Source: Pseudomonas anguilliseptica | GTDB lineage: Bacteria; Pseudomonadota; Gammaproteobacteria; Pseudomonadales; Pseudomonadaceae | Direction: 5' to 3' | Assembly (NCBI RefSeq): GCF_900105355.1 | Contig: NZ_FNSC01000001.1 | Coordinates: 2,232,001-2,296,000, forward strand | Length of the DNA stretch: 64,000 bases | Part shown: positions 1 through 64,000 of the stretch, one piece after another | How positions within the stretch are numbered: position 1 is the first letter of the stretch | Layout: every line of letters starts with the position of its first letter | Translations under genes and position numbers: made by a program | The notes under the pieces: model-generated | Seen by the model: the letters and a program-made list of their open reading frames with translations, nothing else | What the model was told of the DNA's origin: nothing | The model's database searches: none

Positions 1-1974
<1,974 letters not shown>

Positions 1975-2017
1975 CTAGATGTGTACATAAAGAACGCTAG
2001 GGCAAATTGTGCCGCAT

Positions 2018-2043
2018 CAGGGCCGCGCATGCACGCGGCCCTG
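2018..2043. terminator. Hairpin between coaD and fdx
   Basis: A perfect 10-bp inverted repeat (CAGGGCCGCG, 6-base loop, CGCGGCCCTG) lies 10 bases after the coaD stop. It has no T-run, so it is more likely a weak attenuator or an mRNA-stabilising hairpin than a full terminator. Confidence 0.4.
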
Positions 2044-2052
2044 GTGAATGGC

Positions 2053-2610
<558 letters not shown>

Positions 2611-2994
2611 TCAGGTTCTGTTGCGGGCCAGAAAAACCAGCAAGGCAGCGATCACCAGGCAGGTCAGCGCCACCCAGTCGGCGATTACTACCCGGCGTAG
2701 CGCCTCGTTGTAGCCGGGTGTACTCCCGGCCAAGTAAAGAAAGCTCAGCACGCTAAGCAGTCCGCCGATCAGGGCGATGGGCTGCAGTGCCGGGCGGAAC
2801 GCAGCGTAGACCAGCAAGGCGCCGAGCAGGCCGAACAGTAAGGCGTGACTGCGCATCAGTAAAAGCAGGTTGGGCTCCTGGAAGGTCAGCCCGTAGAGTT
2901 GCGTCAGGCGTTCAGCTCCTAAGACGCCGCTGAGCGGCAGCAAGTGAATGATGCCGGCGATGATCAGCAGCACGGAAACCACTTTCTGCAGCAT
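2611..2994 (-). CDS. Small four-helix membrane protein, unknown function
   Basis: A 127-residue, very hydrophobic protein with about four transmembrane segments (residues 4-25, 48-68, 72-92, 103-124). The first helix could also act as a signal anchor. It lies 19 bases after the GMC oxidoreductase stop on the same strand, so it is probably the last gene of that transcript. I do not recognise a named family, and nothing in it suggests catalysis. A quinone-linked or anchoring role for the oxidoreductase would be speculation based on position alone. Confidence 0.8.
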   Translation of the reverse strand: MLQKVVSVLLIIAGIIHLLPLSGVLGAERLTQLYGLTFQEPNLLLLMRSHALLFGLLGALLVYAAFRPALQPIALIGGLLSVLSFLYLAGSTPGYNEALRRVVIADWVALTCLVIAALLVFLARNRT

Positions 2995-3013
2995 GGACAG
3001 GCTCCTGGGTGGT

Positions 3014-4606
3014 CTAGGCGTGCAGCCGCTCAGCCAATTGGCTGGCCAGCTTGGCCGTCAGCCCATAGATCGACAGCTGCGGGTTGGCGCCGATGCTGGT
3101 GGGGAACAGCGAGCCGTCATGGATCGACAGGTTGCTCAACTGGTGATGGCGGCCCAGGCTGTCGGTAACGGCCTGCTGCGGGTTTTCACCCATGGCGCAA
3201 CCGCCCATGACGTGAGCACTGCCTAGGCGGGTGCGGTACAGCTCTAGGCTGAGGTTGTCGATCAGACTCTTGGCTTCAGCCAGGGTTTTCACATAACCGG
3301 CATCGGCATGCAGCGGCAGCACCGCCTTAGCCCCGGCGGCAAACTGAATCTCGGCCATGGTATGGAAGGCGCGGCGCACGCCGTCCCAGGTGTAGTCGGT
3401 CATCTGGTAGTCGAGCACCGGGCTGCCGTCGCTGCGCAGTTCCACCGTGCCTTCGGCGCTGTCCGGGTGGAAGCCGTCACGCAGCAGGGCGAGCATTACG
3501 TTGGTATTGGGCAGGTGCTCCATGCGCATGGCGTTGTCGATGCCGAAGCGGCCGAGCAGGGTGGCGGTCAGCGCCGGCTGCAGCGGCGGGACTTCGAGCT
3601 TGTAGGACAGGCGCCCAGCGGTGCCGTCATCCCACTGGAAATGGTCGGAGTAGATCGACTGCGGCGCGCCGTAGAAGGGGTTGATCACCTGATCGAACAA
3701 GGCCGCCGAGAAGTTCACCAGGTGCAAGAAGGTGCGCTTGCCGGTGCGCTGGTGCGGGTCCGGTGCATTCGAGCGCAGGAGAATTCCCGGTGTGTTGATG
3801 CCACCACCGGACAGTACGTAATGCTTGGCCTTGACCGTGATCTTGCGGCCATTGGGGGCGACGCTACGCTCATCCATGCCGAGGCATTCGATGCCCGTGA
3901 CCTTGTCACCGTCGATTAACAGGCGTTCGGCGCGGGCCAGGTAGAGCAGCTCGCCGCCTTTATCCAGGGTGGCCGGGATTGTGGTGACCAGCATCGACTG
4001 CTTGGCGTTGGTCGGGCAGCCCATGCCGCAGTAACCGAGGTTCCAGCAGCCGCGCACGTTGCGCGGAATCGTCTGCCACTCGTAACCGAGCTTGTCGCAG
4101 CCGCGGCTGATTACCGCGTTATTGGCATTCGGCGGCACAACCCAAGGCGCGACGCCCAGGCGCTGTTCCATCTGTTCGAACCAGGGCGCCATTTCGTCAG
4201 GGCTGTTGCCTTTTACGCCATGCTCCTTGGCCCAGTGCTCCAGGGTTGGAGCAGGTGTGCGAAAGCTGGACGTCCAGTTGATCAGCGTGGTGCCGCCGAC
4301 CGCGCGGCCCTGCATGATGGTGATCGCGCCATCCTTGCTCATGCGGCCGATGCCTTCCTGATAGAGGCTGGCGTAGGCCTTGTCTTCGAGCATCTTGAAA
4401 TCGTCGCTGGTCTTCAGCGGGCCTTCCTCGATCAGCAGCACCTTGAAGCCGGCCGCGCTGAGGATTTCGGCGGTGGTGCCGCCGCCGGCGCCGCTGCCGA
4501 CGATGGCCACGTCGGCTTCCAGCGTCAGGTCGCTGTCCAGTCGTGAGCTGTTGTAAGTCTTCCAGCCACGGGCCAGGCCTTCTTTGAAGCTGTCGGGTAC
4601 AGGCAT
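3014..4606 (-). CDS. GMC-family FAD oxidoreductase (long-chain alcohol oxidase-like)
   Basis: A 530-residue flavoprotein predicted to oxidise an alcohol or sterol. The Rossmann motif VGSGAGGGTTAEILSAAG starts near residue 36, followed by an acidic residue pair binding the ribose (LLIEEGP). The C-terminal GMC region holds the HVMGGCAMG and NLSIHDGSLFPTSIGANP segments typical of fatty alcohol oxidases. A Cys cluster (GCWNLGYCGMGCPTNAKQS) is characteristic of this subgroup. The protein has no signal peptide. The Tat-signal protein and aldehyde dehydrogenase upstream on the same strand suggest an alcohol-to-acid pathway; the substrate is unknown. Confidence 0.92.
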   Translation of the reverse strand: MPVPDSFKEGLARGWKTYNSSRLDSDLTLEADVAIVGSGAGGGTTAEILSAAGFKVLLIEEGPLKTSDDFKMLEDKAYASLYQEGIGRMSKDGAITIMQGRAVGGTTLINWTSSFRTPAPTLEHWAKEHGVKGNSPDEMAPWFEQMEQRLGVAPWVVPPNANNAVISRGCDKLGYEWQTIPRNVRGCWNLGYCGMGCPTNAKQSMLVTTIPATLDKGGELLYLARAERLLIDGDKVTGIECLGMDERSVAPNGRKITVKAKHYVLSGGGINTPGILLRSNAPDPHQRTGKRTFLHLVNFSAALFDQVINPFYGAPQSIYSDHFQWDDGTAGRLSYKLEVPPLQPALTATLLGRFGIDNAMRMEHLPNTNVMLALLRDGFHPDSAEGTVELRSDGSPVLDYQMTDYTWDGVRRAFHTMAEIQFAAGAKAVLPLHADAGYVKTLAEAKSLIDNLSLELYRTRLGSAHVMGGCAMGENPQQAVTDSLGRHHQLSNLSIHDGSLFPTSIGANPQLSIYGLTAKLASQLAERLHA

Positions 4607-4668
4607 TTAAGGTGCTCTCAGGCGAATTCTTATTAGAGTTCAGTGGTTCCGCTAATTGACGATCTCGC

Positions 4669-4720
4669 GAGCTAGAGCTAGAGCTAGAGCTAGAGCTAGA
4701 GCTAGAGCTAGAGCTAGAGC
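4669..4720. repeat. Hexanucleotide tandem repeat (GCTAGA), about 8.7 copies
   Basis: Eight perfect copies of GCTAGA run from 4671 to 4718, with partial copies on each side. Every unit contains CTAG, a tetranucleotide that is strongly under-represented in Pseudomonas DNA. The repeat lies 63 bases upstream of the GMC oxidoreductase start, so changes in copy number would change leader or promoter spacing rather than a reading frame. The poly-Ser frame through it is not a gene. Confidence 0.95.
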
Positions 4721-4723
4721 CAG

Positions 4724-4882
4724 GCAAGGCAAAAATGTCCGAGGAGGCGGAATGTACTTTTGTACATGAGCACTACTCGTTTAACTCGCCCTTGCGGGCC
4801 GCCCTTCGGGCGTTCGGTGACAAGTCACCGTCCGAGGCCATTTTTAACGCGGCATGGCCGACGCGCAGCAGATCGTGGTCAA
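4724..4882. repeat. Hairpin-rich interspersed repeat, related to the one at 60092
   Basis: The stretch holds several strong hairpins: ATGTAC-TTTT-GTACAT (4752-4767), a GCCCTTGCGGGC/GCCCTTCGGGCG pair, and CGGTGAC-AA-GTCACCG. It shares an ordered set of short blocks with the element at 60092-60247: CAAGGCAA near the left, GCGGA plus a TAC/GTA hairpin followed by ATGAGCA, then CTTTTAA-like and GGCA-rich blocks at the right. Weak outer inverted repeats (TTGACGATC at 4656, TTGACCACGATC reading from 4882) suggest the element may also enclose the hexamer repeat. It includes the stop codon of the Tat-signal gene at its right edge. Family membership is my reading by eye, not a database match. Confidence 0.65.
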
Positions 4883-5424
4883 ACAGTCGGAGGGCCGGGG
4901 TAGCCGCAATGCACCCAGGACTCTGCTCGGCTGTACCAGCTCATCATCACCAGTTGCAGCAGCGAGGCGTGGCCCATCTTCAGCAGGCCGATGGAGCTGT
5001 CTTGCCAGCGGTCGAGAAACGCCTGTACATCGGCGCTCGAAGCGTTTTCCCAGCTGCCCCAGACGCCAGTCAGCGGGCCTCGGGTGATTGGCATGGCCAA
5101 CACGTCGAACAGCTGCACGGTCAGCTTGAGCAGCTCCGGTGACAGGTGGCTAAGGCTGTAATCGAGGTTGGCGAGGGTGCCCGCCACGGCTTGTGGCATC
5201 TTCTCGGCCGTGACCGCGCCAGCCAGCATCACCGGGATCAGGACATTGAGAAAGGCCAGGTCGGACTTGCGGATCACCGCAAAGCCGGCTTTCGGTGTGC
5301 TCGCCGAGCAGCCGCTGAGGCTGGCCGTCAGCCCGGCGGTGGCGAGAAATGCCGAGCCCATCAGGCCGATCTTGAGCAGGCCGCGCCGCGACAGGCCGGG
5401 GGCTGCGAGAGTGCTGTCGTGCAT
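4879..5424 (-). CDS. Tat-signal exported protein, probable small partner of the GMC oxidoreductase
   Basis: A 181-residue protein with a twin-arginine signal: LSRRGLLKIG near residues 11-20, then a hydrophobic stretch and an ASLSGCSAS cleavage or lipidation region. This implies folded export to the periplasm, perhaps as a lipoprotein. The rest is helical, with no catalytic motif that I recognise. Small Tat-signal subunits accompany some GMC enzymes (gluconate 2-dehydrogenase subunit 3 is the model), and this gene sits between aldehyde dehydrogenase and GMC oxidoreductase, so a subunit role is a reasonable inference. The last 3 bases fall in the interspersed repeat. A GTG at 5436 is a possible alternative start. 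Confidence 0.8.
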   Translation of the reverse strand: MHDSTLAAPGLSRRGLLKIGLMGSAFLATAGLTASLSGCSASTPKAGFAVIRKSDLAFLNVLIPVMLAGAVTAEKMPQAVAGTLANLDYSLSHLSPELLKLTVQLFDVLAMPITRGPLTGVWGSWENASSADVQAFLDRWQDSSIGLLKMGHASLLQLVMMSWYSRAESWVHCGYPGPPTV

Positions 5425-5486
5425 TGTTGTTATCACTCAAACAGGCTGATGCAGGAGCGGGTTAGCCCGCTCCTGCAGAGGAAGGG

Positions 5487-6929
5487 TTAGCGAACGAAGA
5501 GTTTGTACACCAGCTTCTGGATCGACTTGCCGTATGGCGGGTAGATCAGCTTGGCGGCGTTCAGGCGCTGCTTGATAAACACGCCCTTGGCCTTGCTGAA
5601 GGTCAGGAAGCCTTCGTGGCCATGGTAATGGCCCATGCCGGATGGGCCGACGCCGCCGAATGGCATGTCGTCCTGGGCCACGTGCAGCAGGGTGTCGTTA
5701 AGGCACACGCCGCCCGAATGAGTCTCGTGCAGCACGCGCTGCTGCTCACTCTTGTCGTAGCCGAAGTAATACAACGCCAGTGGCCGGTCGCGCTCGTTGA
5801 TAAAGGCGAAGGCGTCTTCCAGCTTGTCGTAGGGGATGATCGGCAACAGCGGGCCGAAGATCTCGTCCTGCATCACCTTCATCTCATCCGTCACGTTCAG
5901 CAGCACGGCCTGCGGTATGCGCCGGCCTTGGGCTTCGGGGTACAGCGGAATGATGGTCGCGCCCTTGCTTTCGGCGTCCTGCAGGTAGCCAGTGAGGCGT
6001 TGCTGCTGACGCTCGTTGATGATCGCGGTGTAATCCGGATTGTCCTTGAGTTGCGGGTAGAAGCTCTGCACCGCGTTGCGATAAGCCTCGACAAAGCCCT
6101 CTACGCGGTCTTTCGGCACCAGCACGTAATCCGGTGCGACGCAGGTCTGGCCGGCGTTCATGGTCTTGCCGAAGGCAATGCGCTCGGCGGCGTCGCTCAG
6201 CGGTACGTCGGCACTGACAATGGCCGGCGACTTGCCGCCCAGCTCCAGGGTCACCGGGGTCAGGTTGTCGGCGGCGGCGCGCATCACGTGTTTGCCAATG
6301 CTGGTGGCGCCGGTGAACAGCAGGTGGTCGAACGGCAGTTTGGAGAAGGCCATGCCGACTTCCGCCTCGCCCAGCACCACGGTTACCAGATCCTCGGGGA
6401 AGACCTTGGCCAGCAGATCCTTGACCAGCTGTGAGGTGGCCGGGGTCGATTCGCTCATCTTGATCATCACCCGGTTGCCGGCAGACAGCGCGCCGACCAG
6501 CGGACCGATGGCGAGGAACAGCGGGTAGTTCCACGGCACGATCACCCCGACCACGCCCAGCGGCTGGTAGATCACCTTGGCCGAGGCTGGCATAAACTGC
6601 ATGCCAACGCTGCGCCGCGAAGGTTTCATCCATTTCTTGATGCGTTTGCTCGCGTAATGGATGCCATGCAGGCTGGGCATCAGCTCGGCGAGCAGGGTTT
6701 CGTCGGCGCTGCGGTTGCTGAAATCCTGGGAGATCGCTTGGATCAGCTGCTCTTGAGAGTCGGTGAGTAGCTGGGTAAGTACTTTCAGCCACTGAATGCG
6801 CTGTTCCGCCGAAGGCATCGGGTTGGCCTTGAATGCCTGGCGCTGCCGGGCAAAGCTGCTCTCCAGCTGGCTGAGCTGCTGTTGGCTGCGTTGCAGGCTT
6901 TGTTCTAGGTAAGCGACGTCGGCGACCAT
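5487..6929 (-). CDS. calB: Aldehyde dehydrogenase (coniferyl aldehyde dehydrogenase type)
   Basis: A 480-residue NAD(P)-dependent aldehyde dehydrogenase. The catalytic Glu motif LELGGKSPA and the catalytic Cys motif NAGQTCVAPDYV are intact, as is the N-terminal nucleotide fold (VIVPWNYPLFLAIGPL). The C-terminus is basic and hydrophobic (YGKSIQKLVYKLFVR), common in membrane-associated fatty aldehyde dehydrogenases. ATG 6929 is chosen because GAGGAG lies 7 bases upstream; the ATG at 6947 has no such site. The divergent TetR gene, with an operator-like palindrome between them, probably controls it. The symbol follows the usual annotation of this subfamily; the true substrate may be a medium- or long-chain aldehyde. 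Confidence 0.9.
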   Translation of the reverse strand: MVADVAYLEQSLQRSQQQLSQLESSFARQRQAFKANPMPSAEQRIQWLKVLTQLLTDSQEQLIQAISQDFSNRSADETLLAELMPSLHGIHYASKRIKKWMKPSRRSVGMQFMPASAKVIYQPLGVVGVIVPWNYPLFLAIGPLVGALSAGNRVMIKMSESTPATSQLVKDLLAKVFPEDLVTVVLGEAEVGMAFSKLPFDHLLFTGATSIGKHVMRAAADNLTPVTLELGGKSPAIVSADVPLSDAAERIAFGKTMNAGQTCVAPDYVLVPKDRVEGFVEAYRNAVQSFYPQLKDNPDYTAIINERQQQRLTGYLQDAESKGATIIPLYPEAQGRRIPQAVLLNVTDEMKVMQDEIFGPLLPIIPYDKLEDAFAFINERDRPLALYYFGYDKSEQQRVLHETHSGGVCLNDTLLHVAQDDMPFGGVGPSGMGHYHGHEGFLTFSKAKGVFIKQRLNAAKLIYPPYGKSIQKLVYKLFVR

Positions 6930-7006
6930 GGTGTAACTCCTCGGCATTCCAGCAATGCAGTGCGTCAGCTGAGCTGAGGTCGCTGCAGAAAAGGTGTGCT
7001 GGATTT

Positions 7007-7024
7007 TTAGGGCAATTGCTCTAA
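7007..7024. promoter_or_regulatory. Operator-like inverted repeat between calB and the TetR gene
   Basis: TTAGGGCAATTGCTCTAA is an 18-bp inverted repeat with a single mismatched pair. It lies in the middle of the divergent intergenic region and overlaps a weak minus-strand promoter candidate (TTGCCC, 17 bases, TTTTCT). This is the expected place and size for a TetR-family operator. Binding is inferred. Confidence 0.5.
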
Positions 7025-7165
7025 TCTGTCAAATAGCATGACGCTGTCAGCCGACGGATGCAGCCCAACGAAAAGTTAGCGCATGTTTCCGCGGCTTTTT
7101 CCGGTAACACTTCTGATCGTTCTGCCTGTACCTTTGCCGGGCTTTTGAGCCGAGATCGAGTTGCT

Positions 7166-7825
7166 ATGTCAGCCCCACTGAAAACCCGCGAACGTATTAT
7201 TCAGGAGAGCCTGGCGCTGTTTAACGCTCAGGGTGAGCGCAGTGTCACGACCAACCATATCGCCGCGCACCTGGGGATTTCACCGGGCAACCTGTACTAC
7301 CACTTCCGTAACAAGCAGGCGATCATCGCCGAGCTGTTTAGCCTCTACGAAAGCCAGGTAGACACTTTTCTGCGTCGCCCCGAAGGCCGCGCGCTGACGG
7401 TGCAGGACAAGACCTTCTATCTGGAAGCGCTGCTCGCTGCCATGTGGCACTACCGCTTTCTGCACCGCGATCTGGAGCACCTGCTCGATAGCGACGCCGA
7501 GCTGGCTGAGCGCTACAAGCTGTTCTCGCAGCGCTGCCTACAGCGCGCGCAGGGCATTTATCAGGGCTTTGTCGAGGCCGGCATCCTGCTGATGAATGCG
7601 CCGCAGATCGAGGCGCTGACCCTCAACAGCTGGATCATCATGACCTCCTGGGTGCGCTTTCTCTGCACCACCCGCGGCAACCCCGGCGACCTCAGCCAAG
7701 AGATGCTGCGCCGTGGCATCTACCAGGTGCTGACGCTGGAGGGCGGCTATATCGCCCCGCAAGCGCGCGAGGCTGTAGAGGCGCTGTACGCCAAGCTGCA
7801 TGTGCCGCTAGAGCAGGTGATCTGA
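7166..7825 (+). CDS. TetR-family transcriptional regulator
   Basis: A 219-residue protein with an N-terminal helix-turn-helix: TRERIIQESLALFNAQG, then VTTNHIAAHLGISPGNLYYHF, where the recognition helix ends in the family signature GNLYYHF. The C-terminal part is a helical ligand-binding domain resembling the YcdC/AcrR-like groups. ATG 7166 places the DNA-binding domain at the N-terminus; the longer upstream frame adds 36 unrelated residues. It is divergent from the aldehyde dehydrogenase and probably represses the oxidation module in the absence of an alcohol or aldehyde-derived effector. Confidence 0.92.
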   Translation: MSAPLKTRERIIQESLALFNAQGERSVTTNHIAAHLGISPGNLYYHFRNKQAIIAELFSLYESQVDTFLRRPEGRALTVQDKTFYLEALLAAMWHYRFLHRDLEHLLDSDAELAERYKLFSQRCLQRAQGIYQGFVEAGILLMNAPQIEALTLNSWIIMTSWVRFLCTTRGNPGDLSQEMLRRGIYQVLTLEGGYIAPQAREAVEALYAKLHVPLEQVI

Positions 7826-7827
7826 GT

Positions 7828-8823
7828 CTAGAGGGGGTTGCCCGCCTGCTCGGCTAGCCACTGCGGAATGCGCCGCTCCAGGTAATAACCCGGTTTGCTC
7901 AGGCTGCCTTCGACAAAGCCGACATGGCCGCCGTGGGCGTGCAGCTCGAATTCGATGCTGGGTGATAGCTCGCTGGCTTCAGGCAGGCTGTGGGTAAAGA
8001 CGAAGGGATCGTCGGCGGCCTGGATAATCAGCGTCGGCGTCTCGATCTGGCCGAGGAAGTAGCGGCTGGAGGCGCGCCGGTAGTAGTCATCGGCATCGGC
8101 GTAACCGTGCAGCGGCGCCGTGATGCGCCCGTCGAAATCCCAGAAGGTGCGCATATTGTCCAGCGGGCCGAGTTTCTCCAGGGTGGACAGCCGGTCTGCC
8201 ATGCCCTGGTGAGCGAACAGGCGCTGCTTGTCTTTCACGTAAGCCACCATCTCGCGCATAAAGTGGCTCTGGTAGACCCTGGAAAAGCCCATGCCGATGC
8301 GGTCGGCGCACTGATCCAGACGAAACGGCACCGACACCGCCACCGCCCCCTGCAGCTGGCTGTCTGCGCCCGTCTCGCCGAGGTACTTGAGCAGCACATT
8401 GCCGCCGAGCGAATAGCCCGCGGCATACAGCGGCGCCATCGGTCGCTGAGCGCGCAGGTGGCGCACAGTTTCCGCCAGATCCTCGCTGGCCCCTGAGTGG
8501 TAACCGCGGGCGAGCAGGTTGGGCTCGCCGGAGCAGCCGCGCCAGTTCAGCGCCACGCTGGCCCAGCCCTGGGTTGCCAGTTGTTGCTGCAAACCCAGCA
8601 CATACAGCGAGTTGGATGAGCCGGTCAGGCCGTGCAGCACCAACACCAGCGGGGTGCTGGCGTCATGCGGGCCGTGCCAGTCCAGATCAAGAAAGTCGCC
8701 ATCTTCCAGCCACAACCGTTCGCGCGTGCGCTCAAGCTTCGCCGGCTGGCGACACATTGGGTTCCACAGGGTTTGCAGGTGCGGGCCGGGCAGCCACCAG
8801 GCGGGTTTGAAGGGCGTGGTCAT
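7828..8823 (-). CDS. Alpha/beta hydrolase, YheT family
   Basis: A 331-residue serine hydrolase of the UPF0017/YheT family. It has the N-terminal PAWWLPGPHLQTLW motif specific to this family, the oxyanion region VLVLHGLTGS, and the nucleophile elbow GYSLGGN near residue 142. Candidate Asp (IIQAADDPF) and His (HAHGGHVGF) complete the triad. It converges with the TetR gene, whose stop is only 3 bases away. The substrate is unknown; relatives are esterases of short acyl chains. Confidence 0.9.
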   Translation of the reverse strand: MTTPFKPAWWLPGPHLQTLWNPMCRQPAKLERTRERLWLEDGDFLDLDWHGPHDASTPLVLVLHGLTGSSNSLYVLGLQQQLATQGWASVALNWRGCSGEPNLLARGYHSGASEDLAETVRHLRAQRPMAPLYAAGYSLGGNVLLKYLGETGADSQLQGAVAVSVPFRLDQCADRIGMGFSRVYQSHFMREMVAYVKDKQRLFAHQGMADRLSTLEKLGPLDNMRTFWDFDGRITAPLHGYADADDYYRRASSRYFLGQIETPTLIIQAADDPFVFTHSLPEASELSPSIEFELHAHGGHVGFVEGSLSKPGYYLERRIPQWLAEQAGNPL

Positions 8824-8917
8824 GGACAGGTATCGCTTGGGAAAGCGCTCAGGCTAGGGCCTTGAGCGGTGAAACGGAAGCTATATGAGTGGGGCGAATA
8901 ACAGAACCTGACCGAGG

Positions 8918-8942
8918 TTGGGCTTCACAGGGTGAAGCCCAA
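8918..8942 (-). terminator. Hairpin after rsmD
   Basis: A perfect 11-bp stem (TTGGGCTTCAC, loop of 3, GTGAAGCCCAA) starts 10 bases after the rsmD stop. There is no T-run, so it is a weak or Rho-assisted terminator candidate. Confidence 0.45.
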
Positions 8943-8951
8943 GGTTCCCCC

Positions 8952-9560
8952 TCAGGCTACGGCTGTGCGCTGCCACAGCGCGTAATGCACCTGTCCCGCC
9001 TTCTGCTCGCGGTGCAGGCGCCAGTTGCCGGGCAGGCCCAGGCTGGACGGTGAATTTTCGCTTTCGGTGTAGACCCAGGCATCGGCCGCCAGCCAGCCGT
9101 TGTTTTCTAAGGACTGGCAGGCTGGGAGTAATAGGTTCTGGTTGAACGGTGGGTCGAGAAACACCAGATCAAACGGCGTCGCCGCCGAGTTCTGCAGGTA
9201 GAGCAAGGCGTCGGTCTGCTGCAGCTGGCCGTTGTCGCAGTTCAGCGTTTGCAGGTGGCCGCGCAGGCTGGCGATGGCGGCAGGATTGAGGTCCAGGGCC
9301 AGGGCGCTGCCGGCACCGCGCGACAGTGCTTCAAGAAACAGCGCACCACTGCCAGCGAACAGGTCGAGCACTTTGGCGCCTTCGACGTAGGGCGCCAGCC
9401 AGTTGAACAGGGTTTCCCGTACGCGGTTTGGCGTTGGCCGCAAGCCGGCGGCCATGGGGAAGTTGAACTGGCGTGAGCGCCATTGCCCGCCGATGATCCG
9501 CAGCTGGCCATCGCCACTATGGGCGGGATTGGCTTTCGGCGGCTTGGGTCGCTTGCTCAT
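8952..9560 (-). CDS. rsmD: 16S rRNA (guanine-966-N2)-methyltransferase
   Basis: A 202-residue SAM-dependent methyltransferase acting on G966 of 16S rRNA in the 30S subunit. The SAM site VLDLFAGSGALFLEALSRG and the catalytic motif LDPPFN are intact, preceded by the family region LRPTPNRVRETLFNWL. The basic, Pro-rich N-terminus (MSKRPKPPKANP) is common in Pseudomonas. Its ATG shares one base with the stop of the upstream M16 peptidase gene, so the three genes form one translationally coupled unit. Confidence 0.96.
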   Translation of the reverse strand: MSKRPKPPKANPAHSGDGQLRIIGGQWRSRQFNFPMAAGLRPTPNRVRETLFNWLAPYVEGAKVLDLFAGSGALFLEALSRGAGSALALDLNPAAIASLRGHLQTLNCDNGQLQQTDALLYLQNSAATPFDLVFLDPPFNQNLLLPACQSLENNGWLAADAWVYTESENSPSSLGLPGNWRLHREQKAGQVHYALWQRTAVA

Positions 9561-11038
9561 CAGTGCTCCGGGACGCCAGAAGGTTGTTCGGCGGGGCGGT
9601 CGGTGGGTGGCGGCAGTTCTTTTTGCGCCACGCTCGGACCGGCGGTGACAATCACTAAGGCGTCGGGGTTGAGGTGCTTGGCCATGGCGGCCTTGACCTG
9701 TTCCACGCTCAGCGCTTCGACGTCACGCATAAAATCTTCCAGATAGCTCAGCGGCAGGTCATAGAAGCCCATGGAGCCGAGCTGTCCGACGATCGCGGCG
9801 TTGCTCGCGGTGGACAGCGGGAAGCTGCCGGCCAGCTCGCGCTTGGCGTTGTTCAGCTCATCACTAGTCGGGCCATCCTTGATGAAGTCCGCGAGCATGC
9901 TCTTGACCAGTTGCAGGGTGCCGTCACTGAGCTCCGCGCGGGTCTGCAGGTTGATCATAAAGGGGCCGCGCGCCTGCATGGCGCTGAAGCCGGAGTAGAC
10001 GCCATAGGTCAGGCCGCGCTTCTCGCGTACTTCAGTCATCAGGCGGGTGCCGAAACCGCCGCCGCCGAATACCTGGTTGCCCAGGTAGAGTGCGGCATAG
10101 TCCGGGTCGCGGCGATCGATGCCGAGCTGGGCGATCATCAGGTGGGTCTGGTTCGACGGAAACTCGATGTGTTGCAGGCCGGGTTCGGGTGTTTCCGGCT
10201 GGGCGATGCGCGGCAGTGCCGGGCCTTGCGGCAGGGCAGCGGACGCCTGGTTGGCCAGCGCTTCGGCATCGCTGCGCGAGAGGTCGCCGACCAGGGCGAT
10301 GATCGCATTGCTGGCGGTGTAGGCCTTGGCGTGGAAAGCCTGCAATTGCTCACGGGTGATTGCCGGAATCGACTCGGCATTGCCGTCGCTCGGGTGGGCG
10401 TACGGGTGCGTGCCGTACAGGCGCTCGAACAGCGCCAGGCTGGCCAGCTTGCCGGGGTTCTGCTTCTGGTACTCGAGGCCGGCCAGCAGCTGGTTCTTGA
10501 TTCGCGCCAGGGCGTCTTCGGGGAAGGTCGGCTGGCCGAGCACCTGATTGAACAGCTGCAGAGCCGGCTCGCGTTTGTCCGCCGCACTGAGGCTGCGCAG
10601 GCTGGCGATGGCCATGTCGCGGTAGGCGCCGTTGCCGAAGTTGGCGCCGAGGTTTTCGAAGCCGGCGGCAATTGCACCGACATCCTTGCCCGGCACGCCT
10701 TCGTTGAGCATGGCGTTGGTCAGCATGGCCAAGCCGGCGGTGCCGTCGTCATGGCTGCTGCCGGCGGCAAAGGTCAGTTGCAGGTCGAACATCGGCAGTT
10801 CGCGGGCTTCGACGAACAGCACCTTGGCGCCTTCGGCGGTTTGCCAGGTCTGGATATTCAGGTCACGGCGACTCGGTGGCTGATCGCCAAGGGCCGCTAG
10901 GGATTCGATGCTGGTCGACTCGGCGGGAGTCGGGGTTGGGCTGCTAGTCGAGCGGTTGATCACCAGGGCCAGCAGCGCCAGCAATATCAGTAGCGCCAGG
11001 CCGAGCAGGCCGTAGCGCAGGCCATTGCGCTCACTCAT
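9560..11038 (-). CDS. M16-family peptidase-like protein lacking the zinc motif
   Basis: A 492-residue periplasmic protein with an N-terminal membrane or signal segment (YGLLGLALLILLALLALVI). It has the M16 fold, but where active members have HxxEH this one reads GLAMLTNAMLNEG, so zinc cannot be held in the usual way. The C-terminal half keeps the Gly-rich loop and RY-type region (GFGTRLMTEVREKRGLTYGVYSGF). Such proteins pair with an active subunit, as in mitochondrial processing peptidase. ATG 11038 follows GAGGAG and overlaps the upstream gene by 8 bases, consistent with equal production of the two subunits. Confidence 0.9.
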   Translation of the reverse strand: MSERNGLRYGLLGLALLILLALLALVINRSTSSPTPTPAESTSIESLAALGDQPPSRRDLNIQTWQTAEGAKVLFVEARELPMFDLQLTFAAGSSHDDGTAGLAMLTNAMLNEGVPGKDVGAIAAGFENLGANFGNGAYRDMAIASLRSLSAADKREPALQLFNQVLGQPTFPEDALARIKNQLLAGLEYQKQNPGKLASLALFERLYGTHPYAHPSDGNAESIPAITREQLQAFHAKAYTASNAIIALVGDLSRSDAEALANQASAALPQGPALPRIAQPETPEPGLQHIEFPSNQTHLMIAQLGIDRRDPDYAALYLGNQVFGGGGFGTRLMTEVREKRGLTYGVYSGFSAMQARGPFMINLQTRAELSDGTLQLVKSMLADFIKDGPTSDELNNAKRELAGSFPLSTASNAAIVGQLGSMGFYDLPLSYLEDFMRDVEALSVEQVKAAMAKHLNPDALVIVTAGPSVAQKELPPPTDRPAEQPSGVPEH

Positions 11039-12386
11039 TGCGCTTCTCCTCAGGCAGAACATGGGCGACGCTCAGGCGGTCGCGGGTAAAGAAGGTGCTG
11101 GCGGCTTGTTGGATATCGGCCGGGGTCACGGCCTCCAGTTCGGCCAGTTCCTGATCGATCAGCTTCCACGACAGACCGACGGTTTCCAGTTGGCCAATGG
11201 CGGTAGCCTGGCTGGTGATCGAATCACGCTCGTAGACCAGGCCGGCGATCACTTGCGCACGCACACGGGCCAGCTCTTCGGCGCTCGGCGGGGTGTTCTT
11301 CAAATCCTCCAGTTCGCGCCACAGGCCGGCTTCGACCTGCTCCAGGGTCTTGCCGGTCTGCACGTTGGGCGTGGCGGACAGGATAAACAGGCTGTCGCCA
11401 CGGGAGAAGCCGTCGTACCAGGCAGATGCGCCGGACACCAGTTCCTCGCCACGTTCCAGGCGGGTCGGCAGGCGGGCGCTGTAGCCGCCATCGAGCAAGG
11501 CGGCTGCAAGGCGCAGCGCGTGCACCTGGCGCGGTTGTTCGGCGGTGGCCAGGCCTGGCACGTTGAAGCCCATCATCAGGCTTGGCAGCTGGGTTTTCAG
11601 GTGCAGGGTGATGCGTCGTTCGCCCGGTGCGGCCAGCTCACGCGGCGCTTTTGCCGTCGGTACCGTACGCTTGGGGATGGCGCCGAAGTAGCGCTCGGCG
11701 AGGATCTTCACCTCGGCGACGCTGACGTCGCCGACTACCACCAGGGTGGCGTTGTTCGGCGCGTACCAAGCCTCATACCAGGCGCGCAACTCCTCGACGG
11801 TCATGCGCTTAAGGTCGGCCATCCAGCCGATGGTCGGCGTGTGGTAACCGCTGGCGGGGTAGGCCATGGCCTTGAAGCGCTCGTAGGCCAGGCTCGACGG
11901 CTTGTCGTCGGTGCGCAGGCGGCGCTCTTCCTTGATCACCTCGATTTCCTTGGCGAACTCGTCGGCCGGAAGTTTGAGGCTGGCCAGACGGTCGGCTTCC
12001 AGTTCCAGGGCGGTGGCCAGGCGGTCACGGGCCAGCACCTGGTAGTAGGCGGTGTAATCGTCGCTGGTAAAGGCGTTTTCCTCGGCGCCCAACTCACGCA
12101 GGATGCGCGAGGCTTCGCCGGGGCCGAGCTTGCGGCTGCCCTTGAACATCATGTGTTCGAGGGCATGGGACAGGCCGGTCTGACCAGGCGTCTCGTAGCT
12201 GGAGCCGACCTTGTACCAGAGCTGGCTGACTACCACTGGCGCGCGGTGGTCTTCACGCACGATCACCTTGAGGCCATTGTCCAGGCTGAATTCGTGGGTC
12301 GGTTGGGTTTCCGCGGCCAGGGCCAGCAGCGGTGTAAAGAGCACGCCGAAACATAGGGCGGCGACACGATGGGCAAGCGTTGGCAT
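11031..12386 (-). CDS. M16-family zinc protease, catalytic subunit
   Basis: A 451-residue zinc metallopeptidase. From ATG 12386 it has a signal peptide (residues 1-25, AALCFGVLFTPLLALAAE), then the inverted zinc motif HALEH at residues 74-78 with the downstream Glu in ALELEADRL. It probably acts in the periplasm as a heterodimer with the following inactive paralogue. The longer upstream frame adds 87 low-complexity residues and is not used. Substrates are unknown; a role in peptide or protein turnover is inferred from the family. Confidence 0.93.
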   Translation of the reverse strand: MPTLAHRVAALCFGVLFTPLLALAAETQPTHEFSLDNGLKVIVREDHRAPVVVSQLWYKVGSSYETPGQTGLSHALEHMMFKGSRKLGPGEASRILRELGAEENAFTSDDYTAYYQVLARDRLATALELEADRLASLKLPADEFAKEIEVIKEERRLRTDDKPSSLAYERFKAMAYPASGYHTPTIGWMADLKRMTVEELRAWYEAWYAPNNATLVVVGDVSVAEVKILAERYFGAIPKRTVPTAKAPRELAAPGERRITLHLKTQLPSLMMGFNVPGLATAEQPRQVHALRLAAALLDGGYSARLPTRLERGEELVSGASAWYDGFSRGDSLFILSATPNVQTGKTLEQVEAGLWRELEDLKNTPPSAEELARVRAQVIAGLVYERDSITSQATAIGQLETVGLSWKLIDQELAELEAVTPADIQQAASTFFTRDRLSVAHVLPEEKRNE

Positions 12387-12651
12387 GGGAATCTGTTCAC
12401 CGTAAATGACATGTTGCCGTGGCGCGGAGGGCGACTCGGCACGCTGTGGAGCGCAGGTATGAGGTGTTGGGCAAACCTGCGGCAGAGTATGGCGTGTTGC
12501 GGCAGTCAATCCATAGAACCTGTTTCTGATCTGCATCGCCTCGGCTTTCGGGCGGCTCAGGCCAGGGGCGGATTCTAACGGCAAGCGGCGTGCAACAGAA
12601 CTGTGAGACCTTGCCGCTGTGGGCCGGTTCCGCCTGCGCCGTAGCAATTGT

Positions 12652-13587
12652 TCAGGTATCGGTGGCGGGGTTGAGGCCCAACCCGCGGGCGTCGAGAAAC
12701 GCTGCCAGGTAATCGATAAAGGCCTGCACCTTGCGCGTGGCGCGCCGATGGCTGGGGTATACGGCGAGGATCAGCGGGCCGAAGGCATCCGGGTCGAAGT
12801 CATATTCGCTCATCACTTGCACCAGTTGGCCGCTGTCCAGATAGGGCCGCACGCTCCAGGTCGGGCAGCCGTACAGGCCGGCGCCGCTGAGGGTGTTGGC
12901 TAACAATAAGTCGTAGTTGTCGCTTTCCAGGCGGGCATTCGGTACTGGGACGCGCAGGCGCACACCCTTTTGCGCCAGCCACCAGAAGTGCTGATCCAGC
13001 GATGGGTGGCGATAGAGCAGCCATTGGTGCTGGGCGAAGTGCTGCGGGTGCAATGGCGCTGGGGTGGCGGCCAGGTAGGCCGGGCTGGCGCACAGCACGA
13101 TACGGTTGTGCCCCAGGGGTTTGGCGATCAGCCCCGGCAGGTCGCTGCGGCCCTCGCGCAGGGCCAGGTCATAACCGCCTTCGACCAGATCGACAAAGGC
13201 GTCGCACAAATCCACCCGCAGGCGAATCTGCGGGTTGGCGACGAGAAAGCCACCACACGCCTCATCGAGAAACGCCCGGCCAAAGCCCAGCGGCGCAGTC
13301 AGGCGCAGGTTGCCGTGCAGGCCGTGCTTGAGCTGGCCGATCTCCTCACCGGCATCGTGTAGGCGCTGCAGCACCTGGCGCGCGGTATCCAGGTAGAGCC
13401 GTCCGGCCTCGGTCAGTGCGGTACGGCGGGTGCTGCGCTCGAACAGCTGCGCGCCCAGCTCGGCTTCCAGATGGCTGATCGCCTTGGTCAGGGCCGAGGG
13501 GGTTTTACCCAACTGCTCGGCCGCGCGGCTAAAACTGCCGTGCTCGGCGGTGGCGACAAACATGCTCAGGGCGCTGAGCTTGTCCAT
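12652..13587 (-). CDS. LysR-family transcriptional regulator
   Basis: A 311-residue regulator with an N-terminal winged helix-turn-helix (LSALSMFVATAEHGSFSRAAEQLGKTPSALTKAISHLE) followed by a LysR substrate-binding domain. ATG 13587 is preceded by AGGA at good spacing and gives the typical MDKLSAL start. It is divergent from the amidohydrolase pseudogene, so it may have controlled that gene and the outer membrane protein gene behind it. If both targets are dead, the regulator may be losing its purpose. Confidence 0.92.
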   Translation of the reverse strand: MDKLSALSMFVATAEHGSFSRAAEQLGKTPSALTKAISHLEAELGAQLFERSTRRTALTEAGRLYLDTARQVLQRLHDAGEEIGQLKHGLHGNLRLTAPLGFGRAFLDEACGGFLVANPQIRLRVDLCDAFVDLVEGGYDLALREGRSDLPGLIAKPLGHNRIVLCASPAYLAATPAPLHPQHFAQHQWLLYRHPSLDQHFWWLAQKGVRLRVPVPNARLESDNYDLLLANTLSGAGLYGCPTWSVRPYLDSGQLVQVMSEYDFDPDAFGPLILAVYPSHRRATRKVQAFIDYLAAFLDARGLGLNPATDT

Positions 13588-13604
13588 GGATTTTTTCCTG
13601 TTTG

Positions 13605-13619
13605 GCAAAAGCTTTTTGC
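13605..13619. promoter_or_regulatory. Short palindrome upstream of the LysR gene
   Basis: GCAAAA-GCT-TTTTGC is a perfect 6-bp inverted repeat in the 108-base divergent region, 17 bases upstream of the LysR start. Its position suits LysR autoregulation, but it lacks a clear T-N11-A core. Tentative. Confidence 0.3.
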
Positions 13620-13695
13620 TTGGCGCTGCGGTTCTGTACCGCTGCGTCAGGCGCTAGTCTCGCGGCGAAACTAATAAGAACAAGAGGCTAAGGCA

Positions 13696-15401
13696 ATGCA
13701 ACGATTTATTCCAAGCCTGTTGGTCGCCGCCATGGCTTTTTCCTCGATGGAAGCCATGGCGGCCGCCGACCTGCTGCTATTTAACGGCAAGGTGTACACC
13801 GCAGAACCCGGCCAACCCCTGGCGCAGGCCGTCGCGGTGGCGGATGGCAAGATTCTCAAGGTAGGCACTGATGCCGAGATCAAGGCCCTGGCCGATGCCG
13901 ATACGCAGCTGATCGACCTGGCGGGCAAGGTGCTTATGCCGGGCATGATCGACACCCACAGCCATCCGGTGGCGGCGGCCTACGACAGCATGGGCGCCAA
14001 CCTGTATGACGAAGTCAAACCGCTGGTCGAGCTGGAGCAGTGGATCATCGCCCAGGGTCAGGCCGGAGTGGCGCGGGTGGGCGATATCATCGTCATCTCC
14101 GGCGCCAGCTCGGGCTATTGGGAGCAGAGCGCGGAGCAGCCGGTGGTGCTGAATGGCATCGACGGGCATACCGGCTGGGCCAACAACGCCATGCTCGCGC
14201 GGGTGAAGATCGATGCGGCGCTGGTGCAAAGCCTGCCGGAGAAGGAACGCAACTATATCGGCCATGGCGCCGACTTCACGCCCAGCGGCTACCTGGCGGA
14301 AAACGGCTGGGATCGGGTGCGCAGCCAACTGCCCGCGCCCACTGAAGAGGTGATGCTCAATGCTGCGCGTGAGGCGGTGAAGGTCAATAACCAGGTCGGC
14401 GTTACCGCCTGGATGGACGCCGCGGCCAATGCCGGCAGTGGCGATTCACTGTTCGAGCTGCGCCCCACCGAGCAGGATGTCGGCGTGCTGCCGCTGTACC
14501 GCAAGCTGGCTGAGAACGGCGAACTCAGCGCCCACGTTGCGGCGCTGCTGATTACTCACCCGCAGAGCAAACCGGCTGATCTCGAGGTGCTGGACAAGGT
14601 TATGCAGCAGTTTCAGGGCGTGCCGAACCTGACGTTCCCCGGGATCAAGATCTTCGCCGATGGCGTGATGGAGTTCCCAGGGCAGACCGCTGCGCTGCTC
14701 GACCCCTTCAAGAACAGCCTCAAGCGCGGAGAGCTGCTGATCGACCCGAAGAACTTCGGCCAATTGGCCGTGGCGGCGGAGCAGCGCGGCTGGATCATGC
14801 ATGTGCATGCGGTCGGCGACCGCGCGGTGCGTGAAGCGCTAACGGCTTCGAGTACGCCCGCTCGCTCAAGCCGGCAGCGGTGCCGCACAGCATCAGCCAC
14901 CTGCAGCTGGTCAATCCCAAGGAGTTTGCGCGGTTCAAGCAGCTCGGTGTGATCGCCTCGATGCAGTTGCTCTGGGCCACCGCCGAGACCTACACCGAGG
15001 AACTGGTCAAGCCCTACGTCAGCGCCGCCGCCTATCAGTACCAGTACCCGGCGCGTTCGCTGCACCAGGCCGGTGCGACCATTGCCGGGGCCAGCGATTG
15101 GCCGGTTTCCAGCCCCAACCCGTGGAATGCCATCGCCCAGGCCAGCACTCGCAAGGGGCCAATGGGCGTGCTGAATGCCAAGGAAAGTATCGACCGGCAG
15201 ACCATGTTCCAGGCCTACACCCTGAATGCCGCCAAGGCCCTGCGCCTGGACAGCCAGATCGGCTCCCTGGTACCTGGCAAGCAGGCTGACCTGATCGTCC
15301 TCGACCGCGATGTGTTCAAGGTCAGCGATGAAGAGCTGTTCGACACCCAGGTGCTGCGCACCTTCTTCGCCGGCAAGCAGGTTTACGCCCCGGCTTCCTG
15401 A
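13696..15401 (+). pseudogene. Amidohydrolase (YtcJ-like, amidohydrolase 3 family), frameshifted
   Basis: The first frame (13696 to about 14840) gives a signal peptide, the LLLFNGKVYTAEPGQPLAQA start, the metal motif DTHSH and HVHAVGDRAVREAL. The protein then continues one frame over from AAC at 14841 (NGFEYARSLKPAAVPHSISH) to 15401, ending in the family C-terminus (GSLVPGKQADLIVLDRD). One base is missing between 14838 and 14841, where the sequence reads GCGCTAACGGC. Restored, the enzyme would be about 568 residues, normal for the family. As it stands, translation runs out of frame to 14952. It is either a recent pseudogene or an assembly error; no slippery site suggests programmed shifting. 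Confidence 0.9.
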
Positions 15402-15407
15402 CCCAGA

Positions 15408-15463
15408 CTCCGCCCGCTCCGCCTTATCGGCACTGCTCCCCGCATGGGGCAGGGCGGGCGGAG
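15408..15463. terminator. Nested hairpin after the amidohydrolase pseudogene
   Basis: A 10-bp outer stem (CTCCGCCCGC with GCGGGCGGAG) encloses a second hairpin (GCTCCCCGCATGGGGC). It sits 7 bases after the stop and has no T-run. It could be an attenuator before the outer membrane protein gene. Confidence 0.35.
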
Positions 15464-15509
15464 CCTTGTCCAGCAGGCGTCACAGACCCATAACAATAAG
15501 GAAAAGCCA

Positions 15510-16253
15510 ATGCGCGTATTAGCCATCCTCACCCTTACCAGCCTGGCGCTGCAGCCCCTCTGCAGCCAGGTAGTAGAACTGAATGATCAGTTTGCCCTGC
15601 TGATCACCCCCAAAGTGGTCAGCGACTACCGCTCCGACGGCGTCTCGCAAACCCTCGGAGACCCAGCCGCACAGCTCGATGTGATGCTCAGCCATGTCAG
15701 CGGTGCTTACCTTGGGGGCTGGACTAGCCATGTCAACTTTGGCTACGACTGGGAAAATGACGATAACTACGGCACCCGCCAGGAAGTCGACTACTACGCC
15801 GGCTACTACTGGCAGATCAACGACAACATCAGCCTGGATACGATGTAAAGCAAGTACACCTACCCAGGCGAAAGCCAGTTCAACAGCAGCGACATCATCG
15901 TCACCCTGGAGGCCTACGGCGCCTATGTAGGCGGCAAGTATTCGGTCGATACCGATGACGACAAGCTCAACGCGTATATCGGCTATCGCACCCTGTTGCC
16001 GTTGGACGTAGCCCTGGATGCCCGCTACGGCAACGTCGACTACAAGGACGATGTGCTCTGGAACGAAGACTTCAGCAAGTCGCGGCAGCGCTATGACTAC
16101 TGGCAGGTCGACCTGACTCGCGATCTGATCGGCGTGACCTGGGGGCTGAGCTACATCGATACCGACCAGTCGAAAGCCGAGTGTTTGAACTTCAGCGGCT
16201 ACGACGACCTGTGCGGGCCGACCGTCGTCGCCAGCGCCAGTAAGACCTTCTAG
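15510..16253 (+). pseudogene. Outer membrane protein of the TIGR02001 type, in-frame stop
   Basis: From ATG 15510 (after AAGGAA) the frame gives a signal peptide (MRVLAILTLTSLALQPLCS) and beta-rich sequence typical of this small porin-like family (LITPKVVSDYRSDGVSQT, then GGWTSHVNFGYDWEND). A TAA at 15846-15848 interrupts it after DNISLDTM. The same frame then continues without a stop for 134 more residues (SKYTYPGESQFNSSD to the terminal SASKTF), including the conserved aromatic C-terminus of outer membrane proteins. A single base change in a TAC or TAT codon explains it. It directly follows the frameshifted amidohydrolase gene. Confidence 0.85.
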
Positions 16254-16274
16254 GGAGCAACACATGCCGTCGGA

Positions 16275-16307
16275 CGCGCCCGCTTGGCCTTAGCGCCAGC
16301 GGGCGCG
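16275..16307. terminator. Hairpin after the outer membrane protein pseudogene
   Basis: A perfect 10-bp stem (CGCGCCCGCT with AGCGGGCGCG) with a 13-base loop, 22 bases after the stop. No T-run follows. Probably a transcription end separating this region from ftsY. Confidence 0.4.
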
Positions 16308-16461
16308 GAGGTGCTAGGATACGCATCCGTTTTACTGGCGGCCGTGTCTGCTGGGGCATCCGGGTATTACTGCGCACACTCTTCAACTCTGTTGCGCTGC
16401 GTGGGTAATACTTTCTGAGCCTTGTACCGGCGTGTCGCACCTTTCGAGATAGCCGTCCTCC

Positions 16462-17889
16462 ATGTTTGGTTCCAACGACGACAAGAACACCCCCGCGCCT
16501 GCTGCGCCGCCCTCTGCCGAGAAGCCCGCAGAGAAGAAAGACCTGTTCGGCTGGCTGCGCAAGAAGCCGCAGGCGCCGAGCAGCCCTGAACCGCAGCCGG
16601 CGCCCGTCAGCGAGCAGCCTGCTGCTCCGGCTGTTGCCGAGACCGCACCTGCACCCGTTGCGCCGGTAAGCGAAGTCGCTGCGCCAGTTGAGTCGCTAGT
16701 CATTCCCGCAGAAGTCGTTGTCGAGCCACAGCCTACGTCAGTGGTCCCCGTTCCGGTTGAGCCGACTGTCGCTCCCGCGCTGCCTGAAGCCAGCGAAGCC
16801 AACCCACAGCCACGGCCGTCGCGTTTCCGTATCAATGCCGGCAGCGAAGTGCTGCATGCCCATATTGAACAGCCTGCGCTGGTTGAGCCGGTCGTCGCGC
16901 CGCCAGTGATCGAGCCTGCAGTCGTGCAACCTGTTGCCGCTCCGGCCAAAAACGCCGAAGAAACCCGCGCCGGCTTTCTCGAGCGCCTCAAGCAGGGGCT
17001 GTCGAAAACCAGCGCCAGCCTGGGCGAGGGTATGGCCAGCCTGTTTCTCGGCAAGAAAGCCATCGACGATGAGCTGCTCGAAGACCTGGAAACCCGCCTG
17101 CTGACCGCCGACGTTGGCGTCGAGGCCACCACTGCGATCATCGGCAACCTGACCAAGCGCGTGGCACGCAAGGAGCTGGCCGACAGCGGCGCGCTGTACA
17201 AGGCCCTGCAGGACGAGCTGACCGCGCTGCTCAAGCCGGTCGAGCAGCCGCTGAAAATCGACAGTAGCAAACAGCCCTATGTGATTCTGGTGGTCGGCGT
17301 GAACGGCGCCGGCAAGACCACCACCATCGGCAAACTGGCGAAAAAACTGCAGCAGGATGGCAAGAAAGTCATGCTCGCCGCCGGTGATACCTTCCGCGCC
17401 GCCGCCGTTGAGCAGCTGCAGGTGTGGGGCGAGCGCAACCAGATTGCGGTAATTGCCCAGCACGCCGGCGCCGACTCCGCATCGGTAATCTTCGATGCGG
17501 TGCAGGCGGCTAAATCGCGCGGCATGGACGTATTGATTGCAGACACTGCGGGGCGCCTGCATACCAAAGACAACCTGATGGAAGAACTGAAGAAGGTCCG
17601 CCGGGTAATCGGCAAGCTGGATGACACCGCGCCGCACGAAGTGCTGCTGGTGCTGGACGCCGGTACCGGGCAGAACGCCATCAATCAGGCCAAACAGTTC
17701 AATCAGACGGTCAACCTTACCGGCCTGGCGCTGACCAAGCTGGATGGCACCGCCAAGGGCGGGGTGATCTTTGCCCTGGCCAAGCAGTTTGCCTTGCCGA
17801 TTCGTTATATCGGGGTGGGCGAGGGTATTGATGACTTGCGCACCTTTGAGGCCGATGCCTTCGTTCAGGCCCTGTTCGCGGAGAAATAG
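16462..17889 (+). CDS. ftsY: Signal recognition particle receptor FtsY
   Basis: A 475-residue SRP-family GTPase that docks SRP-ribosome complexes at the inner membrane. The first about 170 residues form an acidic, Pro/Ala/Val-rich extension, the membrane-association (A) domain. The N domain follows, then the G domain with P-loop GVNGAGKTTTIGKLAKK near residue 279, DTAGR near 361 and TKLDGTAKGG near 425. It is the first gene of ftsY-ftsE-ftsX; the ftsE start follows one base after its stop. Confidence 0.98.
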   Translation: MFGSNDDKNTPAPAAPPSAEKPAEKKDLFGWLRKKPQAPSSPEPQPAPVSEQPAAPAVAETAPAPVAPVSEVAAPVESLVIPAEVVVEPQPTSVVPVPVEPTVAPALPEASEANPQPRPSRFRINAGSEVLHAHIEQPALVEPVVAPPVIEPAVVQPVAAPAKNAEETRAGFLERLKQGLSKTSASLGEGMASLFLGKKAIDDELLEDLETRLLTADVGVEATTAIIGNLTKRVARKELADSGALYKALQDELTALLKPVEQPLKIDSSKQPYVILVVGVNGAGKTTTIGKLAKKLQQDGKKVMLAAGDTFRAAAVEQLQVWGERNQIAVIAQHAGADSASVIFDAVQAAKSRGMDVLIADTAGRLHTKDNLMEELKKVRRVIGKLDDTAPHEVLLVLDAGTGQNAINQAKQFNQTVNLTGLALTKLDGTAKGGVIFALAKQFALPIRYIGVGEGIDDLRTFEADAFVQALFAEK

Positions 17890-17890
17890 G

Positions 17891-18559
17891 ATGATCAAAT
17901 TCGAGCAGGTCGGTAAGCGCTACCCGAACGGCCACATCGGGCTGCACGAACTGAGCTTCCACGTACGCCGTGGTGAGTTCCTGTTCGTCACCGGGCACTC
18001 CGGTGCCGGCAAGAGCACCCTGTTGCGCCTGTTGCTGGCGATGGAACGGCCGAGTAGCGGCAAGCTGTTGCTGGCCGGGCAGGATCTGTCGCATATCACC
18101 AATGCACAGATTCCGTTTCTGCGTCGACAGATCGGCGTGGTGTTCCAGAACCACCAGCTGCTGTTCGACCGCAGCGTATTCGACAACGTGGCGCTGCCAC
18201 TGCAGATTCTCGGCCTGTCCAAGGACGAAATCGGCACCTGCGTGCGCACCGCCCTGGAGCGCGTGTCCCTGGCCGACAAGGCCGGGCAGTTCCCGGGTGA
18301 TCTGTCTACCGGTCAGCAGCAGCGCGTCGGTATTGCCCGCGCCGTTGTGCATCGCCCGGCATTGTTATTGGCGGATGAGCCCACCGGTAACCTCGACCCG
18401 CGCCTGGCGGCCGAGATCATGGGGGTGTTTGAAGACATCAACCGCCTCGGCACCACCGTGCTGATTGCCAGCCACGATTTGGCGCTGATCGCGCGCATGC
18501 GCCACCGCATGTTGACCCTGCAGCGCGGCCGCCTGATCGGCGACGGGGAGGCCGCATGA
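17891..18559 (+). CDS. ftsE: Cell division ATP-binding protein FtsE
   Basis: A 222-residue ABC ATPase that, with FtsX, activates peptidoglycan hydrolases through periplasmic partners at the division site. Walker A is GHSGAGKST (residues 35-43), the signature is LSTGQQQRVGIARA and Walker B is LLLADEPTGNLD. The ATG lies one base after the ftsY stop, and the gene overlaps ftsX by 4 bases (ATGA), so the three are tightly coupled. Confidence 0.98.
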   Translation: MIKFEQVGKRYPNGHIGLHELSFHVRRGEFLFVTGHSGAGKSTLLRLLLAMERPSSGKLLLAGQDLSHITNAQIPFLRRQIGVVFQNHQLLFDRSVFDNVALPLQILGLSKDEIGTCVRTALERVSLADKAGQFPGDLSTGQQQRVGIARAVVHRPALLLADEPTGNLDPRLAAEIMGVFEDINRLGTTVLIASHDLALIARMRHRMLTLQRGRLIGDGEAA

Positions 18560-19575
18560 GCGCCACCCGTATGCCGCCTCCGCAACCGGCGCAGCGCGTC
18601 GGTGCTGCACCGAAGAAATCCGAAGCACCAACGCCGGGCGACGATGGCCCGAGCTTTACCCATCAGCTGCACGCCTGGCTGGAGAATCACCGCGCCAGCC
18701 TGGTCGACAGTCTGCGCCGGTTGGGCAAGCAGCCGATCGGCAGTTTTTTCACCTGTTTGGTGATGGCCGTGGCCCTGAGCCTGCCTATGGGCTTGGCGCT
18801 GCTGCTGGATAACGTCGAGCGCCTGGGCGTGTCCTGGCAGCGCGCGGCGCAGATTTCCCTATTTCTGCAAATTGACGCCACGGATGCCCAGGGCCAGGTG
18901 CTGCGTGAGCAGATCGCGGCAATGGATGATGTCGAAGAGGCCGAATGGATCAGCCGTGAACAGGCGCTGAACGAGTTCCAGCAGCAGTCGGGGCTGGGTG
19001 AAGCGCTCAAGGAGTTGCCGGATAACCCGTTGCCTGGGGTGATCGTGGTCACGCCGCAGCAGGGCGACAAGATTGCCCTGGAAGCCTTGCGCCTGCGCCT
19101 GGCCGAGTTGCCGCGGGTGCAGCAGGCGCAGCTGGATCTGCTCTGGGTCGAGCGCCTGAGCGCCATGCTCAAACTGGGTGAGCGCTTTGTCTTCGGCCTG
19201 ACCCTGCTGCTGGTGATGGCGCTGCTGCTGGTGATCGGTAATACCATTCGTCTGCATATCGAGAACCGTCGCACCGAGATCGAGGTGATCAAGCTGGTCG
19301 GCGGTACCGACAGCTATGTGCGTCGTCCTTTCCTTTATATGGGCGCGCTGTACGGGATTGGCGCGGGCGTGTTTGCCTGGTTGCTGCTGGCCTTTGGCCT
19401 AGATTGGCTAAACGACGCCGTGGTGCGTCTGGCCGGTTTGTACGGCAGCGACTTCGCCCTGGATGGCGTGCCGATGGCCGATGGTCTATCCCTGCTGCTC
19501 GGCGCGGTGCTGTTGGGCTATATTGGCGCCTGGCTGGCGGTTGCTCGTCACCTGAACGAGCTGGCTCCAAGATAA
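18556..19575 (+). CDS. ftsX: Cell division protein FtsX
   Basis: A 339-residue inner membrane protein. A Pro-rich cytoplasmic N-terminus (about 60 residues) precedes the first transmembrane segment (SFFTCLVMAVALSLPMGLAL). A periplasmic domain of about 100 residues (ISREQALNEFQQQSGL is typical of FtsX) follows, then three more helices. It works with FtsE to transmit ATP hydrolysis to cell-wall hydrolase activators. It ends the ftsYEX operon; rpoH has its own leader 109 bases downstream. Confidence 0.97.
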   Translation: MSATRMPPPQPAQRVGAAPKKSEAPTPGDDGPSFTHQLHAWLENHRASLVDSLRRLGKQPIGSFFTCLVMAVALSLPMGLALLLDNVERLGVSWQRAAQISLFLQIDATDAQGQVLREQIAAMDDVEEAEWISREQALNEFQQQSGLGEALKELPDNPLPGVIVVTPQQGDKIALEALRLRLAELPRVQQAQLDLLWVERLSAMLKLGERFVFGLTLLLVMALLLVIGNTIRLHIENRRTEIEVIKLVGGTDSYVRRPFLYMGALYGIGAGVFAWLLLAFGLDWLNDAVVRLAGLYGSDFALDGVPMADGLSLLLGAVLLGYIGAWLAVARHLNELAPR

Positions 19576-19614
19576 GTTATTGTTTTGCTTGATATTGACT
19601 ATGTGTAAGGGAGC

Positions 19615-19630
19615 TTGTACCGCGGTACAA
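19615..19630. promoter_or_regulatory. Perfect 16-bp palindrome in the rpoH leader
   Basis: TTGTACCGCGGTACAA is a perfect palindrome 55-70 bases upstream of the rpoH start codon, between ftsX and rpoH. No T-run follows, so it is not a simple terminator. It could be an operator for a dimeric regulator of rpoH or part of the mRNA leader structure. No specific regulator is recognised. Confidence 0.45.
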
Positions 19631-19684
19631 AGTCCCATGGGGCAGTGCTAGACTGCTCCACGATTCGTAAGTCGGAGGATTCAA

Positions 19685-20539
<855 letters not shown>

Positions 20540-20556
20540 ATCGCGCTACTGTCAGA

Positions 20557-20581
20557 AGCCGCACCCAGGTGCGGCTTTTTT
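20557..20581 (+). terminator. Rho-independent terminator of rpoH
   Basis: AGCCGCAC, a 4-base loop and GTGCGGCT are followed by a run of six T. It lies 17 bases after the rpoH stop and ends 18 bases before the next start codon. Confidence 0.9.
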
Positions 20582-20599
20582 CTGCCCAAGGAAAAGCCC

Positions 20600-21211
20600 G
20601 TGAAATTTACGCCCATACGTCCGCAGCACTGGCTGATCTTTGCCGTAGTCGCTGCCTTGTTCTTTGCCTGGGGCGCTTGGCTGATGCGTCCGCAGCCGGA
20701 CGCGCAACCCCTGCCTTGGCTGGCTGAATGGCAAACCAGGGTGCTTACGCCGCTGGCCGATGATCGGCTGAGCCTGGTCCACCTGAGCGATGCTCTGGAA
20801 GGCGAACTATGGCTGCAGCCGAACCTGGATGGCGCACGCCTGCTGTATCGCGGTGAGTTGCCGGACGGCGATGAAAAATGGTCGCTGGAAGCGGAAGTCG
20901 GTCTGGACAAGGCCGAGCGCGAAAGTTTGCTGGGCGCTGCAGGGTTAAAACCGACGGATAAGGAACAGCCGCTGAGCAGCCAGTTGCTGGTGCCATTGGC
21001 CAATCGCCCGATTATTGCGCTGACCTTGCTTCCGCCGGCGCCGCTGGATGTTGCGCGACTGGCCGCCAGCATCGGTCAGCCGCGTCTGACCCTGGAGTTG
21101 GTCGAGGGGCAGGCCTGGGTTTATCCCGAACTGGGCATGACCGCACACCTGCAGGATGACGAGCTGTACTTCCTTTATGCCGTGCCGCGGCATCTGCTGA
21201 AACAGCGCTGA
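20600..21211 (+). CDS. Single-pass membrane protein of unknown function
   Basis: A 203-residue protein with one N-terminal transmembrane segment (LIFAVVAALFFAWGAWLM, residues 12-29) and a periplasmic remainder rich in Leu and acidic residues. No catalytic motif or named domain is recognised. It stands alone: a terminator precedes it and mtgA converges from the other side, with stops one base apart. The same position in P. aeruginosa is, as I recall, also held by a hypothetical gene. The start ATG follows AAGGAAAAGCCC. Confidence 0.8.
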   Translation: MKFTPIRPQHWLIFAVVAALFFAWGAWLMRPQPDAQPLPWLAEWQTRVLTPLADDRLSLVHLSDALEGELWLQPNLDGARLLYRGELPDGDEKWSLEAEVGLDKAERESLLGAAGLKPTDKEQPLSSQLLVPLANRPIIALTLLPPAPLDVARLAASIGQPRLTLELVEGQAWVYPELGMTAHLQDDELYFLYAVPRHLLKQR

Positions 21212-21212
21212 C

Positions 21213-21950
21213 TTAAACGCCCTTTAACCAGTCCGGCCACCAGTCGGGGCGGCTGGGTTGCAGGCGGTTGAGGTAGTGGCTGCCACCCAGTTGCCACATT
21301 TGCTGACGAATCCAGCCGGCCCGGCGGCTGATGTGCGCGCTCGGGCGGCTGGCACTCCACTCACGCGGGTTGGGCAGCACGGCGGCCAGCAGGCTGCTCT
21401 GCTGGCGTGACAGGTAGGGCGCGCCGACCTTGAAGTGATGCCGCGCCGCTGCTTCGGCACCGAACACGCCGTCACCCCACTCGACGCTGTTGAGGTACAC
21501 CTCGAGAATCCGCTGCTTGGGCCAGAGCAGCTCGATCAAACCGGTAAACCACACCTCGATACCCTTGCGCAGCCAGCTGCGCCCAGACCAGAGAAACAGG
21601 TTCTTCGCCACCTGCTGGCTAAGGGTACTGGCGCCGCGCAGCGAGCCGCCTTGTTGGTTATGTTGCAGAGCTGCCTGGATAGCCGCGACATCGAAGCCCC
21701 AGTGTTCGGCGAACTTCTGGTCCTCGCCGGCAATCACTGCCATCTTCAGATCATCCGGCAGTTCGCTCCAGGGGCGCCAACTGCGCTGCAGGTCGATGGG
21801 CTGATCCATGATCCATGACTCGATCTTGCGCTCAACCATCAGTGCGCTGCCGGGTGGCGGCACCCAGCGCAGTAACAACACCAGCAAGACCGAGGCGAGC
21901 ATCAGCCAAAGCAGGAGTTTGAGCAGTCGACGGACGAGGGATCGAAACAT
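21213..21950 (-). CDS. mtgA: Monofunctional peptidoglycan glycosyltransferase
   Basis: A 245-residue inner membrane enzyme that polymerises lipid II into glycan strands without a transpeptidase domain (glycosyltransferase family 51). A transmembrane anchor (LLKLLLWLMLASVLLVLLL) precedes the catalytic domain. The GT51 motifs are present: VIAGEDQKFAEHWGFD with the catalytic Glu, GASTLSQQVAKNLFLW, RKGIEVWFTGLIE and ILEVYLNSVEWGDGVFG. ATG 21950 gives the usual length; the longer frame adds 23 residues with no anchor character. Confidence 0.96.
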   Translation of the reverse strand: MFRSLVRRLLKLLLWLMLASVLLVLLLRWVPPPGSALMVERKIESWIMDQPIDLQRSWRPWSELPDDLKMAVIAGEDQKFAEHWGFDVAAIQAALQHNQQGGSLRGASTLSQQVAKNLFLWSGRSWLRKGIEVWFTGLIELLWPKQRILEVYLNSVEWGDGVFGAEAAARHHFKVGAPYLSRQQSSLLAAVLPNPREWSASRPSAHISRRAGWIRQQMWQLGGSHYLNRLQPSRPDWWPDWLKGV

Positions 21951-22017
21951 GCGTGCTTGGCCGGGATGAGTTTGCCGGCCATTATAGCTAGCCCTGTTTA
22001 TATAGCTGGAGTGATGC

Positions 22018-22404
22018 ATGGCTCGTCTGTGGTTATTGCTGTCCGCCTGTGCCGGTTTTACCGGTGTCGCTTTGGGCGCCTTTGCTGCGCATGGCCTGAA
22101 AAACCAGCTAACGCCGGCTTATCTCGCGGTGTTTCAAACCGGCACCCATTACCAGCTGATTCACGCCCTGGCGCTGTTCGGCGTTGGCCTGTTAGCCATC
22201 CTGCGCCCCGCGCCGCTGGTCAATTGTGCTGGCGCCCTGTTTGCCTTGGGGGTCGTGCTGTTCTCCGGTAGTTTGTATGTGCTGACCTTGAGCGGTATCA
22301 GTGCCCTGGGCGTGGTCACTCCCTTCGGTGGCCTGGCGTTTCTCGCCGGTTGGCTGTGCCTGGGCGTGGCGGCCTGGAAGCTGGGTGCGCGCAGTAACGC
22401 CTGA
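22018..22404 (+). CDS. DUF423-family membrane protein
   Basis: A 128-residue protein with four predicted transmembrane helices, related to YgdD/YwdK (DUF423). The diagnostic start GFTGVALGAFAAHGLK and the TGTHYQLIHALALF segment are present. It is divergent from mtgA, with 67 bases between the two starts. Function in the family is unknown. Confidence 0.92.
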   Translation: MARLWLLLSACAGFTGVALGAFAAHGLKNQLTPAYLAVFQTGTHYQLIHALALFGVGLLAILRPAPLVNCAGALFALGVVLFSGSLYVLTLSGISALGVVTPFGGLAFLAGWLCLGVAAWKLGARSNA

Positions 22405-22444
22405 CCCACAAGTCAGAAAGCAGGACGAGTGGTAGCCTTTAGCC

Positions 22445-22473
22445 TTGGTCGGCGCCCATGATCAGGCTAGAAT
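22445..22473 (+). promoter_or_regulatory. Sigma-70-type promoter candidate for thiS-thiG
   Basis: TTGGTC and TAGAAT are separated by exactly 17 bases and lie 34 bases upstream of the thiS start codon. No TPP riboswitch (thi box) was recognised in the leader. Confidence 0.5.
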
Positions 22474-22506
22474 GCAGGCCCTTTTCTCAGTTGTGACCGA
22501 GCCGTC

Positions 22507-22707
22507 ATGCGTATTCAGTTAAACGGTGAAGCATTCGAATTGCCCGACGGGGAAACCGTCGCCGGGTTGATCGGGCGTCTGGACCTGACCGGACGGCGCG
22601 TGGCGGTCGAACTCAATCTGGATATCGTGCCGCGCAGCCAGCACGCCACCACCGCTTTGCGCGAGGGTGACCAGGTTGAAGTGGTCCACGCCATTGGCGG
22701 TGGTTGA
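22507..22707 (+). CDS. thiS: Sulfur carrier protein ThiS
   Basis: A 66-residue ubiquitin-like protein that carries sulfur as a C-terminal thiocarboxylate for thiazole synthesis in the thiamine pathway. The C-terminus ends in the required Gly-Gly (VEVVHAIGGG), and the N-terminal strand MRIQLNGEAFELPDG is typical. It is followed by thiG, its partner enzyme, 57 bases downstream. Confidence 0.96.
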   Translation: MRIQLNGEAFELPDGETVAGLIGRLDLTGRRVAVELNLDIVPRSQHATTALREGDQVEVVHAIGGG

Positions 22708-22764
22708 TCCCCGCTCATCGGTTTATCGCGTTCAGACAGCCGCCCACCTTCACGAGGATTACCC

Positions 22765-23559
22765 ATGAGCCATGCGCCCAGCGACAAGCCCTTTACCCTG
22801 GCCGGTCGTACCTACCAGTCGCGTCTGCTGGTCGGTACCGGCAAGTACAAGGACCTTGAAGAAACCCGCCTGGCCATCGAGGCTTCGGGTGCCGAGATCG
22901 TTACCGTGGCGGTGCGCCGTACCAATATCGGGCAGAACCCGGGCGAGCCGAACCTGCTGGATGTGATTTCGCCGAACAAGTACACCATCCTGCCGAATAC
23001 CGCCGGCTGCTACGACGCTGTCGAAGCGGTGCGTACCTGCCGTCTGGCCCGTGAGCTGCTCGATGGGCACAAGCTGGTCAAGCTGGAAGTGCTGGCTGAT
23101 CAGAAGACCCTGTTCCCCAATGTGATCGAAACCCTCAAGGCCGCTGAGGTGCTGGTCAAGGACGGCTTCGACGTGATGGTGTACACCAGCGATGACCCGA
23201 TCATTGCCCGCGAACTGGCCGCCATGGGCTGCATCGCGGTGATGCCTCTGGCCGGTCTGATTGGCACCGGGCTAGGCATATGCAACCCATACAACCTGCG
23301 CATCATCCTCGAAGAAGCGACCGTTCCCGTTCTGGTCGATGCCGGTGTCGGCACCGCGTCCGATGCGACGATTGCCATGGAACTGGGCTGCGAGGCGGTG
23401 CTGATGAACAGCGCAATTGCCCACGCGCAGACCCCGATTCTTATGGGCGAAGCGATGAAGCACGCGATCATCGCCGGGCGCATGGCCTACCTGGCCGGGC
23501 GCATGCCTAAGAAGCTTTATGCCAGCGCCTCGTCGCCGCTGGATGGTCTGATTAAGTAA
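22765..23559 (+). CDS. thiG: Thiazole synthase
   Basis: A 264-residue TIM-barrel enzyme that condenses deoxyxylulose phosphate, dehydroglycine and ThiS-thiocarboxylate to the thiazole phosphate of thiamine. The Schiff-base lysine lies in LVKLEVLAD (about Lys106), and phosphate-binding loops are seen in [20 protein letters not shown] and AVLMNSAIA. The start ATG follows ACGAGGATTACCC. Other thiamine genes are not linked here, as is usual in Pseudomonas. Confidence 0.98.
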
Positions 23560-23579
23560 AAGCACTTTAAGAGCACAGC

Positions 23580-24299
23580 ATGACTGATTTGCCACAACAG
23601 CCTGAGCCGGCTGAAGACACTTCCAAGCACCGCGCGATCAAGAGTTTCGTGATGCGCGCCGGGCGCATGACCGAAGGCCAGCAACGTGGCCTCGATCAGG
23701 GCTGGCCGAAGTTTGGTCTGCAACTGGAGGATGGCCTGCGCGACTTCGACCAAGTGTTTGGTCGTACTGCGCCGCGCACCTTCGAAATCGGCTTCGGCAT
23801 GGGCCACTCCACCCTGGAAATGGCCGCCGCTTCGCCCGAGCAGGACTTTATCGGGGTGGAAGTACATCGCCCGGGCGTTGGCGCCCTGCTCAACGGCCTG
23901 ATGACGCAGAACCTCAGCAATATGCGTGTCTACAGCTGCGATGCGATGGACGTACTGCGCACCTGTGTGGCCGATGCCAGCCTGGATCGGGTGCTGCTAT
24001 TTTTCCCGGATCCCTGGCATAAGGCCAAGCACAACAAGCGGCGTATCGTGCAGCCGGCGTTTGCCGAGCTGGTGCGGCAGAAGCTCAAGGTCGGCGGTGT
24101 GTTGCACATGGCCACCGATTGGCAGCCTTACGCCGAGTACATGCTGGAAGTGATGAATGTCGCGCCCGGTTACCAGAATCAGGCTGAGGACGGCCAGTAT
24201 GTGCCGCGCCCAACGGAGCGTCCGACCACCAAGTTCGAGCGTCGCGGCGAGCGTCTGGGGCATGGCGTATGGGATCTGAAGTTCCAGCGCATCGACTGA
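23580..24299 (+). CDS. trmB: tRNA (guanine-46-N7)-methyltransferase
   Basis: A 239-residue SAM-dependent enzyme making m7G46 in the variable loop of tRNAs. The SAM-binding motif [15 protein letters not shown], the [20 protein letters not shown] active-site segment and the C-terminal [23 protein letters not shown] are all family hallmarks. It starts 20 bases after thiG on the same strand and is probably co-transcribed with it. The 183 bases after it hold small inverted repeats only. Confidence 0.97.
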
Positions 24300-24482
24300 T
24301 TGATTCACGCGCTGAGGTATCGGCGCAGCAAGACCATAAGCACAGGGATGATTGCACAAGATCGGAATAATCCGACGCCCGCCAGGACGGCTCCTCACCA
24401 AGACGGCACATAAACCCGGGCAGCACTGCCCCGGTCATAAAAACAGCAGCCCTGCCTCAGGCCAGGCTGCGAGGAGATCGCT

Positions 24483-25826
24483 GTGTTGAGAACGCTTTCA
24501 ATTCTGCTGCTGGCTACGTGCGCGCTACAGGCACAGGCCAAAGTCGACAGTGCCCATGCTGCGCGCCTGGGCCAGGACCTGACACCGCTGGGCGGTGAGC
24601 GTGCGGGCAATGCCGCCGGTACCATCCCCGCCTGGGATGGTGGCCTGGCACAACCGCCGGCCAACTACCAGTCGGGCATGCATCACCCTGACCCTTACAG
24701 CGCTGATGCGCCCTTGTACCAGGTCAACAGCCAGAACTTGGCGCAGTACCAGGCGCAGCTGCCGGCGGGCTTCAAGGCGTTGCTGGAAAAAAATCCCGAT
24801 TACGCCCTGCGAGTATTCCCGACCCGTCGTAGCGCCGCAGCGCCGCAGCGCATCTATGACGCTACGCGCTTCAACGCGCAGACCGCCGAGCTGATTTCCG
24901 GCGGTAACGGCGTCGACGGTGCTGCCGCTGGTATCCCCTTCCCGCTGCCGAAAACCGGTCAGGAAACCATCTGGAACCACATCATGCGTTACCGTGGCGA
25001 CAAGATCAGCTTCGTCACCAACCAGGCGGCGGTACTGAGCAACGGTGCCTATAACCTGCTCAAACTGGAACGTGACATCTACTTCCTCTACGGCCGTGAA
25101 GGTGTCAGCCCGCAGGACCTGGACAACACCCTGTTCTACTACAAGTACAAGGTGGTCGCCCCGGCCAAACTCTCCGGTTCGGCGTTGGTGGTGCAGGAAA
25201 CCCTCGATCAGGTGCTGGCGATCCGCAAAGCCTGGCGCTTCAACCGCGGCGAGCGCCGCGTGCGCCGCCTGCCGATGCTGGCCTACGACACCCTGCAGCC
25301 GGACACCAACGGCATGGCTACCGCCGACGTGGTCGACTCCTACAACGGTGCGCCGGATCGTTACGACTGGAACCTGGTCGGCAAGCAGGAAATGCTGGTG
25401 CCGTACAACAGCTACGCCGTGCACCAGAAGGGCATCCCCTACGACAACATCCTGCGCAGCAATACCGTGAATCCGGAACTGCTGCGTTATGAGCTGCACC
25501 GCGTCTGGGTGGTCGATGCCACGCTGCGCAAGGGCTTTAGTCACCCTTATGCCAAGCGCCGCTTCTACATCGACGAGGACAGCTGGCAGATTCTCGCCGC
25601 CGATCTTTACGACAAGAACGGCGAGCTGAGCGGTGTGCAGGAAAGTCATCCGATCAGCTACTACGACGTGCCGATGTTCGGCAGCACCCTGGAGACCATC
25701 TACGACTTCAAGGGCAAGCGTTACTTTGTCGACGGCCTGGATAACAACGAGCCGATGTACAACTTCAACGCCAAGCTGACGCCGCGCGATTTCACCCCGC
25801 AGGCACTGCGCCGCGAAGGTAACTGA
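24483..25826 (+). CDS. DUF1329 outer-membrane-associated protein (LolA/LolB-like fold)
   Basis: A 447-residue exported protein with a signal peptide (LRTLSILLLATCALQAQA). The family start (LGQDLTPLGGERAGNAAGTIPAWDGG) and the region LNGP-like/FPLPKTGQETIWNHIMRY identify DUF1329, a group structurally related to the lipoprotein carriers and often co-expressed with RND or lipid and ester degradation genes in Pseudomonas. The start is GTG at 24483 with a strong GAGGAG 6 bases upstream. A terminator follows, so it is monocistronic. The specific role is unknown. Confidence 0.9.
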   Translation: MLRTLSILLLATCALQAQAKVDSAHAARLGQDLTPLGGERAGNAAGTIPAWDGGLAQPPANYQSGMHHPDPYSADAPLYQVNSQNLAQYQAQLPAGFKALLEKNPDYALRVFPTRRSAAAPQRIYDATRFNAQTAELISGGNGVDGAAAGIPFPLPKTGQETIWNHIMRYRGDKISFVTNQAAVLSNGAYNLLKLERDIYFLYGREGVSPQDLDNTLFYYKYKVVAPAKLSGSALVVQETLDQVLAIRKAWRFNRGERRVRRLPMLAYDTLQPDTNGMATADVVDSYNGAPDRYDWNLVGKQEMLVPYNSYAVHQKGIPYDNILRSNTVNPELLRYELHRVWVVDATLRKGFSHPYAKRRFYIDEDSWQILAADLYDKNGELSGVQESHPISYYDVPMFGSTLETIYDFKGKRYFVDGLDNNEPMYNFNAKLTPRDFTPQALRREGN

Positions 25827-25844
25827 GCCTCGGTCGCACTGAAA

Positions 25845-25871
25845 GAACCGCCTCTTGCAGGCGGTTTTTTT
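25845..25871 (+). terminator. Rho-independent terminator of the DUF1329 gene
   Basis: ACCGCCT, a 5-base loop and AGGCGGT are followed by seven T, 20 bases after the stop codon. Confidence 0.9.
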
Positions 25872-26004
25872 ATGCCTGTTGATCGCTTATCTGCGGCTCT
25901 GGGGCATTGCCCTGGCTGTGCCAGGCATTGATGCAGGACAAGATGCCGGGTAGTCACCCGACTACATTCAGGGCTCTGTGCTAGCGCATACAAGGAGCCT
26001 GACC

Positions 26005-27085
26005 ATGAGCATGATGAAAGCAGCGGTGTTCATCGAGCCTGGACGCATCGAACTGGTGGGCAAGCCTATTCCTCCCGTGGGGCCCAATGATGCGTTGGTG
26101 CGGATTACCACCACGACCATCTGCGGCACCGATGTGCACATCCTCAAGGGTGAGTACCCGGTAGCCAAGGGGCTGACCATCGGCCACGAGCCGGTCGGCA
26201 TCATCGAGAAGCTGGGCAGCAACGTGCAGGGTTACCAGGAAGGGCAGCGGGTGATTGCCGGGGCCATCTGTCCGAGTTTCAGCTCCTACGCCAGCCAGGA
26301 CGGTCATTCCTCCCAGGATGGCGGCTGCAGCTGCCATGGCTACAAACCCATGGGCGGCTGGCGCTTTGGCAACAGCATCGACGGCACCCAGGCCGAATAC
26401 GTGTTGGTGCCGGATGCTCAGGGAAATCTCGCCCCGGTGCCGGATGGCCTGGCTGACGAGCAGGTACTGATGTGCCCGGACATCATGTCCACCGGGTTTG
26501 CCGGTGCGGAGGCGGCCAATATCAAGATTGGTGATGTGGTGGCGGTGTTCGCCCAGGGGGCCAATTGGCCTGTGCGCCACGGCCGGGGCCAAGCTGCGCG
26601 GGGCGAGCAGCATCATCGTGGTCGATGGCGTCGAGCAGCGTTTGCAGATCGCGCGCAAGATGGGTGCGGACGTCACGCTGAATTTCAATCAGGTTGATGT
26701 GGTCGAGGAGATCCTGCGTCTGACCGGGGGCCGTGGTGTGGATGCGGCCATCGAGGCATTGGGCCTGCAATCCACCTTCGAAAGCGCACTGCGGGTGCTC
26801 AAGCCGGGTGGCACGTTGTCCAGTCTGGGGGTGTATTCAACGGATCTGCTGATTCCCCTGGCGGCGTTTCATGCCGGGCTGGGTGACCACAAGATCGTTA
26901 CCTCACTGTGTCCGGGCGGCAAGGAACGCATGCGCCGGCTGATCAATGTGGTGGCCTCCGGGCGCGTCGATTTCGGCGCGCTGGTGACACACCAGTATTC
27001 GCTGGATGACATCGTCGCGGCCTATGATCTCTTTGCTCACCAGCGCGACGGCGTGCTCAAGGTGGCGATAAAACCCTTTCACTGA
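26005..27085 (+). pseudogene. Zinc-dependent alcohol dehydrogenase, frameshifted at a G5 run
   Basis: From ATG 26005 (after AAGGAGCC) the frame carries the catalytic zinc motif TICGTDVHILKGEYP and GHEPVG of medium-chain dehydrogenases. At 26556-26560 there are five G where four (CAG GGG CCA ATT GGC) would keep the NAD-binding sequence AQGPIGLCA in frame. The remaining protein then continues one frame over to 27085 (ASSIIVVDGVEQRLQIARKMGA to VAIKPFH). Removing one G gives about 359 residues, normal for the family. Unusually, the segment after residue 90 is Ser/Cys/His-rich (SQDGHSSQDGGCSCHGY). The homopolymer makes sequencing error or phase variation plausible. Confidence 0.9.
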
Positions 27086-27115
27086 GGCCGATAGCGGCAT
27101 GGCCAGGGAGGCGTA

Positions 27116-27517
27116 ATGTGGCAACTGCATGGCTATCTGTTAGTGGTGGCGCTGCTGCTGACAGGTTGCAGCACCCAGAGTGAGCGCAGTATTCAGGAGG
27201 TGGCTGGCAGTTGGTCGATTCGCCAGTTCAATGAAAGCAGTTTTGCCCTGGGCAAGAGCAGCCATTACCGCGTTTATCATCGCGGCCAACTGGTGCGTCT
27301 GGCGCCGCCGCTGGTCGAGCGGGAAACCAGTGAGCTGCTGGCGGTAGGCCACTTCAACCCTGGGGTGTTTCCTTATCCGGACCTGGTCGTACTGATGCAT
27401 GACCGCTTTACCAATGCGCAAGGCTATGGCGATGCCAGGCTGCGGGCATTTCAGCTGATCTCCAAGCAGGACAGGTTCGAGGTCGTGCCAGTCGAGATAG
27501 GCGCTGCCGGGTTTTAG
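27116..27517 (+). CDS. Small lipoprotein of unknown function
   Basis: A 133-residue protein with a lipoprotein signal: hydrophobic residues 6-16 followed by the lipobox LLTGC, with Cys18 the probable lipidated residue. The remainder is a beta-rich domain with no named family. It starts 31 bases after the alcohol dehydrogenase pseudogene and overlaps the stop codon of the convergent gspC-like gene by 4 bases. Outer membrane targeting is likely, as the residue after Cys is Ser rather than Asp. Confidence 0.8.
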   Translation: MWQLHGYLLVVALLLTGCSTQSERSIQEVAGSWSIRQFNESSFALGKSSHYRVYHRGQLVRLAPPLVERETSELLAVGHFNPGVFPYPDLVVLMHDRFTNAQGYGDARLRAFQLISKQDRFEVVPVEIGAAGF

Positions 27518-28044
27518 TTGCGGCTGCTGGCCTGACTGAGCAATCCGCTAGCGATGGGGTTGGCTGCAGGTGTAAGCGGCTGGCTGGGTTTGTCCGGGAA
27601 GTGCAGGCTCTCGCGGCGACCGTGGCGCAGCAGGGTGGCATGCTGGCGCTGCACACTCTCAAGGGTGACGCCTGGGGCGATGGTGGCGCCGACCATAAAA
27701 CGCTCAGGGACCTGGCCATCTCTGCCGATGATGGCGCTGGAGCGGCTGCTTTGTGGGTGATTGAAGGCAGCCATCAAGGTCAGTTGCAGGGCGGTGGCCG
27801 GAGCCGGGCCGCTACTGTCGAGTAGAGGGACACCGAACAATTTCGCCAACTGCTGCTGATCTATAACCGGTTGTACAGGGGCTTGCTGCACGGGCGTCAG
27901 GTTGATCGGGCTATGCAGTAAGCGCCAGAACGCCGCGCCCTGATAAGCCAGGCTGATACTGCCGGCCAGCAGAAGCAGCAGACACACGCCGGTGATCAAG
28001 TGTTCCGAGATAACTGGCTGGGCCGGTTGGCTGGGTTGCAACAT
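27514..28044 (-). CDS. GspC-like type II secretion inner membrane protein (orphan)
   Basis: A 176-residue bitopic protein. A short cytoplasmic N-terminus leads to one transmembrane helix (LITGVCLLLLLAGSISLAYQ, residues 16-35), a Pro/Gln-rich linker and the GspC homology region: QLAKLFGVPLL, ALQLTLMAAFNHP, SSAIIGRDGQVPERFMVGATIAPGVTLESV, then LLRHGRRESLHFP. It stops soon after, so the C-terminal PDZ or coiled-coil domain of full GspC is missing (XcpP is about 235 residues). In type II systems this region contacts the N0 domain of the secretin; the matching secretin gene lies 2.8 kb upstream on the same strand. Expression may be lower than the protease because of the terminator in front. Confidence 0.85.
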   Translation of the reverse strand: MLQPSQPAQPVISEHLITGVCLLLLLAGSISLAYQGAAFWRLLHSPINLTPVQQAPVQPVIDQQQLAKLFGVPLLDSSGPAPATALQLTLMAAFNHPQSSRSSAIIGRDGQVPERFMVGATIAPGVTLESVQRQHATLLRHGRRESLHFPDKPSQPLTPAANPIASGLLSQASSRN

Positions 28045-28059
28045 AAAAATTCCTTAATG

Positions 28060-28094
28060 AAAAAGCCCATGGCTGCTAAGGCAGCCATGGGCTT
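28060..28094 (-). terminator. Strong intrinsic terminator between metzincin and gspC-like genes
   Basis: A perfect 14-bp stem (AAGCCCATGGCTGC with its complement, loop of 4) is followed on the minus strand by five T. It lies 16 bases after the metzincin stop and 16 bases before the gspC-like start, so it should limit read-through into gspC. Confidence 0.9.
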
Positions 28095-28109
28095 GGGTAC
28101 TACGGCTTC

Positions 28110-29906
28110 TTACAGCTTGCCGATGCTGACGTTGTCGATAAACAACGACTGTCCGCGTTGCGTGCCAAGGATCAGCAGATCGGCGCGGCGCAGGGTGCCG
28201 GCTGGCAGCTGTACTTCATGCTGCAACTTGCTCCAGCTGCCACCACGGGTGGTGCGCTGGCCAAGTGGCAGGTACTGGCCACGACCATTGCCATCTTCGA
28301 CATACAGATAGGCATAGGCGATGGCGCTGACCGCACTGCTACGACCAATACTCAGATCGGCCGAGACGCGATAACGATTACCGGCCTGAACATTGCCGAG
28401 CAGGCTGACGCTTGCGCCAGAGCCTTCGTACTGACGCTGATAAGCTTCCAGAGCCTGGCGGCTGCCGTTGGCGAACGTGCTGGCGCGGGCCCTGCCATAG
28501 AAGCCAGACCAGCCACCAATGCCGTTCTCGAAGTTCCAGCCGAACTGGGTCGGTGCCGGCGGAGTTGGTGGCGCAGCGGCTTGGGCTTCCTGCAGCTCGA
28601 CTTCATCGACCAGCAGGCTGCTGCCGCTGTCGCTCCAGATCGCCACATACAGATTGCGCACGTTGCTTGGGGCTGTGTAGGTGAAGGTCTTTTCCAGGCG
28701 GCTGAACTCGTTGCCGGTCACCGACAGGTTTGCTGTCTGCTCGACGCTGTAAGTAAAGCGGCCGTCAGTGCTTTCCCGGAGGATCGCCACGCGTACGTTC
28801 TCACGGCTGTCGCGGGCCTTGAGCATGGCTTTGGCTTTCAGGCGATATTTCGCGCCGGTAGTCAGGCCGGTGGCCGGTGTGGCCAGTACATCGAAGGCCT
28901 GTGCATCCATCTGCAGTGCGTTGTCGCGGCAGTTCAGTGCCACATTGACCAGGCTCAGCTGCGCCTGACCGAACAGGGCACGCCAGCCTTGGTTGCTGTT
29001 GAATTCGCCGTTGCTGATCAAACCCTTGAGTGCGGGTTTGCTGCACCAGGGCAGCTCGGCCGGTGGCGTGGTCGGGTTGCCGGTGCCGGGGTTGTTGGTG
29101 ACTGGCACCTGGGTGGCGCGGAAGGCGGCGATCTGCGTGGCCATGACGTTCAGCGAGCGCACGGCATCGGAGCGATCGGGCATGCCGCAAGGCTGGTTGG
29201 CGCAGTCGGCGGCATTCAGGCGTGGGTTGGAAAATACCGGCGCCCGACTGCGCGCGCCGAAGACCTGCGGGTAGGCCATGATGGTGCTGAACTGACCCTG
29301 GACGCCGTAGCCACGGCTCCATTCGTGGGTGCCGTTGTGGCCGTTGGCGTTGTAGTAGCCTCCCTGCTGGTCCTGCTCGTAGGAGTGGCGCAGGCCCATA
29401 TTGTGGCCAACTTCATGGGCGAAGGTGCTGAGGCTGCAGTCGACAGCGGTCAGGCCATAGGCCATTTCCTTGGCGCCGCTGTTGAAACGATCACTGTTCT
29501 TCGCGCCAGTACCCATCCAGGCGATACCGCAGACGCCATAACCCTGGCCCTGGGTGGTGCGGTTGATCAGATGTACCACGTCGGCGCCGTATTGCTCACG
29601 CAGGCGTTTTACCTGGGCGTCATCAGTGAATTTGTTGAGGTTGGCGCCGGACACATCGTAGTAGTTGGCCCAGTCAAGCAGCTGCTTGTGTACCAGGCGC
29701 AGGCGGATATTCACGCCGCTTTTGGCGTAGGCCGTGTTGGTGTATTCGATATAGCTGGCGATGCGTGCGTCGATATCGCGGCCGTTAGGCAGGCTTTGCG
29801 CGTCTTTGGTGTAGAGCACCATGATGTCGACGGTTTCCGGGTTGGCCTGAGCGCTATGGGCGGTCAGGGCCAGTGCGAGGGCGGAGAGCCATTGCACTTT
29901 TTTCAT
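28110..29906 (-). CDS. Secreted metzincin protease with two carbohydrate-binding-like domains
   Basis: A 598-residue exported zinc protease of the reprolysin-like (M12) group. A signal peptide ends near ANA-like residue 22 and the catalytic domain begins almost at once (ETVDIMVLYTKDAQ), so there is no pro-domain. The zinc motif HEVGHNMGLRH is at residues 164-174 and the Met-turn is STIMAYP. Residues 300-455 and 465-598 each look like a CBM4/9-type beta-sandwich (the last ends LFIDNVSIGKL), joined by Pro-rich linkers. Six or more Cys in the catalytic domain suggest disulfides. It is the probable substrate of the GspC/GspD pair encoded beside it; the extracellular target is unknown. Confidence 0.9.
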   Translation of the reverse strand: MKKVQWLSALALALTAHSAQANPETVDIMVLYTKDAQSLPNGRDIDARIASYIEYTNTAYAKSGVNIRLRLVHKQLLDWANYYDVSGANLNKFTDDAQVKRLREQYGADVVHLINRTTQGQGYGVCGIAWMGTGAKNSDRFNSGAKEMAYGLTAVDCSLSTFAHEVGHNMGLRHSYEQDQQGGYYNANGHNGTHEWSRGYGVQGQFSTIMAYPQVFGARSRAPVFSNPRLNAADCANQPCGMPDRSDAVRSLNVMATQIAAFRATQVPVTNNPGTGNPTTPPAELPWCSKPALKGLISNGEFNSNQGWRALFGQAQLSLVNVALNCRDNALQMDAQAFDVLATPATGLTTGAKYRLKAKAMLKARDSRENVRVAILRESTDGRFTYSVEQTANLSVTGNEFSRLEKTFTYTAPSNVRNLYVAIWSDSGSSLLVDEVELQEAQAAAPPTPPAPTQFGWNFENGIGGWSGFYGRARASTFANGSRQALEAYQRQYEGSGASVSLLGNVQAGNRYRVSADLSIGRSSAVSAIAYAYLYVEDGNGRGQYLPLGQRTTRGGSWSKLQHEVQLPAGTLRRADLLILGTQRGQSLFIDNVSIGKL

Positions 29907-29941
29907 ATCAGCATTCCTTGTGCGATGTGGGTAAGCGGTGA

Positions 29942-30622
29942 TCAGCCCTGGGTGGGCGGTGGCAGCGGAGCCAGTTCTTTATGGTCGTAGTGCAGGCTGT
30001 CGTTGGGATCGGCCCGCATTACCAGCTGGTTTTCATCGGTGATCACCGTCTTGCCGGTGGCGTTATCGATGATGATCGACAGGCTGCCGTCGAGCGTGGC
30101 GACGGTGATATGGGTCTCCAGCGCGCCCTTCACCAGGGTCATGCTTTCCACCTCGTCGCCATCGATCAGGCTGCCTTGCCATACGGCGCTGCCGGCGGTG
30201 TTGCGGGTTTCGCCGAGGGTGGCGCGGGTTGGGCTGTTGCGCCCCGGCAGTGCCAGGGAAACCACCTGGCCGAGCGCAAGGTTGCTGAGTTGCTGTGGGT
30301 CGACCTGGGTCAGGTGCTGAGTGATGCCATTGCTTTCGGTTTCCTGCAGCGAGTCTGCGTCCCAGAGCGTGGCCTGTGCGGCGCTGCTAGTGGTCACGGG
30401 CGGTTTGGCCTGCAGGGTGGAGACGCCGCTGGCGCCTTGGCTGGCTGCCTGGCTCGCGGGCGCGGCTGTGCTCTGGCTGGGCGCGGACGATTTGCCGCCC
30501 TCGCTGTTGTTCGATGCTGCTTGGGTTGGCTTTGGCTGCTCAAGGTCAGCCGAGAGCACGACCCCCAAGACGCCGCCGACAATGGCGGTGGCGACTGCGG
30601 CTGTAATCCAGCGTTTTGACAT
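29942..30622 (-). CDS. Membrane-anchored protein resembling a metzincin pro-domain
   Basis: A 226-residue protein with an N-terminal signal anchor (ITAAVATAIVGGVLGVVLS), a Ser/Ala/Gln-rich linker of about 60 residues and a C-terminal domain near residues 105-205. That domain contains LALPGRNSPTRATLGE, GSAVWQGSLIDGDEVESMTL and VATLDGSLSIII, which resembles the region that precedes the catalytic domain in single-chain bacterial M12-type proteases (a strand with LALPDG, then sWxGxl, then dGxxyxi). The gene lies 35 bases upstream of the metzincin, which lacks this region. I infer a trans-acting pro-domain, chaperone or inhibitor; this is by eye and needs a profile search. Confidence 0.65.
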   Translation of the reverse strand: MSKRWITAAVATAIVGGVLGVVLSADLEQPKPTQAASNNSEGGKSSAPSQSTAAPASQAASQGASGVSTLQAKPPVTTSSAAQATLWDADSLQETESNGITQHLTQVDPQQLSNLALGQVVSLALPGRNSPTRATLGETRNTAGSAVWQGSLIDGDEVESMTLVKGALETHITVATLDGSLSIIIDNATGKTVITDENQLVMRADPNDSLHYDHKELAPLPPPTQG

Positions 30623-30811
30623 GCGACTGCTCCATTAGTCTGGAAAGTTGAAGCTGCGCAGTCTAGGTAGAGCCTTTGCGGCTATTCGTTATGCAGTTCA
30701 CAGGCAGAGGGTATGGGCAGGGCCAGCTTATTTAATTTGGACGCTGGTCTCATATGGAGAGTGTGCCACGTCTCGCTGGAAATGGGGCACAGTTCCAGTC
30801 AGCTCGGTTAT

Positions 30812-30838
30812 GGCGTTGCTGCGCGGTGTCGCAACGCC
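30812..30838. terminator. Hairpin between secretin and pro-domain-like genes
   Basis: GGCGTTGC and GCAACGCC form an 8-bp stem 7 bases after the secretin stop. There is no T-run. In the 223-base gap that follows I see no gene; it may carry a promoter for the pro-domain and protease genes. Confidence 0.35.
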
Positions 30839-30845
30839 TCTTTGC

Positions 30846-33095
30846 TTACTCGGGTTGGGCGCTAGCGCCGCGTCTGGGCAGCTGTTCAGGCAAAACGGCC
30901 AGGGCTTTGAGCGCTGTCTCGCGGTTCGGGTAGCTGCCATAGAGCACGGCGTAGCGGGTTTCCCCGGCCTGCGTGCTCTCGGCCAGACGCAGGGGCTGCT
31001 TGGGGTGGCGTTCAAGCAGGGCCTGCATAAATTCGCGGCTGCTGCCTTCGACCAGCTGGATGGTGTGGCGGCGCGCTGCAACCTTGGGTTTGCTTTCGCC
31101 GCCACGGCCATCGCCCAGGGTGGCCGGGTCGACAGGTTTTGGCGTTTCGATCAGGGTCTTGCTCGGTTTTGCCGGGATGGCTTTGGCCGGCTGGCGCAGG
31201 TCGGTTGCGGCTGCCTCAATGCCCTGGTCGAACAAGGCATGGGCCTGCTGCGGTAGATGGTCGTAACCGTTGGCCTGGCCGAGCAGGCGCAGGTCGCGGT
31301 ATTTGCCCAGGCTCAGGTTGGCCAGGCCGACGCCGTCGCGTGCCACGGTCGGGCGCAGGAACACCATCAGGTTGCGTTTCTGCCGCGCTTCGCGGGTTGA
31401 GCGGAACAGCCGGCCGATCCCTGGGATATCGCCGAGCAGCGGCACCTTACTCTCGCTGCTGGTGATGTCGTCCTGAATCAGGCCGCCGAGCACGATCACC
31501 TGGCCATCATCGGCCAGCACGGTGCTCTTGATCGAGCGCTTGTTGGTCACCAGATCCACGGCCTGGGCATTGAGCCCGGTGCTCGGGGCAATGGAGGATA
31601 TTTCTTGCTCGATCACCAGGCGCAGGGTGGCGCCTTCATTGATATGCGGGGTGACCTTGAGAGTAACGCCGATATCCTTGCGTTCGATGGTGGTAAAAGG
31701 GTTGCTCGAACCGGCGGCGTCGGTCGTGTAAGACCCTGTTTGGAACGGTACGTTTTGGCCGACCAAAATCTCGGCAGACTGGTTGTCCAGCGTTAGCAGA
31801 GTTGGGGTGGAGAGCAGGTTACTTTTGCCGGTCGACGACAGTGCCGTAATCAGTGCGCCAAAGTTATCGTTACCAACCCCGAAGATCGCCCCGTTGGGCA
31901 GTGTCTTAGCCAGATCGCCTGTCTCTTTGCTGGCGATGGCGCCGAGTAGGGTGCCGACGGATAGCCCGGTATTGCTGAAGTTGACCCCTCCTAGGCCACT
32001 GCCACCGCGGCCATCAATGGCCCACTGCACGCCGAGAGCGTCACTGATGTCACCGGACATCTCGACAATAGCGGCCTCCACCAGCACCTGGGCGCGGGGT
32101 ATATCCAGCTGGCGCACCAGATCCTCGAACATATTGACGATATCGGCCTCGGCCATGATGACGATGGCGTTGAGGCTTTCGTCAGCGCGAATCATCAGCT
32201 TGAGCGGTGTGGCGTTTTCGTTGCCTTGACTCTGGCTCAGGTTGTCGCCGAAGTCACCGAGGGTCTTCGCCATCTCCTTGGCATCGCCATGGCGCAAACG
32301 GATAACCCGGGTATTGGTCGAGCGCGAGCTGGGCGTGTCGAGGCTCTGCGCCAGCTTCAATAGGCGCGCGCGGGCATCGCTGGGGCCGAGCAGCAGCAGA
32401 CGGTTGGCGCGGGTATCGGCAATCACCTGGGCACCGCTGGCCTGGGCGTTTTTCAGCGAACTGTTGATCACCGCTGCCAGCTCATGAACCCAGGCATGGC
32501 GCAGGTCATAGACGCTGAAATCGTCCTGGTTCTGGCTGTCCAGCTGGCGGATGATCTCGTCGATGCGGGCGATATTGGCCGGGGTGTCGCTGATGATCAG
32601 GCTGTTGGAGGAGGGCACGGCGGCCAGATGACCATGGTTGGCGACCAGCGGGCGAATCAGCGGCAGCAGGTCGTTGGCGGCGCCGTGTTGTACCTGCAGT
32701 ACACGAGTTTCCAGGTTGCCGTTGCTGCCTGCGGTGGTCTTGGCCTCGCTACTGGGAATGATGCTCAGCTGATTGCCCTGAGGCATCACGGCGAAACCAT
32801 GGGTGCTCATCACCGAGAGGAACAGCTTGTAGACCTCGGCGATATTCATCGGCTGCTGGGCAATCACCGTGACCTGACCTTTTACCCGCGGGTCGATGAT
32901 AAAGGTCTGCCCACTGATGCTGGATATCTGCTCGATAAAGTCGCGAATTTCCGCACTCTGCATATTGATCGTCCAGCTGTCCTCGCTCTGTGCAGGCGCT
33001 TCGGTCGACGCATTGGCCTGGCTGGCGATGCTCAGCAACAGGGCGGTGTGCAGCAGTAGCAGGCGGAAAAGTGGGCGCAGGGCAGGCGTGATCAT
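30846..33095 (-). CDS. Orphan type II secretin (GspD-like) with C-terminal SPOR-like domain
   Basis: A 749-residue outer membrane secretin from ATG 33095. After a signal peptide (LLLLHTALLLSIASQANA) come the N0 domain (WTINMQSAEIRDFIEQISSI), N1-N3 repeats (RVLQVQHGAANDLLPLIRPL is typical) and the secretin core, ending with VPLLGDIPGIGRLFRS and LMVFLRP. About 100 residues of linker rich in Pro and Lys follow, then a last segment of about 75 residues (HTIQLVEGSSREFMQALLE, then YAVLYGSYPNRETALKALAVLP) that matches the pattern of SPOR domains such as that of DamX. Ordinary GspD ends in a pilotin-binding S-domain instead. The longer upstream frame adds 69 residues with no signal peptide. Confidence 0.9.
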   Translation of the reverse strand: MITPALRPLFRLLLLHTALLLSIASQANASTEAPAQSEDSWTINMQSAEIRDFIEQISSISGQTFIIDPRVKGQVTVIAQQPMNIAEVYKLFLSVMSTHGFAVMPQGNQLSIIPSSEAKTTAGSNGNLETRVLQVQHGAANDLLPLIRPLVANHGHLAAVPSSNSLIISDTPANIARIDEIIRQLDSQNQDDFSVYDLRHAWVHELAAVINSSLKNAQASGAQVIADTRANRLLLLGPSDARARLLKLAQSLDTPSSRSTNTRVIRLRHGDAKEMAKTLGDFGDNLSQSQGNENATPLKLMIRADESLNAIVIMAEADIVNMFEDLVRQLDIPRAQVLVEAAIVEMSGDISDALGVQWAIDGRGGSGLGGVNFSNTGLSVGTLLGAIASKETGDLAKTLPNGAIFGVGNDNFGALITALSSTGKSNLLSTPTLLTLDNQSAEILVGQNVPFQTGSYTTDAAGSSNPFTTIERKDIGVTLKVTPHINEGATLRLVIEQEISSIAPSTGLNAQAVDLVTNKRSIKSTVLADDGQVIVLGGLIQDDITSSESKVPLLGDIPGIGRLFRSTREARQKRNLMVFLRPTVARDGVGLANLSLGKYRDLRLLGQANGYDHLPQQAHALFDQGIEAAATDLRQPAKAIPAKPSKTLIETPKPVDPATLGDGRGGESKPKVAARRHTIQLVEGSSREFMQALLERHPKQPLRLAESTQAGETRYAVLYGSYPNRETALKALAVLPEQLPRRGASAQPE

Positions 33096-33391
33096 GGCTA
33101 GGGCATCAGTAAGTGTGGCCGTAATGCACTGCCGCAGCCGACGCAAGGTCGGACAAGAAAAGGCTGGAGGCGCTGTTTGAATGAGCGAAAACGGCTGCAA
33201 CCAGCACTGCGAGCAGTGTTGGGGGCGCAAGGCTAATGAAAAAAATCGGCAGTTGTTGAGGCGTGATGGCGATCTGCGATGATCGTCACAGTCGGTCGGC
33301 AATTTGTTGCCAGGGCGTGATGGGCGTCAGTTGGCGATTACGCCTGCAAGCGGGAGCCCTTGGTCAGGCTCCCGATCAGTTCGCCAGCAGC

Positions 33392-33715
33392 CTAGCTGCG
33401 GTCGGCGAGGATGCCGATGATAAAGAACACCAGAATCAGCACCGGAGCCAGGGTGAAGTTGTTGAAGAAGCCCAGGCCCTTGGCCAGGTAAGGTGTGGCG
33501 AAGACGATCAGCAGGCCGTAGCCCACCGCGCAGAGCAGCACGAAGATCAGTGTGCGAAAGATGAAGTTCATGCTGCTGGTGTTGCGCTGCACCCAGGCAT
33601 TGATGCCGGGACCGAACAGCACCAGCAGGGTGGCCATGATCGCCAGGGAAATATCATAGAGGTGGCTGCGGCTCCAGCGCGACAGGGTGACGATCAGGTC
33701 GAGTAGCAGGTCCAT
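33392..33715 (-). CDS. DUF3392-family membrane protein
   Basis: A 107-residue protein with three transmembrane helices (residues 17-38, 51-71, 83-103). It belongs to DUF3392, a gammaproteobacterial family of unknown function; the FRTLIFVLLCAVGYGLL segment is the conserved core. It begins 30 bases after the hemW stop and is the last gene of the metX-metW-DUF4426-rdgB-hemW run. A hairpin at 33351-33374 (CGGGAGCC/GGCTCCCG) lies after it. The region 33096-33350 holds no gene that I can see and is the secretin leader. Confidence 0.85.
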   Translation of the reverse strand: MDLLLDLIVTLSRWSRSHLYDISLAIMATLLVLFGPGINAWVQRNTSSMNFIFRTLIFVLLCAVGYGLLIVFATPYLAKGLGFFNNFTLAPVLILVFFIIGILADRS

Positions 33716-33745
33716 CCGGTGTCCTTAGCCGTAGTGGCGTGTACG

Positions 33746-34906
33746 TCAGGGTAGAAAATACTGCAGCAGGTCGTTGAGAAACAGCTGGCCTTCGCGAGTG
33801 GCGCACAGGCGTGCCGGATCGCTGTACAGCAGGCCGCGCTTGTGCGCCTCGATGCGCGCGGCGGCGAGCTGGCTGAGCGGCAGGCCGGTGCGCTGAGTGA
33901 ACAGTTCGCTGGCGACGCCGTCCGTGAGGCGCAGCACATTCATCAGAAATTCGAAGGGCAGCTCATCGGCGCCAAGGACGCGCTCGCCGGCGCTGAAGCG
34001 TTTGCTGGTGTCGAGGTAGTCCTTGGGCAGGCGGGTTTTCCAGCTGCGGCTGATGCGCCCGTCCGGCTGGCTGAGCTTGCCGTGGGCGCCGGCGCCAATG
34101 CCGAGAAAGTCGCCAAAGGTCCAGTAGTTCAGGTTGTGCCGCGCCGCCTTGCCAGGCTGGGCGTAGGCCGACACTTCGTACTGCGCGTAACCTTCAGCGG
34201 CCAGCAGGGCCTGTCCGGCTTCCTGAATGTCCCAGAGAATATCGTCTTCCGGCACTTCGGGCGGCTGGTTCCAGAACACCGTGTTTGGCTCCACCGTCAG
34301 CTGATACCAGGACAGGTGCGTCGGCCCCTGGGCAATGGCGGTGCGCAGATCGCTCAGGGCGTCCTCGATGGACTGGTTCGGCAGGCCGTGCATCAGGTCC
34401 AGGTTGAAATTATCGAAGCCGGCAGCGCGGGCCATATCGGCGGCGCGCACGGCTTCGTCGCCGTCGTGGATGCGCCCTAGGGCGATTAGCTTGGGTGCCT
34501 GGAAACTCTGCACACCGATCGACAAACGATTGATACCCAGGCGACGGTAGTCCTTGAACTTGGCCTGCTCAAAGGTGCCGGGGTTGGCTTCCAGGGTGAT
34601 CTCGATATCGGCGGCAAACGGCACACGCCGCTCCACGCCTTCAAGCAGACGGCCGAGGGCCTTGGCCGAAAACAGGCTGGGGGTGCCGCCACCAAAGAAG
34701 ATCGAGCTCAGCGGGCGGTTATGCACCTGCGTCAGATCGGCATCCAGATCCGCCAGCAGAGCGTCGACATACGCTTCTTCCGGCAGATTGGGCCCGGCGG
34801 TGTGGGAGTTGAAGTCGCAATACGGGCACTTCTTCACGCACCAGGGGATGTGCACATAGAGTGCAAGTGGCGGCAGCGCGAAGCCGCCGCCGGACGCCAT
34901 GGTCAT
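33746..34906 (-). CDS. hemW: Radical SAM heme chaperone HemW
   Basis: A 386-residue protein of the HemN-like radical SAM family. The motif [17 protein letters not shown] (CxxxCxxC) near residues 18-34 binds the [4Fe-4S] cluster, and [22 protein letters not shown] is a HemW hallmark. HemW acts as a heme chaperone rather than as the coproporphyrinogen oxidase; older annotations call it hemN. ATG 34906 overlaps the rdgB stop (ATGA). An ATG two codons later (34900) is an alternative. Confidence 0.93.
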
Positions 34907-35499
34907 GCCAGGCCCAGCCGCTGTTTCAGCAGGGCCATGGCGCGGGCGCGGTGGCTGATCTGGTTTTTCTCGGCTGCCGGCAGTTCGGCGCTGGAGCAAT
35001 CACGCTCGGGCACCCAGAACAGCGGGTCATAGCCGAAGCCTTTCACGCCTTGTGCGGCGTGCAGGATGCGCCCGTGCCAGAGGCCTTCGCAGATGATTGG
35101 CAGCGGGTCGTCGGCATGCCGCACCAGTGCCAGGCAGCAGACGAACTGAGCGCCGCGCTCGGCGTCCGGCATATCTTTCAGGGCGTCGAGCAGTTTGGTG
35201 TTGTTCGCCGCGTCACCCTGGCCATCGGCATAGCGCGCCGAGTAGATGCCCGGTGCGCCGCCGAGAAAGTCCACCGCCAGGCCCGAGTCGTCGGCCAGCG
35301 CCGGCAGGCCGGACAATCGGGCGGCATTGCGTGCCTTGAGAATGGCATTCTCGATAAATGACAGGCCGGTTTCTTCCGGCTCGACCATCGAGAATTCGCC
35401 GACTGAGCGCACGCGCACGCTGCTGCCGAGCATGGCTTGCAGCTCCTTGAGTTTGCCGGCGTTATGACTGGCGAGTACAAGCTCGTTGAAGTGCATCAT
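34903..35499 (-). CDS. rdgB: dITP/XTP pyrophosphatase
   Basis: A 198-residue house-cleaning NTPase (Ham1 family) that hydrolyses dITP, XTP and related non-canonical nucleotides and so prevents their incorporation into DNA. Hallmarks: [16 protein letters not shown] at the N-terminus, [42 protein letters not shown] and FGYDPLF. It overlaps the preceding DUF4426 gene and the following hemW by 4 bases each, so the genes are translationally coupled. Confidence 0.97.
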
Positions 35500-35915
35500 T
35501 CGTCTGGGAAGAATTCCTGGTTGAAGTCGAAACTGTGCGCCACGCCATCGGCCGCGCGCACGTTGATGGTGAAACGCAGCATTTCACGCTGGCTGAAGTT
35601 GAATTGCGCCAGGTAATAAATGGCCTCACCTTCGTTGACCTGCTTGAAGGTCAGCGGCTGGCTGCGGCCGACCAGATCCTTCACTTCGCCACTGACGCTG
35701 GCGCTGCTGGCCTTGCCGGCCTTGAGCACGGAAATGTTCACCACGCCCTGGGTCTTGCTGCGCACCAGGCCGTTGGCGGCGGCGATATCCGGCTGCAGAA
35801 AACCGGAATTGAAGGCGATGTAGTGCACGTCGAGATCGCCGAAGGTCTGCTTGCGTTCAGCCAGCGCCGGCAGGCTCAGGCACAGGGCGATAAACAGTAG
35901 TGCGATGCGACGCAT
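35496..35915 (-). CDS. DUF4426 periplasmic protein
   Basis: A 139-residue exported protein with a signal peptide ([20 protein letters not shown]). The beta-rich remainder ([36 protein letters not shown] in pattern) is DUF4426, a family found in gammaproteobacteria between metW and rdgB. Function is unknown. It overlaps rdgB by 4 bases and follows metW by 38 bases. Confidence 0.9.
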
Positions 35916-35953
35916 AAGGGTTCTCCTAGTAGCTAATCGTGCAGTGCAGCCGC

Positions 35954-36574
35954 CTAGTTGGCGATCTGCACGTCTTCGGCCGTAGGCCCGCTGATCCGGT
36001 AAATGCCGATTTCACCTAACAGATTAGGCCAGATTCGACTGGCCCAGCCGTGCCGGTGGTCGCGGTCCACGGCCAGGCGGTCCATGACTTTCGCGCCCTG
36101 ATCGTGGCACAGCTTTTCGAAGTCTTCGAAGGTGCAGAAGTGGATGTTCGGCGTGTTGAACCAGGTGTACGGCAGAAAATCCGACACTGGCATGCGGCCC
36201 TTGGTGGTGAGGTACCAGCGGCAGTGCCAGTGGCCGAAGTTGGGGAAGGTGATGATGCAGCTCTTGCCAACCCGGAGCATTTCCGCCAGCACCTTGTCCG
36301 GGTAGTGCAGGGCCTGCAGCGACTGGGTCATGACCACCACATCGAAGCTGTTGCTGGCGAAGTTGCCCAGCCCCTGGTCAAGGTTCTGCTCAATCACGTT
36401 GACGCCCTTGCTGACGCACTGGGCGATATTGTCCGCATCGATTTCCAGGCCGTAGCCGGACACCTGCTTGTGTTCAGCCAGCCAGGCGAGCAACTCGCCA
36501 TTGCCGCACCCCAGGTCGAGTACACGACTGCCGGCGGGAATCCACTCTTGGATGATTTCGAGATCCGCGCGCAT
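35954..36574 (-). CDS. metW: Methionine biosynthesis protein MetW
   Basis: A 206-residue SAM-methyltransferase-fold protein that works with MetX. The SAM motif RVLDLGCGNGELLAWL is near residue 18, and SFDVVVMTQSLQALHYPDKVLAEMLRVG is typical of MetW. In Pseudomonas, MetX needs MetW for full homoserine succinyl- or acetyltransferase activity. It starts 2 bases after the metX stop. Confidence 0.96.
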   Translation of the reverse strand: MRADLEIIQEWIPAGSRVLDLGCGNGELLAWLAEHKQVSGYGLEIDADNIAQCVSKGVNVIEQNLDQGLGNFASNSFDVVVMTQSLQALHYPDKVLAEMLRVGKSCIITFPNFGHWHCRWYLTTKGRMPVSDFLPYTWFNTPNIHFCTFEDFEKLCHDQGAKVMDRLAVDRDHRHGWASRIWPNLLGEIGIYRISGPTAEDVQIAN

Positions 36575-36576
36575 GA

Positions 36577-37716
36577 CTACACCTTGATCCGTTTCATATA
36601 GCTTTCGAATGCCTGCAGGTAACGCGGGATTGGCATCAGGAAAGCGTCGTGGCCCTGGGGCGCATCGATTTCCAGGTAGCAGACGTTTTTCCGCGCTGCG
36701 GTCAGCGCATCGACGATTTCCCGCGAACGCGCCGGCGAGAAACGCCAGTCGGTGGTGAAAGACATCACGCAGAAGTCAGCGCTGACGTGGGCCAGGGTCT
36801 TGGCCAGGTCGCCGTCGAAGGCCGCCGCCGGATCGAAGTAGTCCAGTGCCTTGGTCATCAGCAGGTAGGTGTTGGCGTCAAAGCGCCCGGAGAACTCTTC
36901 GCCCTGATAGCGCAGGTAGCTTTCCACCTGAAACTCGACGCTGTGGAAGTCGTAGTTGAGCTTTTCGCTTTTCAGGCCACGGCCGAATTTCTCGCCCATG
37001 GCGTCATCCGACAGGTAGGTGATGTGGCCGACCATGCGCGCCAGCATCAGCCCGCGCTTGGGGATTACGCCCTGCTCCTGAAAGTGTCCGCCGTGGAATT
37101 GCGGGTCAGTCAGGATCGCCTGGCGCGCCACTTCGTTGAAGGCGATGTTTTGCGCCGACAGCTTGGGGGCCGAGGCAATCGCCAGGCAGTGACGCACGCG
37201 CTCGGGGTAGCTGATGGTCCACTGCATGGCCTGCATACCGCCCAGGCTGCCACCGATCACCGCGGCCCACTGCTGGATGCCGAGGTTGTCGGCCAGCCGC
37301 GCCTGGCTGTGCACCCAGTCTTCCACGGTCATCACCGGGAAGTCTGCGCCGAAGGGTTTGCCGGTAGCCGGGTTGACGCTGCTGGGGCCGGTGGAGCCGT
37401 TGCAGCCGCCGAGGTTGTTCAGGCTGACGACGAAGAACTTGTTGGTGTCGATGGGCTTGCCGGGGCCGATGCAGCTGTCCCACCAACCCGGCTTGCGGTC
37501 ATCCACGCTGTGATAGCCGGCGGCATGGTGATGGCCGGACAGGGCGTGGCAGATCAGCACGGCGTTGCTCGCCGTTGCATTCAGCTCGCCATAGGTTTCG
37601 ACGATCAGTTGGTAGTCGGCCAGGCTGCGTCCACAGGCGAGCGCCAACGGCTCGGCGAAGTGCATCACTTGGGGCGTAACCAAGCCAACAGAGTCTTGAG
37701 GAAAGGCAGTCGACAT
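36577..37716 (-). CDS. metX: Homoserine O-acyltransferase MetX
   Basis: A 379-residue alpha/beta-hydrolase-fold enzyme that activates homoserine for methionine synthesis. The nucleophile elbow is [12 protein letters not shown], the oxyanion region [14 protein letters not shown] and [14 protein letters not shown] are intact, and the catalytic His lies in [10 protein letters not shown]. Despite the MetX fold, many gammaproteobacterial members use succinyl-CoA, so the acyl donor is not certain. ATG 37716 gives the family length. It heads the metX-metW operon. Confidence 0.97.
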
Positions 37717-37826
37717 CAACCCTGCTCGCAATATAGGAAGAGCCGCAGTCTAAAGAGCACCGCCCCAGGCGGCAAGCGCATGGGGCGGCTGGGGTGCGGC
37801 GGGTGTTGCGGCGCTGAAGTCGAGGG

Positions 37827-39809
37827 TTATTCGCCAATGCTGTGCGGGCGCGCAGCCCCAGGCAGGTTTACCACCTTGCCCTGGCGCTGCACCGGGGCAG
37901 GACGGCGCAGAATGCGCAGCATGTCGTTGGCCTGCGCCAGTTGCTGCTCCAGTTCGCCGCTGTAACGTGCCAGTTGCTGGCCGCGCTGGCGCGACTGCTG
38001 GGTTTCCTGAGCCAGGGCCTTGAGCCTCAGCATATGGGTTTCCAGTAGCTGCTTATGTTCCAGGGTGTGCTGCATCAGTGGCATTAGCGCATCGCTGGCC
38101 CACTGTTCGGCTTCCTGGCGCATGCGCTGGTGCAGGCCGATTACTTCCTGCACCAGGGTGGCGAAGAAGCGTCTGGTCAGGCTGCGCTGTTCGGTCAGCA
38201 GGGTTTTCAGCTGCAGGCGGAACTGGTCGGCCTTGGTCTGCTGTTGCTTGAGCTCACGCAGGTAGCGATTGACGTTGAACTGCGGCGCGTCAACGCCGTG
38301 CAGCGGGTTCTCTTCGTTGTGCCGACGGTAGATGGCCGCAACCATCTTGTTGGCCATCTCGGCTTCCTGCGACAGGTTGTGCAGGTCCTGCTCCACGCTG
38401 CGGAAGAAATGCAGGATGGCCTGGTTAATACCCAGCGTGGTCCAGCTGCCGGTAAGGTTCTTGCGCACCTTGTTCAGGTGTTCGTCCAAGCGTTCACTGC
38501 GTGATGCGTGACGCAGCAGATCGCCCTGACGCTTGAGCAGGCGTTGGTTGGTTTTCAGGCCAAGCAGGCGCTTGTGGTGCTGGTTGTGGTCTTCCTTGGT
38601 CTTGGCGGTCAGCTCGAAGAGCATCTGGCCGTTGTCATGCTGATGGTTGCTCAGCAGCGCTTGCTGTTCGTTGACCTTTTCCAGGCGCAAGTTGAGCACG
38701 TGCTGACTGTTCTGCAGAAGAGCCAGCACCTGATTGACCACGCGGTCTTCGAGCAGCCGTTCCTTCTGCGCAATGATGCGCTCGCAGAGCAGATTTTCCA
38801 GGTTGCTCATCTGGCTGCGGGCCAGCAGTTCGGGGTCTTTGCGTACCTTGGCCAGCATTGCCTGCTTGGCCGACAGCGGCAGCACGTCCTCGACGCGGAT
38901 GCCCAGTTGGCGTGCGGTGCTGCTCTGGATCTGGCGGATGGCGTTCTGCACAAAGGCTTCGCCGGCCAGGTCATCCCACAGCACGTCGATCTTGTTCAGC
39001 ACGGCAAACAGGCTGGTCTGGGTGTCTTCATCAAGCTGGCGGATATGCTGTTGCCACACGGCCATGTCGCTGGCGGTCACGCCGGTATCGGCGGACAGCA
39101 AGAAGATGATCGCCTGGGCGCTGGGCAGCATCGACAGAGTCAGTTCTGGCTCGCTACCAAGGGCGTTCAGGCCGGGGGTGTCGAGGATACGTAGACCCTG
39201 GCGCAGCAGCGGGTGGTCGAAGTTGACCATGGCGTGACGCCAGGCCGGTACCAGCACTTCGCCGGGTTTATTGGTGCTTTCCAGCATGTCTGGGTGAAAG
39301 CCCAGGGCAATTGCCTGTTCGACCGGCATGGGTTTGGTCCGCGCGACCTGGACAAAGGCCTGGACCATGTTGTCCGGGTCGCTGAGGTCCAGCGGGATAT
39401 TTGCCCAGTGCCGTGGAATACGTTTGAACTGCGCCACACTGGCCTCGGACACGCGAGTCTCGATCGGCAGCAGGCGGATATAGGAGCGCTCCGAGCGTGG
39501 GTCGAAGAATAGCTCGGTCGGACACATGGTGGTGCGTCCGGCCTGGGACGGCAGCATGCGTTGGCCGTAAGAAGAGAAGAACAGGCTGTTGATCAGCTCG
39601 GTCTTGCCGCGCGAGAACTCACCGACAAAGGCCAGGGTGATGTGATCCGTGCGCAGCAGCTTCAGCGCGCGTTCAAGCTTGGCTTCCACGGCCTCGGAGT
39701 TCAGCCGATTGGTCACCAGCCAGCTGCGATAGCGGGTGATTTCGCGCATCAGCTCGCGCTTCCAGATGACGTAAGCATCGACCTGCTGACTGAGACGTTC
39801 CATGCTCAT
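37827..39809 (-). CDS. Dynamin-like large GTPase
   Basis: A 660-residue protein. The GTPase domain has the P-loop GEFSRGKTELINSLFF near residue 60, the G3 motif DTPGLNALG and the G4 motif NKID. The rest is long coiled coil (for example QQQTKADQFRLQLKTLLTEQ), as in bacterial dynamin-like proteins that remodel membranes. ATG 39809 follows GGAGG at 10 bases. It stands between metX and the yggS-proC-yggT-yggU operon. No paired second dynamin gene is adjacent. The role is unknown. Confidence 0.88.
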   Translation of the reverse strand: MSMERLSQQVDAYVIWKRELMREITRYRSWLVTNRLNSEAVEAKLERALKLLRTDHITLAFVGEFSRGKTELINSLFFSSYGQRMLPSQAGRTTMCPTELFFDPRSERSYIRLLPIETRVSEASVAQFKRIPRHWANIPLDLSDPDNMVQAFVQVARTKPMPVEQAIALGFHPDMLESTNKPGEVLVPAWRHAMVNFDHPLLRQGLRILDTPGLNALGSEPELTLSMLPSAQAIIFLLSADTGVTASDMAVWQQHIRQLDEDTQTSLFAVLNKIDVLWDDLAGEAFVQNAIRQIQSSTARQLGIRVEDVLPLSAKQAMLAKVRKDPELLARSQMSNLENLLCERIIAQKERLLEDRVVNQVLALLQNSQHVLNLRLEKVNEQQALLSNHQHDNGQMLFELTAKTKEDHNQHHKRLLGLKTNQRLLKRQGDLLRHASRSERLDEHLNKVRKNLTGSWTTLGINQAILHFFRSVEQDLHNLSQEAEMANKMVAAIYRRHNEENPLHGVDAPQFNVNRYLRELKQQQTKADQFRLQLKTLLTEQRSLTRRFFATLVQEVIGLHQRMRQEAEQWASDALMPLMQHTLEHKQLLETHMLRLKALAQETQQSRQRGQQLARYSGELEQQLAQANDMLRILRRPAPVQRQGKVVNLPGAARPHSIGE

Positions 39810-39953
39810 CCTGGGCTTTCCTCCGGTTGGCGCATCCATTTTGGGGCGACTGGGGCTATACGGCACCCAGGTTGAGTCGGGCACACATTGAACGATGCCG
39901 CGCAGCAAGCTGATGCGGCAGGTAACGCTTTAAAGCCTGTGGAATTACGCCAG

Positions 39954-39972
39954 ATCCACGACGTTCGTGGAT
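39954..39972. other. Perfect hairpin in the dynamin gene leader
   Basis: ATCCACGA-CGT-TCGTGGAT is an 8-bp stem with a 3-base loop, lying between yggU (stop 40047) and the dynamin gene (start 39809). No T-run follows on either strand. It may be an operator or a weak terminator for the yggS operon. The rest of 39810-40046 shows nothing I recognise. Confidence 0.35.
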
Positions 39973-40046
39973 TGACCTGCTTGGCATTATGCGGGTCGTA
40001 GCTATGGCGTCAATTGCATGTCGTCGTACGCCCGCCTTATGGTCGG

Positions 40047-40343
40047 TCAGGGTGATCGAGCGGTCAGTGCAAGTTCGTCGGGCAGCCGTTGCGGTTGTTT
40101 GATGCGCACGCGCTTTTGCCGGCTTTGCAGGCCGCTCTCCAGGCTGACCTGGCTCTTGCTGACGGCGAAGACGCTGGCCAGAAAGGCCGGCAGCTGGGCA
40201 TTGGCCTTGCCATCCACGGGCGGCGCGGTGAGGCGGATTTTCAGCCGCTCACCGTGCAACCCGGCGAACGCATCCTTGCTCGCCTTGGGCTGCAGGTGGC
40301 ACTCGAGAATCAGATCGGCGCCGTCCCAGCGAAAGTGGCTCAT
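40047..40343 (-). CDS. yggU: DUF167/YggU-family protein
   Basis: A 98-residue cytoplasmic protein of the YggU/UPF0235 family. The conserved core LHGERLKIRLTAPPVDGKANAQLPAFLA is clear, with LILECHLQPKASKDAFAG at the N-terminus. Function is not established. It follows yggT by 13 bases and closes the yggS-proC-yggT-yggU run, an order conserved across gammaproteobacteria. Confidence 0.94.
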   Translation of the reverse strand: MSHFRWDGADLILECHLQPKASKDAFAGLHGERLKIRLTAPPVDGKANAQLPAFLASVFAVSKSQVSLESGLQSRQKRVRIKQPQRLPDELALTARSP

Positions 40344-40356
40344 CCGACGCTCGCGC

Positions 40357-40947
40357 TCAAATCGCCAAACTGAGGCCTTTGTACATGCCGGTCATGATCG
40401 CCAGGTTGCGGATCACCAGCATGTCGATCAGGTTGAGCAGCAGAAACGCCACGATGGGCGACAGGTCCAGCCCGCCCATGCTCGGCAGGATGCGGCGGAT
40501 CGGCGACAGCAGTGGCTCGCAGATCTGGTTGATCAGCATGGCTGTGGGGTTATGGCTGCCCTGGGCGACCCAGGACAGAATCACGCTGATGATCAGGGCA
40601 AAGAAGAACACCTTGAGGAACAGCGCGGTGACGCCAATGATCGACCACACCAGCAGCTGCAGCGGGTTGTCCAGACCATAGCCGAGCAGCATCAGGGTCA
40701 GCGCCATCAGTACCAGCTGCACCACGATTGCCAGCACCAGCGAGGCCAGATCGAGCCCGGCCAGGCTGGGGATGATCTTGCGCAGCGGTTTCAGCAGTGG
40801 GTGAGTGGCGCGCACGATGAACTGGCTGACCGGGTTGTAGAAGTCTGCCCGCACCAATTGCAGGATAAAGCGCAGCAGCACGATCAGCAGGTACAGGCTG
40901 CCAATGGTCTGCAGGATATAAACGGCGGCGGTGTTGAGTCCGATCAT
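40357..40947 (-). CDS. yggT: YggT-family membrane protein
   Basis: A 196-residue protein made of two YGGT repeats, each with a pair of hydrophobic helices (VLLRFILQLVRADFYNPVSQFI and the second copy VILSWVAQGSHNPTAMLI). Relatives affect cell shape, osmotic tolerance or division in other bacteria. It lies between proC and yggU on the same strand. Confidence 0.94.
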   Translation of the reverse strand: MIGLNTAAVYILQTIGSLYLLIVLLRFILQLVRADFYNPVSQFIVRATHPLLKPLRKIIPSLAGLDLASLVLAIVVQLVLMALTLMLLGYGLDNPLQLLVWSIIGVTALFLKVFFFALIISVILSWVAQGSHNPTAMLINQICEPLLSPIRRILPSMGGLDLSPIVAFLLLNLIDMLVIRNLAIMTGMYKGLSLAI

Positions 40948-40956
40948 TTTCGTTCC

Positions 40957-41775
40957 TTATTGACCGAGTTGTTCGGCCAGCTCGGCAGAGCGGTGGGCGG
41001 CGGCATTCAGGGCTTTTTCGACCAGAGCTTCGAAGCCGTCGGCCTGGAAAGTCTTGATCGCCGCTTCGGTGGTGCCGGCCGGTGAGGTTACACGGCGGCG
41101 CAGCTCGCTAGCGTCGACATCGCTGGCTACGGCCATACGGGCAGCGCCGAGGGCGGTGTGCAGGGTCAGCTGGGCAGCGGTCTCGCGTGGCAGGCCGAGT
41201 TTTTCGCCAGCGGCGGTCATGGCTTCGATTAGCAGGAAGAAGTACGCCGGGCCGCTGCCGGAGACGGCGGTGACGGCATCGATCTGCGTTTCCTGATCCA
41301 GCCACAGCGCCAGGCCGACGGCGCTGAGCAGCTGTTCAGCCTGCTGGCGCTGGGCCGGCGAAACCTGAGCATTGGCATACAGACCGCTGACGCCCTGGCG
41401 CAACAGTGCCGGGGTGTTGGGCATGCAGCGCACAATCGCACGCGGGCCAAGCCAGCTTTCCAGGCTGGCGCAGCTGATGCCGGCGGCAATCGACACCACC
41501 AGCTGCTGCTCGCCGATATGCGCGGCGAGATCCAGGCAGACTTCTTTCATCACCTGCGGCTTGATCGACAGCACGATCACGTCCGCACCCTGAATTGCTT
41601 CGGCGTTGCTGGCAAAGGTTTCGATGCCGTGCTCGGCGCTGATCTTGCTGCGCTGTTCGGCACCGCGGTCGCTGGCGCGAATGGCGCTGGCGTCAATGCC
41701 CTGGGCACGCAGGCCGCCGATCAGGCTGGCGGCCATATTGCCGGCGCCGATAAAGGCAATGCGGGGAGTGGTCAT
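40957..41775 (-). CDS. proC: Pyrroline-5-carboxylate reductase
   Basis: A 272-residue NAD(P)H-dependent enzyme for the last step of proline synthesis. Rossmann motif IAFIGAGNMAASLIGGL at the N-terminus, and the family signature near the C-terminus (SDVDASELRRRVTSPAGTTEAAI) are intact. ATG 41775 follows AGGAAG; the longer frame adds 12 residues overlapping the leader. It sits between yggS and yggT. Confidence 0.97.
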   Translation of the reverse strand: MTTPRIAFIGAGNMAASLIGGLRAQGIDASAIRASDRGAEQRSKISAEHGIETFASNAEAIQGADVIVLSIKPQVMKEVCLDLAAHIGEQQLVVSIAAGISCASLESWLGPRAIVRCMPNTPALLRQGVSGLYANAQVSPAQRQQAEQLLSAVGLALWLDQETQIDAVTAVSGSGPAYFFLLIEAMTAAGEKLGLPRETAAQLTLHTALGAARMAVASDVDASELRRRVTSPAGTTEAAIKTFQADGFEALVEKALNAAAHRSAELAEQLGQ

Positions 41776-41811
41776 AACGGGCTTCCTTAATAAGGCTGAA
41801 GGCAAACTCAA

Positions 41812-42498
41812 TCAATTGCTGCTGTAGTCGCGCGCGCCGAACAAGGCGGTACCGATGCGTACCCAGGTTGCACCTTCGGCAATCGCTGCTTCCAGGTCAT
41901 GGCTCATGCCCATGGACAAGGTGTCGAGGTCCAGGTTCAGATCCTGCTGCAGCTCGCGCAGGCGGGCGAAGGCGGCGCGTTGCTTGCTGGAGTCATCGGT
42001 GGGCTCAGGGATTGTCATCAATCCGCGCAGGCGCAGGTTGGGCAGTTGTGTAACCGCTTGTGCCAGGGCCGGCAGTTCGTCCGGGTTGCAGCCCGACTTG
42101 CTGGCCTCGCCGCTGACATTCACCTGCAGGCAGATATTCAACGGCGGCAGAAGCGCCGGACGTTGATCAGACAGGCGCTGGGCGATTTTCAAGCGGTCCA
42201 CCGAATGCACCCAGGCAAAGTGCTCAGCGATGGGTTTGGTCTTGTTCGATTGGATCGGGCCGATAAAGTGCCAGGTCAGCGGCAGATCGCTCAATTCGAC
42301 CTGCTTTTCCAGGGCTTCCTGCAGGTAGTTCTCTCCGAAGTCGCGGGTGCCTGCGGCAAATGCCTGGCGAATCGCTTCGGCGGGTTTGGTTTTGCTCACC
42401 GCGAGCAGGCCAGCGGTCGCACAATCTCGCTGCGAGGCTTGCGCCGCCTCACGGATGCGCACTCCGACCTTTGCAATATTCTCTGCTATCGTGGACAT
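41812..42498 (-). CDS. yggS: PLP homeostasis protein YggS (PLPBP)
   Basis: A 228-residue single-domain PLP-binding protein of the alanine-racemase fold. The lysine that binds PLP lies in LLAVSKTKPAEAI, and the family motif HFIGPIQSNKTKPIAEHFAWVHSVD is complete. It maintains vitamin B6 and amino-acid balance rather than acting as an enzyme. It is divergent from pilT, with 63 bases between starts. Confidence 0.96.
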   Translation of the reverse strand: MSTIAENIAKVGVRIREAAQASQRDCATAGLLAVSKTKPAEAIRQAFAAGTRDFGENYLQEALEKQVELSDLPLTWHFIGPIQSNKTKPIAEHFAWVHSVDRLKIAQRLSDQRPALLPPLNICLQVNVSGEASKSGCNPDELPALAQAVTQLPNLRLRGLMTIPEPTDDSSKQRAAFARLRELQQDLNLDLDTLSMGMSHDLEAAIAEGATWVRIGTALFGARDYSSN

Positions 42499-42561
42499 TA
42501 CTTGCGCCCGCCGCCTGGGTTTCGCGGCATTCTACCTGCTTGTCTGTCATTAGGGAGTCCC

Positions 42562-43596
42562 ATGGATATCACTGAATTGCTGGCCTTCAGCGCCAAGCAA
42601 GGTGCATCGGACCTGCATCTCTCCGCTGGCCTGCCTCCGATGATTCGGGTCGACGGTGATGTTCGCCGGATCAACCTGCCTGCGCTGGACCATAAACAGG
42701 TGCACGCACTGATTTACGACATCATGAACGACAAGCAGCGCAAGGATTTCGAGGAATTCCTCGAGACCGACTTCTCCTTCGAAGTCCCCGGCGTGGCGCG
42801 TTTCCGGGTTAACGCCTTCAACCAGAATCGCGGCTCTGGCGCAGTATTCCGGACCATTCCGTCGAAAGTACTGAGCATGGAAGACCTCGGTATGGGCGAG
42901 ATCTTCCGCAAGATTTCCGATGTGCCGCGCGGCTTGGTGCTGGTGACAGGACCGACCGGTTCGGGCAAGTCGACCACCCTGGCGGCGATGCTCGACTACA
43001 TCAACAGCAACAAGTATCACCACATCCTGACGGTCGAAGACCCGATCGAGTTCGTGCACGAGTCGAAGAAGTGCCTGGTCAACCAACGGGAAGTGCACCG
43101 TGACACTCTCGGCTTCACCGAAGCCCTGCGCTCTGCGTTGCGCGAAGACCCGGACATCATCCTGGTCGGTGAGATGCGTGACCTGGAAACCATCCGCCTG
43201 GCTCTGACCGCAGCGGAAACCGGTCACCTGGTATTCGGCACCCTGCACACCACCTCGGCGGCCAAGACCATCGACCGCGTGGTTGACGTATTCCCAGCCG
43301 AAGAGAAGTCCATGGTTCGCTCCATGCTCTCCGAATCTCTGCAATCGGTGATCTCGCAGACCCTGCTGAAGAAGATCGGCGGCGGTCGTGTGGCGGCCCA
43401 TGAAATCATGATTGGCACTCCAGCCATTCGTAACCTGATCCGCGAGGACAAGGTGGCGCAGATGTACTCTGCAATCCAGACTGGTGGCTCGCTGGGCATG
43501 CAGACCCTAGACTCCTGCCTGAAAACTCTGGTGACCAAGGGCATTGTCAGTCGCGAAGCGGCTCGCGAGAAAGCCAAAACGCCAGAAAATTTCTAA
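42562..43596 (+). CDS. pilT: Type IV pilus retraction ATPase PilT
   Basis: A 344-residue hexameric secretion ATPase powering pilus retraction and twitching. Walker A GPTGSGKSTTLAAML near residue 131, the Asp box (LTVEDPIEFVHE), Walker B (IILVGEMRDLETIRLALTAA), the His box and the PilT-specific AIRNLIRE motif near residue 288 are all present. The start ATG follows TTAGGGAGTCCC. pilU follows 106 bases downstream. Confidence 0.98.
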   Translation: MDITELLAFSAKQGASDLHLSAGLPPMIRVDGDVRRINLPALDHKQVHALIYDIMNDKQRKDFEEFLETDFSFEVPGVARFRVNAFNQNRGSGAVFRTIPSKVLSMEDLGMGEIFRKISDVPRGLVLVTGPTGSGKSTTLAAMLDYINSNKYHHILTVEDPIEFVHESKKCLVNQREVHRDTLGFTEALRSALREDPDIILVGEMRDLETIRLALTAAETGHLVFGTLHTTSAAKTIDRVVDVFPAEEKSMVRSMLSESLQSVISQTLLKKIGGGRVAAHEIMIGTPAIRNLIREDKVAQMYSAIQTGGSLGMQTLDSCLKTLVTKGIVSREAAREKAKTPENF

Positions 43597-43702
43597 ATCG
43601 ACAGTATCCGGCAGGCAATTGCCTGTCGGGTTCAGCCTAGCGGCAATACACGCGCCTGCCGCTGGCCTTGCATAACCGCGTGATGCACATGGGCGAACAA
43701 CG

Positions 43703-44848
43703 ATGGAATTCGAAAAACTGCTGCGCCTGATGGTGGAAAAGGGCGGCTCCGACCTGTTTATTACCGCTGGCGTACCGCCGTCGATGAAGGTCAACGGCAA
43801 GATCATGCCGATCACCAAAACGCCCATGTCGCCTGAGCAGACCCGGGAAACCGTGCATTCGGTCATGAACGAGCAGCAGCGCCGCGACTTTGCCGAAAAC
43901 CACGAATGCAACTTCGCCATCAGCGCCCGTGGTGTCGGTCGTTTCCGCGTCAGTGCGTTCTATCAGCGCAACCTGGCCGGTATGGTGTTGCGTCGCATCG
44001 AGACCAATATCCCGACGCTGGACGAGCTGAAATTGCCGGAAGTACTGAAGAAACTTGCCCTGACCAAACGCGGTCTGGTGCTGTTCGTCGGTGCGACCGG
44101 TACCGGTAAGTCGACTTCCCTGGCGGCGATGATCGGCTACCGCAACAAGAACAGCAGCGGCCACATCATCTCCATCGAAGACCCAATCGAATACATCCAC
44201 CAGCACCAGAGCTGCATCGTCACCCAGCGTGAAGTGGGCGTCGACACCGAGTCCTTCGAAGTGGCGCTGAAGAACACCCTGCGCCAGGCGCCGGACGTGA
44301 TTCTGATCGGTGAGGTGCGTACCCGCGAAACCATGGACCACGCAGTGGCCTTCGCCGAAACCGGTCACCTGTGCCTGGCTACGCTGCACGCCAACAACGC
44401 CAACCAAGCGCTGGACCGCATCATCAACTTCTTCCCGGCGGATCGGCAGAACCAGGTGTGGATGGATCTGTCGCTCAACCTCAAGGCCATCGTCGCCCAG
44501 CAACTGATTCCGACTCCCGACGGCAAGGGGCGTCGCGCCGTAATCGAAGTGCTGATCAACACCCCGCTGGCCGCTGACCTGATCCGCAAGGGCGAGGTGC
44601 ACGAGCTCAAGGCGCTGATGAAGCGTTCTACCGAGCAGGGCATGCAGACCTTCGACCAGGCGCTGTACAACCTCTACAGCCAGGGCGAAATCACTTACGA
44701 AGACGCGCTGCTGTATGCGGATTCGGCCAACGACCTGCGCCTGATGATCAAGCTTGGTTCGGAAACCGATGGCGATCACCTGAGCAGTATGGCCCAGGGC
44801 TTGTCGCTTGAAATTAGCGAAGAGGATCCGGGTCGGCGCTTCCGCTGA
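43703..44848 (+). CDS. pilU: PilT paralogue PilU
   Basis: A 381-residue ATPase that works with PilT in forceful retraction. Walker A GATGTGKSTSLAAM, Walker B VILIGEVRTRETMDHAV and the ATLHANNANQALDRI segment are intact; the C-terminal extension beyond the ATPase fold (LRLMIKLGSETDGDHL) is characteristic of PilU. Its last 35 bases overlap the 3' end of the convergent gene on the other strand. Confidence 0.97.
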   Translation: MEFEKLLRLMVEKGGSDLFITAGVPPSMKVNGKIMPITKTPMSPEQTRETVHSVMNEQQRRDFAENHECNFAISARGVGRFRVSAFYQRNLAGMVLRRIETNIPTLDELKLPEVLKKLALTKRGLVLFVGATGTGKSTSLAAMIGYRNKNSSGHIISIEDPIEYIHQHQSCIVTQREVGVDTESFEVALKNTLRQAPDVILIGEVRTRETMDHAVAFAETGHLCLATLHANNANQALDRIINFFPADRQNQVWMDLSLNLKAIVAQQLIPTPDGKGRRAVIEVLINTPLAADLIRKGEVHELKALMKRSTEQGMQTFDQALYNLYSQGEITYEDALLYADSANDLRLMIKLGSETDGDHLSSMAQGLSLEISEEDPGRRFR

Positions 44849-45692
44849 CTGCTGGCGGTTGCGCGTTGGCGCGGCGAATGCGTTTGCCGCCCTGGCGCGA
44901 AACCGCTTCCGCTTGGCCATCGCGTTGCGCGCCAGCGCGGGCCTGGCTCATCAGTTGTGGGATTAGCGGGGCTTCCGGCAGGTTTCTCCAGAAACGCACG
45001 GGCATGCTGGTTTCCAGGGCGCTGCGATTCAGGCGCGCCGGATTGAAGGTGCTGCCGTAATAGGCCAGCCACAGCGCTTCTCCCTCATCCTCGGGCGCTT
45101 GCGCCAGGCGTTGCCACTCACCCGGGCAAGGCCGCTGGTAGTGCAGGCGCTGGCCATCCCAATACACGCCGTCATCCGGTGTGGCAATCAGCCAGGTACT
45201 GCGCCCCAGGCGTTCGGCGAAGTGTCCGCTGGCACTGGCCAGAATGTCGTGGGCAGGCTCATACCAGGCCACCAGTTGTGGCCCTTCGGTGCTTTTCGGC
45301 CGCGGATGAAAGCGCAGAAAGGCATGCAGATGATGGGACTCGCGGCCTATCGCCTTGAGCCGTTTATGCAGCTGGCTGCCGTCAATGTCCCCGGGCAACA
45401 TGGCGGCGCGATCGCCCTGAGCGACGCGCCAGAGAATTCGATAGAGCAGGCTCCAGCGATCCTCGACGCGAAAGCGTGCGGCGTTCTGCAGCAGTTCCAG
45501 CAGCTGCTTGGGGATACGCAGTGGCGGTGTCGTTGCTGGTGGGCTGCTGGGTGCTGGAGTGTGGTCGAACAGCCCGCCATTGTCGCCGTCAGTCAGCCAA
45601 GTGATCTGATGCGGTGGCAGGCCTTGCTGCAACAGGCTTCTGGCGACCTCACGCCAGCCGGCAAAGCTGCCATCGAATTGCACGCTGTGCAT
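44814..45692 (-). CDS. TIGR03915-type protein, partner of a DNA-repair radical SAM enzyme
   Basis: A 292-residue protein of the family usually named probable DNA metabolism protein (TIGR03915/DUF4130). Conserved pieces: VQFDGSFAGWREVARSLL at the start, the FRVEDRWSLLYRILWRVAQGD middle and HAFLRFHPRP followed by YEPAHDILASASGHFAERLG. The Lys/Arg-rich C-terminus (GGKRIRRANAQ) suggests nucleic-acid contact. Start ATG 45692 shares a base with the radical SAM stop (TAATG), so translation is coupled. It overlaps pilU by 35 bases in the opposite direction. In relatives a uracil-DNA-glycosylase-like domain is often fused or adjacent; none is present here. Confidence 0.85.
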   Translation of the reverse strand: MHSVQFDGSFAGWREVARSLLQQGLPPHQITWLTDGDNGGLFDHTPAPSSPPATTPPLRIPKQLLELLQNAARFRVEDRWSLLYRILWRVAQGDRAAMLPGDIDGSQLHKRLKAIGRESHHLHAFLRFHPRPKSTEGPQLVAWYEPAHDILASASGHFAERLGRSTWLIATPDDGVYWDGQRLHYQRPCPGEWQRLAQAPEDEGEALWLAYYGSTFNPARLNRSALETSMPVRFWRNLPEAPLIPQLMSQARAGAQRDGQAEAVSRQGGKRIRRANAQPPAVSGSADPDPLR

Positions 45693-46903
45693 TACCACAG
45701 CGCCATCTGCGCGGGCGTTTCGCTGAGTTGCTGGCGCAGCAGCAGGGATTCGCGGCTAGCCTGCAGGGGGCGATAGTCCTGGGTGACGATAAAGGGCTTG
45801 GCCTTTTCCAGGGCGCAGCGCAGGCGCGTCAGGTCGTCGAAACGAATGCGTTTCTGCCGGCGCAGGGCGACCAGCCGCTTGGCGCTGAGCACACCGATAC
45901 CCGGTACGCGGGCGATCATTGCGGGGTCGGCGCGATTGAGGTCGACGGGGAAGTGCTCACGGTTGTTCAGCGCCCAGGCCAGTTTCGGGTCGATGTCCAG
46001 CGCCAGGTTGCCGGGGCCGCTGAGCAACTCGCCCACCTCGAAGCCGTAGCCGCGCATCAGGAAATCGGCCTGATACAGGCGGTGCTCGCGTAGCAAGGAC
46101 GGTGCTTCAAAGGGCACGGTATTCGGGCTCTTCGGGATCGGGCTGAACGCCGAATAATAAACCCGGCGCAGGCGGTAGTTGCCGTAGAGCGAGGCGGCGG
46201 TGTGCAGAATGGTGCTGTCATCGGTGGCGTCGGCGCCGATGATCATCTGCGTGCTCTGGCCCGCCGGGGCGAAACGCGGTCCACGTATTTCTGCGCGGGC
46301 TTCGCTTTCGCCCTGATGGATCGAGTGCATGGCCTGCTTGATGGTGAGCACCTTTTTCTCCGGAGCCAGGCGGATCAGGCTGCTTTCGGTGGGCAGTTCG
46401 ATATTTACGCTAAGGCGGTCGGCGTAACGTCCTGCTTCGGCAATCAATAGCCGGTCGGCGTCGGGAATGGTCTTGAGGTGGATATAGCCGCGGAACTCGT
46501 GCTCTTCGCGCAGCAGTTTGGCCACGCGAATCAACTGCTCCATGGTGTAGTCGGCTGAGCGGATAATCCCCGAGCTGAGAAACAACCCGCTAATGCAGTT
46601 GCGTTTGTAGAAGTCTAGGGTCAAGGCCACTACTTCTTCCGGAGTAAAGCGCGCACGCGGCACGTCACTGGAGCGGCGGTTGACGCAGTACTGGCAGTCA
46701 TACAGGCAAAAGTTGGTCAGCAGGATTTTCAGCAGTGCCACGCAGCGTCCGTCTGGGGTAAAGCTGTGACAAATACCCATGCCGTTGGTCGAGCCGATGC
46801 CGCTCTTGCCTTTGGAGCTGCGGTTGGGCGCGCCGCTGCTGGCGCAGGAGGCGTCGTATTTGGCGGCGTCGGCTAGGACGGTGAGTTTCTCGATCAGTTG
46901 CAT
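45692..46903 (-). CDS. Putative DNA modification/repair radical SAM protein (TIGR03916)
   Basis: A 403-residue radical SAM protein. The cluster motif lies in TNFCLYDCQYCVNRR (CxxxCxxC), and a helix-hairpin-helix DNA-binding motif is near the C-terminus (ARVPGIGVLSAKRLVALRRQ). Start ATG 46903 gives the family N-terminus MQLIEKLTVLADAAKYDASC. A LexA-like box 15 bases upstream suggests SOS control. It is coupled to the TIGR03915 gene. The chemistry and the DNA lesion it acts on are not known. Confidence 0.9.
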   Translation of the reverse strand: MQLIEKLTVLADAAKYDASCASSGAPNRSSKGKSGIGSTNGMGICHSFTPDGRCVALLKILLTNFCLYDCQYCVNRRSSDVPRARFTPEEVVALTLDFYKRNCISGLFLSSGIIRSADYTMEQLIRVAKLLREEHEFRGYIHLKTIPDADRLLIAEAGRYADRLSVNIELPTESSLIRLAPEKKVLTIKQAMHSIHQGESEARAEIRGPRFAPAGQSTQMIIGADATDDSTILHTAASLYGNYRLRRVYYSAFSPIPKSPNTVPFEAPSLLREHRLYQADFLMRGYGFEVGELLSGPGNLALDIDPKLAWALNNREHFPVDLNRADPAMIARVPGIGVLSAKRLVALRRQKRIRFDDLTRLRCALEKAKPFIVTQDYRPLQASRESLLLRQQLSETPAQMALW

Positions 46904-46917
46904 GGTGCTGTTCGCAT

Positions 46918-46937
46918 AACTGGTTATGAATACAGTA
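46918..46937 (-). promoter_or_regulatory. LexA-like (SOS) box upstream of the radical SAM gene
   Basis: Read on the minus strand, TACTGTATTCATAACCAGTT matches the LexA consensus at 15 of 20 positions, with CTGT and CCAG spaced by 8 bases as in CTGT-N8-ACAG (one core mismatch). It ends 15 bases before the start codon, in place to block transcription initiation or early elongation. Confidence 0.6.
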
Positions 46938-47259
46938 TTTAGCAATCACCGGCAGGCATCAAGCGTTGGGATGACTGAACGTGTCGCGGATTTCCCCAGG
47001 CGGCGAACCTTGCGTAGAGTGTGGCGTCAAAGCGTTATCAGCCATCAGGAGGCACACCTATGCAGCGACAGGACACGCACAGCAAACTTATCGGTTACCT
47101 GCTGTGGATTTTCGGTTTTCTCGGCGCGCACCGTTTCTATTACGGTAAACCGGTGACCGGAACCATCTGGTTCTTCGTAAGCGCTCCATAAACCTCATCT
47201 ACAAATGATCCGCAGGCCAGCCAATGCTGAGCTCCAATTTCTTTCTGGAGCCAGCCGTC

Positions 47260-47619
47260 ATGATGCGCCCCGACGCCAAAGTCGAAAAAGTCTATCTATA
47301 CCCCAAGCCGGTGGATTTCCGAAAATCCATCGATGGCCTGGCCGCCCTGGTCGAGCTGGATATCAAGGTGGCGGTGTTCGACCCGGTGCTGTTCGTCTTC
47401 CTCAACCGCGCGCGCAGCCGGGTGAAGATTTTGTATTGGGAGCGCAACGGCTTTTGCCTGTGGCTCAAGCGATTGGAGGCTGAACGCTTCAAGTCGCATC
47501 CGGAACCTGGCGAAGATGCGATCGTGCTGACGGCCCAGGAGTTGAACTGGTTGTTGGACGGTATCGACCTGTGGCGCAACCGGCCGCACCAGGTTTTGAC
47601 CCCTAGGTTCGTCACCTGA
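47260..47619 (+). CDS. tnpB: IS66 accessory protein TnpB
   Basis: A 119-residue protein of the IS66 Orf2 (TnpB) family. The signature KVYLYPKPVDFRKSIDGLAALV and VKILYWERNGFCLWLKRLE are clear. It is required for IS66 transposition in the studied members, though its biochemical role is unknown. ATG 47260 or 47263 is the likely start. tnpC begins 18 bases after its stop. Confidence 0.92.
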   Translation: MMRPDAKVEKVYLYPKPVDFRKSIDGLAALVELDIKVAVFDPVLFVFLNRARSRVKILYWERNGFCLWLKRLEAERFKSHPEPGEDAIVLTAQELNWLLDGIDLWRNRPHQVLTPRFVT

Positions 47620-47637
47620 GCCGGTATAATCCACGGC

Positions 47638-49194
47638 ATGATTTCTGTGCCCGAAACCCTTCCTGATGACCCCGCCGCGCTCAAGCAATTGCTCGCTGAG
47701 GTGTTGTCGTCGGCGCAGGAATTGGCCAAGGACAAGGATGGGCAGATCGAGCGCCTGCGCGAACAAAACGCGCTGTTGATCCAGCGCCTGTTCGGCCGTA
47801 AATCCGAGCAGAGCAGCGACCCGGATTCACCGCAGCTAGAGATGTTCAACGAAGCGGAAAGCCTGGCCGAAGCGGCGGCTGAAGCTCCGGCCGCTGAGGT
47901 CGAGGAAGAAGTCGTTGCGCCGACCAAGCGCCGCGGCAAGCGCAAGCCGTTACCGGCCGAACTACCGCGTGTCGAGGTCATCCACGAACTGCCCGAACAC
48001 GAACTGACCTGCGAATGCGGTTGCCGCAAGCAGGCCATCGGCGAAGAAACCAGCGAGCAGCTGGAAATCATCCCGATGCAGGTTCAGGTGATCCGCCACA
48101 TTCGCAAGACCTATGCCTGCAAGGCCTGCGAAAGCGCGCCGGTCACCGCTGACAAGCCGGCCCAACTGATCGAGAAAAGCCTGGCCAGCCCGAGCGTGCT
48201 GGCGATGCTGCTGACCAGCAAATACGCCGACGGCATCCCACTGTATCGCTTCGAAAAGATGCTCAGTCGCCATGGCATCGACATCCCCCGGCAGACCCTG
48301 GCGCGCTGGGTGATCCAGTGCGGCGAACTGCTACAACCGTTGCTCAACCTGATGCGCGACAGGCTGCTGGACAGTCCGGTGATCCACTGCGATGAAACCC
48401 GCGTGCAGGTGCTCAAGGAGCCTGGGCGCGATCCGAGCAGCCACTCCTGGATGTGGGTGCAGACCGGTGGCCCGCCTGGCAAACCGGTGATCCTCTTCGA
48501 CTACACAACCAGCCGCGCGCAGGAGGTGCCGCTGCGCCTGCTCGACGGTTATCGCGGCTACCTGATGACCGACGATTACGCCGGCTACAACGCCGTGGCC
48601 GCACAACAAGGTGTTGAGCGCCTGGCCTGCTGGGCGCATGCGCGGCGCAAGTTCGTCGAAGCGCAAAAGGTGCAACCGAAGGGCAAAACCGGGCGTGCCG
48701 ACATCGCGTTGGGGATGATCAACAAGCTCTACGGCATCGAGCGCGAACTTAAGGATGCCAGCGATGAACAGCGCTACCGGGGCCGCCAGCAGCACAGCCT
48801 ACCGCTCCTCGATCAGCTCAAGACCTGGCTGGAGAAAACCCAGCCGCAGGTCACGGCGCAGAATGCCCTGGGCAAAGCAGTGAACTACCTGGCGAGCAAC
48901 TGGAGCCGACTCGAACGCTACATCGAGGCTGGCCACCTGCCGATCGATAACAACGCTGCCGAGCGCGCGATCCGGCCCTTCGTCATAGGTCGCAAGAACT
49001 GGCTGTTCAGCGACACGCCGAAAGGCGCGACCGCCAGCGCCCAACTCTACAGCCTGGTGGAAACCGCCAAGACCAATGGCCAGGAGCCCTACGCCTGGCT
49101 GCGCCATGTCCTCGAACGCCTGCCGCTGGCCAACAGCGTTGAAGCCTACGAAGCGCTGCTGCCTTGGAACTGCCAACCAACGACGCCACTGTAA
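47638..49194 (+). CDS. tnpC: IS66 transposase TnpC
   Basis: A 518-residue DDE transposase. An N-terminal coiled coil ([20 protein letters not shown]) precedes a Zn ribbon (CECGC and CKAC). The catalytic core has [20 protein letters not shown] and CWAHARRKF, and the C-terminal [19 protein letters not shown] supplies the catalytic Glu. All regions are full length with no frameshift, so it is probably functional. Confidence 0.96.
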
Positions 49195-49542
49195 AACGCA
49201 AAACCTCTCCAGAGGGAGGTGGGGTCTATGGGGCGCTTACGGTTCTTCACCTTCGGTCTGCTGTTTATCGGCTGGATCGTCGACCTGTTCCTGATCCCGG
49301 CGATGGATCGCGAAGCCGATCTGCGCTTTACCGCCGGCGATACCGATTACAACGTGGCCTGGATCCTGCTGACCTTCCTCGGTATTTTCGGTGTGCACCG
49401 CATGTACCAGGGTAAGTGGATCACCGGGATCATCTACCTGTTTACCGGTGGTCTGTTCCTGCTCGGGGTGCTGTATGACTTCTGGACGCTGAACACTCAG
49501 GTGTCGATCAAGAACGCTGAGCGCAGCTAAGGCTCAGGCAAG

Positions 49543-49571
49543 AAAAAGCCCGCCTATTGGCGGGCTTTTTT
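49543..49571. terminator. Bidirectional intrinsic terminator
   Basis: AAAAAGCCCGCC, a 4-base loop and GGCGGGCTTTTTT make a 12-bp stem with T-runs on both strands. It separates the TM2 gene from the convergent pyrC' gene. Confidence 0.93.
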
Positions 49572-49584
49572 GTGGCGCGAGGCA

Positions 49585-50856
49585 TCACGCCTGGTAGCTG
49601 ATATGTCCATCCACCAAGGTGTAACGCACGGCGCCCGGCAGGCAGTGGCCGATAAATGGGCAGTTGGCACCTTTCGAATACCAGGTTTCGCCGGCCAGGG
49701 TCGAGGCTTGTGGGTCAAACAGCAGCAGATCGGCGGGTGCGCCCACGCTCAGTTTGCCAGCCGGCAGGCGCAGCGCCTGCGCTGGGCCTGCACTCAGACG
49801 AGCGAGCAGGGTCGGCAGGTCGAGCAGACCGTCCTGCACCAGGCTCAGGGCCAGCGGTAGCAGCAGTTGTACGCTGCTGATGCCCGGTTCGGTGGCGCCG
49901 AAGGGCGCCAGCTTGGCGTCGCGCTCATGCGGCTGGTGGTGGCTGGAAATGGCCGAGATCACCCCGCTTTTCACGGCGGCACGCAGGCCGCCGCGGTCAT
50001 CAGTTGTGCGCAGCGGCGGTTGTACGTGGTACAGGCTGGAGAAGTCGCTCAGCGCCTCATCGGTGAGGATCAGCTGGTACAGCGCCACATCAGCCGTGAC
50101 TGGCAGGCCACGGGCCTGAGCATCGGCGACCAGCTGGGCGCCGCGAGCGCTGGTCAGCTGGCTGAAGTGCGCACGCACGCCGGTCTGCTCAACCAACAGC
50201 AGGTCGCGGGCCAGGGCCACCGTCTCGGCCGTTTCGGGAATGCCCGGCAGGCCGAGGAAACTCGCCGTTGCACCTTCGTGGGCCAGGCCGCCCTCGGCCA
50301 GGTCATGGTCCTGGGAGTGGAAGATCACCGTCAGGTCGAAAGTCGCAGCATATTCCAGGGCGCGGCGCAGGGTGCGATTGTTACGGAAGCTGTTCAGGCC
50401 GTTGCCGAAAGCCACGCAACCGGCGTCGCGCAGCGCGACCAGTTCGGCCAGCTGCTCGCCTTCCAGGCCTTTGCTCAGGGCTCCAATCGGGAACACCTTG
50501 GTGTGTCCGGCCTCGCGGGCGCGGTCGAGAATCAGTTCGGCCACGGTCGGAGTATCCAGCACCGGTTTGGTAAAGGGTGGGCAGCACAGGCTGGTCACAC
50601 CGCCGGCGGCCGCCGCCAGGGTTTCCGTGGCGATGCTGCCTTTGCGGCTGTAACCCGGCTCGCGCAGGGCGACGTTAAGGTCGACCAGGCCAGGCGCGGC
50701 AACAAGGCCCTGGGCTTCGATGCTCTGTTCGGCGACGAAACCGGTCGGAGCCTGGCCGATGGCGATGATTTTGCCGCCTTCGATGTACAGATCAGTCTGC
50801 TGATCGAAGCCGCTGCTGGGGTCGATCACCCGGGCCTCGAGGATACGCATACGCAT
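49585..50856 (-). CDS. pyrC': Non-catalytic dihydroorotase-like subunit PyrC'
   Basis: A 423-residue amidohydrolase-fold protein. Where active dihydroorotases bind zinc through HxH (PGLIDxHVHLR), this one reads PGLVDLNVALREPG, so both metal-binding His are missing. In Pseudomonas such a protein (also called PyrX) is a structural partner of the aspartate transcarbamoylase PyrB and is needed for its assembly or stability. The ATG shares a base with the pyrB stop (TGATG), so the two are coupled. The gene ends at the bidirectional terminator. Confidence 0.95.
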   Translation of the reverse strand: MRMRILEARVIDPSSGFDQQTDLYIEGGKIIAIGQAPTGFVAEQSIEAQGLVAAPGLVDLNVALREPGYSRKGSIATETLAAAAGGVTSLCCPPFTKPVLDTPTVAELILDRAREAGHTKVFPIGALSKGLEGEQLAELVALRDAGCVAFGNGLNSFRNNRTLRRALEYAATFDLTVIFHSQDHDLAEGGLAHEGATASFLGLPGIPETAETVALARDLLLVEQTGVRAHFSQLTSARGAQLVADAQARGLPVTADVALYQLILTDEALSDFSSLYHVQPPLRTTDDRGGLRAAVKSGVISAISSHHQPHERDAKLAPFGATEPGISSVQLLLPLALSLVQDGLLDLPTLLARLSAGPAQALRLPAGKLSVGAPADLLLFDPQASTLAGETWYSKGANCPFIGHCLPGAVRYTLVDGHISYQA

Positions 50857-51866
50857 CAGTTCTGCTCCTCGGCATCTTGATTGAGTTGGCGCTGCGCGGT
50901 CTGCCCGCTCATGGCCATGGACAGCACGGCCATGCGCACGGCGATGCCGTAGGTGACCTGGTTGAGAATCACCGACTGCGGGCCGTCGGCCACCGCCGAT
51001 TCGATTTCCACGCCGCGGTTGATCGGGCCCGGATGCATCACCAGGGCATCCGGTTTGGCCAGCTTGAGGCGCTCCTCAGTCAGGCCGAACAGGCGGTAAA
51101 ACTCGCCTTCACTGGGCAGTAGGCCGCCGGTCATGCGCTCACGCTGCAGGCGCAGCATGATCACCACGTCGACGTCCTTGAGGCCAGCGGTCATGTCGCT
51201 GTAGACGGTCACTCCGTATTGCTCGATGCCAACCGGCAGCAGGGTTTTCGGCGCGATCACGCGAATGTCCGGGCAGCCAAGGGTCTTCAGCGCCAGCATG
51301 TTCGAGCGGGCTACCCGCGAGTGCAGGATGTCGCCGACGATGGCTACCGAGAGGTTCTCGAAACCGCCCTTGTGCCGCCGAATCGTCAGCATGTCGAGCA
51401 TGCCCTGGGTCGGGTGGGCGTGACGGCCGTCGCCGCCGTTGATGATCGCCAGGTTGGGGCACACGTGCTCGGCGATAAAGTGTGCGGCACCGGAGTCGGC
51501 GTGGCGCACGACGAAGATGTCGGCAGCCATGGCTTCCAGATTGCGCAGGGTGTCGAACAGGGTTTCGCCCTTGCTGGTCGAACTGGTCGATACATTGAGG
51601 CTGATCACGTCGGCTGACAGGCGCTGGGCCGCCAGCTCGAAGGTGGTGCGGGTGCGTGTGGAGTTCTCGAAGAACACGTTGCACACGGTCTTGCCGCGCA
51701 GCAGCGGGACTTTCTTCACCGCGCGGGCGCCGACTTCGAGGAAGGAGTCGGCGGTGTCGAGGATCTCCGTCAGCAGCTCGCGTGGCAGGCCGTCGAGGGA
51801 CAGGAAGTGGCGGAGTTGGCCTTGGTCATTCAGCTGCAGCGGGCGCTTGGCGGCTATGGTCGTCAT
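50856..51866 (-). CDS. pyrB: Aspartate carbamoyltransferase catalytic subunit
   Basis: A 336-residue enzyme for the committed step of pyrimidine synthesis. The carbamoyl-phosphate site [19 protein letters not shown] and the later [14 protein letters not shown] are intact. The N-terminal extension before the ornithine/aspartate transcarbamoylase fold (about 15 residues) is typical of the Pseudomonas class, which forms a large complex with PyrC'. ATG 51866 overlaps no other gene; the pyrR stop lies 10 bases upstream. Confidence 0.98.
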
Positions 51867-51876
51867 CTGGCGAGTC

Positions 51877-52383
51877 TCAGTGGGCAAGCGTCTGGAGTTC
51901 GAGGGTCAGCGGCGTGGGGCCGGACAATTTTACCCGCTGATCCGCTGCCAGCGACAGCGTGGCACCGACCACATCCGGGCGAATCGGCAGCTCGCGGGCA
52001 TTCAGGTCAAGCAGGCTGACCAGGGTCACGCTGGCCGGGCGGCCGTAATCGAACAGCTCGTTGAGCGCGGCGCGGATGGTACGGCCACTCATCAGCACGT
52101 CATCGATCAGCACTAGGTGCTGGCCTTCGATCTCGAACGGCAGCTCGGACGGCTGCACCTGCGGATGCAGGCCATTCTGGGTGAAGTCGTCACGGTAGAA
52201 GGACACATCGAGGATGCCCAGCGCGTCGTCGCGGCCTAGGGCTTCCAGCAGCGCCTGGGCAACCCAGACGCCGCCGGTGCGGATGCCAATAAAGCGCGGT
52301 TCGCTGATCTGCCGCTGATTCAGGTGGCCGGTCAGGGCCGCGGCCATTTGCGGTAGCAGTTCGGCCGGGTTGGGTAAGCTCAT
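51877..52383 (-). CDS. pyrR: Bifunctional pyrimidine regulatory protein / uracil phosphoribosyltransferase
   Basis: A 168-residue phosphoribosyltransferase-fold protein. The PRPP motif [18 protein letters not shown] is near residue 92, and [17 protein letters not shown] is typical of PyrR. In Gram-positives it binds pyr mRNA; in Pseudomonas it lies upstream of pyrB with a role in pyrimidine control or salvage. It precedes pyrB by 10 bases. Confidence 0.95.
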
Positions 52384-52414
52384 GGCAACACTCCAGATGC
52401 AATCTTAGTAGGCG

Positions 52415-52861
52415 TCAGCCCAGGCAATTTTCTTCAAGCCAACCTTGCAGGAGTAAGGCGGCGGCCAGTGCGTCGACCGGGCGTTCGCGGTAGCCGCTGT
52501 TCTGTCCCTGTTGCAAGCGCTGGCCCTTGGCCTCGTAGGTGGTCAGGCGTTCGTCGTGGGTGTGCACGGGCAGGTTGAAGCGGCCGTTAAGGCGGCGGGC
52601 GAATTTCTCGGCGCGGTCGCTCATCTCGCTTTTCGTGCCATCCATGTTCAGCGGCAGGCCGACGACTATGGCGTCCGGCTGCCATTCCTTGATCAGCGCC
52701 TCGACTTTCTGCCAGTCCGGCACGCCGTTCTGCGCCTTGAGGATGCACAGCCCGCGGGCCTGGCCGGTGATCACCTGGCCGACGGCAACGCCGATCTGTT
52801 TGCTGCCGTAATCGAAGCCCAGCAGCAGGCGCAGCGGTTTTGGATTCGCCTCGGCCATCAA
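52415..52861 (-). CDS. ruvX: Holliday-junction-resolvase-like protein RuvX (YqgF)
   Basis: A 148-residue RNase H-fold protein. The first acidic motif LLLGFDYGSKQIGVAVG and the third HTHDERLTTYEA are intact, as is IVVGLPLNMDGTKSEM. Members process pre-16S rRNA and are called YqgF in older work. It overlaps the upstream yqgE by 4 bases and lies 31 bases before pyrR. Confidence 0.96.
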   Translation of the reverse strand: MMAEANPKPLRLLLGFDYGSKQIGVAVGQVITGQARGLCILKAQNGVPDWQKVEALIKEWQPDAIVVGLPLNMDGTKSEMSDRAEKFARRLNGRFNLPVHTHDERLTTYEAKGQRLQQGQNSGYRERPVDALAAALLLQGWLEENCLG

Positions 52862-53427
52862 GCGTGTCCGGCTTGTGAGGTAAGCAGGCTGAGGTTGACG
52901 CCCAGGCGCGCAGCCGCGGCGTTAAGACGCTGGTCGAAAGGCAGGTCGAAGAGGATGGCGTGGTCAGCCGGGCAGGTCAGCCAGGCGTTGTCGGTCAGCT
53001 CGGCTTCCAGCTGCCCGGCCTCCCAGCCGGCATAGCCGAGGGTGATCAGATATTTCTCCGGGCCTGTGCCATCGGCAATGGCGAACAGCACGTCTTGAGA
53101 GGTCGACAGGCCCAGTTCGCCCAGCTCCAGAGTGGCCTGAAACTGCGGGCCGCTGGGGTGCAGGACAAAGCCGCGATCGGTTTGTACCGGGCCGCCGGTG
53201 AAGATCGGTAAGCTCTGGCAAAGCACGGGCGGCTCGTCATCCGGACGCAATTGTTCGAGTACGTCAGCCAGGTTGAGGCCGTTGGGTTTGTTGATCACCA
53301 GGCCCATGGCCCCGTGTTCGTTGTGATCAATCAGGTAGGTGACGGTCTGCGCAAAATGCGGATCGGCCATGTGCGGCATGGCAATCAGGAAGTGGTGCTT
53401 GAGGTAGCTGGGGCTGGCGTCTTTCAT
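52858..53427 (-). CDS. algH: YqgE/AlgH family protein
   Basis: A 189-residue protein of the UPF0301 family. The core motif FLIAMPHMADPHFAQTVTYL and NEHGAMGLVINKPNG at the N-terminus are diagnostic. In P. aeruginosa the gene was reported to affect alginate production. No catalytic residues are evident. It is coupled to ruvX by a 4-base overlap (ATGA). Confidence 0.95.
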   Translation of the reverse strand: MKDASPSYLKHHFLIAMPHMADPHFAQTVTYLIDHNEHGAMGLVINKPNGLNLADVLEQLRPDDEPPVLCQSLPIFTGGPVQTDRGFVLHPSGPQFQATLELGELGLSTSQDVLFAIADGTGPEKYLITLGYAGWEAGQLEAELTDNAWLTCPADHAILFDLPFDQRLNAAAARLGVNLSLLTSQAGHA

Positions 53428-53477
53428 GGCGTTAGTTTGGAGCTTCGAGCGGCAAGCCTCAAGCGCCGTGCGCAGAT

Positions 53478-54374
53478 TCAGTTGCTCGACAGACGGTCGC
53501 CGCGCTCGAAACGCCAGGTTCGGATGATTTCCAGGCGGTCGACATCGGCCAGGTCGGCGGTAAACGGGGCGAACGGCGCGGCCAGGCGCACGATGCGCAG
53601 GGCGGCCTGATCGAGCAGGCGCTGGCCGGAGGATTCCAGCACCTGCACTTCGTACAGGGTGCCGTCGCGGTTGATCGACACCAGCAGGCGCAGGCTGCCG
53701 TAGATGCCCTGGCGGCGTGCTTCATCGGGGTAATTCAGGTTGCCGACCCGCTCGACCTTCTTGCGCCATTCGTCTTTGTACCAGGCGCCTTTGTCGCGCA
53801 TGGTTGAGGCAGCGTTGAGGCGGTGAATCTTCGGGCGCTTGGCGTATTGCTGAACTTCCTGAGCCAGCTCGGCCTCCAGGCTGGCGATCTCCGACGACAA
53901 CTGAGCGCTGTCGAACACCGGTGCCGGTCGGGCCTGCGGCGTTGGCTTGGCTTCTTCGCGCTTTACCGGGGTTTTCTGCTGCTGTGGGGCGCGGGTGGCG
54001 ACGGCGGCTTTCGGTGCTTGCTGGCGTACTGCTGGCTGTTGCGGCGAGGTCGGCGGGGTGATGCGCTTGACTTCGCTGTCCTGAAACAGTGCCTGCTCGG
54101 TGGTTTTCGGTGCGGCCTTATGTTCCAGAGTGCCACTGCCTTGTTGGTTGTCTTGGGCGAGGAAATCGGCCTCTTTGGGCTTTTCTTCGCTCTTGAAGGT
54201 GGACAGGGTGATTTCCAGGGTTTTGCTGATCTGGCTCGGCTCGGCCAGGGTAAAGCCCAGGCCGAGGATCAGTGCAGCGTGCAGCACCGCAGCGAGAAAC
54301 AGGGTAAAGCCCAGGCGGTCAGCCGGCTGTACGCCGGCGCTGGAAAGTTCAGGGAGTTGGGCTGCTGCGTTCAT
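53478..54374 (-). CDS. tonB: TonB-family protein (TonB3-like)
   Basis: A 298-residue bitopic protein. The N-terminal transmembrane helix (LGFTLFLAAVLHAALILGLGF) precedes a long Pro/Lys/Gln-rich periplasmic spacer with coiled coil (SSEIASLEAELAQEVQQYAKR) and a C-terminal TonB domain (VGNLNYPDEARRQGIYGSLRLLVSINRDGTL). In P. aeruginosa the gene at this position (tonB3) was linked to twitching motility, which fits the pil genes nearby. ATG 54374 places the helix at the N-terminus. Confidence 0.93.
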   Translation of the reverse strand: MNAAAQLPELSSAGVQPADRLGFTLFLAAVLHAALILGLGFTLAEPSQISKTLEITLSTFKSEEKPKEADFLAQDNQQGSGTLEHKAAPKTTEQALFQDSEVKRITPPTSPQQPAVRQQAPKAAVATRAPQQQKTPVKREEAKPTPQARPAPVFDSAQLSSEIASLEAELAQEVQQYAKRPKIHRLNAASTMRDKGAWYKDEWRKKVERVGNLNYPDEARRQGIYGSLRLLVSINRDGTLYEVQVLESSGQRLLDQAALRIVRLAAPFAPFTADLADVDRLEIIRTWRFERGDRLSSN

Positions 54375-54430
54375 CGCATATCGGGTCTGCTCAGGTTGCC
54401 GCGCAGTCTGCCGAGGGCGCATGGAAAAGT

Positions 54431-55393
54431 CTATGAAGCACTGCGCGCATTGAGCTTCTCGGCAATCTTGTTCATCAGCTGCTCGCCGATACGTGTATCG
54501 AAAGCAGCGTCGATCTCGCGGATGCAGGTCGGGCTGGTCACGTTGATCTCGGTCAGGTGCTCACCGATCACGTCCAGGCCGACAAACAGCAGGCCTTTCT
54601 CACGCAGGGTTGGGCCGACTGCGGCCGCGATTTCACGGTCGCGCTCGCTCAGCGGTCGGGCTTCGCCGCGGCCGCCGGCGGCAAGGTTGCCGCGGGTTTC
54701 GCCTGCCGCTGGAATGCGTGCCAGGCAATAAGGCACCGGCTCGCCGTCGATCATCAGGATGCGCTTGTCACCATCCTTGATTTCGGGCAGGTAACCTTGG
54801 GCCATGATCTGCTGCTGGCCATGGTTGGTCAGGGTCTCGAGAATCACGGAAAGGTTTGGATCGCCTTCGCGGTGACGAAATATCATCGATCCGCCCATTC
54901 CATCGAGGGGTTTGAGAATGATGTCACGCTGCTCTTTGGCAAACTCGCGCAGAATGTCGGCCCTACGGCTGACCACGGTCGGCGGAGTGTATTGGCTGAA
55001 CTGGGTGGCAAAGTACTTTTCATTGCAGTCGCGCAGACTTTGCGGGCGGTTGACCACCAGAACGCCCGCTTGCTCGGCTTGTTCCAGCAAGTAGGTGGAG
55101 TAGACAAACTCGTTATCGAAGGGCGGATCCTTGCGCATCAGGATCACGTCCAGCTCGCTTAATGCGATATCGTGCTCGTTACCCAGTTCGAACCAGCGCT
55201 GAGGGTCGTTGTATACGCTAAGCTCTGAAAGTCGAGCGCGTGCTTCGCCCTTGGTTTGGTAAAGATCTTTCTGCTCCATATAGAAGAGGGTCCAGCCGCG
55301 CGCTTGGGCGGTCAGCAACATGGCCAGCGAACTGTCCTTCTTGAATGCGATCTGGGCGATGGGGTCCATGACAATGCCGAGGCGGACGCTCAT
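54431..55393 (-). CDS. gshB: Glutathione synthetase
   Basis: A 320-residue ATP-grasp enzyme joining gamma-glutamylcysteine and glycine. Hallmarks: MSVRLGIVMDPIAQIAFKKD at the N-terminus, LMRKDPPFDNEFVYSTYLLE, LKPLDGMGGSMIF for ATP binding, and FVGLDVIGEHLTEINVTSPT. ATG 55393 gives the family start; the longer frame adds 29 residues. It is divergent from pilG, with a 240-base region between. Confidence 0.97.
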   Translation of the reverse strand: MSVRLGIVMDPIAQIAFKKDSSLAMLLTAQARGWTLFYMEQKDLYQTKGEARARLSELSVYNDPQRWFELGNEHDIALSELDVILMRKDPPFDNEFVYSTYLLEQAEQAGVLVVNRPQSLRDCNEKYFATQFSQYTPPTVVSRRADILREFAKEQRDIILKPLDGMGGSMIFRHREGDPNLSVILETLTNHGQQQIMAQGYLPEIKDGDKRILMIDGEPVPYCLARIPAAGETRGNLAAGGRGEARPLSERDREIAAAVGPTLREKGLLFVGLDVIGEHLTEINVTSPTCIREIDAAFDTRIGEQLMNKIAEKLNARSAS

Positions 55394-55633
55394 GGCGGTG
55401 TTCTCCGTAAAATGGCAGCGATTAAAGTGTGCTAAGACGTGATGTGGCGTCAGAGTGGCGCTGACAAGTCGGGTGGTCAAGGAAAAAACTTGGCCCCGCG
55501 CGGCTTATAGATTGCATCTGGAGAGTGTGCTAAAAAGGCCCGACGATTGGGTTTTAGCCCGTCGGTGGCAGGGCCTCAGGCGCACTGATATAACGCAAAA
55601 ATAACGACTCACCGAGGCGATGGTAGGGCAAAC

Positions 55634-56041
55634 ATGGAACAGCATTCCGAGGGTTTGAGGGTGATGGTGATCGACGATTCGAAAACGATTCGTCGTACCG
55701 CGGAAACCCTGCTGAAAAAGGTGGGCTGCGAGGTGATTACTGCAGTTGACGGCTTCGATGCTTTGGCAAAGATCGCCGATACCCATCCGAGCATCATCTT
55801 TGTCGACATTATGATGCCGCGGCTCGATGGCTATCAGACCTGTGTCTTGATCAAGAACAACAGCGCTTTCAAATCCACTCCGGTGATCATGCTGTCTTCC
55901 AAAGACGGTCTGTTCGACAAAGCCAAAGGGCGCATTGTCGGTTCCGATCAATACCTGACCAAACCCTTCAGTAAAGAAGAGCTGCTCGGTGCGATCAAAG
56001 CCCATGTGCCTGACTTTGTACCGGTGGAACAAGCGTCCTGA
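55634..56041 (+). CDS. pilG: Pilus response regulator PilG
   Basis: A 135-residue CheY-like single-domain response regulator. The phosphorylation site is the Asp in IIFVDIMMPRLDGYQ near residue 60, with the acidic pair VIDDSKTIRR and Lys in YLTKPFSKEEL. In the Pil-Chp system it promotes pilus extension and cAMP signalling. The first gene of pilGHIJK-chpA; its leader (55394-55633) holds a CCGACG/CGTCGG hairpin and no gene. Confidence 0.97.
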   Translation: MEQHSEGLRVMVIDDSKTIRRTAETLLKKVGCEVITAVDGFDALAKIADTHPSIIFVDIMMPRLDGYQTCVLIKNNSAFKSTPVIMLSSKDGLFDKAKGRIVGSDQYLTKPFSKEELLGAIKAHVPDFVPVEQAS

Positions 56042-56088
56042 CGCCTGGCTGAACAGCTGAGCGCCTTTTTAAAGTATTGGGAAACACC

Positions 56089-56454
56089 ATGGCTCGAATT
56101 CTGATTGTTGATGACTCGCCGACTGAAATGTACAAACTGACCGCCATGCTGGAAAAGCACGGCCATCAGGTACTCAAGGCGGAAAATGGTGCCGACGGCG
56201 TTGCTCTGGCTCGCCAGGAAAAGCCCGACGCCGTGCTGATGGATATCGTCATGCCGGGCCTCAATGGCTTCCAGGCGACCCGTCAGCTGACCAAGGATGC
56301 GGACACCAGCCACATTCCGGTGATTATCGTCACCACCAAGGATCAGGAAACCGACAGGGTTTGGGGTAAGCGCCAGGGTGCGAAGGATTACCTGACCAAG
56401 CCGGTTGATGAAGAAACCCTGGTTAAAACCTTGAATGCGGTATTGGCCGGTTAA
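56089..56454 (+). CDS. pilH: Pilus response regulator PilH
   Basis: A 121-residue CheY-like protein with acidic pair LIVDDSPTEM, phospho-acceptor Asp in VLMDIVMPGLNGFQ near residue 52, and Lys in YLTKPVDEETL. PilH counters PilG and acts as a phosphate sink in the Pil-Chp system. ATG 56089 is chosen over one at 56077 because the shorter form has the normal N-terminus MARILIVDDS. Confidence 0.97.
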   Translation: MARILIVDDSPTEMYKLTAMLEKHGHQVLKAENGADGVALARQEKPDAVLMDIVMPGLNGFQATRQLTKDADTSHIPVIIVTTKDQETDRVWGKRQGAKDYLTKPVDEETLVKTLNAVLAG

Positions 56455-56498
56455 TACCAGGTCAGTCCGCAATTAAAAAGAATAAGGCCGCAGCTGGC

Positions 56499-57035
56499 AT
56501 GTCGGACGCGCAAACACCTTTTCAAACCCTCCAGGATATCGACAGGCTCTGTCGTTCACTGGCTGCTGGCTTGCCTTCGCAGCAAGCGGTTGTGCAGACC
56601 TGGAGCGGCATCGGTTTTCGTATGGGCGAGCGTTTTTTTGTCGCGCCCATGGGCGAAGTTGGCGAGGTGTTGCATGAGCCGCGCCATACCCTGTTGCCTG
56701 GTGTGAAAAACTGGGTCAAAGGCGTGGCCAACGTGCGTGGTCGCCTACTGCCGGTGATGGACCTGTGTGGGTTCTTCGGCAATGAGCTGTCGCCACTGCG
56801 CAAGAAGCGCCGAGTGCTGGTGGTCGACCACCAAGAAGTCTTTGCCGGCCTTGCGGTCGATGAAGTATTTGGCATGCAGCATTTTCCTGTGGATACCTTC
56901 TCCGAGCAGTTGCCACCGCTCGAGGCGTCCATAGCACCTTTTATCCACGGAGTATTTCAACGTGAACAGCCCTGGTTGGTGTTCAGCCCACACGCGCTGG
57001 CCCAGAACCCGGGTTTTCTCGACGTGGCGTATTAA
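56499..57035 (+). CDS. pilI: CheW-like adaptor PilI
   Basis: A 178-residue adaptor with a CheW domain (residues about 30-170), linking the receptor PilJ to the kinase ChpA. Typical pieces: LPGVKNWVKGVANVRGRLLPVMDL and VLVVDHQEVFAGLAVDEVFG. It lies 44 bases after pilH and 84 before pilJ, in operon spacing. Confidence 0.96.
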   Translation: MSDAQTPFQTLQDIDRLCRSLAAGLPSQQAVVQTWSGIGFRMGERFFVAPMGEVGEVLHEPRHTLLPGVKNWVKGVANVRGRLLPVMDLCGFFGNELSPLRKKRRVLVVDHQEVFAGLAVDEVFGMQHFPVDTFSEQLPPLEASIAPFIHGVFQREQPWLVFSPHALAQNPGFLDVAY

Positions 57036-57119
57036 CAGTTTATCGGTGGGGTCGGCTTTGTCGGCCTTTTGGCATTACATGGGAACCGTAGTGCGGTCGG
57101 TCAAGGCGGGGGCCAGTAA

Positions 57120-59165
57120 ATGAAAAAACTAAATGCAGGTAATTTGTTAGCAGGTGCGCGCAGTAGCACATTGATCGCAGGGCTGTTTATTGTCCTGATT
57201 GTCTCGATCGTGCTGTTGTTCGCCAACTTCGCCTACATCAACACCCAATCCAACTACGACACGGAGTACATCGGCCACGCCGGTGAGCTGCGCGTACTCT
57301 CCCAGCGTATCGCGAAGAACTCCACGGAAGCGGCGGCCGGTACGGCCGAAGCGTTCGCCTTGCTGCGCGATGCGCGTAACGACTTCCAGACTCGCTGGGG
57401 TTATCTGACCGATGGTAACGAGGAAACTGGGCTGCCCGCAGCGCCGGAATCCCTGCAGCCACAGATTGCTGTAGTACAGCAGGACTGGGGTACGCTGCGG
57501 CAGAACACCGACGCCATCTTGGCCAACGAACAGACCGTATTGTCGCTGCATCAGGTAGCTGCCACCCTGGCAGAAACCATTCCGCAGCTGCAGGTCGAGT
57601 ACGAAGAAGTGGTCGACATCCTGCTGGAAAGCGGTGCGCCGGCAGCTCAGGTTTCGGTAGCTCAGCGTCAATCCTTGCTGGCAGAACGTATTCTGGGTTC
57701 GGTAAACAAGGTACTGGCCGGTGACCAGGACTCGGTACAGGCCGCTGACATGTTCGGTCGTGATGCCAGCCTCTTCGGTCGGGTATTGAGTGCGATGCTT
57801 GAAGGCAACGCCGCCATGGAAATCACCCAGGTAGGCGACGAGGAAGCCCTCGAGCGTCTGGCGGAAATTTCCGAACTGTTCGAATTCGTATCCGGTTCGG
57901 TGGACGAGATTCTCGAAACCTCGCCTGAACTGTTCCGGGTGCGTGAATCGGCCAACGTGATCTTCAGTGTTTCGCAGACCCTGTTGGACAAAGCTTCTGA
58001 GCTGGCTGTCGGTTTTGATGACCTGGCCACCGGCCGTGCTATCAACACCCTGATTGGTTATGTGCTTGGCGCTCTGGCGCTTGGTTCGATCATCCTGATC
58101 GGCCTGGTGATGGTGCGGGAAACCAACCGTCGTCTGGCGTCTACCGCTGAGAAGAACGAACGTAACCAGGCGGCGATTCTGCGACTGCTCGACGAAATCG
58201 CCGACCTTGCAGGCGGTGACTTGACCGTGGCCGCGACGGTAACCGAAGACTTTACCGGTGCCATCGCTGACTCTATCAACTACTCCATCGACCAGCTGCG
58301 TGACCTGGTAGCAACGATTAACCTGGCCGCCGTTCAGGTAGCCGGTGCGGCCCAGGAAACCCAGGCCACGGCGATGCGCCTGGCCGAAGCTTCCGAGCAC
58401 CAGGCCCAGGAAATTGCCGGTGCTTCTGCCGCGATCAACGAAATGGCCGTGTCGATTGACCAGGTATCGGCGAACGCCTCGGAGTCCTCCGCGGTAGCGG
58501 AACGTTCCGTAGCCATCGCCAACAAGGGCAACGAAGTGGTGCACAACACCATCACCGGCATGGATAACATCCGTGAGCAGATCCAGGACACCTCCAAGCG
58601 TATTAAGCGCCTCGGTGAGTCGTCCCAGGAGATCGGTGACATCGTTAGCCTGATTAACGACATTGCTGACCAGACCAACATCCTCGCACTGAACGCCGCG
58701 ATCCAGGCCTCCATGGCCGGTGACGCGGGTCGAGGCTTCGCCGTGGTAGCGGACGAAGTACAACGCCTCGCAGAACGTTCCTCTGCTGCAACCAAGCAGA
58801 TCGAGGCGCTGGTTAAGACGATTCAGACCGACACCAACGAAGCCGTTATCTCGATGGAGCAAACGACTTCCGAAGTGGTGCGCGGTGCTCGTCTGGCGCA
58901 GGACGCCGGGGTCGCGCTGGAAGAGATCGAGAAGGTATCCAAGACCCTCGCGGCCTTGATTCAGAACATCTCCAACGCTGCCCGCCAGCAGGCATCGTCG
59001 GCGGGCCACATTTCCAACACGATGAACGTGATCCAGGAGATCACCTCGCAAACGTCCTCCGGTACCACTGCCACCGCCAAGAGCATTGGTAACCTGGCCA
59101 AGATGGCCAGTGAGATGCGTAAGTCGGTATCCGGCTTTACCTTGCCGGGTGGGGAACAGGCTTAA
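57120..59165 (+). CDS. pilJ: Methyl-accepting chemotaxis transducer PilJ
   Basis: A 681-residue membrane receptor. The N-terminal transmembrane helix ([21 protein letters not shown]), a periplasmic PilJ sensor domain of two repeated helical bundles and a second helix near residue 315 ([20 protein letters not shown]) precede a HAMP region. The signalling hairpin is [20 protein letters not shown], with the [14 protein letters not shown] flank. It senses pilus-surface interactions in the Pil-Chp pathway. Confidence 0.98.
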
Positions 59166-59209
59166 TCAGGTGCTGCGCGGCAGGCTGAAAAGCCTGTCGC
59201 ACAAGGACT

Positions 59210-60091
59210 ATGGCCGTGAGCGAGGGGTACGACATGCAGTCAGGCGTCTGGGCCTTGCAGCCTCTGGCAGATATGACAGTCACGGAATTTCGTGACTGGC
59301 AGACGCTGCTTGAGGAGCGTACCGGGGTTGTTCTCAATGAACGGCGCCGGGCGTTTCTGCAAACCAATCTGAGTGCGCGGATGCGCGAGCTGGGCGTGAT
59401 GGATTACGCCACGTACTACCGGCAGGTAACCGACGGCCCCCGCGGTGCGGTGGAGTGGTCGACCCTGCTGGATCGGCTGACTGTGCAGGAAACCCGTTTC
59501 TTTCGTCATCGCCCTTCCTTTGAGGTGCTCGAAAGCTATTTGCGCGAACGTTTGCAGCAGGGCTTGACGCAGCCATGGGAGCTGTGGAGCGTTGGCTGTG
59601 CCAGCGGCGAAGAGCCTTATTCGCTGGCCATCAGCGCGTCCGAGGTCCTGCGTGAAAGTGAACACCCGGATCATTTCGGGGTAACAGGCACCGATATCAG
59701 CCTGAATGCCTTGAGCAAGGCGCGTGATGGCCAGTACGGCGCGCGCCGTCTGGAGCAGTTGGATGACGATCTGTGCCAGCGTTACTTCCTGGCCCAGGAC
59801 GATGGACGTTTCAAAGTGGTGCCGAATCTGGCCGCGCGCGTGTGTTGCGCCCGGCTCAATGTGCTGGAGCTGGCTAAGGCACCGATGTCCGGTATGGACG
59901 TTATTTTTTGTCAGAACTTGTTGATCTATTTTCGTCGCTGGCGTCGCCGCGAGATCCTCAACCGCCTGGCTGAGCGCCTGGTGCCTGGAGGACTACTGGT
60001 GGTGGGAGTGGGCGAAGTGGCAGGTTGGCAGCATCCGGAGTTGATCCCGGTAGCCGACGAGCGAGTTCTGGCGTTTACCCGCAAGGGATAA
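59210..60091 (+). CDS. pilK: CheR-like methyltransferase PilK
   Basis: A 293-residue SAM-dependent methyltransferase that modifies PilJ. The N-terminal helical domain (LLEERTGVVLNERRRAFLQT) and the SAM domain (WSVGCASGEEPYSLAI, then VTGTDISLNALSKARDG and VIFCQNLLIYFRRW) are intact. A second ATG at 59234, after GAGGGG, is a possible alternative start. Its stop codon abuts the mobile repeat at 60092. Confidence 0.95.
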   Translation: MAVSEGYDMQSGVWALQPLADMTVTEFRDWQTLLEERTGVVLNERRRAFLQTNLSARMRELGVMDYATYYRQVTDGPRGAVEWSTLLDRLTVQETRFFRHRPSFEVLESYLRERLQQGLTQPWELWSVGCASGEEPYSLAISASEVLRESEHPDHFGVTGTDISLNALSKARDGQYGARRLEQLDDDLCQRYFLAQDDGRFKVVPNLAARVCCARLNVLELAKAPMSGMDVIFCQNLLIYFRRWRRREILNRLAERLVPGGLLVVGVGEVAGWQHPELIPVADERVLAFTRKG

Positions 60092-60247
60092 CAGGCTGTT
60101 GAAAAACGTAAGCGAGGCAGCCAGTGCAAGGCAAGAGCAGGCGAGAACGCGGAGTTTACGAGCTGTAAATGAGCAGTTCGACTGGGCTCGCATTCGAGCC
60201 TGCTTTTAAGGCAGCAATGGCAACGCAGGTAGTTTTTCAGCAGCTTG
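60092..60247. mobile_element. MITE-like repeat between pilK and chpA, with 4-bp duplication
   Basis: A 156-bp non-coding unit. Its ends are inverted repeats: left CAGGCTGTTGAAAAACGTA, right (reverse strand) CAAGCTGCTGAAAAACTAC. It is flanked by ATAA at 60088-60091 and again at 60248-60251, as expected for a target duplication, and the left copy forms the pilK stop codon (GGA TAA). Internal hairpin: TTTAC-GAGCT-GTAAA. It carries no gene, so any transposase must act in trans. Related blocks occur at 4724-4882. Confidence 0.8.
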
Positions 60248-60284
60248 ATAAGGCAGAAGAGCCAAGTATATGAGTGGAGTGGCT

Positions 60285-63200
60285 ATGGGTGATCGGCACG
60301 ATTATGTCGCCCTGGAATGGGTTAAGGGCGAGATCGCGGAAACCCTGAAGCAGGCGCGTCAGGCGCTGGAGGCGTTCGTCGAGAACCCCCAGGACGCTAC
60401 GCGTATGCGTTTCTGCCAGACCTATGTGCATCAGGTGCTCGGCACCTTGCAGATGGTCGAGTTTTTCGGCGCGGCGCTGCTGGCTGAGGAAATGGAGCAG
60501 CTGGCCGGTGCCCTGATCGACGGCCGCGTGACCAACCAGGGCGAAGCTCTGGAAGTGCTGATGCAGTCGATTCTGCAGCTGCCGGTGTACCTTGACCGTA
60601 TCCAGACTGCCCGCCGCGACCTGCCGATGGTCGTGCTGCCTCTGCTCAACGACCTGCGCGCTGCGCGTGGGGAAAAACTGCTGTCGGAAACCAGCCTGTT
60701 TGCCCCGGATATGTCCGGCCGCACGCCAGCGCTGCCCCATGAAACCATTGACCAGCTGCGCACCGCTGAACTACCGGTGTTGCTGCGCAAGCTGCGGCAA
60801 ATGCTGCAAATGGTCCTGGTCGGGGTCATTCGCAGCCAGGACTTGCCGACCAATTTGGGTTATATGGCACGGGTTTTCGCACGCCTGGAAAACCTATGCA
60901 AGGACTCACCGCTCGGCCCGCTGTGGCAGATCGCCTCGGGCGTGGTCGAAGGACTGGCCAATGGCAGCGTGGCTAATGGCTCCTCGATTCGTACTCTGTT
61001 GCGTCAGGTCGATAAGGAACTCAAGCGCCTGCTCGAACAGGGCGCTGATGGCCTTAACCAGGCCGCTCCCGACGAGCTGAGCAAGAACCTGCTGTTTTAT
61101 GTGGCCAAGTCGTCGGCGCAGTCGCCGCGCGTGCGCAACCTCAAAGAGCAATATCGTCTCGACGATGCGCTGCCGGACAACGATGTTGTCGACGAAGAGC
61201 GGGCTCGCCTGGCTGGTCCGGACCGTGACGCCATGCGTTCGGTGGTAGCGGCGCTGTGTGAAGAGCTGGTGCGGGTTAAGGACAGCCTCGATCTGTTCGT
61301 GCGCAGTGACCGTACCCAGGTCGCTGATCTGGATGCGCTTGCCGCACCCCTCAAGCAGATTGCCGACACCCTTGCGGTGTTGGGTTTCGGCCAGCCGCGC
61401 AAAGTTATTGTCGATCAGCTCGATGTAGTTAACGGTCTGTCCAAGGGCCAGGGCCAGGGCCAGGGCGAGCCGAGCGATGCGGTGCTGATGGATGTTGCCG
61501 GCGCTTTGCTCTATGTCGAAGCCACCCTGGCCGGCATGGTCGGCCCTGCACAGGACGGCGGACGTGAAGAAAGCCATCTGCCGACCACCGACGTTGCGCA
61601 GATTCACCAGCTGGTGATCAAGGAAGCGCGTAACGGTCTGGAACAGGCCAAAGACGCGATCATCGAATTTATCGCCTCGCAGTGGAATCACGAGCACCTG
61701 GCCCGTGTTCCCGATTTGCTGACTCAAGTGCGTGGCGGTCTGGCAATGATCCCGCTGCAGCGTGCCGCTGACCTGCTGAATGCCTGCAATCGCTATATTC
61801 AGGAGCAGCTGCTAGCGCGCAAGGCCGTGCCCAACTGGCAGAACCTCGACACCCTGGCGGATGCCATCACCAGTGTCGAGTACTACCTCGAGCGTTTGGC
61901 TGAAGACCATGCGACCCAAGGCGACCTGATTCTCGATGTGGCAGAAGAAAGCCTGGAAAGCCTGGGTTATCCGTTGAAAGAAAAGCCTTCGATTCTCGAT
62001 CGTGTCGAGCCGCCAGTAGAGTCCATCGCGCCATTGGCTGATCCACTGGACGATATGGAAGTGCTCAGTGCCGAGGCGGAGCCAACAGCCGAGGTCGAGC
62101 CGAGCCTTGAGTCGGTTGTCGAAGAGCCCTTGTCCCTGGATCTGACTGATGATTTCAGTGCCGAGTTTGCCGATCTGGACTCGACAACGATTGAGGCGCC
62201 ATCCGGTGAGGCTGAGTGGGCTAACGAAGCGCCGCCGGCTGATCTTGAACTGATTGATTTCAGTATCGACCTGCCTGATGCCGAGCCTCTGCCGCTCGCT
62301 GACACTCAGCAAGAACAGCTGTTCATCGGTGAAGAGCTGCAACTCGGCAGCTTTGAGCTTGATGAAAGTGACAGCCCGGCCAAGTGGAATGAAGCTGAAC
62401 TGGCCGCCCTTGAGTTGCCAGAGGTCGAGCTGCCCAGTGCTCCGCTGAGCGAAGAGCCCGAGCAGGCTGTTGCCGAGAAAGCGTTGTCGATGGCGGATGT
62501 GATGGCCGCTCCGGTGCAGGCGATTAACCCGCCTGCCCACGATGTACCGCCAAGCCTACTGCCGCCCCCGGCTGATGAAGAACCGATCGATGAAGAGCTG
62601 CTGGAAGTCTTTATCGAAGAAGTGGGTGAGGTATTGGAAACCATTGGCGAGTACTTCCCGCAGTGGTGCGCCGACCTTGACAACAAGGATGCGCTGACCG
62701 AAATCCGCCGCGCCTTCCACACCCTCAAGGGCAGTGGGCGCATGGTCCGTGCTCTGGTGATTGGCGAGCTGGGCTGGTCGATTGAGAACCTGCTCAACCG
62801 CGTGCTCGACCGCAGTATTCAACCTGGGGCTGAGGTTCAGCAGGTGATCGCCGATGTGGTCGCGCTGATGCCGGCCCAGGTCGATGAATTTGCCAATAAA
62901 ACGCAACGTCAGCGTGACGATGTTGATCATCTGGGCGCGACGGCGCACGCCTTGGCTAAAGGCCGAAGCCTCCCAAAACCTCAAGCCCCGGTTGAGCTGG
63001 TAGCGGAGACCGAGGGCAGTCCAGTTGCTACCGACGAAGTTGTTGAGGATGAAGACGGGCTAGATCCGCAGTTGCTGGAGATTTTCCGCAACGAAGCGGA
63101 AATGCACCTCGACACCCTGGTTGGCTTCCTGGCTGACTGTGCCCAGGAATTGCCGCAGCCGGTCACTGATGATCTGCAGCGTGCCCTGCACACCCTCAAG

Positions 63201-64000
63201 GGCAGTGCCTCGATGGCCGGTATTCAGCCGATGGCCGAGATTGCTTCGCCGCTGGAAAAGCTGGTCAAGGAATTCAAGACCAACCTGATCCCGATGGATC
63301 TGGCAGAAGCCGAACTGCTCAGCAGTGCCGAAAAACTCTTCCGTCTGGGTCTTGAGCAGCTGGAAAGCCAGCCGCTGGCCGTTTTACCGGGTGCTGCCGA
63401 GTTCCTTGAGCGCGTGCAGAAGCTGCACAGTGACCGCCTTGAGCATGCCGAAAACAGCCGCCAAAGTGATCAGGGTGATAAGCGCGATCCGCAGATGATC
63501 AGCATCTTCCTCGCCGAAGGCATGGATATCCTGCTGGATGCCGAGGATCTGCTGCGAAAATGGCGCGAGCACCCGGCCGAGCGTCAGGAACTGAGTTCCC
63601 TGCTGGACGAGCTGACCACCTTGGGCCGTGGCGCTGAGATGGCCGAATTACCGCAGATTGATGAACTCTGCGAGGCCCTGCTCGACCTCTATGGTGCGGT
63701 TGAAGACGGCCGCCTGGCGGTCAGCGAGCGCTTCTTCAGCGAAGCCGAACAGGCACATGAAACCCTGATCGGCATGATGGATCAGGTTGCTGCCGGGCTG
63801 CAGGTGAGTGCCGCTCCTGAGCGCGTGACCGCCCTGCGCAACTTGCTGATGGAGGCGCTGGTTCCAGACACCCTGGCGTTACTGTCGAACAACGGCGACG
63901 GCGGTATCGAGATTGTTGAGCTGGCTGATGCCACTGCCGCGCTGGAAGAGCTCAGCCCGGTTGAGCCAGATGAGCTGATTGAACCGCTTGAGCTCGACGC
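60285..64000 (+). CDS. chpA: Chemosensory histidine kinase ChpA, 3' end beyond window
   Basis: The open frame runs from ATG 60285 (after GGAGTGGCT; ATG 60270 is an alternative) to the window edge, 1238 codons. ChpA proteins exceed 2000 residues, so this is roughly the first half. It holds an N-terminal Hpt-like domain, an acidic Glu/Pro-rich linker (about residues 565-760) and two Hpt domains with phosphorylatable His: AFHTLKGSGRMV (His near 812) and ALHTLKGSASMAG (near 969). A Gly-Gln repeat (KGQGQGQGE, about 387) arises from a hexamer repeat. The kinase, CheW and receiver domains lie beyond the window. Confidence 0.96.
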   Translation, partial: MGDRHDYVALEWVKGEIAETLKQARQALEAFVENPQDATRMRFCQTYVHQVLGTLQMVEFFGAALLAEEMEQLAGALIDGRVTNQGEALEVLMQSILQLPVYLDRIQTARRDLPMVVLPLLNDLRAARGEKLLSETSLFAPDMSGRTPALPHETIDQLRTAELPVLLRKLRQMLQMVLVGVIRSQDLPTNLGYMARVFARLENLCKDSPLGPLWQIASGVVEGLANGSVANGSSIRTLLRQVDKELKRLLEQGADGLNQAAPDELSKNLLFYVAKSSAQSPRVRNLKEQYRLDDALPDNDVVDEERARLAGPDRDAMRSVVAALCEELVRVKDSLDLFVRSDRTQVADLDALAAPLKQIADTLAVLGFGQPRKVIVDQLDVVNGLSKGQGQGQGEPSDAVLMDVAGALLYVEATLAGMVGPAQDGGREESHLPTTDVAQIHQLVIKEARNGLEQAKDAIIEFIASQWNHEHLARVPDLLTQVRGGLAMIPLQRAADLLNACNRYIQEQLLARKAVPNWQNLDTLADAITSVEYYLERLAEDHATQGDLILDVAEESLESLGYPLKEKPSILDRVEPPVESIAPLADPLDDMEVLSAEAEPTAEVEPSLESVVEEPLSLDLTDDFSAEFADLDSTTIEAPSGEAEWANEAPPADLELIDFSIDLPDAEPLPLADTQQEQLFIGEELQLGSFELDESDSPAKWNEAELAALELPEVELPSAPLSEEPEQAVAEKALSMADVMAAPVQAINPPAHDVPPSLLPPPADEEPIDEELLEVFIEEVGEVLETIGEYFPQWCADLDNKDALTEIRRAFHTLKGSGRMVRALVIGELGWSIENLLNRVLDRSIQPGAEVQQVIADVVALMPAQVDEFANKTQRQRDDVDHLGATAHALAKGRSLPKPQAPVELVAETEGSPVATDEVVEDEDGLDPQLLEIFRNEAEMHLDTLVGFLADCAQELPQPVTDDLQRALHTLKGSASMAGIQPMAEIASPLEKLVKEFKTNLIPMDLAEAELLSSAEKLFRLGLEQLESQPLAVLPGAAEFLERVQKLHSDRLEHAENSRQSDQGDKRDPQMISIFLAEGMDILLDAEDLLRKWREHPAERQELSSLLDELTTLGRGAEMAELPQIDELCEALLDLYGAVEDGRLAVSERFFSEAEQAHETLIGMMDQVAAGLQVSAAPERVTALRNLLMEALVPDTLALLSNNGDGGIEIVELADATAALEELSPVEPDELIEPLELD

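What the first reader, a model, noticed from the sequence alone, without database searches (positions are those of the whole stretch)
27514..33095. Orphan secretin/GspC cluster built around one metzincin protease
Four minus-strand genes stand together: a GspD-like secretin, a membrane-anchored pro-domain-like protein, a metzincin with two carbohydrate-binding-like domains, and a short GspC-like protein. Seen: GspD and GspC signatures, the HEVGHNMGLRH zinc motif, and no gspE, F, G-K, L or M gene nearby. Known: GspC and GspD determine substrate choice in type II secretion, and P. aeruginosa has a separate orphan C/D pair (XphA/XqhA) that uses the Xcp machine. Inferred: this is a specificity cassette for one protease, carrying substrate, pro-domain and outer membrane gate in one locus, set between conserved trmB and hemW neighbours.
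Basis: partly seen in the sequence, partly recalled or inferred. Interest (0 to 1): 0.82.

Follow-up and report, generated by a model that had tools for sequence, protein, structure and literature searches.

The report
Second exit gate beside one protease
In this Pseudomonas, the two gate parts of a protein export machine are encoded on either side of one secreted protease and its inhibitor, away from the rest of the machine, which suggests a separate export door that travels with its cargo.

Summary
On the minus strand, 27514-33095, lie a GspD-type secretin with a C-terminal SPOR domain (D2), BamI, the metzincin Mep72, and a short GspC-like protein (C2). BamI and Mep72 are orthologues of a known P. 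aeruginosa pair. BamI's predicted fold matches a chain of the CpaA chaperone complex and metzincin prodomains, so 'pro-domain-like' was apt. The genome has one complete T2SS (xcp, C-D/E-M) elsewhere; 7 of 7 linked-cassette genomes tested have exactly one GspE, so two gates share one motor. D2 groups with P. aeruginosa XqhA (95/83), not with the genome's own XcpQ. Among 398 Pseudomonadaceae genomes, 16 of 17 D2-type secretins found lie beside a secreted hydrolase: Mep72 (7), an M66 StcE/TagA-type metzincin (6), pectate lyase (2), LasA-like (1). The M66 cases repeat the order D-metzincin-GspC-like. Against strict dependence, P. fluvialis and one close relative keep bamI-mep72 in the same slot without D2 and C2. 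Best reading: an alternative GspC/D gate for the Xcp machine, tied to one substrate (0.6). Specificity is inferred, not shown. New variant of a known kind.

The parts
30846..33095 (-). D2: GspD-type secretin, 749 aa from ATG (ORF open to TTG at 33302), N0-N-Secretin-SPOR
   Evidence: TIGR02517 519 bits, PF00263 175 bits, PF21305 86 bits, PF05036 29.6 bits; 61% identical to own XcpQ
30888..31073 (-). SPOR domain of D2 (residues 744-805 of the 818-aa ORF)
   Evidence: PF05036 29.6 bits against cut-off 21; no SPOR match in own XcpQ at E up to 1
30623..30845 (-). 223-bp gap between D2 and bamI, long enough for a separate bamI-mep72 promoter
   Evidence: sequence; no promoter scan was run
29942..30622 (-). 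bamI: N-terminal hydrophobic anchor (by eye), variable linker, C-terminal CpaB/metzincin-prodomain-like domain (about residues 82-206)
   Evidence: NF052435 263 bits; model and fold search; alignment A1 of 16 sequences
28110..29906 (-). mep72: M12B-type metzincin with HEVGHNMGLRH and two CBM_4_9 stretches
   Evidence: NF052434 771 bits, PF13582 94 bits, PF02018 59 bits
28060..28094 (-). 14-pair hairpin running into a T5 tract between mep72 and C2: intrinsic-terminator-like
   Evidence: stem in all 10 distinct loci with C2, T-run of 4 or more in 9 of 10
27514..28044 (-). C2: short GspC-like protein, N-terminal hydrophobic segment (by eye) plus HR domain, no long extension after it
   Evidence: PF11356 55.6 bits, residues 29-148; alignment A3
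33275..33290 (.). Vfr/CRP-like palindrome TGCGATGATCGTCACA about 180 bp before the D2 ATG; only site with at most 1 mismatch in the window
   Evidence: consensus recalled; no chance expectation computed; weak evidence

Best explanation
D2 and C2 are a second outer-membrane gate (GspD) and its inner-membrane clamp (GspC) for the single Xcp type II machine of this cell, kept next to and probably favouring one substrate, Mep72. Proposed order of events: Mep72 enters the periplasm by Sec (inferred from family). BamI, anchored in the inner membrane, folds against the protease like a prodomain supplied in trans and holds it inactive (binding and detoxification shown in P. aeruginosa; fold predicted here). 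C2 docks by its HR domain on the N0 domain of D2 and by its membrane segment on the Xcp platform in place of XcpP (inferred). D2, tethered to peptidoglycan by its SPOR tail (inferred), replaces XcpQ in some machines. The Xcp motor and pseudopilus then push Mep72 out through D2 and BamI stays behind (inferred). The hairpin between mep72 and C2 would make cargo more abundant than gate (inferred).
Against: Mep72 occurs without a D2-type secretin in 6 of 19 genomes, and G109 and P. fluvialis keep bamI-mep72 in the same slot without D2 and C2, so D2 is not obligatory for Mep72 in general. In 6 of 13 genomes that have both, D2 is not beside Mep72. D2 without Mep72: 4 of 17. Co-localisation can reflect shared regulation rather than recognition. 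C2 lacks the C-terminal GspC domain that is tied to some substrates in Vibrio and Dickeya (PMC12369372, passages). No residue-level evidence for gate-cargo matching was sought or obtained. The association test ignores shared ancestry.
Confidence: 0.6

Rival explanations
1. D2/C2 is a general second gate for all Xcp substrates, used under other conditions (for example in biofilms, or when quorum-sensing-driven xcpPQ is low). Its place beside bamI-mep72 gives co-expression, not recognition.
For: XphA/XqhA is described as regulated by environment and not by quorum sensing, unlike the rest of Xcp (PMC6567927, passage); in one transcriptome xphA/xqhA rise 6.6- and 6.9-fold while the xcp genes in the passage fall (PMC9602442, passage); xphA, xqhA, mep72 and bamI all appear in one long list of genes lowered at least 3-fold by a LolCDE inhibitor (PMC7685553, passage). 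A Vfr-like site lies before D2. bamI-mep72 persists without D2/C2.
Against: Does not by itself explain why D2-type secretins in separate lineages sit beside different secreted hydrolases.
Confidence: 0.25
2. D2 and C2 are neutral or decaying leftovers of a former second T2SS, adjacent to mep72 by chance of insertion in a variable slot between trmB and hemW.
For: The slot varies between genomes; C2 is short and in most linked loci more diverged than the other three proteins.
Against: The four ORFs are intact in the linked loci examined (D2, BamI, C2, Mep72); order is fixed in 9 genomes; no other remnant of a second T2SS (one GspE, two GspC); D2 and C2, separated by bamI-mep72, are both missing where one is missing.
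Confidence: 0.08
3. D2/C2 works with another trans-envelope machine of the cell (a type IV pilus or MSHA-like motor) rather than with Xcp.
For: Three further GspE-like ATPases below cut-off exist in the genome.
Against: D2 is a GspD by curated model (519 bits; PilQ model 220 bits, below its cut-off 284); the only other GspC lies in xcp; a PilQ-like secretin is present separately.
Confidence: 0.07

Closest known systems
XphA/XqhA of Pseudomonas aeruginosa (alternative GspC/GspD used with the Xcp machine; Michel et al. 2007, known to me from citing passages and recall; the paper is not held)
   Same: Second GspC/GspD pair outside xcp; secretin in the same clade (95/83); the XphA-like protein of G126 is also short, with no extension after HR (by eye).
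   Different: XphA-XqhA-like genes are adjacent (L070); here C2 and D2 enclose bamI-mep72. In the XqhA-bearing genome G126 the nearest secreted hydrolase seen is a LasA-like M23 protein, third gene downstream, and Mep72 is elsewhere.
Mep72/BamI (PA2783/PA2782) of P. aeruginosa (PMC4334185)
   Same: Protease and inhibitor above curated cut-offs; same bamI-mep72 order.
   Different: In P. aeruginosa the pair is bicistronic and no cotranscription with PA2781 or PA2784 was found (passage); xphA/xqhA bear the distant tags PA1867/PA1868.
CpaA/CpaB of Acinetobacter (T2SS metzincin with membrane-anchored chaperone; PDB 6o38; PMC4713064)
   Different: No dedicated GspC/D beside cpaAB is mentioned in the passages seen; BamI shows no sequence match in the PDB search.
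StcE/TagA-type M66 metzincin cassettes in Stutzerimonas-like G227/G233 and in g12 genomes (found here)
   Same: Order secretin - metzincin - GspC-like (HR domain).
   Different: Substrate is an M66/TagA/ricin lipoprotein-like protein; the HR protein lacks the long membrane segment of C2 (by eye); no BamI gene in these loci was seen.

Membership tests
Mep72 (NF052434) | Score over NCBI cut-off; metzincin zinc motif; CBM domains | tested here: met
   771 bits against 645; HEVGHNMGLRH; CBM_4_9
Mep72 (NF052434) | Secreted through T2SS | not testable with these tools
   Shown for P. aeruginosa (PMC4334185, passage)
BamI (NF052435) | Score over NCBI cut-off, upstream of mep72 | tested here: met
   263 bits against 180; 35-bp gap to mep72
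CpaB-type T2SS chaperones | Adjacent to cognate effector, CpaB-like fold | tested here: met
CpaB-type T2SS chaperones | N-terminal membrane anchor | not tested
   hydrophobic N-terminus read by eye; no predictor run
CpaB-type T2SS chaperones | Required for secretion of its protease | not testable with these tools
   needs a deletion
GspD | N0, N domains, secretin domain, TIGR02517 over cut-off | tested here: met
   519 bits against 351
GspC | HR domain over PF11356 cut-off | tested here: met
   55.6 bits against 27
GspC | C-terminal PDZ or coiled coil after HR (not universal) | tested here: not met
   C2 ends about 28 residues after HR; own XcpP-like protein continues further
XphA/XqhA pair | Extra GspC/D outside xcp, one shared motor | tested here: met
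XphA/XqhA pair | Secretin in XqhA clade | tested here: met
   95/83; which P. aeruginosa protein is XqhA rests on species names given by a source (P0107, P0145) and on a recalled length of 776 aa (P0097)
XphA/XqhA pair | gspC and gspD adjacent | tested here: not met
   bamI-mep72 lie between
XphA/XqhA pair | Functions with Xcp core | not testable with these tools
   needs genetics
Complete second T2SS | Own gspE-M | tested here: not met
   none in the window; one GspE over cut-off in the genome

The most novel reading that the evidence does not exclude
Alternative T2SS gates in Pseudomonadaceae are substrate-dedicated and travel with their cargo: secretin - (chaperone) - metzincin - GspC is a recurring specificity cassette that re-programmes one Xcp motor, assembled more than once with different proteases (Mep72, M66 StcE/TagA-type, perhaps LasA and a pectate lyase).
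Probability: 0.4. Interest if true: 0.8.

Novelty: new variant of a known kind. Interest (0 to 1): 0.62.

Why it matters
How type II machines choose their cargo is unresolved. If gates co-travel with cargo, these loci give natural matched pairs (D2 with Mep72, other D2-type secretins with M66, LasA-like or pectate lyase proteins), in the window's group and in two Stutzerimonas-like genomes on a single GspE motor, so recognition by GspC/GspD can be tested by deletion and binding without building chimeras. It also gives BamI a likely mechanism (a prodomain supplied in trans, CpaB-like) and a reason why the P. aeruginosa xcpP-Z deletion does not settle which gate Mep72 uses.

Tried and rejected
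Pfam (E up to 5) and PDB sequence searches with BamI gave no credible relative; only the predicted fold did. The Vfr-like site was not pursued. A second T2SS in the genome was looked for and not found. The D2-type set was defined by alignment reaching the SPOR end of D2 (query residue 742 or more); it is not one clade: g12 secretins and the P. indica-like ones lie outside the XqhA clade, so 'D2-type' is a structural label. Only the best 3 candidates per genome were scored and the best 2, so the D2-type counts are lower bounds, where all candidates of 18 Mep72 genomes were scored, the six without D2 stayed without. G155 was dropped from the 18 hits because its match stops at residue 638 (XcpQ-like). 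G194 (49% identity) counts in the 298-genome tables but not among the 17 of 398, as it falls below that call's threshold; none of the four hydrolases lies beside it. Atopomonas (G026) is the exception among the 17: its D2-type secretin is its xcp gspD and has none of the four hydrolases within about 8 kb. Negative control: 0 of 5 XcpQ-type loci (L047, L083-L086) have one of them; this control is biased because the hydrolases were chosen from D2-type neighbourhoods. Neighbour genes were called by a codon-usage script trained on 14 genes; short or atypical genes may be missed. The small protein of the g12 cassettes, seen in L071-L073 and not separately called in L074, passes no Pfam cut-off (best 21.4 bits); its model (mean pLDDT 66) has no PDB match at E 0.001 or better; the best are a PilP model (3jc8, E 1.7e-3) and GspC HR (3oss_C, E 5e-3, 1.6 A over 63 columns). 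No GspC over cut-off lies beside D2 in g12, and none was found beside D2 in G020/G003. For P. fluvialis only the locus, not the genome, was examined. Secretin trees hold a hand-picked sample: 35 of the 120 listed homologues (of 7152 found) plus 18 locus rows; G063, G307 and G040 are not in it. The first tree had very long outgroup branches; these two rows and three other long ones were left out. Rooting is uncertain. P0055, P0056 and P0051, the nearest sister secretins, could not be checked for mep72 beside them. Paper searches for an orphan or second gspC/D next to a substrate, or for xqhA with mep72, were seen as listings (for example 15 of 102 and 12 of 34 rows); nothing in them describes this, and most subscription papers are not held.
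Full report
What is there. The four minus-strand genes are real and intact at 27514-33095. In transcription order they are D2 (GspD with SPOR tail), BamI, Mep72 and C2 (short GspC). Curated models name the middle two: Mep72 771 bits (cut-off 645) and BamI 263 bits (cut-off 180). D2 passes the GspD model (519 against 351) and C2 the T2SSC model (55.6 against 27). The genome is a Pseudomonas, probably close to P. anguilliseptica: the nearest C2, 97% identical, bears that name. The assembly has 5.23 Mb in 3 contigs.

Is it orphan? Yes. The whole genome has two GspC, four secretins over the Pfam cut-off (D2; a PilQ-like one with pilO/pilP-like genes before it, by eye; XcpQ; and a short one of 269 aa), and one GspE over the curated cut-off among four GspE-like ATPases. 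The xcp locus, about 1.19 Mb along the contig, holds C-D divergent from E, F, G, H, I, J, K, L, M (genes named by size, order and sequence by eye, with C, D and E also by family search). So D2/C2 has no core of its own and must share the Xcp core or do nothing with a T2SS.

Conservation. Named genome scan: 8 loci with close Mep72 relatives; 5 carry the full cassette, 1 is cut by its contig end (Mep72 and C2 seen), 2 have bamI-mep72 only. Family survey: Mep72 in 18 of 298 and 19 of 398 genomes; D2-type secretins in 17 of 298 (including G194) and 17 of 398 (after dropping G155), both lower bounds because only the top candidates were scored. Both occur in 13 of 398; linked in 7 of these 13 (G000, G063, G147, G197, G289, G292, G307). 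D2 only: 4; Mep72 only: 6. Fisher p = 7e-17 (398 genomes) and 1.4e-8 within the 115 of 298 genomes that have an Xcp-type secretin, without correction for ancestry. In the linked genomes the slot is metW-DUF4426-rdgB-hemW-(DUF3392)-D2-bamI-mep72-C2; DUF3392 lies beyond C2 in P. alcaliphila. In G109 and in P. fluvialis bamI-mep72 sits in the same slot without D2 and C2; G109 has none elsewhere either, P. fluvialis was not searched beyond the locus. On the Mep72 tree G109 is sister to the linked P. alcaliphila (100/100), so D2 and C2, which lie on opposite sides of bamI-mep72, were lost together or gained together twice. This suggests that D2 and C2 are a unit, and shows that Mep72 can be kept without them.

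What D2 is. On a secretin tree of 48 hand-picked rows (628 columns filled in at least 80% of rows, which drops the tail) D2 groups with Stutzerimonas D2-type secretins and the P. aeruginosa secretins taken to be XqhA (95/83); own XcpQ is in another clade (99/97). Own XcpQ has no SPOR match, D2 does. A SPOR domain is expected to bind peptidoglycan (established knowledge of the family); its role here is inferred.

The wider pattern. The neighbourhoods of all 17 D2-type secretins were fetched and read. Seven: Mep72. Two (G227, G233): gspC - D2 - M66/TagA/ricin protein - HR-only GspC-like protein, next to a T2SS core from E on; these two genomes also have one GspE over cut-off and a second, XcpQ-type secretin elsewhere, so again two gates on one motor. 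Four (G122, G108, G040, G052): D2 - M66/TagA/ricin protein, followed in the three where it was called by a small protein whose model resembles GspC HR and PilP, with no gspE or gspF match nearby; the M66 domain was scanned in G122, and the others follow by 90-92% identity. These four genomes have 3-4 GspE over cut-off each, so which motor would serve D2 there is open. Two (G020, G003): a pectate lyase gene about 0.7 kb upstream (the second by 73% identity). One (G126, XqhA-like): XphA-like gene upstream, LasA-like M23 protein as third gene downstream. One (Atopomonas G026): the D2-type secretin is the xcp gspD itself. Thus 16 of 17 lie beside a secreted-type hydrolase, and they fall in separate places on the tree. 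The order secretin - metzincin - GspC-like occurs with two different metzincin families. This recurrence is the strongest argument for a functional link between gate and cargo; the count was made after seeing the neighbours and the control (0 of 5 XcpQ-type loci) is biased in the same way.

Mechanism. Shown elsewhere: Mep72 leaves by the Xcp pathway in P. aeruginosa (deletion of xcpP-Z), BamI binds it, and XphA/XqhA forms a hybrid with Xcp (review passage). Shown here: one GspE and two gates in the linked genomes tested (7 of 7 for GspE; 6 of 6 for two GspC and two GspD). Inferred: D2/C2 replaces XcpQ/XcpP in part of the machines and favours Mep72. The xcpP-Z deletion removes the motor as well as the gate, so it fits either gate. 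C2 lacks a domain after HR; in V. cholerae that GspC region is needed for one substrate only (PMC12369372, abstract and passages), so if C2/D2 is selective, recognition more likely lies in D2 N-domains or BamI. A 14-pair hairpin between mep72 and C2 is present in all 10 distinct loci with C2, with base changes on both sides of the stem (by eye), and runs into 4 or more T in 9 of 10; it would lower C2 relative to Mep72.

Against the reading. Mep72 persists without D2 in 6 of 19 genomes; in 6 of 13 the two are apart; P. aeruginosa transcript data fit a condition-specific general gate as well. No experiment on these genes in this organism was seen. I therefore give 0.6 to a substrate-tied alternative gate and 0.25 to a general, condition-specific one.

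Verdict. A real and conserved arrangement made of known parts in a new combination: a new variant of the XphA/XqhA kind, with a testable claim about T2SS cargo choice.

Noticed in passing
L060, L061, L062, L063 (G108, G040, G052, G122): Two divergent bamI-mep72 operons stand with their bamI genes about 0.6-1.1 kb apart in all four g12 genomes; their Mep72 copies fall in two separate branches of the Mep72 tree (G108 and G122 in the tree).
   Followed up: partly
L051, L053 (G063, G197): A second, diverged bamI-mep72 pair (51% identical Mep72) lies elsewhere in genomes that have the linked cassette.
   Followed up: no
window 25978-27085: A zinc alcohol dehydrogenase-like gene is split over two frames here, while relatives L016, L017, L020 match the two parts next to each other, apparently in one frame.
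   Followed up: no
L069:8201-11253 (Atopomonas, G026): The only Xcp-type GspD seen in Atopomonas is the long kind with a SPOR-like tail (20.2 bits, just under cut-off 21), which suggests that the short XcpQ lost a tail.
   Followed up: partly
L083, L084, L085, L086: In four g15 (Stutzerimonas-like) genomes the XcpQ-type gspC-gspD pair has no core T2SS gene within about 7-9 kb, while gspE lies elsewhere.
   Followed up: partly
L079:7599-10288 (G194): A distant D2-type secretin (742 aa, about 47% identical) with a weak GspC-like gene just upstream (27 bits in my own profile); only a weak GspF-like ORF (25%) about 6 kb away.
   Followed up: no
window 27116-27517: Small lipoprotein-like gene convergent with C2, overlapping it by 4 bases; no Pfam or NCBIfam match; present beside C2 in L015, L016, L020, L054.
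   Followed up: no
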